DNA of 8,278 nt from a bacterium (lineage in GTDB: Bacteria > NPL-UPA2 > JAGMAN01). Under the pieces are notes generated by a model, which did no database searches, was not told where the DNA came from, and worked only from the letters and a program-made list of their open reading frames with translations. The position numbers and the translations under genes were made by a program. Below are positions 1-8,278 of the stretch, in pieces. The stretch spans positions 1 to 8,278 of the forward strand of contig JAGMAN010000017.1 in NCBI GenBank assembly GCA_023130215.1, written 5' to 3'. The stretch's first letter is position 1; each line of letters opens with the position of its first letter.

Positions 1-660
1 CTTAGTCGCGGAGATAATAAGTTTTGTTTTATCATCCAGAAGAGGAAAACCCGCGTTTATATGATATAAAATTGTAAAGGGTGACCTCTTAAATCCAAAA
101 TTTTCTATCCTGTCTCTTATCAGAAGTGATTTTTTACCAAGCTGGGATGTAATAGTCCTGACTAAACGGACTTTATCACCGAATAAAGAACATTCCTCTA
201 CAGTGCCTGAGACCTCTAATCGGTATTCATCACCATCCCATCCGGAAGTATCACAAACCTGTTTGGCCGGTATAGTAGAACAACGGCCGTGAAGACCCAG
301 CTCCTCATCGCCGTCTTTACCCGGCGGGCCGAAATAAGTCAGACCGCAGGTGGTTAAAAGACCGCCGAAGAATGTCCTCAGCCATTCCAGGCCGCGTGAG
401 TTATAATAAGCCGGATTGACTTCACCGTTAGGGGTCTGGTAAACAAGGTTCACGCCCTTATAGTAAGCCAGGGATATATCCAAACCCCTGTCCGGCAAGG
501 CACTAAAATAAAGCCCTGAACCTGTATTGAAATCTATGGCCCTGACACCTTTTGAATTGCCCTCTGAGAGTTCATAGTGCCGTGTACCGCCAAGCTGGGC
601 TAAATTACCTATCTTCCGTTTCAAATCAGACTGTTTATAATCTTTGTTTCCAATTTTCAT
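1..660 (-). CDS. DUF4432 family aldose 1-epimerase-like protein, N-terminal part
   Basis: The frame stays open from an ATG at 660 to the window edge, giving 220 residues; the C-terminal part lies beyond base 1. The residues match the DUF4432 pattern, a galactose-mutarotase-like sugar-binding beta-sandwich family: an opening region with GNLAQLGGTRHYEL, then GVRAIDF, GSGLYFSALPDRGLDIS, FFGGLLTTCGL, GLHGR, and LYHINAGFPLL near the end of what is visible. Family members are thought to bind or epimerise aldoses; the substrate is not known. No signal peptide is visible, so the protein is probably cytoplasmic. The start at 660 is preferred because GGAAAGG lies 6 nt upstream. An in-frame ATG at 675 has no such site. 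It is the last visible gene of the sugar block, 64 bp after the isomerase-like gene, and probably acts on the same sugar. Family assignment is firm; the exact reaction is inference. Confidence 0.85.
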   Translation of the reverse strand, partial: MKIGNKDYKQSDLKRKIGNLAQLGGTRHYELSEGNSKGVRAIDFNTGSGLYFSALPDRGLDISLAYYKGVNLVYQTPNGEVNPAYYNSRGLEWLRTFFGGLLTTCGLTYFGPPGKDGDEELGLHGRCSTIPAKQVCDTSGWDGDEYRLEVSGTVEECSLFGDKVRLVRTITSQLGKKSLLIRDRIENFGFKRSPFTILYHINAGFPLLDDKTKLIISATK

Positions 661-701
661 ACCAAACCTTTCCATAAGTTAAGAACATATAGGCTCACAA
701 A

Positions 702-719
702 GTTATAACACCTGTGTTA
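702..719 (-). promoter_or_regulatory. Candidate operator palindrome overlapping an extended -10
   Basis: Bases 706-719 form a perfect 6-2-6 inverted repeat (TAACAC, 2 nt, GTGTTA) in the 64-bp gap before the DUF4432 gene. On the minus strand the end of the palindrome overlaps TGTTATAAC (710-702), which fits an extended -10 element. No convincing -35 is seen, as expected if an extended -10 is used. A start of transcription near 695 would leave a leader of about 35 nt before the ATG at 660. A repressor bound to the palindrome would block this promoter. Position and symmetry are seen; function is inferred. Confidence 0.35.
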
Positions 720-724
720 ATACA

Positions 725-2107
725 CTACGGTAATATAGCCTTAATACCGGTTAATTCACAAAAATCAACCAGAGCAGGCAACAGATCCTGACCATACCCC
801 AGACAGGCATACTCATTAGTCCAATTCTCCAGCAATTTATCCATATCAGCATGCGCTGTTACAAATCCGTGGGGCCAGAACGGGATCCCGCATTCGTTAA
901 GCCGTGATTCTATTTGATCAGCCGGAGGCTCAAAAATAGAACATTTTGTAATAACCATCTGGAACTTACCGTCAACCCTGCCCAGCCGGGCTAAAACACC
1001 TTGGCCGACCTTACAGATAAGTTTTATAGACAGGCCTCCGGCGCCTCCTTCTGTAGGAATACCATGTTCGGCAAATCCTGCCGGGCCTAATTTACCGGCT
1101 AAGGAAGGAGGAACAGCGCCGTCACCAATAATCTTTATCTCTTTTTTCTTTTTATCAATATGCTGAAGATCACCGTAATAAACCCGTTCTTTACTCAGTT
1201 TTGTCAGCAAAAGCACAGTCATGGCGGTATTAAAATCTCCCAGCGTAGAAGTACCGCATCCGTCTTCCAGCATCATACTCTGAGCAAAACAGGACGCAGT
1301 ATAATCATCGGCCATACCCGGGAATGATTGAATAGTATAGAAATCAAATTTTTCCTTCCGGACTATTTCCTTAAGCGCCAGGTAAAGACGTATGGACCGT
1401 TCATTAACTACATTTTCATCTGGAAACTTCCCAAACAGTTTGGTAATACGCGGTTTCAGCTCTTCTATCTTTTCCGCCGGTATATTCTTCGCTGTTTGTA
1501 TCAGCTCTGTAGTATCCCTGGAATCAATATCAATACCAAACATCTTCATCCATTGAGATGGATCTGCTGTGCCGCAAGTCTGGCCCATGCCCCGTCCGCC
1601 GAAAGTCCCGATAGTTAACATATTCAGGAAATTCTTTAAGTGCGCTGCCTGGCAATAACTTACAATTTTAACTATTTCAGCCGCATCATCAGCCCCGCCA
1701 TAGACAAATTTATGCTTAATGCCCACCTCCATTAACGCGCCGTGCATAACCAGGCCGCCTACAGGCCGCCAGCCCTGGGAACCGGGATGGGTCCAGATCA
1801 AAACCCCTTTGCCTGTTAACGCGTAATCCCTGATAGCGCCGATAAGATGGGCCGCCCATACCCAGGTTCCTGAAAATAAAATAACGCAGTCAACATTATT
1901 ATTATCTTTCATTGCTTTAAGGGCTGTCCTTGCCTCTTCCTTAGAAGCAATAACTGTGTCATATTCAACCAACTCCAAACCCTGTTTCTTTAACTCATCC
2001 TTAGACCGGGCAATAATAGCCTCATCTATAAAAGACGTGCCCATAGGGTCTTTTAAACCGTCTTTATGAACCCCATAAACAATAAATCCTACTTTTGGCT
2101 TTACCAT
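725..2107 (-). CDS. L-fucose/L-arabinose isomerase family protein
   Basis: This 460-residue cytoplasmic protein resembles the FucI/AraA aldose-ketose isomerase family, metal-dependent enzymes that interconvert aldoses and ketoses. The N-terminal region (about 1-170) is a Rossmann-like domain with VGFIVYGVH at 6-14, a long acidic helix, and ILFSGTWVWAAHLIG at 76-90. The central part holds FDFYTIQSFPGMADD (254-268) and GDFNTAMT (290-297). Asp291 aligns with a metal ligand of FucI. The C-terminal part has HGIPTEGG (348-355), a beta-rich segment around GQGVLARLGRVDGKF (368-382), and WPHGFVTAHAD (411-421), whose histidines could be the C-terminal metal ligand. The upstream acid ligand would be Asp267 or Asp268 rather than the usual Glu, but that alignment is uncertain. 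The length is near that of AraA and shorter than FucI. The ATG at 2107 has an excellent AAGGAGG site 6 nt upstream. It lies 28 bp after the oxidoreductase gene, so the two are probably cotranscribed. The sugar substrate cannot be named. Confidence 0.82.
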   Translation of the reverse strand: MVKPKVGFIVYGVHKDGLKDPMGTSFIDEAIIARSKDELKKQGLELVEYDTVIASKEEARTALKAMKDNNNVDCVILFSGTWVWAAHLIGAIRDYALTGKGVLIWTHPGSQGWRPVGGLVMHGALMEVGIKHKFVYGGADDAAEIVKIVSYCQAAHLKNFLNMLTIGTFGGRGMGQTCGTADPSQWMKMFGIDIDSRDTTELIQTAKNIPAEKIEELKPRITKLFGKFPDENVVNERSIRLYLALKEIVRKEKFDFYTIQSFPGMADDYTASCFAQSMMLEDGCGTSTLGDFNTAMTVLLLTKLSKERVYYGDLQHIDKKKKEIKIIGDGAVPPSLAGKLGPAGFAEHGIPTEGGAGGLSIKLICKVGQGVLARLGRVDGKFQMVITKCSIFEPPADQIESRLNECGIPFWPHGFVTAHADMDKLLENWTNEYACLGYGQDLLPALVDFCELTGIKAILP

Positions 2108-2135
2108 GATTCTCCTCCTTAAATTAAGCTCGTCG

Positions 2136-3317
2136 CTAAAGAGCGCCTATTTGCCGGACATTAACAAAACAACCTGTCTCGGCAGATTCTTTCGCGGCCA
2201 GGCAGGCATAAACACTCTGAATACCTAACCATATTGAAGTACGTGATTTCCCTTTGCCGTGAATGACGTTGATAAAATCATAGGCTAGTTCTGAATCTCC
2301 GCCAAAATGGCTCATGCCCTCACCTGCCTTAACCGTGTCTGTAAATGGCGCATGATGACGGACAAACTTTAACTCATTCTTATACCAGTCAAATTTAATT
2401 GTCCCGTTATAACCGCTTATAGTTGCGCCGCGGGTTGCGGCATCACGGCGGCTGTAAAACACCTGGGTATAGACACCATGGACACCGGAAGCAAATTCAA
2501 TTAGGGCGCTGGAAGAATCTTCATTCATACCTGTTTCCGGTGTTCCGCAATCCCGGCTAAAAACACAAAGATGATCAAATAATGTCCCGCCTGAACCATT
2601 ACGTTTACGGTTCTGAGGACTTTCCAGACAGGTATCCACTTCCTTGCATTTTGAGCATACCAACCCTTTCTTCTTCTTGCCGCCAAAAACTCTACCCCGG
2701 GTATGCATAGCTGCAACACGGACAATATTAGAACCCATGAGATAACTCATATAATCAAAATCATGGGTTGCCTTTTGAAGAAAAAGCCCCTGCATTGTTT
2801 TAAAATCACGATAAGCAGCTGTGTCAAAATATACAGTGCCGTAATTAACATAGTTTACTGCTTGAATGTGTTCAGGACTGCCGATAGTTTTCTTCTCAAT
2901 ATATTCATGAGCAAGCGAACATAACGGAGAAACACGCAAAGGAAAACTGACCACTACCTCACATTTGGATTTTTCAAACGCGCGCTCAAGAGCTATAGCC
3001 TGCTCCATAGATACAGCCACTGGTTTTTCAAGATATAAAGGCAGGTCGTACCCTGCCGCCTCTATGGCATAAGACGCATGCAGATGACACCGCGTCCCAA
3101 TAGCCAGGGCATCAAGTTTTGCCTTACTGATCATGCTTTTCAGGTCTTTATAAAAAACCACATCCTTTTGATCGCATTCAGCTAACCTGGAACGAACCCC
3201 GTCTTCATCAGGATCAACTATTCCGGCAACACGAATATCCGGCTCAACCTCACGTAAACAGGATTTGATTACACCGCTGATGCGGCTCCCGTATCCAACA
3301 ACACCTAATCGTATCAT
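2136..3317 (-). CDS. Gfo/Idh/MocA family NAD(P)-dependent oxidoreductase
   Basis: This 393-residue enzyme belongs to the glucose-fructose oxidoreductase/inositol dehydrogenase family, which oxidises or reduces cyclic sugars and polyols. The N-terminal Rossmann fold shows LGVVGYGSR (4-12) with the dinucleotide-binding glycines, Asp35 after the second strand (GIVDP), and YLEKPVAVS at 95-103, where Lys98 of the EKP motif is a catalytic residue of the family. The C-terminal domain carries KATHDFDYM (182-190), with His185 and Asp188 at the usual active-site positions. An insertion at about 210-260 has five cysteines (C221, C224, C230, C251, C257), beginning CSKC. The ATG at 3317 is preceded by AGGAG at 9 nt. 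A candidate promoter lies in the 88-bp gap upstream. Lying between the GH4 remnant and the isomerase-like gene, it probably acts in degrading a glycoside or rare sugar. Arginine codons are mostly CGN (about 20 of 22). Family certain; substrate unknown. Confidence 0.92.
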   Translation of the reverse strand: MIRLGVVGYGSRISGVIKSCLREVEPDIRVAGIVDPDEDGVRSRLAECDQKDVVFYKDLKSMISKAKLDALAIGTRCHLHASYAIEAAGYDLPLYLEKPVAVSMEQAIALERAFEKSKCEVVVSFPLRVSPLCSLAHEYIEKKTIGSPEHIQAVNYVNYGTVYFDTAAYRDFKTMQGLFLQKATHDFDYMSYLMGSNIVRVAAMHTRGRVFGGKKKKGLVCSKCKEVDTCLESPQNRKRNGSGGTLFDHLCVFSRDCGTPETGMNEDSSSALIEFASGVHGVYTQVFYSRRDAATRGATISGYNGTIKFDWYKNELKFVRHHAPFTDTVKAGEGMSHFGGDSELAYDFINVIHGKGKSRTSIWLGIQSVYACLAAKESAETGCFVNVRQIGAL

Positions 3318-3372
3318 ATCTTATTTCTCCTATTTCCCCTGCCGGACACTTGTAAATATTCACTAAAGACAA

Positions 3373-3381
3373 AGTATATCA
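3373..3381 (-). promoter_or_regulatory. Candidate extended -10 promoter for the sugar operon
   Basis: On the minus strand 3381-3373 reads TGATATACT, which fits an extended -10 (TG-N-TATACT). No good -35 stands 16 to 18 nt upstream. Transcription would begin near 3366, about 49 nt before the oxidoreductase ATG. It is the only plausible promoter I see in the 88-bp gap 3318-3405. It would let the oxidoreductase, isomerase-like and DUF4432 genes be expressed although the gene before them is truncated. This is a motif match only. Confidence 0.3.
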
Positions 3382-3405
3382 GAGTTTTGAAAGCAACCAT
3401 ATCCT

Positions 3406-3783
3406 TCAAATCTTGACATTTCTAAATTGTGGTAGATATTTTTTATTTTTCTTCAGCATCTCATTCACCATCTTTTTGATTTCAGACAGGGACAGGACTG
3501 CTGCTGTCAACGGGTCATAAGCAACTGCCTGAAATACCAGTTCCGGGTCTCCGCTCAGAGCTGCTTCTACAGCCATCTCTTCTACGGCAATGTTTATATT
3601 ATCAAGGGCCGCGCATTGGGGCGGCAAAGCGCCTACATGAATGGGATTAAATCCGCGGCGATTAACCAGAACCGGCACTTCTACACATATGTCCTGAGGA
3701 AGGTTAGTAATTATTCCTGTATTAGGCACATTACCGTTAAATTCGAACGGCTCACCGCTTGGTTGTAAGGCGAGTTGCGTCGG
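3406..3783 (-). pseudogene. GH4 alpha-glycosidase, C-terminal remnant lacking the N-terminal part
   Basis: The frame encodes a clear C-terminal segment of glycoside hydrolase family 4 (the AglA/LplD/MelA type): [17 protein letters not shown], then [34 protein letters not shown], and [13 protein letters not shown] near the end, followed by the native stop at 3406. Family members have about 430 to 480 residues; only about 120 remain. The lost part includes the NAD-binding fold and the Cys and His that bind the catalytic metal, so activity is not expected. The frame is open from an in-frame TAA at 3784-3786. Homology extends upstream of the first candidate start (GTG at 3729) to about 3755, and that GTG has no ribosome binding site. 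It therefore looks like a 5'-deleted gene rather than a short real one. The break lies within tens of bases of the end of the PII-like gene, marking a recombination or assembly joint. An intact copy may once have headed the sugar operon. Confidence 0.85.
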
Positions 3784-3788
3784 TTAGC
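3750..3788. repeat. Imperfect inverted repeat at the gene-fragment junction
   Basis: GCTCACCG at 3750-3757 and CGGTTAGC at 3781-3788 are inverted repeats matching at 7 of 8 positions. They bound a 39-bp segment containing the place where GH4 homology fades and the PII-like gene has just ended. It matches no mobile element end that I recognise, and the arms do not fit integron attC core sites. It may be chance, or a remnant of the event that joined the two halves. Confidence 0.25.
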
Positions 3789-3795
3789 GGGTATC

Positions 3796-4131
3796 TTAAA
3801 ATTCGTGGGCCAATCCCTTTGCCCTGCTGACCGGTAGCGTGAAGAGAAGACCGGTTCCCGGCTTGTCTAAACTGCCACAGATATCTTCTATGACAGCGAT
3901 GACCTCATCCACCTTCTCATCCTCAACTACAGCGAAGATGGTTTTATTATAAGGTCTATTACCTTCCAGGAGGTGGCGCAGTCCAGCAAAGATAGGGATG
4001 TCGTGGGCTAAGATCCTTCCCATTCCTACGCTGTCGATGATGGTTGCTCCCTTAACTCCAACCTCAACAAAGGCAGAGAGAATCTCATCTAAATATTCTT
4101 CCTGATTAAGGATGAAGACTAATAACTGCAA
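3796..4131 (-). CDS. Small GlnB/PII-like protein
   Basis: This 111-residue protein looks like a divergent member of the PII (GlnB) superfamily, trimeric ferredoxin-like signalling proteins that bind nucleotides and small metabolites. It shows an opening strand LLVFILN (3-9), a helix, GATIIDSVGMGR (28-39) at the start of a T-loop-like segment (about 36-62), NKTIFAVVEDEKVDEVIAVI (62-81), and PGTGLLFTLPV (91-101) where PII proteins have the B-loop and the following strand. The Tyr-containing uridylylation site of classical GlnB is not evident, so control by GlnD is unlikely. The start is TTG at 4131: GGAGG lies 4 nt upstream, and an in-frame TAG two codons before that site rules out a longer form. 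It begins 9 nt after the apgM stop, so it is probably cotranscribed with rpsU and apgM. Superfamily placement is from pattern recognition; ligand and target are unknown. No terminator hairpin follows it. Confidence 0.7.
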   Translation of the reverse strand: MQLLVFILNQEEYLDEILSAFVEVGVKGATIIDSVGMGRILAHDIPIFAGLRHLLEGNRPYNKTIFAVVEDEKVDEVIAVIEDICGSLDKPGTGLLFTLPVSRAKGLAHEF

Positions 4132-4140
4132 ATTTCCTCC

Positions 4141-5361
4141 CTAAGCACCATATTTTGTGAGTTTAAGTGCGTGAGCAAGGAGCAGTGGCATAACCTCTAC
4201 GGCAGGAAAGCGTCCCAATCCACCCTGCCGCAGGCAGGCTTCCTCTGAGAATTTGTCCACCTTATCCGGACGGCACCAGGCCGATCGGAGAAGGAAGGGA
4301 ACTGAGTGCCAACTGTGAACCTTTAAGACAGAAGGAGTGGAGTGATCTCCCGTGACAGCTATCGCCTCTGGAGCGAGATGCCTTAGAGTTGGAATATTTC
4401 GATCCACCTCCTCAATCACCTTAACTTTTCTCTTGAAATCCCCATCTTCCCCGGCACTATCTGCTCCCTTAATGTGTAGAAAGAAAAAATCGTATTTATC
4501 AAAATTCTCTCTCAATGTCTTAAATTCCTCCTCTACTGTCTCTCCCGTAACTAAAATATCCATCCCCATCAGCTTGGCTATTCCTCGATACATGGGGTAA
4601 GCCGCAATGGCTGCTGAGCGCAAGCGATAAATTTCTAAGAATGAGGGAAGGCGGGGAGATTTAGCAAACCCCCGCAGTAAAATCATATTGGCCGGGTAAT
4701 GGCCAGACAAGATCTCCCTAGCCTGCTGGATGAATCCATTAACTATTCGAGCCGTCTTATTCGCCTCCGGAGAAAGAGCTTTCACCTCAATGGGCGCAAC
4801 GCCAGTCTTCTGGGGATCAGAGTCACTTAGCGCATCGGAGAGCCCTCTGCCCCTTAATACAACTACTGCCCGGTGTTCTTTCACCGCTCTTACGAAAAGC
4901 TGGGTCCCTTCCAACTGCATTCCATTCAGCAGCCGGCAAAGCTCCTTGTTAGTTTCAGTGCTGATCCTCCCTGCCCTTCTGTCCGCAACTTTCCCTTCTT
5001 CATCAACGGTAACAAAATTTATCCTGGCCGCTACATCATCTAACTCTAAATTAAATCCTATGCCGGCGGCAGCCAGAGCACCTCGTCCAACCTGAAACTC
5101 CAGAGGGTTATAACCAAAGAGAGCTAAGTGAGCCGGACCGCTTCCCGGAGTAACTCCTCGAGCGATTGGGTCAATCATCCCGCATATTGATTCACGGGCA
5201 AGGGTATCTAAGTCAGGAGTAGCCGCTTTCTCCAGCTCAGTGCTTCCTTCATCCCCCGGCAACCCTCCTAAACCGTCTATGACAACGAGCACTATCTTCG
5301 AGCTGGTGGGGACGGCTAAATCCTTCACCAGATCTTGCAGGTCGGGACTAACTCTCCTCAT
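4141..5361 (-). CDS. apgM: 2,3-bisphosphoglycerate-independent phosphoglycerate mutase, archaeal type
   Basis: It interconverts 3-phosphoglycerate and 2-phosphoglycerate in glycolysis and gluconeogenesis, in the cytoplasm. The protein is an alkaline-phosphatase-superfamily enzyme of the ApgM type. Metal ligands are seen in VLVVIDGLGG (Asp29), HIKGADSAGEDGDF (296-309), TGDHSTP (337-343; Asp339, His340) and HSWHSVPFLL (349-358). The nucleophile is Ser74 in TPGSGPAH, and DRRAGR (127-132) is the conserved substrate-binding stretch. The open frame extends to 5433, but the ATG at 5361 is chosen: it gives 406 residues, normal for the family, with about 21 residues before the first strand, and it overlaps rpsU by only 14 nt. 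The longer form would add 24 residues that merely shadow rpsU. The site before this ATG is poor (AAAAAAGGT), so translation is probably coupled to rpsU. ApgM is typical of archaea but known in several bacterial groups. Confidence 0.93.
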   Translation of the reverse strand: MRRVSPDLQDLVKDLAVPTSSKIVLVVIDGLGGLPGDEGSTELEKAATPDLDTLARESICGMIDPIARGVTPGSGPAHLALFGYNPLEFQVGRGALAAAGIGFNLELDDVAARINFVTVDEEGKVADRRAGRISTETNKELCRLLNGMQLEGTQLFVRAVKEHRAVVVLRGRGLSDALSDSDPQKTGVAPIEVKALSPEANKTARIVNGFIQQAREILSGHYPANMILLRGFAKSPRLPSFLEIYRLRSAAIAAYPMYRGIAKLMGMDILVTGETVEEEFKTLRENFDKYDFFFLHIKGADSAGEDGDFKRKVKVIEEVDRNIPTLRHLAPEAIAVTGDHSTPSVLKVHSWHSVPFLLRSAWCRPDKVDKFSEEACLRQGGLGRFPAVEVMPLLLAHALKLTKYGA

Positions 5362-5536
5362 ACCTTTTTTCTCTCTGCCTTGCCTTGAGAATCTTTCGGC
5401 GCTTGCGCTGGCTGGGCTTCTCATAATGCTCATGCTTCTTTATCTCCCTGAGAAGCCCCTCCTTATCCATCTTCTTCTTAAAGCGCCTTAAGGCCCTCTC
5501 CAGCGGCTCATCCTTTCTAACTTTTACTGTAGACAC
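5348..5536 (-). CDS. rpsU: Small ribosomal subunit protein bS21
   Basis: This 62-residue basic protein is bS21, a 30S subunit component near the mRNA exit and anti-Shine-Dalgarno region that aids translation initiation. The family signature is complete: EPLERALRRFKKK at 10-22, GLLREIKKHEHYEKPSQ at 27-43, then a lysine/arginine-rich tail RKRRKILKARQREKR. The start is GTG at 5536, giving the usual MSTVKVRKDE opening. GGAGG lies 11 nt upstream, somewhat far, and an ATG-TAG pair sits between them. It is the first gene after the purQ-rpsU intergenic promoter, and its last 14 nt overlap the start of apgM. Only bacteria carry this protein, so it fixes the domain of the host of the right half. Confidence 0.96.
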   Translation of the reverse strand: MSTVKVRKDEPLERALRRFKKKMDKEGLLREIKKHEHYEKPSQRKRRKILKARQREKRYEES

Positions 5537-5554
5537 TACATCTTTCCCCTCCCT
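5536..5554 (-). promoter_or_regulatory. Strong Shine-Dalgarno with ATG-TAG start-stop before rpsU
   Basis: The rpsU leader contains GGGAGGGG (5553-5546), then AAAG, then ATG (5541-5539) followed directly by TAG (5538-5536). The final G of that TAG is the first base of the rpsU GTG. The GGAGG core is 6 nt from the ATG, the usual optimum, but 11 nt from the GTG. Ribosomes may therefore form a one-codon start-stop complex before reaching rpsU. The arrangement is seen; any regulatory role, such as feedback by bS21, is inferred. Confidence 0.5.
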
Positions 5555-5563
5555 TCAGCTGCC

Positions 5564-5592
5564 ATTGTACCTCAGACCAAAGACTCTGTCAA
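5564..5592 (-). promoter_or_regulatory. Sigma-70-type promoter for rpsU-apgM-PII-like
   Basis: The minus strand reads TTGACA at 5592-5587, a 17-nt spacer, and TACAAT at 5569-5564. The -35 matches consensus at all six positions and the -10 at five of six, with ideal spacing. It starts directly after the purQ stop codon. Transcription would begin near 5560-5555, leaving a leader of about 20 nt before rpsU. This allows rpsU and apgM to be expressed independently of the purine genes. Confidence 0.85.
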
Positions 5593-6408
5593 TCAGAAAT
5601 TATCCTTGGCATATTCTACCGCATTCTTAAAAATTTGCAAACCATCTCCATGCTCCGGAACCTGGGCACCCTGCCTTTTCAGCCTTTCCCATTCCCTGGT
5701 CCAGTTGGGATGATTGGTAAAATAGAGGTATCTCTCCGGATGAGGCATCATGCCAAATATTCTCCCGGTAGAGTCACAGATGCCCGCAATGTCATTCAGA
5801 GAGCCATTTGGATTGTAAGGGAATTTACCATTGGCTGCCTGACCATTCGGCCGAGCATATTTAAAGACTATCTGGCCATCCTCTTCCAGCCTCTTTAAGA
5901 CATCATCCCCGGCAAAGAACTTTCCCTCGCCGTGGGCCACTGGAAGATAAAATCTCTTTATTCCCCTGGTAAAGATACACTTATCATCTTCAGCTCTCAA
6001 GTGAACCCATCTATCTTCAAATCTACCGGAATCGTTAAAGGTAAGAGTAGCCCGTTGTGTTCTGTAGCCTCCGTCAAAACCAGGCAGCAGGCCAGATTTG
6101 ACCATTACCTGGAAACCATTGCAGATTCCAATCACAAGTTTCCCTGCGCCGATGAATCTCTGAAGCTCATCCCCCAAATAGGTCTTCATCTTATTAGATA
6201 AGACCCTTCCTGAGGCAATATCATCCCCATAAGAGAACCCTCCCGGAAGAGCTAAGATCTGGTAGTTAGCCAAACTTTCCTGCCGCAGTATTAAGTCGTT
6301 TATGTGCACTCTCTTAGCCTCAGCTCCCGCCAGTCTGAAAGCCGCCTCCGTCTCCCAGTCGCAGTTAATACCATAACCTATTAAAACTAAAGCTCTTACC
6401 TTTTTCAT
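5593..6408 (-). CDS. purQ: Phosphoribosylformylglycinamidine synthase, glutaminase subunit PurQ
   Basis: PurQ releases ammonia from glutamine for PurL, which makes FGAM from FGAR in the fourth step of IMP synthesis. The 271-residue protein is a class I glutamine amidotransferase. LALPGGFSYGDDIASGR (52-68) is a conserved PurQ motif; GICNGFQ (94-100) carries the nucleophile Cys96; VAHGEGKFF (157-165) is also conserved; MPHPER (221-226) holds the triad residues His223 and Glu225. The opening GYGINCDWE replaces the FPGSNCD of the Bacillus-type enzyme. At 271 residues it is longer than the Bacillus form of about 227 and has a C-terminal extension after HPER. The ATG at 6408 follows the purL stop by 1 nt with no good ribosome site, which suggests translational coupling. 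No separate PurS is seen, as expected with a long PurL. Arginine codons are AGA/AGG in about 17 of 20 cases, unlike the left half of the window. Confidence 0.95.
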   Translation of the reverse strand: MKKVRALVLIGYGINCDWETEAAFRLAGAEAKRVHINDLILRQESLANYQILALPGGFSYGDDIASGRVLSNKMKTYLGDELQRFIGAGKLVIGICNGFQVMVKSGLLPGFDGGYRTQRATLTFNDSGRFEDRWVHLRAEDDKCIFTRGIKRFYLPVAHGEGKFFAGDDVLKRLEEDGQIVFKYARPNGQAANGKFPYNPNGSLNDIAGICDSTGRIFGMMPHPERYLYFTNHPNWTREWERLKRQGAQVPEHGDGLQIFKNAVEYAKDNF

Positions 6409-6409
6409 T

Positions 6410-8278
6410 TCACCATCTCAAGGTCCTTTTATAAGCTTCTTTCAATTTATCGACATCCGCTTTTATAATAATATCATGATGATTTTTGATTTTTTTATTC
6501 AGTCCCCTAACAGTGAATTCTCCATCTTCTGTTACCTGGCCAATATGGGCGAAGACATTTCCCTTCATCAGTGTTTCAAATTCGTCTTTCTTCTGCGCCG
6601 ATACGGTGACTACGAACCTACCTTGAGATTCTGAGAAGAGCAGTTTATCATTCCTTCCAAGATTATCCGCCGGCACCTTGGCTAAGTCCACATCCATCCC
6701 CAGACCACCAGCAAAGGCAGTTTCCGCCAGAGCCATCCCTAAACCGCCATCCGAGCAGCCGTGCGCTGATGCAACCAGTCCCCTATTCACTGCCTCACTT
6801 AAGGCTTGATATAATTTTCTTGCCTTCCCAACATCTACTTTTGGAACTTTGTTCCCAATGAACCTTTTGCCAGTGAGCTTCTCCCCTATGAGGGCATAAT
6901 ATTCTGAAGCTCCTAATTCGTCCACAGTCTCTCCTAAAATATAGACTAAATCGCCGGGCATCTTGGCGTCCATAGTCACGCATTTGCGGACATCTTCTGT
7001 TATCCCCAAAGCAGAGATCAACAAAGTAGGAGGAACAGATATCTTAACCGGCCCATTCTGGGCATCAAACCCATTGAAGTCATTGAACATGCTATCCTTC
7101 CCGGAAATAAATGGTGCTCCAAAACCGGTGGCGCAGTCATAACAGGCCTGAGCGGCCCTCTTAAGCTGAGCCAGTCTCCCCGGCTCGTTGGAACTTGACC
7201 AGCAAAAGTTATCCAGGAGCGCTATTCTTCTTAGGGTGCCACCGATAGCAATGACATTTCTCACGGCTTCATCAATACAGCAGGCAGCCATGTGGTAGGT
7301 ATCTATATCGCTGTAGTTTGGCTTTATGGCGGTGGTGATAATAATTCCCTGCCAGGAATGAGTCAGTGGCTTTATCACGCTTGCATGGCTATGGACATCA
7401 TTCCCCACCCCCACCAGTGGCTTTATCACGGAAGCGCCCTGCACTTCGTGGTCATACTGTCTGACCACATATTCCTTGCTACAGATGTTGAGACGGGAGA
7501 GCATCTCTTTCAACGTAGTCGTCAGGTCCCCCGGCTCCCGGAACTGGGGCTCTTCCTCTCTTTCAACCTTCCATCTTCCCTTCATCTTCCTCTGGGGTAG
7601 GCCCTGGTGCAAGAAGTTCATATCAACAGACATGATTGTTTTACCCTGATACTTCACCTGGCATTTTCCACTGTCAGTAAACTGTCCAAGGGCGGTTACC
7701 TCTACCCCCCACTTCTCAGCCAACTTCTGGAAACTCTCCAGTTTCTCCGGCTCTATGGCTAAAGTCATCCTCTCCTGGGCCTCGCTCACCCATATTTCCC
7801 AGGGGTCCAATCCTTCATACTTCAGTGGTGCATTGGTCAGGTCAACCGAACATCCACCACTCTCCCGGCCCATTTCACCTATTGAACAGGAAAGCCCTCC
7901 CGCTCCGTTATCGGTGATACTATTATATAGTCCAAGGTCACGAGCCTCTATGAGCATATCATGCATCTTCTTCTGAGTTATGGGGTCACCAATCTGAACA
8001 GCGGTAGCCGGGCTTCCCGCATGGAGGCTCTCGGAAGAGAAGGTAGCTCCATGAATTCCATCCTTGCCTATTCGTCCTCCGGCCATGACGATGAGGTCAC
8101 CCGGTCTTGCCTGCTTGGTGTGGGATGGCTCACCCTTTATTTGAGCAGGCATCATCCCCAGTGTCCCCACATAGACCAATGGCTTACCCAAGTAACGCTC
8201 ATCAAACCTTAAGAATCCCCAGGCAGTGGGAATCCCTGATTTATTTCCACCATCTTCTACTCCCTTCCTCACTCCTTC
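6410..8278 (-). CDS. purL: Phosphoribosylformylglycinamidine synthase PurL, C-terminal part
   Basis: This is the ATP-dependent synthetase subunit that converts FGAR to FGAM with ammonia supplied by PurQ. The frame is open to the window edge, so 622 residues are present and the N-terminus lies beyond 8278. Numbering from the GTG codon at 8272, visible motifs are GVEDGGNKSGIPT (4-16), DNGAGGLSCSIGEMG (121-135), QYDHEVQGASVIKPL (272-286), DTYHMAACCIDEAVRNV (324-340), DNFCW (354-358), PFISGKDSMFND (387-398), VPPTLLISALG (413-423) and SDGGLGMALAETAFAGGLG (507-525). These are the tandem AIR-synthase-type halves of PurL. The sequence resembles the long PurL type of nearly 1000 residues. In that case about a third is missing here, including the catalytic His region. 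No true start is visible; the GTG at 8272 is internal. The stop overlaps the purQ start region with a 1-nt gap. Confidence 0.95.
   Translation of the reverse strand, partial: EGVRKGVEDGGNKSGIPTAWGFLRFDERYLGKPLVYVGTLGMMPAQIKGEPSHTKQARPGDLIVMAGGRIGKDGIHGATFSSESLHAGSPATAVQIGDPITQKKMHDMLIEARDLGLYNSITDNGAGGLSCSIGEMGRESGGCSVDLTNAPLKYEGLDPWEIWVSEAQERMTLAIEPEKLESFQKLAEKWGVEVTALGQFTDSGKCQVKYQGKTIMSVDMNFLHQGLPQRKMKGRWKVEREEEPQFREPGDLTTTLKEMLSRLNICSKEYVVRQYDHEVQGASVIKPLVGVGNDVHSHASVIKPLTHSWQGIIITTAIKPNYSDIDTYHMAACCIDEAVRNVIAIGGTLRRIALLDNFCWSSSNEPGRLAQLKRAAQACYDCATGFGAPFISGKDSMFNDFNGFDAQNGPVKISVPPTLLISALGITEDVRKCVTMDAKMPGDLVYILGETVDELGASEYYALIGEKLTGKRFIGNKVPKVDVGKARKLYQALSEAVNRGLVASAHGCSDGGLGMALAETAFAGGLGMDVDLAKVPADNLGRNDKLLFSESQGRFVVTVSAQKKDEFETLMKGNVFAHIGQVTEDGEFTVRGLNKKIKNHHDIIIKADVDKLKEAYKRTLRW
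7364..7430 (-). repeat. 16-bp direct repeat inside purL
   Basis: CAGTGGCTTTATCACG occurs at 7364-7379 and again at 7415-7430, 51 bp apart and in the same frame. The protein therefore carries ASVIKPL twice (280-286 and 297-303, numbering from the GTG at 8272). The intervening bases are not repeated. The PurL family has two related motifs at these places, so the repeat may reflect real homology made identical by chance or by local gene conversion. Confidence 0.7.

Follow-up and report, generated by a model that had tools for sequence, protein, structure and literature searches.

Blocks of DNA acquired by horizontal transfer (genomic islands) combine atypical composition, patchy distribution, a truncated gene at the edge and conserved neighbours on the far side. 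Chimeric metagenome contigs likewise show a change of composition and gene history at a single position inside a gene. The locus described here invites both comparisons. The window, which is the entire 8,278-base contig C46 of draft genome G000 (1.01 Mb in 136 contigs; completeness 90%, contamination 0.08%), carries nine genes, every one on the minus strand, and at 3756-3796 two blocks of unlike composition and history meet. A GH4 gene is truncated at this point, gene content changes, similarity to relatives has sharp limits, and the genes to the left have foreign or patchily distributed relatives. A preliminary description had recognised this join and offered recombination or transfer, or a chimeric contig, as its origin; the join stands, and both origins are weighed below, with the analysis leaning to a real event.

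The right-hand block is a conserved housekeeping cluster. It consists of purL (6410-8278, its 5' end past the contig edge), purQ (5593-6408), a small gene that we take from its sequence, without a family search, to be rpsU-like (5348-5536), the cofactor-independent phosphoglycerate mutase gene apgM (4141-5433; PRK04135, 585 bits) and a PII-like regulator gene (3796-4131; PF00543, 4.5e-08). At its longest, the apgM frame shares 86 bases (5348-5433) with the rpsU-like gene; translation of apgM probably starts from an ATG inside this frame, near 5361. The order purL-purQ-rpsU-apgM-PII is kept in G003 and G004, which represent two further families of the order, at identities of 70-83% and 55-67%, respectively (purL, 71% and 67%; purQ, 70% and 65%; rpsU-like, 83% and 64%; apgM, 71% and 59%; PII, 81% and 55%). 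In both genomes PII lies directly 3' of apgM and closes the conserved cluster, and the tetranucleotide profile of the block is typical of its own genome (z -0.8).

What follows PII differs from genome to genome. In G003 it is followed by what we take from the sequences to be a DUF523-like gene, an IMPDH/GMP-reductase-like gene and dnaE, and in G004 by a tRNA-Gly gene, so the region downstream of PII is in any case variable within this taxonomic order. The same arrangement in related genomes, which the preliminary description had regarded as evidence against a chimera, was not found in G003 or G004, and the join was not seen in any second genome; nothing matching the region was found in G001 and G002, which are of the same genus but incomplete. 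The IMPDH/GMP-reductase-like gene of G003 has no match in G000, so the displaced neighbour of PII cannot be traced.

At the join itself, similarity to G003, the nearest relative, ends three bases past the PII stop, the bases TAAGAT matching with the stop included, and the roughly 37 joint bases that follow are unmatched anywhere else in G000. The 39-base joint (3757-3795) contains a TAA at 3786-3784, 28 bases upstream of the start of GH4 similarity at 3756, which closes the GH4 frame on its upstream side and bears out the earlier reading that this frame opens 12 bases beyond the PII stop at 3796. GH4-like coding then runs uninterrupted from 3756 to a stop at 3406. The similarity begins sharply: downstream of 3756 nucleotide identity to the GH4 gene on contig C16 of the same genome is 75%, whereas the 45 bases upstream are only 16-20% identical to the intact GH4 genes (C16 of G000, 16%, and C99 of G003), although this is a region in which those two genes share 78% identity. 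A stretch of 76 bases from the junction occurs once in G000 and is shared by no other contig of that genome, so that no assembly fork is visible.

Several candidate explanations for the joint sequence were discarded. A repeat, an insertion-sequence end or an adaptor was rejected on the basis of the single occurrence in the genome, and a structured RNA or tRNA target because there was no Rfam hit, no tRNA and a fold z of only -1.07. Searches among plasmids gave no match to the joint, and a 22-mer from it was not found in viral contigs. A 14-base imperfect repeat (3732-3745 and 3792-3805) flanks the join and was considered as microhomology, but is taken as chance because ten such families occur within 900 bases. 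The 8,278-base window holds no integrase, transposase or tRNA gene.

The GH4 remnant (3406-3756) corresponds to residues 326-442 of the 442-residue intact homologue in G003, leaving 26% of the gene and confirming, at 74% missing, the loss of about 70% from the 5' side that had been proposed. Its assignment to GH4 is firm: the match to PF11975, although partial, is strong (1.1e-30; profile positions 128-211, that is, 84 of 211). The N-terminal NAD-binding domain PF02056 is missing. Compared with MelA-type alpha-galactosidases of GH4 (PRK15076/NF011657), the fragment scores 140 bits over positions 318-430 of 432, well under the full-length cut-off of 486, and unlike a full GH4 protein it has no NAD-binding N-terminal domain. 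A full family of short GH4-like proteins, which would have made truncation the wrong reading, did not appear; elsewhere in the phylum the hits are to long genes or to the ends of contigs.

An intact GH4 gene, for which the preliminary description had proposed a search, is present both in G003 and, apparently, in G000 itself. The other GH4 of G000 lies in two pieces, residues 4-170 on C60 and 164-442 on C16, and the ends of these contigs (L080 1-25 and L005 1-25) overlap by exactly 25 bases, so that G000 seems to have a single complete GH4 gene, in other surroundings. Upstream of it, on C60, is a gene for an AMP-binding enzyme, and downstream, on C16, are what we take from sequence to be pseudopilin-like genes. 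The 25-base overlap lies within a motif of GH4 coding sequence, as though the sample contained a further GH4 gene with the same word.

The fragment is 85-87% identical in protein sequence to the C16 gene and 76% to that of C99. Over the 112 codons shared with the own-genome GH4, protein identity is 87% and third-position identity 41%, near the 38% found between families; the fragment is therefore not a recent duplicate of that gene. Differences from C16 number 11, 8 and 69 at codon positions 1, 2 and 3, with no sign of decay. Because positions 1 and 2 are conserved, the truncation would be either recent or an artefact; the pattern is that of a gene that was working until very recently or is still working in another organism. 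In this comparison dS is saturated and gives no age for the cut. The 5' part of this GH4 copy was not found in the genome, in which the sole GH4 5' part belongs to the other locus.

Composition changes at the same place. The earlier hand counts of AGA/AGG among arginine codons were accurate to within a codon: 17/20 in purQ, 21/28 in purL, 4/14 in the fucI-like gene and 2/22 in the Gfo/Idh gene. In 78 sampled genes of G000 the mean share is 0.55 (sd 0.14, lowest 0.12), so that none has as low a share as the Gfo/Idh gene, and the fucI-like gene ranks under roughly the fifth percentile; the DUF4432 gene (8/14) and apgM (17/33) are ordinary. Against a background of about 150 kb of own-genome stretches, the left 3.75 kb lies at a distance of 0.146 from the genome mean (z +3.2), outside the range of all 33 sampled chunks (mean 0.086, maximum 0.138). 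Its distances to G005, G008 and G007 are smaller (0.113-0.125), yet it is a good fit to none of them. The composition profiles that had been suggested as a check thus set the two sides apart, with a change-point between 3723 and 3783 in three of four comparisons (3723 against G008, 3730 against G005 with G007 and 3783 against G004); the fourth, against G003, places it at 2822, is supported by just 8 bits and has no discriminating power. The GH4 fragment contributes only about 4-5 bits to the change-point, so that composition alone cannot assign it to either side. Comparable atypical stretches occur in three sampled contigs of G000, with 63-66 bits as against 68 here. On contig C1 of G000 (L085, 2703-4385), an AbiEii-type gene and its neighbour have low AGA/AGG and low GC3, and this stretch is likely to have been acquired.

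Behind the fragment lie an intact Gfo/Idh/MocA oxidoreductase gene (2136-3317; PF01408/PF22725), an intact gene for a fucose/arabinose-isomerase-like (fucI-like) protein (725-2107; weak PF02952, NF048012) and a DUF4432 gene cut by the contig end (1-675; PF14486, 7e-61). The best relative of the DUF4432 protein, at 79%, is in G008, which belongs to another family of the phylum and whose PII is only 48% identical to that of the window. The best relative of the isomerase is in G286, of another phylum (75%), and those of the oxidoreductase (66-72%) are spread over Omnitrophota, Lentisphaerae, Armatimonadota, Gemmatimonadetes, Actinomycetota and UBP13. With PII as yardstick, all three proteins have relatives in distant lineages that are closer than the species tree predicts. 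In the same-genus and same-order genomes, the isomerase, DUF4432 and close relatives of the oxidoreductase are absent.

Within the phylum, the sole close relative of the isomerase is a broken remnant in G008. There, on contig C31 (L082, 4043-5349), the last 19 residues of the oxidoreductase (84%) remain beside an intact-looking class II aldolase gene and the broken isomerase gene (pieces at 68% and 88%), adjoined by an AbiEii gene. The oxidoreductase/isomerase pair was thus once present in G008, in another family of the phylum, and has decayed there, leaving a scar comparable to that of the window. Gfo/Idh oxidoreductases at 55-72% identity recur in several phyla not related to one another, beside differing neighbours (L068-L079), which suggests frequent transfer. 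The combination of GH4, gfo, isomerase and DUF4432 was found at none of 12 oxidoreductase loci, nor beside the isomerase of G286, and the idea that it is a known operon was dropped. On contig C17 of G008 (L081, 7555-10194), a Gfo/Idh gene directly precedes a full GH4 gene (41% and about 31% identity), so that the two stand in the opposite order to those of the window. The oxidoreductase and isomerase might, as the G008 remnant suggests, belong to a small roving set of sugar genes that has entered small-genome bacteria in this phylum again and again and is prone to decay at its edges, a reading that we consider improbable.

By a modest balance of probability, the join is the real scar of a gene transfer combined with a deletion. 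A real event is preferred because the junction is found in no other contig of G000 and because similar atypical stretches exist elsewhere in the genome; the comparable scar in G008 also speaks for it. A sugar-use block of GH4, Gfo/Idh oxidoreductase, isomerase-like and DUF4432 genes would have been acquired from outside and placed directly downstream of purL-purQ-rpsU-apgM-PII, and illegitimate recombination or a deletion would have made the join, removing the former neighbour of PII and the first three quarters of GH4. The fragment would be dead, as it lacks the NAD-binding half and a good start site, and the three genes behind it look intact. Both the presence of the join in a living genome and this order of events are what we infer. 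Counting against a scar are the undecayed state of the fragment, by which the cut would have to be recent, the absence of mobility genes and tRNA from the window, the failure to find a 5' part of this GH4 copy in the genome, and the absence of a second genome with the join.

It is possible, if short of probable, that the contig is instead chimeric, an assembly or ligation artefact having joined the housekeeping cluster of G000 to the sugar block of another community member, probably a relative in the same phylum, whose GH4 gene would be whole. Both composition and gene history change only tens of bases from the truncation, the left block departs from its own genome, and the fragment, like part of a living gene, shows undiminished purifying selection, all of which would agree with such an artefact, as would the lack of a second example; that the other GH4 gene is broken between contigs overlapping by 25 bases suggests short-word assembly. 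An assembly-graph error needs a shared word, however, and the 39 joint bases resemble neither the relatives of PII nor GH4. The junction leaves no visible fork, and bin contamination is low (0.08%), although the markers behind this figure are blind to sugar genes. That the fragment is instead a native duplicate, a second own GH4 copy that lost its 5' part among old residents of unusual composition, is very unlikely: its closest relative found is indeed the GH4 of its own genome, but the third-position identity (0.41 against 0.38) indicates that the copies parted long ago, and the sister genomes lack close relatives of the neighbouring genes. It is hardly to be believed that the 107-residue frame opening at GTG 3729 yields a functional short protein. 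That frame is open and its residues are conserved, but it is without PF02056 and the first 127 of the 211 positions of PF11975, no clear ribosome-binding site precedes the GTG, and the hits in the phylum revealed no short full-family relative.

Whether the join is real or chimeric, caution is warranted against treating the nine genes of the contig as a single locus. If it is chimeric, half of the contig belongs out of the bin before fucose-like or galactoside metabolism is inferred for this organism. The 3.7 kb seen of the left block differ from described genomic islands in having no mobility genes or tRNA, and their far edge lies beyond the contig; the join differs from those of chimeric metagenome contigs in having no shared word and no fork within the bin. 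The favoured scar of transfer and deletion, if real, would be one recent-looking case in which sugar genes have taken the place of whatever lay downstream of a conserved cluster, in a draft genome of 1 Mb. Neither a scar of this sort nor a chimera is a new kind of thing.
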